Source: Planctomycetaceae bacterium
GTDB taxonomy: Bacteria > Planctomycetota > Planctomycetia > Pirellulales > Pirellulaceae
Direction: 5' to 3'
Length of the DNA: 7,044 bases
Assembly (NCBI GenBank): GCA_002685655.1
Contig: NYXM01000196.1
Coordinates: 1 to 7,044, forward strand
The notes beneath the pieces are model-generated. The model did no database searches. It saw only the letters and a program-made list of their open reading frames with translations, and was not told the DNA's origin. Shown here one piece after another: positions 1 through 7,044 of the stretch. The position numbers and the translations under genes are program-made. The stretch's first letter is position 1; each line of letters starts with the position of its first letter.

Positions 1-111
1 AATCCCCATAACGCGGTGCGCATTGCTTCTTTCCTTTCACACGAGAGATTAAGTAGCGCGAAATATACGGGAAGAAGAAGCACTAAAGCAAGAGACCGGC
101 CTCGAGCTGCG
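1..111. other. left-edge spacer, no gene seen
   Basis: This stretch lies downstream of the PDZ remnant's stop. I see no convincing gene, RNA or terminator in it. The plus-strand open frame starting at 16 crosses the PDZ remnant in antisense and has no ribosome-binding site or recognisable protein pattern. Confidence 0.4.
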
Positions 112-268
112 CTACTCATCACCGCCGGCTACGGACTCCTCCGGCGCGATATCCAGCACCCTCTTCTCAGTGTGCCGCAATATGGTCAGCGGCACCTGCG
201 CGCCAATGTAGTCCTCGGTCAGGATGGATTCGACGTTCCTGTCCGGGTGCCCGACGTTTTGGTCGAAT
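112..268 (-). pseudogene. 3' remnant of a PDZ-domain protein (HtrA/Deg-like peptidase C-terminus)
   Basis: Read on the minus strand, one frame runs from about 321 to a TAG at 112-114. The part up to about 268 reads like the last half of a PDZ domain. It contains NVGHPDRNVE, then SILTEDYIGAQVPLTILR, then a strand RVLDIAPEE and a short acidic tail ending GGDE. In HtrA/DegP/DegS-type trypsin-like peptidases the final PDZ strand has this form (IG-x-x-V-x-L-T-x-LR followed by a beta strand). No start codon with a ribosome-binding site, no protease domain and no first half of the PDZ lie upstream; the frame meets TGA at 322-324. The homology stops where an inverted repeat begins (252-268 pairs with 329-345), which suggests truncation by a rearrangement or insertion. 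The family call rests on pattern recognition of about 45 residues; another PDZ protein is possible. Confidence 0.5.
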
Positions 269-345
269 TGATTCAAGTAATTTAATTGCAATATGATATG
301 GCAATTACTGTGGTTCTTTTCTCAACTTATTCGACCAAATCGTCG
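252..345. repeat. 94-bp nested inverted-repeat (foldback) structure
   Basis: The outer arms are 252-268 and 329-345. One reads ATTCGACCAAATCGTCG and the reverse complement of the other differs from it at a single base, so 16 of 17 positions match. Nearly centred between them is a second palindrome: 283-294 against 296-307, 11 of 12 positions matching (TAATTGC...GCAATTA). The right outer arm also belongs to a local perfect hairpin, TATTCGAC (328-335) with GTCGAATA (342-349). The structure abuts the truncated PDZ remnant. It could be a MITE-like foldback, a rearrangement scar, or a cluster of regulator sites for the sigma-54 promoter about 100 bases downstream. Confidence 0.6.
283..307. promoter_or_regulatory. 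25-bp near-perfect palindrome, possible regulator site
   Basis: Arms 283-294 and 296-307 match at 11 of 12 positions around a single central base. Relative to the predicted start of transcription near 475 it lies at about -168 to -192. That is within reach of an upstream activator acting by DNA looping on a sigma-54 promoter. No specific regulator is recognised. Confidence 0.35.
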
Positions 346-349
346 AATA
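328..349. promoter_or_regulatory. 8-bp-arm palindrome, candidate upstream activator site
   Basis: TATTCGAC (328-335) and GTCGAATA (342-349) are perfect reverse complements separated by 6 bases. The site lies at about -126 to -147 from the predicted sigma-54 transcription start, the usual distance for enhancer-binding-protein sites. It could instead be a hairpin at the end of the neighbouring remnant; no T-run follows it in either direction, so a terminator is less likely. Confidence 0.4.
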
Positions 350-406
350 GCAGGAGGGGATCGAGTCGAGCGGAAAGGTCTGGGATCATGTTTTAAGTGA
401 ATAAAG

Positions 407-417
407 AACAGTCTGTT
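407..417. promoter_or_regulatory. short palindrome AACAG-T-CTGTT upstream of the sigma-54 promoter
   Basis: Perfect 5-bp arms around one base, at about -58 to -68 from the predicted start of transcription. It is a possible additional protein-binding site in the AT-rich spacer 350-448, which otherwise shows nothing I can name. It is short enough to occur by chance. Confidence 0.2.
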
Positions 418-448
418 AGATCCTAATAAACGAAATCGGCATTGCTGC

Positions 449-463
449 TGGCACAAGCTTTGC
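449..463 (+). promoter_or_regulatory. sigma-54 (-24/-12) promoter
   Basis: TGGCAC at 449-454, five bases, then TTGC at 460-463 followed by A match the RpoN promoter consensus TGGCAC-N5-TTGC exactly, including the essential GG and GC doublets at the correct spacing. Transcription should start near 475. That puts the leader at about 27 nt, with the ribosome-binding site (488-494) and GTG start (502) of the next gene just downstream. Such promoters need an ATP-dependent enhancer-binding activator; palindromes at 283-307 and 328-349 are candidate sites. No RpoN-dependent activator gene is in this window. Confidence 0.8.
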
Positions 464-501
464 AATTACTTGAAGCATCGACAAAAAAAGGAGGTGGCAT
501 C

Positions 502-984
502 GTGCAGGTGCTGCTGCTTTTAGTGATTATAATCTTGCTGGTACCTGGAAAACAACCCCTCGAAGCCGCGCAGAAAGAAGCTTCTCCCAAAGCTTCAGAG
601 GAGGCTGCGGAAGAACTTCTTGAGGGCAAAGAGGAAGACGCCTCCTCTGCGCCCTCCAAAGAGGCTCCGGAGGTGCCCGAAAACGGTCGAACGAAAAAGA
701 AACGCAGCAAATCACACCGTCTTTTTGTGGATCGGAACAAAGACGGCGTGAACGATCTGGTGCGGCGCTTTGATGCTTCTGGGTTGGGCCTGAGCAGAAA
801 ATTTGACTACTTTATAGATGAGGACGGAGACGGCATCAGGGACGGGCGCGTTCTGAGACCCGGCCTGCACCCGCCCTGGTTCGAGCAGGTGCGAAAAGGC
901 GCCGGAGCAGATCCCAGGATAAAACGCAAGCCTGTTCCCCCCAAGATGCACCGTCTCATGCACAGAAAGAGGGGCAGACGATGA
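502..984 (+). CDS. small exported protein with two EF-hand-like Asp-rich calcium-binding loops
   Basis: I chose the GTG at 502 because AAGGAGG (488-494) sits 7 bases before it. The longer frame reading (from 442) would start upstream of the predicted transcription start. The 160-residue product opens with a hydrophobic stretch (residues 3-15, LLLL/VIIILLV), a signal or membrane anchor that oddly lacks a preceding Lys/Arg. Residues 17-60 are an Ala/Glu-rich low-complexity linker and 63-72 are strongly basic. Two calcium-loop-like motifs follow: DRNKDGVND (77-85) and DEDGDGIRD (106-114), the DxDxDG pattern of EF-hands and thrombospondin type 3 repeats. The C-terminus (138-160) is very basic. 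Its stop overlaps the start of the barrel gene, so the two are likely co-translated and may work together at the cell envelope. I know no named family for the whole protein; calcium binding is inferred from the loops. Confidence 0.82.
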   Translation: MQVLLLLVIIILLVPGKQPLEAAQKEASPKASEEAAEELLEGKEEDASSAPSKEAPEVPENGRTKKKRSKSHRLFVDRNKDGVNDLVRRFDASGLGLSRKFDYFIDEDGDGIRDGRVLRPGLHPPWFEQVRKGAGADPRIKRKPVPPKMHRLMHRKRGRR

Positions 985-2105
985 ACACCCATCACATGCG
1001 AAATACCATCCTGCTCCTCCTGGTCCTGGGCCCAGCTGCCCAGGCTCCGGCCCAGCTCATGCCGCGCGCCAATCTATATTCGAGTTATACCACCAACCTG
1101 TTCCAGAACTACAATCAGCAGGCGGCCTGGATTACCCATGCTTTTATCGACCTCGACCTGGCTCCCAGCCAGGCCCTGAATCTCTACTACACCGGCAGCG
1201 CCAATGTTTTCACCGAGTACGAGGATCTTTTCAGCCACACCCACCGCGCGGGATTGAGTTATGTGCGCCCGGGAGAAGATCTCAACCTTCTGTACGTCGG
1301 CACCGAACTCGCCCTGCGTCTGGACCGTCCGCTCTACGACTACCGCGATTTTCTGCAGGCAGAGGCCTATGCAACGGCCAAGGTCTATCTGAGGCCGACG
1401 TTGCTGTCGCGCACCGGCTATTCCCTGCGCTACCAGGAATACCTGAACGCCGGGGACTACAGTTTTTTCGAGCAGGAGGCCTTTGCCCAGCTCAGCCGCT
1501 TCTTTTCGACCCGGACGACGCTGCAATGGCACGGTGAACTGGGCCTGAAAACCTATGCCCGGAACACCAACACGCTGGCATCGACCGGACCGACCCGGTC
1601 GGGTGGGGACCGCAACCTGGTACAGCTGATGTCTCGCTTCAAGGTAGCTCAGTCCCTGGGCGCCAGTACAGGCCTGCAGCTCGAATACCTCGAGCGCGTT
1701 AACCTGGCCGGGCAGAGCCGCTACACAGTAGAACAGATCTACAATCCGGACGACGATCTCTTCGATGATCGCTACAGCTACGACGGCAACGAATTCAGGA
1801 CCACCCTGAAACACCTCGCACCCTGGGGTCTGCAGGTGGAAATGAGCGGGCGTTCGGAGCGCCGGCGTTACGCCGGACGTCCGGCCCTGGGTTTGGAGGG
1901 CTTCACGCTCGAGTCAGGAGAGACCCGGAGAGATAGCCGCAACAGCCTTTCGCTGGGAGCGGAGAAGTCCCTCTACCTGGAAAGCGAGTGGGTTCAGGAA
2001 ATCCGCCTGCAGCTGGAATGGCTCTACAGCCACATCGACTCCAATGACCTTTATTACCAGACAGATGTCCAGGTGTACTCTACTGGAATCCAGATCGACT
2101 TTTGA
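981..2105 (+). CDS. outer-membrane beta-barrel protein
   Basis: This is a 374-residue protein whose ATG overlaps the upstream stop (ATGA, 981-984), a sign of translational coupling. AGAGGGG precedes it; a second Met six residues in is an alternative start. Residues 7-25 (RNTILLLLVLGPAAQAPAQ) form a Sec signal peptide. The rest is rich in Tyr, aromatic and alternating polar/hydrophobic residues (for example LNLYYTGSANVF, LNLLYVGTEL, YSLRYQEYL, LRLQLEWLYSHI), as in membrane-spanning beta strands. It ends in STGIQIDF, with the C-terminal Phe recognised by the BAM assembly machinery. No plug, TonB box or enzymatic motif is seen, so it may be a porin, an export channel or a structural barrel. It shares the sigma-54 promoter with the Asp-rich protein. 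A small insertion sequence sits 10 bases after its stop and may have separated it from its original terminator. Confidence 0.85.
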   Translation: MNTHHMRNTILLLLVLGPAAQAPAQLMPRANLYSSYTTNLFQNYNQQAAWITHAFIDLDLAPSQALNLYYTGSANVFTEYEDLFSHTHRAGLSYVRPGEDLNLLYVGTELALRLDRPLYDYRDFLQAEAYATAKVYLRPTLLSRTGYSLRYQEYLNAGDYSFFEQEAFAQLSRFFSTRTTLQWHGELGLKTYARNTNTLASTGPTRSGGDRNLVQLMSRFKVAQSLGASTGLQLEYLERVNLAGQSRYTVEQIYNPDDDLFDDRYSYDGNEFRTTLKHLAPWGLQVEMSGRSERRRYAGRPALGLEGFTLESGETRRDSRNSLSLGAEKSLYLESEWVQEIRLQLEWLYSHIDSNDLYYQTDVQVYSTGIQIDF

Positions 2106-2115
2106 AGTACTATGA

Positions 2116-2131
2116 AACCAGTGGTGCTAGT
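2116..2131 (+). repeat. left terminal inverted repeat of the IS982-like element
   Basis: It is 16 bases long and perfectly complementary to 3003-3018. The transposase-gene spacer begins immediately inside it. Confidence 0.93.
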
Positions 2132-2160
2132 GGTTTGACAGCGTCATGAGAATCACTCAT

Positions 2161-2197
2161 CTATCTCTATCGATATCATTTACATTGAGATAGGAGG
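2161..2197 (+). promoter_or_regulatory. hairpin next to the ribosome-binding site of the IS transposase
   Basis: CTATCTC (2161-2167) pairs perfectly with GAGATAG (2187-2193), whose last bases overlap the ribosome-binding site AGGAGG (2192-2197). An RNA reading in from outside the element could fold and mask the site, a known way for insertion sequences to limit activation by neighbouring promoters. A TTGACA-like -35 box lies at 2135-2140, but I see no matching -10. Confidence 0.4.
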
Positions 2198-2204
2198 ATT
2201 CCTC

Positions 2205-3002
2205 ATGACGACCGAATATTTCATGACCGCCTTGTTTGCCCACGTCGATGATCAGTTCAATGAGCAAGGGATCAATGGGAAACATCCCCAAGCGAAACTG
2301 TATGTGAGCGAAATCATCACCCTCGGTCTACTCTTTGCCCTCAAGGGAAGAGGGAATCGAGCCTTCTATCGCTGGTTGAGTCGCGACTATGGGGAACTAT
2401 TTCCCCAACTGCCGACGCGTGCCCGACTCTTCCGCCTGTTGAATACCTATCAAGATCTGACCGACACCTTTAAGGCCGAACCGTCTCTGTTGGGGGTCAT
2501 CGACACCTATGGTATCGAACTGATTCATCCTCGGCGCGAAGGCCGTTCGGAGAAGCAGATCGGGCATAAAGGACGCTCCAACCAACGCTGGATCGTCGGG
2601 GGCAAACTCTGTATTTTGTTGAATAACATTGGTTTAGTGGTGGATTGGGATTGCGATACAGCCAACGTGTATGATGGGAGCGCCTTCCAGGAAATGGTCG
2701 ACGGGGTGGCCGATCAGATGGTCGTTTTCTCGGATGAGGGCTTCGACAAGGTCGACTGGCATCCCCAGAATCTCAAGGTTTGCCAGCGGGGAGAGTGCAA
2801 TTTCCGTATGCTCGTCGAAACCGTTCTCTCGATGCTGACGTATGTGTGCCATTTCAAAAAGGTCATGCATCGCGTCTGGTCGTATTTCAACATGCGGCTC
2901 GGGTTCACCATGGCCTTGTTCAACATCCTGGCGCAGTGGCATGGACTAGAGCCCGATGAGAACGGGTTTGTGCCCCTATCCATCGCCGAATTCAGCCTGT
3001 GA
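2205..3002 (+). CDS. DDE transposase, IS982-like
   Basis: A 265-residue protein with ribosome-binding site AGGAGG at 2192-2197, 7 bases before the ATG. It shows an N-terminal helical region (LYVSEIITLGLLFALKGRGN, about 32-51) like the DNA-binding part of IS982 transposases, then an RNase-H-like catalytic core. Likely acidic triad: D100 (GVIDTYGIEL), D177 (VVFSDEGFD) and E205 (MLVETVLSMLT). The last motif, followed by a basic/aromatic helix (HFKKVMHRVWSYFNMRLGF), is the usual E region. It would cut and rejoin the terminal repeats of its own element. The frame is intact and fills the element from hairpin to right repeat. It is slightly shorter than typical IS982 transposases as I recall them (around 290-310 residues), so the family name is tentative; the transposase call is firm. 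Confidence 0.85.
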   Translation: MTTEYFMTALFAHVDDQFNEQGINGKHPQAKLYVSEIITLGLLFALKGRGNRAFYRWLSRDYGELFPQLPTRARLFRLLNTYQDLTDTFKAEPSLLGVIDTYGIELIHPRREGRSEKQIGHKGRSNQRWIVGGKLCILLNNIGLVVDWDCDTANVYDGSAFQEMVDGVADQMVVFSDEGFDKVDWHPQNLKVCQRGECNFRMLVETVLSMLTYVCHFKKVMHRVWSYFNMRLGFTMALFNILAQWHGLEPDENGFVPLSIAEFSL

Positions 3003-3018
3003 ACTAGCACCACTGGTT
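3003..3018 (-). repeat. right terminal inverted repeat of the IS982-like element
   Basis: Perfect reverse complement of 2116-2131; it begins one base after the transposase stop codon (3000-3002). Confidence 0.93.
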
Positions 3019-3021
3019 ATA

Positions 3022-3034
3022 AAGGGCGCCCCTT
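3022..3034. terminator. weak hairpin at the end of the peptidase gene
   Basis: AAGGG (3022-3026) and CCCTT (3030-3034) flank a 3-base loop and overlap the peptidase stop codon. Read on the minus strand the hairpin is followed only by TAT and not by a long U-run, so it is at best a weak terminator. The neighbouring insertion sequence begins just beyond, at 3018, and may have displaced the rest. Confidence 0.25.
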
Positions 3035-4295
3035 ACCGCTTTCGGTACTTCTGTATGGGCACGGGATCGATCGGCTGAATGTCAACCGGATCCGGGAATG
3101 GCGTGATGATTTTGAGCCGTTTGGCAAGCAAGTTGAGAATGCGGGGATGGAGGACATAGAGATGGCTCTGAGCACGGACCCACATGGCGTTCCAGCCCAC
3201 GTTGCTCGCCCCGTATTCGATCCAAAAATACCCTTCCTCGCCCCAGTCTTCGCCCCAGGAGTTCTTGACCAGCCAGGCGCCCACATCTGTTCCATCTTCC
3301 CAGTAGTCGTCGTTCCAGCCCACAAGGGTGACAGCGTGGTTCGAGGAGCCGGCCAACTGCGCGTTGAAAAGCCCGCCGCCATAGGCAGACAGCAGAGGAC
3401 CCGCCCGGATGCCCACGACCAGAGGACCGTGCTCGCACAGCGCGTCTTTGAGCGTTTCGACGCTGGGAACGGTGTTGTCGGGATCCACAAATCCCCAGGA
3501 CAACATGCGGATTGGCGTGGCTATATCGGCGGGACAGGCGCCGACCGCAGGCACGTAGGGAACATCGTCTTCCTCGGCGACACCATTGGCGACGGCCCAG
3601 TCCAGGACATCCGGCCGGTTTCCACCCCCGCAGTCGATGGCAGGGGAGCAGTTGAGGATATGGCTCTCGGCCGCGTCGTACTCGGTGTTGTTGCGGATCA
3701 GGTGGTTCGCTTCCAGCGCGCCCATCGTGCCAAAGGCCACGCAACTACCGCAGGGATTCTGGTCTTTGACCGGGGTGACTTTGCCTTCATCAGCCCAGCT
3801 GAAATAACTCTGACCAGTATCGCATCCCGTATCGTCGTCGGGAATCACCACGTTGGGGTGTTCCCTGGCGTAGACGTCAAGAGCCCGGCGATCGATTCTG
3901 TACAAATCCAGGGCGAAGTCGTTCTGGTACATCCTTTCCCGGGGGGAGTATTCCGGTTCATCCAGACCCGTCAACTCTATCAGAGGACGCCCGATGACCC
4001 CCGTGGCCACCACCGCGAAGGTCAACTTCTCCGCCACGGCTTTTCTGCGGAGTTTGATCAATTTTGCCTTGGTTTCCGGTCCGACGGACGCCTCCAGTTC
4101 CTCGTAGTTTCTAACAATGATCTCCTTGAGATTTGGCTTTTTCAACATCAACTCTTGCAGTTGCGCTTCGTATTTCTGCTCGACGCTGAGCTTTCTTGAA
4201 CGCGACTGCCTCTCGCCCGGACCTTGGGCCAGACTCGGCAGGGCCAGCACAAAAGTCAATACCGTAAAAAATATAAATTTGCGGGATGTTTCCAT
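3033..4295 (-). CDS. secreted papain-family (C1A) cysteine peptidase
   Basis: The start is taken as the ATG at 4295, with GGGAGGA about 6 bases upstream; the frame extends 16 codons further but without a site. The 420-residue product begins with a Sec signal peptide (METSRKFIFFTVLTFVLALPSLA). A charged helical region of about 130 residues follows, presumably a propeptide but not recognisably the I29 type. The catalytic domain runs from about 157 to 380. It shows PVKDQNPCGSCVAF with oxyanion Gln179 and nucleophile Cys185, SNHAVTLVGWN with His320, and WLVKNSWGEDWGEEGYFWI with Asn345. The usual CGSCWAF has Val in place of Trp. Extra Cys residues (TGCD, NCSPAIDCGGG) fit disulphides of an exported enzyme. 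A Pro-rich basic tail (PFPDPVDIQPIDPVPIQKYRKR) ends it. It hydrolyses peptide bonds outside the cytoplasm. The adjacent upstream gene encodes a predicted inhibitor of exactly this class. Confidence 0.93.
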   Translation of the reverse strand: METSRKFIFFTVLTFVLALPSLAQGPGERQSRSRKLSVEQKYEAQLQELMLKKPNLKEIIVRNYEELEASVGPETKAKLIKLRRKAVAEKLTFAVVATGVIGRPLIELTGLDEPEYSPRERMYQNDFALDLYRIDRRALDVYAREHPNVVIPDDDTGCDTGQSYFSWADEGKVTPVKDQNPCGSCVAFGTMGALEANHLIRNNTEYDAAESHILNCSPAIDCGGGNRPDVLDWAVANGVAEEDDVPYVPAVGACPADIATPIRMLSWGFVDPDNTVPSVETLKDALCEHGPLVVGIRAGPLLSAYGGGLFNAQLAGSSNHAVTLVGWNDDYWEDGTDVGAWLVKNSWGEDWGEEGYFWIEYGASNVGWNAMWVRAQSHLYVLHPRILNLLAKRLKIITPFPDPVDIQPIDPVPIQKYRKR

Positions 4296-4407
4296 GATCT
4301 TCCTCCCTGTGTTGAAGTAGAAGAAAAGACTCTGTGTGAACACTGGCGTTTTCAGACACAGCCGCGACGATTACTCTTTAATCGATCCAAGATTCATCGA
4401 CCACGCC

Positions 4408-4421
4408 GTGATGCGCATCAC
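4408..4421. promoter_or_regulatory. perfect 14-bp palindrome in the peptidase leader, candidate operator
   Basis: GTGATGCGCATCAC is its own reverse complement. It lies at about +31 to +44 from the start of transcription predicted by the promoter at 4458-4486, a position where a bound repressor could block the polymerase. No specific regulator is recognised. The rest of the 170-base gap between inhibitor and peptidase (4296-4465) is the untranslated leader and shows no small gene. Confidence 0.45.
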
Positions 4422-4457
4422 CACTTTCCCCAAACATTTTTTACAGGAAAGCCTCAC

Positions 4458-4486
4458 ATTATAGTTCAAGGCTCCTTGACTGTCAG
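4458..4486 (-). promoter_or_regulatory. sigma-70-type promoter for the peptidase gene
   Basis: On the minus strand, CTGACA (4481-4486, one mismatch to TTGACA) and a perfect TATAAT (4458-4463) are separated by exactly 17 bases. The -35 box lies inside the last codons of the inhibitor gene. Transcription would start near 4451, leaving a leader of about 155 nt before the peptidase ATG. The peptidase can therefore be expressed without the inhibitor, in addition to any read-through. Confidence 0.65.
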
Positions 4487-4897
4487 CCTGTAGGTCTTTG
4501 CCGGGTCGTTCTTCTTCCAGGGACGGACGTAGTGCAGCACGACCACGCTCGAATCGGCCTTCAACGCCACGAAGCGGAAGATCTGGTATTCTGCCCCCCC
4601 TTCCAGTTGGTCTTCCTCTTCCCTGAACTCCGGCTTTTCGTCGAGAAATTCCAGGTGGGTTGTATCGTGCTGGGCGAGCATCCAGCCGTAACCTGTCCCT
4701 GGTTGAGAGACCAGCCGGATGGCGAGACTGTCGTTCCGGGCGAGCTGCACCAGGCTGTTGTTGTCCTTGTCGATTGCGGTTACGAGCTTGGCTTTAGACA
4801 TCGTCGGCTGGCCCTGGGGCGAAGAAGCGCAGGCTAAATAACCCGAGAGCAGGAACGCTATACCATAATAAAGACAATAAAGACTGTGCAAGGGCAT
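4466..4897 (-). CDS. chagasin-family (I42) inhibitor of papain-like cysteine peptidases
   Basis: A 143-residue protein; the ATG at 4897 follows AGGAGGAG by three bases. It opens with a hydrophobic leader ending in YLAC (Cys23), a slightly off-consensus lipobox, so it is either a lipoprotein or a secreted/periplasmic protein. The body carries the three binding loops of chagasin in order. QPGTGYGW (65-72) matches the NPTTGY loop; LEGGAEYQIFRF (98-109) matches the Gly-rich loop followed by a beta strand; and YVRPWKK (124-129) carries the invariant RPW. In the known family these loops wedge into the active site of C1A peptidases. Here a C1A peptidase gene follows 170 bases downstream on the same strand, making it the obvious partner. 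Pro65-66 in QPGTG replaces Asn-Pro with Gln-Pro. Roles could be protecting the producer from its own enzyme or timing its activity; that is inference. Confidence 0.87.
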   Translation of the reverse strand: MPLHSLYCLYYGIAFLLSGYLACASSPQGQPTMSKAKLVTAIDKDNNSLVQLARNDSLAIRLVSQPGTGYGWMLAQHDTTHLEFLDEKPEFREEEDQLEGGAEYQIFRFVALKADSSVVVLHYVRPWKKNDPAKTYRLTVKEP

Positions 4898-4903
4898 GGG
4901 CTC

Positions 4904-4976
4904 CTCCTGATAGTAGACTACGTGCGATAGAGAGGATACAGCAAAGGGATTATCAGGAGCGGTCTATCGCACGTAG
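4904..4976 (-). promoter_or_regulatory. structured leader with possible pseudoknot masking the inhibitor's ribosome-binding site
   Basis: On the transcript, CTACGTGCGATAGA (4976-4963) and TCTATCGCACGTAG (4931-4918) form a perfect 14-bp stem with a 31-nt loop. Inside the loop, CTCCTGATA (4959-4951) is exactly complementary to TATCAGGAG (4912-4904), which includes the inhibitor's ribosome-binding site just 3' of the stem. Loop pairing with downstream sequence is an H-type pseudoknot layout and would block ribosome entry. It resembles no riboswitch family I recognise. The 14-bp repeat could alternatively be a DNA operator. Confidence 0.55.
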
Positions 4977-4993
4977 CTGGAGAAAGAGGATAT

Positions 4994-5068
4994 AGAGGCT
5001 GACCAGAAAAGGAAATTTGTCGGGTTTGGTTTGAGTAGAACCGGATTGGGTCTTTCCGATCAGCCTCT
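4994..5068 (-). promoter_or_regulatory. first leader hairpin of the inhibitor transcript
   Basis: AGAGGCTGA (4994-5002) and TCAGCCTCT (5060-5068) are perfect 9-bp complements, and pairing continues imperfectly inward (the following CCAGAAAAGG faces CTTTCCG). The outer arm begins right at the start of transcription predicted for the promoter at 5076-5104. The transcript would therefore start with this 57-nt-loop hairpin and continue into the ribosome-site-masking structure. Confidence 0.4.
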
Positions 5069-5075
5069 GTTGTAT

Positions 5076-5104
5076 AATATAACAAAGTTGGTTTGACAGG
5101 GCAA
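5076..5104 (-). promoter_or_regulatory. probable promoter of the inhibitor gene
   Basis: On the minus strand, TTGCCC (5099-5104, 4 of 6 to the -35 consensus) and TATATT (5076-5081, 5 of 6 to the -10 consensus) are 17 bases apart. Transcription would start near 5069, giving a leader of about 170 nt that holds both inverted repeats. The 17-bp near-palindrome TGTTGTATAATATAACA overlaps the -10 and might bind a regulator. A second TATAAT on this strand (5109-5114) lacks a good -35. Confidence 0.4.
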
Positions 5105-5161
5105 TTGCATTATAAATGTCCATGCGATAAAACCTTAGCTACACCTTATTCGAAAAGTAAC

Positions 5162-5197
5162 GTTTTTCTGAAAAAACCTGTTTTCTGACGGGAAAAC
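5162..5197. repeat. two tandem small hairpins at the left end of the larger element
   Basis: GTTTTT (5162-5167) pairs with AAAAAC (5172-5177), and GTTTTC (5180-5185) pairs with GAAAAC (5192-5197). Both 5' arms run on into CTGA, so GTTTT(T)CTGA is a near-direct repeat 18 bases apart. Such repeats next to an element end may be transposase-binding sites. Confidence 0.35.
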
Positions 5198-5272
5198 ATA
5201 TGTTCAAAAGTGTCATAACTGGCTAACTTATTTATGAGTTATAGATTCTCAAGAATAGTGAAAGGAACCGTT

Positions 5273-6818
5273 ATGGCACAACCTTTGTTAGACGTTGATG
5301 GGATCGGTGACCCTTTTATTTTAGCCCCTCCAGACACAGAAATGAAGAAAATGCTCGACGATGCGCTGTCGTTGCTGGCGCGTAAGCCGGAAATTCTGCA
5401 CCGCATTTCGGCCGATCAGGATGCTTGGGGCCTGGCGAAGAAGGAACTGCGCCGGGCCGATCAACGCTGGGAAGCCGCGCAGACCCTGCCGCTGCCCGGC
5501 GTGGCCTGGGAAGAGATCGCTTCGATGCGGGCCGAAGCGTGGTCGCTGTTGGACGGTCGTCCTCGCATGCCGGCCGAGGTGGTGTATGTGTTTTCCGTGC
5601 TGCGAGGGTATCTGGGATCGCTCACCGACAAGCAGGTCCAGGATCGCCTGGTGGACTCGACGACGTTGCAGTGGTATCTGCACCAGCGGGGTCTGTGTTT
5701 TCCAGGCTGGAGTACCCTGGTGGAAAATGTCAACGCGATGTCTAACCAGACCCGAAGTTTGGTGCTGGATGCACAACTGGAGATGATTCTGGGGGAAGGG
5801 TTGGATGATTTTTTGGAAGCAATTGTAGACAGCACCGCGGTGGAAGCCAATTCGGCCTGGCCGACCGATGCGCGCATCTTGTTGGGGTTGTTGGAAAGAG
5901 CCTTTCGCCGCAGTCAGCAACTCGATGCGTTCGGTCTGGACAACCTCCCCAAGTGGTGGATGCCGAAGTGGTTGGAGAAACTGGGGAAGCTGCATTTCCG
6001 CATCAACAATGTAGCCGGCCAAGCGCGGTCGAAAGGGAAGTTGAAGAAGTATTACCGTCAATTTCTGCGCACGACGCAGAAGATACTGGAGTATCTGATG
6101 TCGGAATGTGTGGCGCGGGAGCCGCTGGCGGAAGCGGCTTTGTTGCCGCCCAGTCGCCGCTTGTTGTTGGAACGGTTGTGGGAGCGGCTGGTGGGCGATG
6201 TAAGTGATGCGTGTACGGTCTATCAATATACCGAAGAGCGCATCTTTGAAGGGACGGTGTGGCCGGCCGAAGCCAAGAAGCTGAGTTTGGCGGATGAATC
6301 GGCCGCCTTTATCGAAAAGGGCCAACGGGCATCGGTTTTGGGCTACAAACCGCAGTTGGTGCGCTCGGGCCAGGGCTTTGTCACCGCCCTGCAGGTGCCT
6401 CAAGGCAATGCGGCGGATGCCCCCCCAGTTGGTCCCGTTGATCGACGAAGTGCATCAACGTACGGGCGTCTTGCCCAAATGGGTGAGTGTCGATGACGGC
6501 TATGCCTCGGCACAGGGACGGGCCACGCTGCTCGAAGAGGGGGTCGAAGAGGTGTCGATCAGTGGGTCCAAAGGCAAACAGCTCATTCCAGAAGAGGAGT
6601 GGAACAGTGAATTGTATCAACAGCTCCGTCGGGGACGCTCGGCCGTCGAATCGTTGATCTTCGTGCTCAAACATTGTTTTGCCTTTGGACGTCTGCGACG
6701 ACGAGGTTTGGAGGAGGTGCGCGCCGAACTGTTGGAAAAGGTCATCGCCTACAACTTCGTGCGCATGGGCTTGGTGCGGCAGGCGCAGCAAGAAACACCG
6801 CTCAGCAAAGTGGCCTGA
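5273..6818 (+). pseudogene. DDE transposase of the larger element, broken by a single-base frameshift
   Basis: The ATG at 5273 is preferred because AAAGGA (5261-5266) precedes it; the in-frame ATG at 5234 has none. The first frame runs into a 7-C run (6420-6426), after which the protein pattern continues one frame over to TGA at 6816-6818. With six Cs the join would read DAPQLVPLIDE and give a protein of about 514 residues. Recognisable parts are a helical N-terminus with PGWSTLVENVNAMS, a first catalytic Asp at 186 (AIVDSTAVEANSAWPTD), a basic middle (RSKGKLKKYYRQFLRT), then after the shift WVSVDDGYAS (second Asp) and RRGRSAVESLIFVLKH (Glu). This is an IS4/IS5-clade-type DDE enzyme, perhaps of the ISNCY group; the exact family is unsure. 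As sequenced, the product would lack two catalytic residues. A sequencing error or slippage at the C-run is possible. Confidence 0.88.
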
Positions 6819-6854
6819 GCCCATCATCAAACCATTCTCTTAGGAAAACATTCG

Positions 6855-6889
6855 CTCATCGGATGAGGTACGGCAGGAGTGCGTCCTGC
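6855..6889. repeat. paired short hairpins downstream of the transposase
   Basis: CTCATC-G-GATGAG (6855-6867) is a perfect 6-bp-arm palindrome. It is followed by GCAGGA (6873-6878) pairing with TCCTGC (6884-6889) around GTGCG. No U-run follows, so intrinsic termination is unlikely. They probably belong to the 3' part of the insertion element. Confidence 0.3.
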
Positions 6890-7044
6890 ATCGCCATCAA
6901 GTACCCCCAATCGGTTAAAAACGGAAAACGCCTCCTTTGAGCGACATACAACATTCCAAATGGTACCTTACTACGGAAAACAAGATTGAGAAAATATCCA
7001 AAACGTTGCATCCAGAAGACTTTTCAGAATGGCAATAGTTAGAA
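6890..7044. other. right-edge AT-rich stretch, no supported gene
   Basis: It holds two copies of ACGGAAAAC (6918-6926 and 6973-6981), probable sub-terminal repeats of the larger element. A short open stretch on the plus strand reads SDIQHSKWYLTTENKIEKIS and ends at TAG 7036-7038. It has no start codon with a ribosome site and could be a gene fragment or chance. Nothing else is recognisable. Confidence 0.35.

Follow-up and report, generated by a model that had tools for sequence, protein, structure and literature searches.

The window analysed here, the whole 7,044-nucleotide stretch of contig NYXM01000196.1 from a Planctomycetaceae bacterium, carries a gene for a papain-like (C1A) peptidase next to a gene for a predicted chagasin-type (I42) inhibitor, as an earlier note made from the sequence alone had pointed out. 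The question it raises is whether the two products belong together as an enzyme and its own inhibitor, or whether two unrelated genes simply lie side by side. The role of bacterial chagasins was termed not yet elucidated in 2016 (PMC5014320), and in the literature searched, which mostly excludes subscription papers, we recognised no description of bacterial C1A/I42 gene pairs. (Papers are cited by PMC number, and what is attributed to each comes from excerpts of it.) A recurrent and correlated C1A/I42 pair would give bacterial chagasins a specific and testable candidate target in the same cell, and it would add an exported, possibly membrane-tethered version to the bacterial peptidase/inhibitor operons. 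What is reported here is two known families forming a recurrent pair; the logic of such pairs is already known from other families.

Layout of the locus

The open frames agree with the coordinates, the strand and the 170-base spacing that the earlier note had given for the two genes. The features of the locus are as follows.

4466..4897, minus strand: I42 gene, encoding the chagasin-family inhibitor P0002 (143 aa; ATG at 4897, stop ends at 4466)
4832..4897, minus strand: hydrophobic export signal of P0002, then Cys23 (YLAC), a possible lipoprotein signal (by eye)
4682..4705, minus strand: I42 loop 1, QPGTGYGW (residues 65-72); P66, T68, G69 and W72 invariant in 56 aligned I42 proteins
4595..4600, minus strand: I42 Gly-rich loop, G100-G101 of EGG (residues 99-101); G100 at least 90% conserved in the 56 aligned proteins
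4517..4525, minus strand: I42 loop RPW (residues 125-127); R125, P126 and W127 each at least 90% conserved in the 56 aligned proteins
4458..4486, minus strand: sigma70-like promoter CTGACA-17-TATAAT (11/12), at the end of the I42 gene
3033..4295, minus strand: C1A peptidase zymogen gene, encoding P0001 (420 aa; ATG at 4295, stop ends at 3033)
4227..4295, minus strand: signal peptide of P0001, METSRKFIFFTVLTFVLALPSLA, with no cysteine (by eye; clear)
3819..4217, minus strand: helical prodomain, residues about 27-159 (borders by eye)
3162..3818, minus strand: mature C1A catalytic domain, with the codons of Cys185 at 3741-3743, His320 at 3336-3338 and Asn345 at 3261-3263

The two genes are contiguous on the minus strand, the arrangement expected of a peptidase/inhibitor operon, with 170 bp from the I42 stop to the C1 ATG. 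Shine-Dalgarno matches precede both ATGs, and no terminator-like site was found on the minus strand in 2000-5240. The promoter-like site at 4458..4486 could drive transcription of the C1 gene separately and so uncouple the two genes; five promoter-like sites occur in the region where 2.1 are expected (sd 1.3), so this one is weak evidence.

The peptidase

Both profile searches that the earlier note had proposed gave matches above the cut-off, P0001 with Peptidase_C1 (PF00112; E 2.1e-41, 142.8 bits against a cut-off of 20.7) and P0002 with Inhibitor_I42 (PF09394; E 3.5e-16, 59.7 bits against a cut-off of 27.2), and NCBIfam named neither protein above a cut-off. The catalytic set read earlier in the peptidase (Gln179, Cys185, His320 and Asn345) is correctly numbered, and all four residues are invariant in 21 of 21 aligned C1 sequences (alignment A1). 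The AF2 model of P0001 (pLDDT 84) has a predicted papain fold, and among solved sequences P0001 comes nearest to cathepsin L-like and related C1 enzymes. The prodomain has no PF08246 match at E up to 1, and its model aligns with pro-cathepsin propeptides, in a fold search whose list was filled by mature enzymes and pro-enzymes and which barely probed residues 1-63.

The protein collection holds a close relative of P0001, P0004, at 93-95%. Papain's Trp after the catalytic Cys is replaced by Val in P0001 (CGSCVAFG, 3720-3761), and this Val is also found in P0004 and in the paired peptidase of genome G115 (L056 10275-11396). Short C1A peptidases are common across bacteria and have frequently moved horizontally (PMC10380794).

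The inhibitor

All three binding loops that had been read in the upstream gene are present (QPGTGYGW, EGG and RPW) and conserved across the 56 I42 proteins. Compared with the canonical motifs, which PMC5014320 names NPTTG, GxGG and RPW, the first two are variants in P0002 (QPGTG for NPTTG and EGG for GxGG) and RPW is exact; the loop 1 form Q-P-G-T-G-Y, in which Gly replaces the first Thr, is an NPTTG variant common to a subfamily. The predicted structure of P0002 has the Ig-like chagasin fold, and its nearest solved sequence is the P. aeruginosa ICP (2wgn, E 1.2e-7). A close relative in the protein collection is P0003 (64-65%), and among the 120 I42 relatives listed the nearest that carry an organism name are from Acidobacteriota (42%) and Blastocatellia (39%). 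Solved structures show chagasins bound to, and blocking, the C1 enzymes papain, cathepsin L, cathepsin B and falcipain-2 (PMC7863939), and by analogy with these complexes P0002 would be expected to inhibit through its three loops.

We also note two related G001-phylum genomes in which I42 forms the C-terminal part of a longer protein (L075 7448-8347 and L077 8020-8928); in both, the gene adjoins a C1 gene of the same orientation. Proteins with two and three I42 domains in tandem occur in G875 (L132 and L169) and in G895 (L137 and L171), with no C1 in the flanks fetched around these loci.

Export and possible lipid anchoring

The export signals that the earlier note had seen on both proteins hold up, the C1 signal peptide being clear and the I42 N-terminus hydrophobic by eye; the reading of Cys23 as a possible lipoprotein signal is absent from that note. 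Cys23 is conserved in the 64% homologue P0003, there in a strict lipobox (LSAC), and the automatic lipobox rule left P0002 itself (SGYLAC) unflagged. By a simple rule, a Cys ends the hydrophobic stretch in 41 of 56 I42 sequences versus 1 of 21 C1 sequences, and strict lipoboxes are found in 12/56 I42 versus 0/21 C1 sequences (alignment A1). Such a Cys closes the stretch in nine of the 11 inhibitors of the G892 phylum. In most putative lipoboxes of the pairs the Cys follows R, T, M or I, which is unusual; the inhibitors of G965, G966 and G209 have no such Cys, and the G209 peptidase shows a lipobox-like LAAC. Judged by these N-termini many I42 inhibitors are likely to be lipidated.

Among the pairs whose N-termini were read, both partners have an export-type N-terminus by eye, the exception being G115, in which both lack one; the predicted compartments of the two partners thus agree. 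The start finder gave implausible I42 starts for G892, G938, G939 and G952, and N-termini were read by eye from the open frames. An NCBIfam scan of six peptidases detected type IX sorting tails (TIGR04183) on the paired peptidases of G118 and G323, which are therefore probably sent out of the cell, and none on P0001, on the peptidases of G892 and G209 or on the G927 fragment.

Recurrence of the gene pair

Searches of whole genomes for I42 gave 6 of 132 genomes in the phylum of G007 (which holds L007, titled Zixiibacteriota), 24 of 386 relatives of G006 (including the first 193, with 10), 21 of 398 in the phylum of G001, and 4/7, 1/3, 13/82 and 1/3 in the phyla of G209, G323, G892 and G203, respectively; those of G209, G323 and G892 were picked because these genomes already showed the pair. 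Removal of overlaps left 65 I42 genomes, whose I42 flanks (up to 8 kb per side, shorter at contig ends) were scanned for C1 with a profile built from P0001 homologues. Places in L065 and L086 had been dropped beforehand from the I42 seed of the custom HMM.

Of the 65 genomes, 18 have a C1 gene no more than 2.5 kb from I42. Thirteen of these pairs have the order found in the window, I42 then C1 on one strand (G209, G323, G892, G938, G939, G966, G965, G982, G964, G969, G972, G952 and G927), four have the opposite order on one strand, with C1 first (G115, G731 and the near-identical G517 and G389), and in one, G118, the genes are convergent. The flanks fetched from the other 47 genomes, several of them cut by contig ends, contain no C1. 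A chance test covered the 37 I42 genomes of the G007 phylum, the 193 G006 relatives and the G001 phylum, 21 of which have any C1; 0.11 I42 loci with a C1 at up to 2.5 kb would be expected by chance, and six were observed (five if the sisters G517 and G389 are counted once). The adjacency of C1 and I42 in the window is more than chance.

The phylum of G892 has the window arrangement in 11 of its 13 I42 genomes, the selecting genome G892 included, and the exceptions are G955 (no C1 in 16.4 kb) and G968 (contig ends 120 bp past I42 on the relevant side). The eleven pairs are not independent and represent eight lineages, between which identity is 29-65% for C1 and 26-46% for I42. Many flanking frames match only between sisters (G892/G939, G939/G938 and G966/G965); matches between lineages are few, mostly C1 shadow frames and isolated 26-44% frames at differing positions. 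The two genes thus keep to each other as the sequence around them changes.

Seen from the C1 side, a search of the 386 genomes with the P0001-family alignment A1 returned G892 as second-best (E 5.5e-77), with an I42 gene directly upstream. When the best locus from each of 30 genomes in this search was examined, 28 of the 30 C1 loci had no I42 in flanks of up to 1.5 kb, and those of G892 and G731 had one. G203, which has the nearest C1 among the 386 genomes, carries its single I42 on another contig. An A1 match is present in 17/24 I42 genomes versus 98/362 genomes without I42 (Fisher p 2e-5, kinship uncorrected); G202, among these 17, lacks a PF00112 match. A scan of genome contigs with C1 gave seven distant loci, and plasmid searches gave six distant C1 matches, no I42 match and no DNA match. 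The earlier note had called for a check of co-occurrence in related genomes, and the outcome is an association beyond chance that is confined to some lineages.

Correlated descent

Trees were built from 34 C1 rows and 43 I42 rows. Fourteen of the 18 adjacent pairs are represented in them; G938 (truncated), G731, G517 and G389 were left out. In both trees nine pairs from the G892 phylum form one group (C1 99/98, I42 96/91). G927, of the same phylum, groups in both with G323 of another phylum instead (C1 100/100, I42 94/87), which suggests either that the pair moved as a unit or that this is an old paralogous pair. The window C1 falls in a 20-row group with the C1 of G203 (95/92), and the window I42 in a 15-row group with the I42 of G203 (97/97).

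The C1 and I42 distance matrices are correlated, with rho 0.71 (p 3e-4) over 16 genomes (the 14 pairs, G203 and the window), 0.67 (p 6e-4) after removal of two sisters and 0.51 (p 0.016) for eight divergent genomes. The grouping of G115 with G209 is well supported in the C1 tree only; in the I42 tree these two have long branches, and the node that joins them with P0163 has weak support (85/88). Part of the agreement between the trees, and of the co-occurrence, comes from common ancestry.

A proposed mechanism and its alternatives

With a probability of roughly three in four, we take the two genes to encode a cognate pair, in which the prodomain acts as a brake in cis and an exported I42 protein, probably lipid-anchored at Cys23, plugs peptidase that has matured early. 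Both family assignments, both predicted folds, the recurrent neighbourhood and the correlated descent come from computation, and the export-type N-termini were read from the sequence; from these we infer lipid anchoring, binding of I42 to its paired peptidase and a purpose of self-protection. The earlier note's view of a functional pair is supported in part, by the I42 profile match and by a genomic association that holds in some lineages only.

In the mechanism proposed, the peptidase would be exported as a zymogen, with its cathepsin-like prodomain as the first brake. The I42 protein would be exported too and probably held in the cell envelope through a lipid on Cys23, and there its three loops would serve as a second brake, in trans, by plugging the active-site cleft of peptidase that matures before leaving the cell. 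The I42 gene comes first in 13 of the 18 pairs and in the window, so the inhibitor would be made first from a joint message; the promoter-like site at 4458..4486 could add separate transcription of the peptidase.

We offer more tentatively the possibility that C1A/I42 pairs are an effector/immunity-like cassette that crosses phyla as a unit, in which a membrane-anchored chagasin would provide immunity to a released or surface peptidase; this would be the native job of many bacterial chagasins, and free-standing, outward-aimed ones like Cip1 would be derived from them. It draws on the type IX sorting tails found in two of the six peptidases tested.

It is unlikely that the inhibitor is aimed outward, at peptidases of a host, predator or neighbour, with the C1 enzyme as a separate tool of the same lifestyle. 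P. syringae Cip1, an inhibitor of plant C1A enzymes from a genus where C1A is missing from most genomes (PMC5014320), is a precedent, and 16 of the 31 I42 genomes scanned likewise have no C1 match. However, an outward target sits poorly with I42 and C1 relationships that correlate across phyla and with a pair that outlasts its flanks, and an inhibitor that is tethered, if it is, would be poorly placed to meet external enzymes.

We doubt even more that the inhibitor acts as a chaperone in the folding or sorting of the peptidase, or buffers several C1 enzymes of the cell in a general way, and is no dedicated safeguard. The presence of several C1 genes in some I42 genomes (5-10 in the six of the G007 phylum) and the leading position of I42 in 13 of 18 pairs would suit such a role, but all three inhibitory loops are kept and the C1 protein has a prodomain of its own, predicted to be like those of pro-cathepsins. 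The cathepsin prodomain assists the folding of cathepsins. Finally, adjacency in the window alone proves nothing and insertion sequences bound the locus, but with six pairs found against 0.11 expected and 11 of 13 in one phylum it is very improbable that two unrelated genes for exported proteins merely happen to be neighbours.

Comparison with known systems

The cognate pair that we favour resembles several systems in part. Protealysin and emfourin, a bacterial M4 metallopeptidase and its inhibitor encoded in one operon, share the operon logic of the window and differ from its pair in that the enzyme is a metallopeptidase and intracellular. The closest analogue in both logic and place is the set of Bacteroides C10/inhibitor pairs. 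In Btp/Bti and Bfp/Bfi, as in our reading of the window, an exported papain-fold zymogen is accompanied by a small exported inhibitor (there of predicted beta structure); the C10 peptidases are transcriptionally coupled to their staphostatin-like inhibitors, and two of the three Bti inhibitors are predicted lipoproteins (PMC3462683). The families are different, C10 and staphostatin-like there and C1A and chagasin (I42) here, and the Bacteroides peptidases are predicted lipoproteins too (PMC3462683), whereas the peptidase of the window has a plain signal peptide.

The earlier note had likened the pair to staphopain and staphostatin, and this analogy stands for the logic and fails for the place. 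Staphopain/staphostatin (C47/I57) and SpeB/Spi genes are contiguous, co-transcribed and concerned with self-protection (PMC3462683, on staphopains), and the window genes are contiguous as well. The staphostatin and Spi inhibitors are thought to be cytoplasmic (PMC3462683), and I57 inhibitors are characterised as cytoplasmic with no export signal, whereas P0002 has an export-type N-terminus and may be lipid-anchored. Cytoplasmic action of the staphostatin type was rejected because of the export-type N-termini, read by eye, on P0002 and most paired I42 proteins. The fold and the substrate-like binding of staphostatins also differ from those of chagasin (PMC7863939).

T. cruzi chagasin and cruzipain, and the protozoan ICPs, involve the same two families, with I42 controlling an endogenous enzyme (PMC5014320); the protozoan chagasins are described in that source as having no signal peptide, unlike P0002. 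Pseudomonas Cip1 and the P. aeruginosa ICP (2wgn) are exported bacterial I42 proteins, as is P0002 by our reading. Cip1 inhibits papain with a Ki of 3.98 nM and acts on plant proteases in a genus in which most genomes lack C1A, unlike the window (PMC5014320). According to PMC2784779, chagasins are regarded as the natural inhibitors of C1 enzymes in prokaryotes, and the experimental proof at its date was limited to P. aeruginosa chagasin acting on a eukaryotic enzyme. PMC12620975 mentions, without gene context, a chagasin-like protein from Bacillus cereus.

Flanking elements of the window

The pair lies between two mobile elements. On the peptidase side is an IS982-like element (2116-3018; score under the model's cut-off) with perfect 16-bp inverted ends, the right one 14 bp from the peptidase stop codon, and the C1 gene is left intact. 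On the other side an ISNCY-like transposase (5234-6818) is split into two overlapping frames (5234-6496 and 6294-6818) whose junction is close to a stretch of seven C at 6420-6426; this element is interrupted or frameshifted. The transposase families matched by the two flanking elements are different, and on this ground a simple composite transposon around the C1 and I42 genes was rejected. A further gene pair with an ATGA overlap occupies 442-2105; its first gene encodes acidic D-x-D-G-type repeats, and its second has no match in Pfam or NCBIfam. A tRNA search of the window found none.

Immediately upstream of the inhibitor start are two hairpin-forming inverted repeats, at 4918-4976 (14 bp, perfect) and 4994-5068 (16 nt, 88%). 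Rfam gave no match at its gathering score in the window, these hairpins included. The minus strand of the hairpin region (4905-5085) folds at -53 kcal/mol (z -6.1), and the hairpins may represent leader elements, operators or what is left of small mobile elements.
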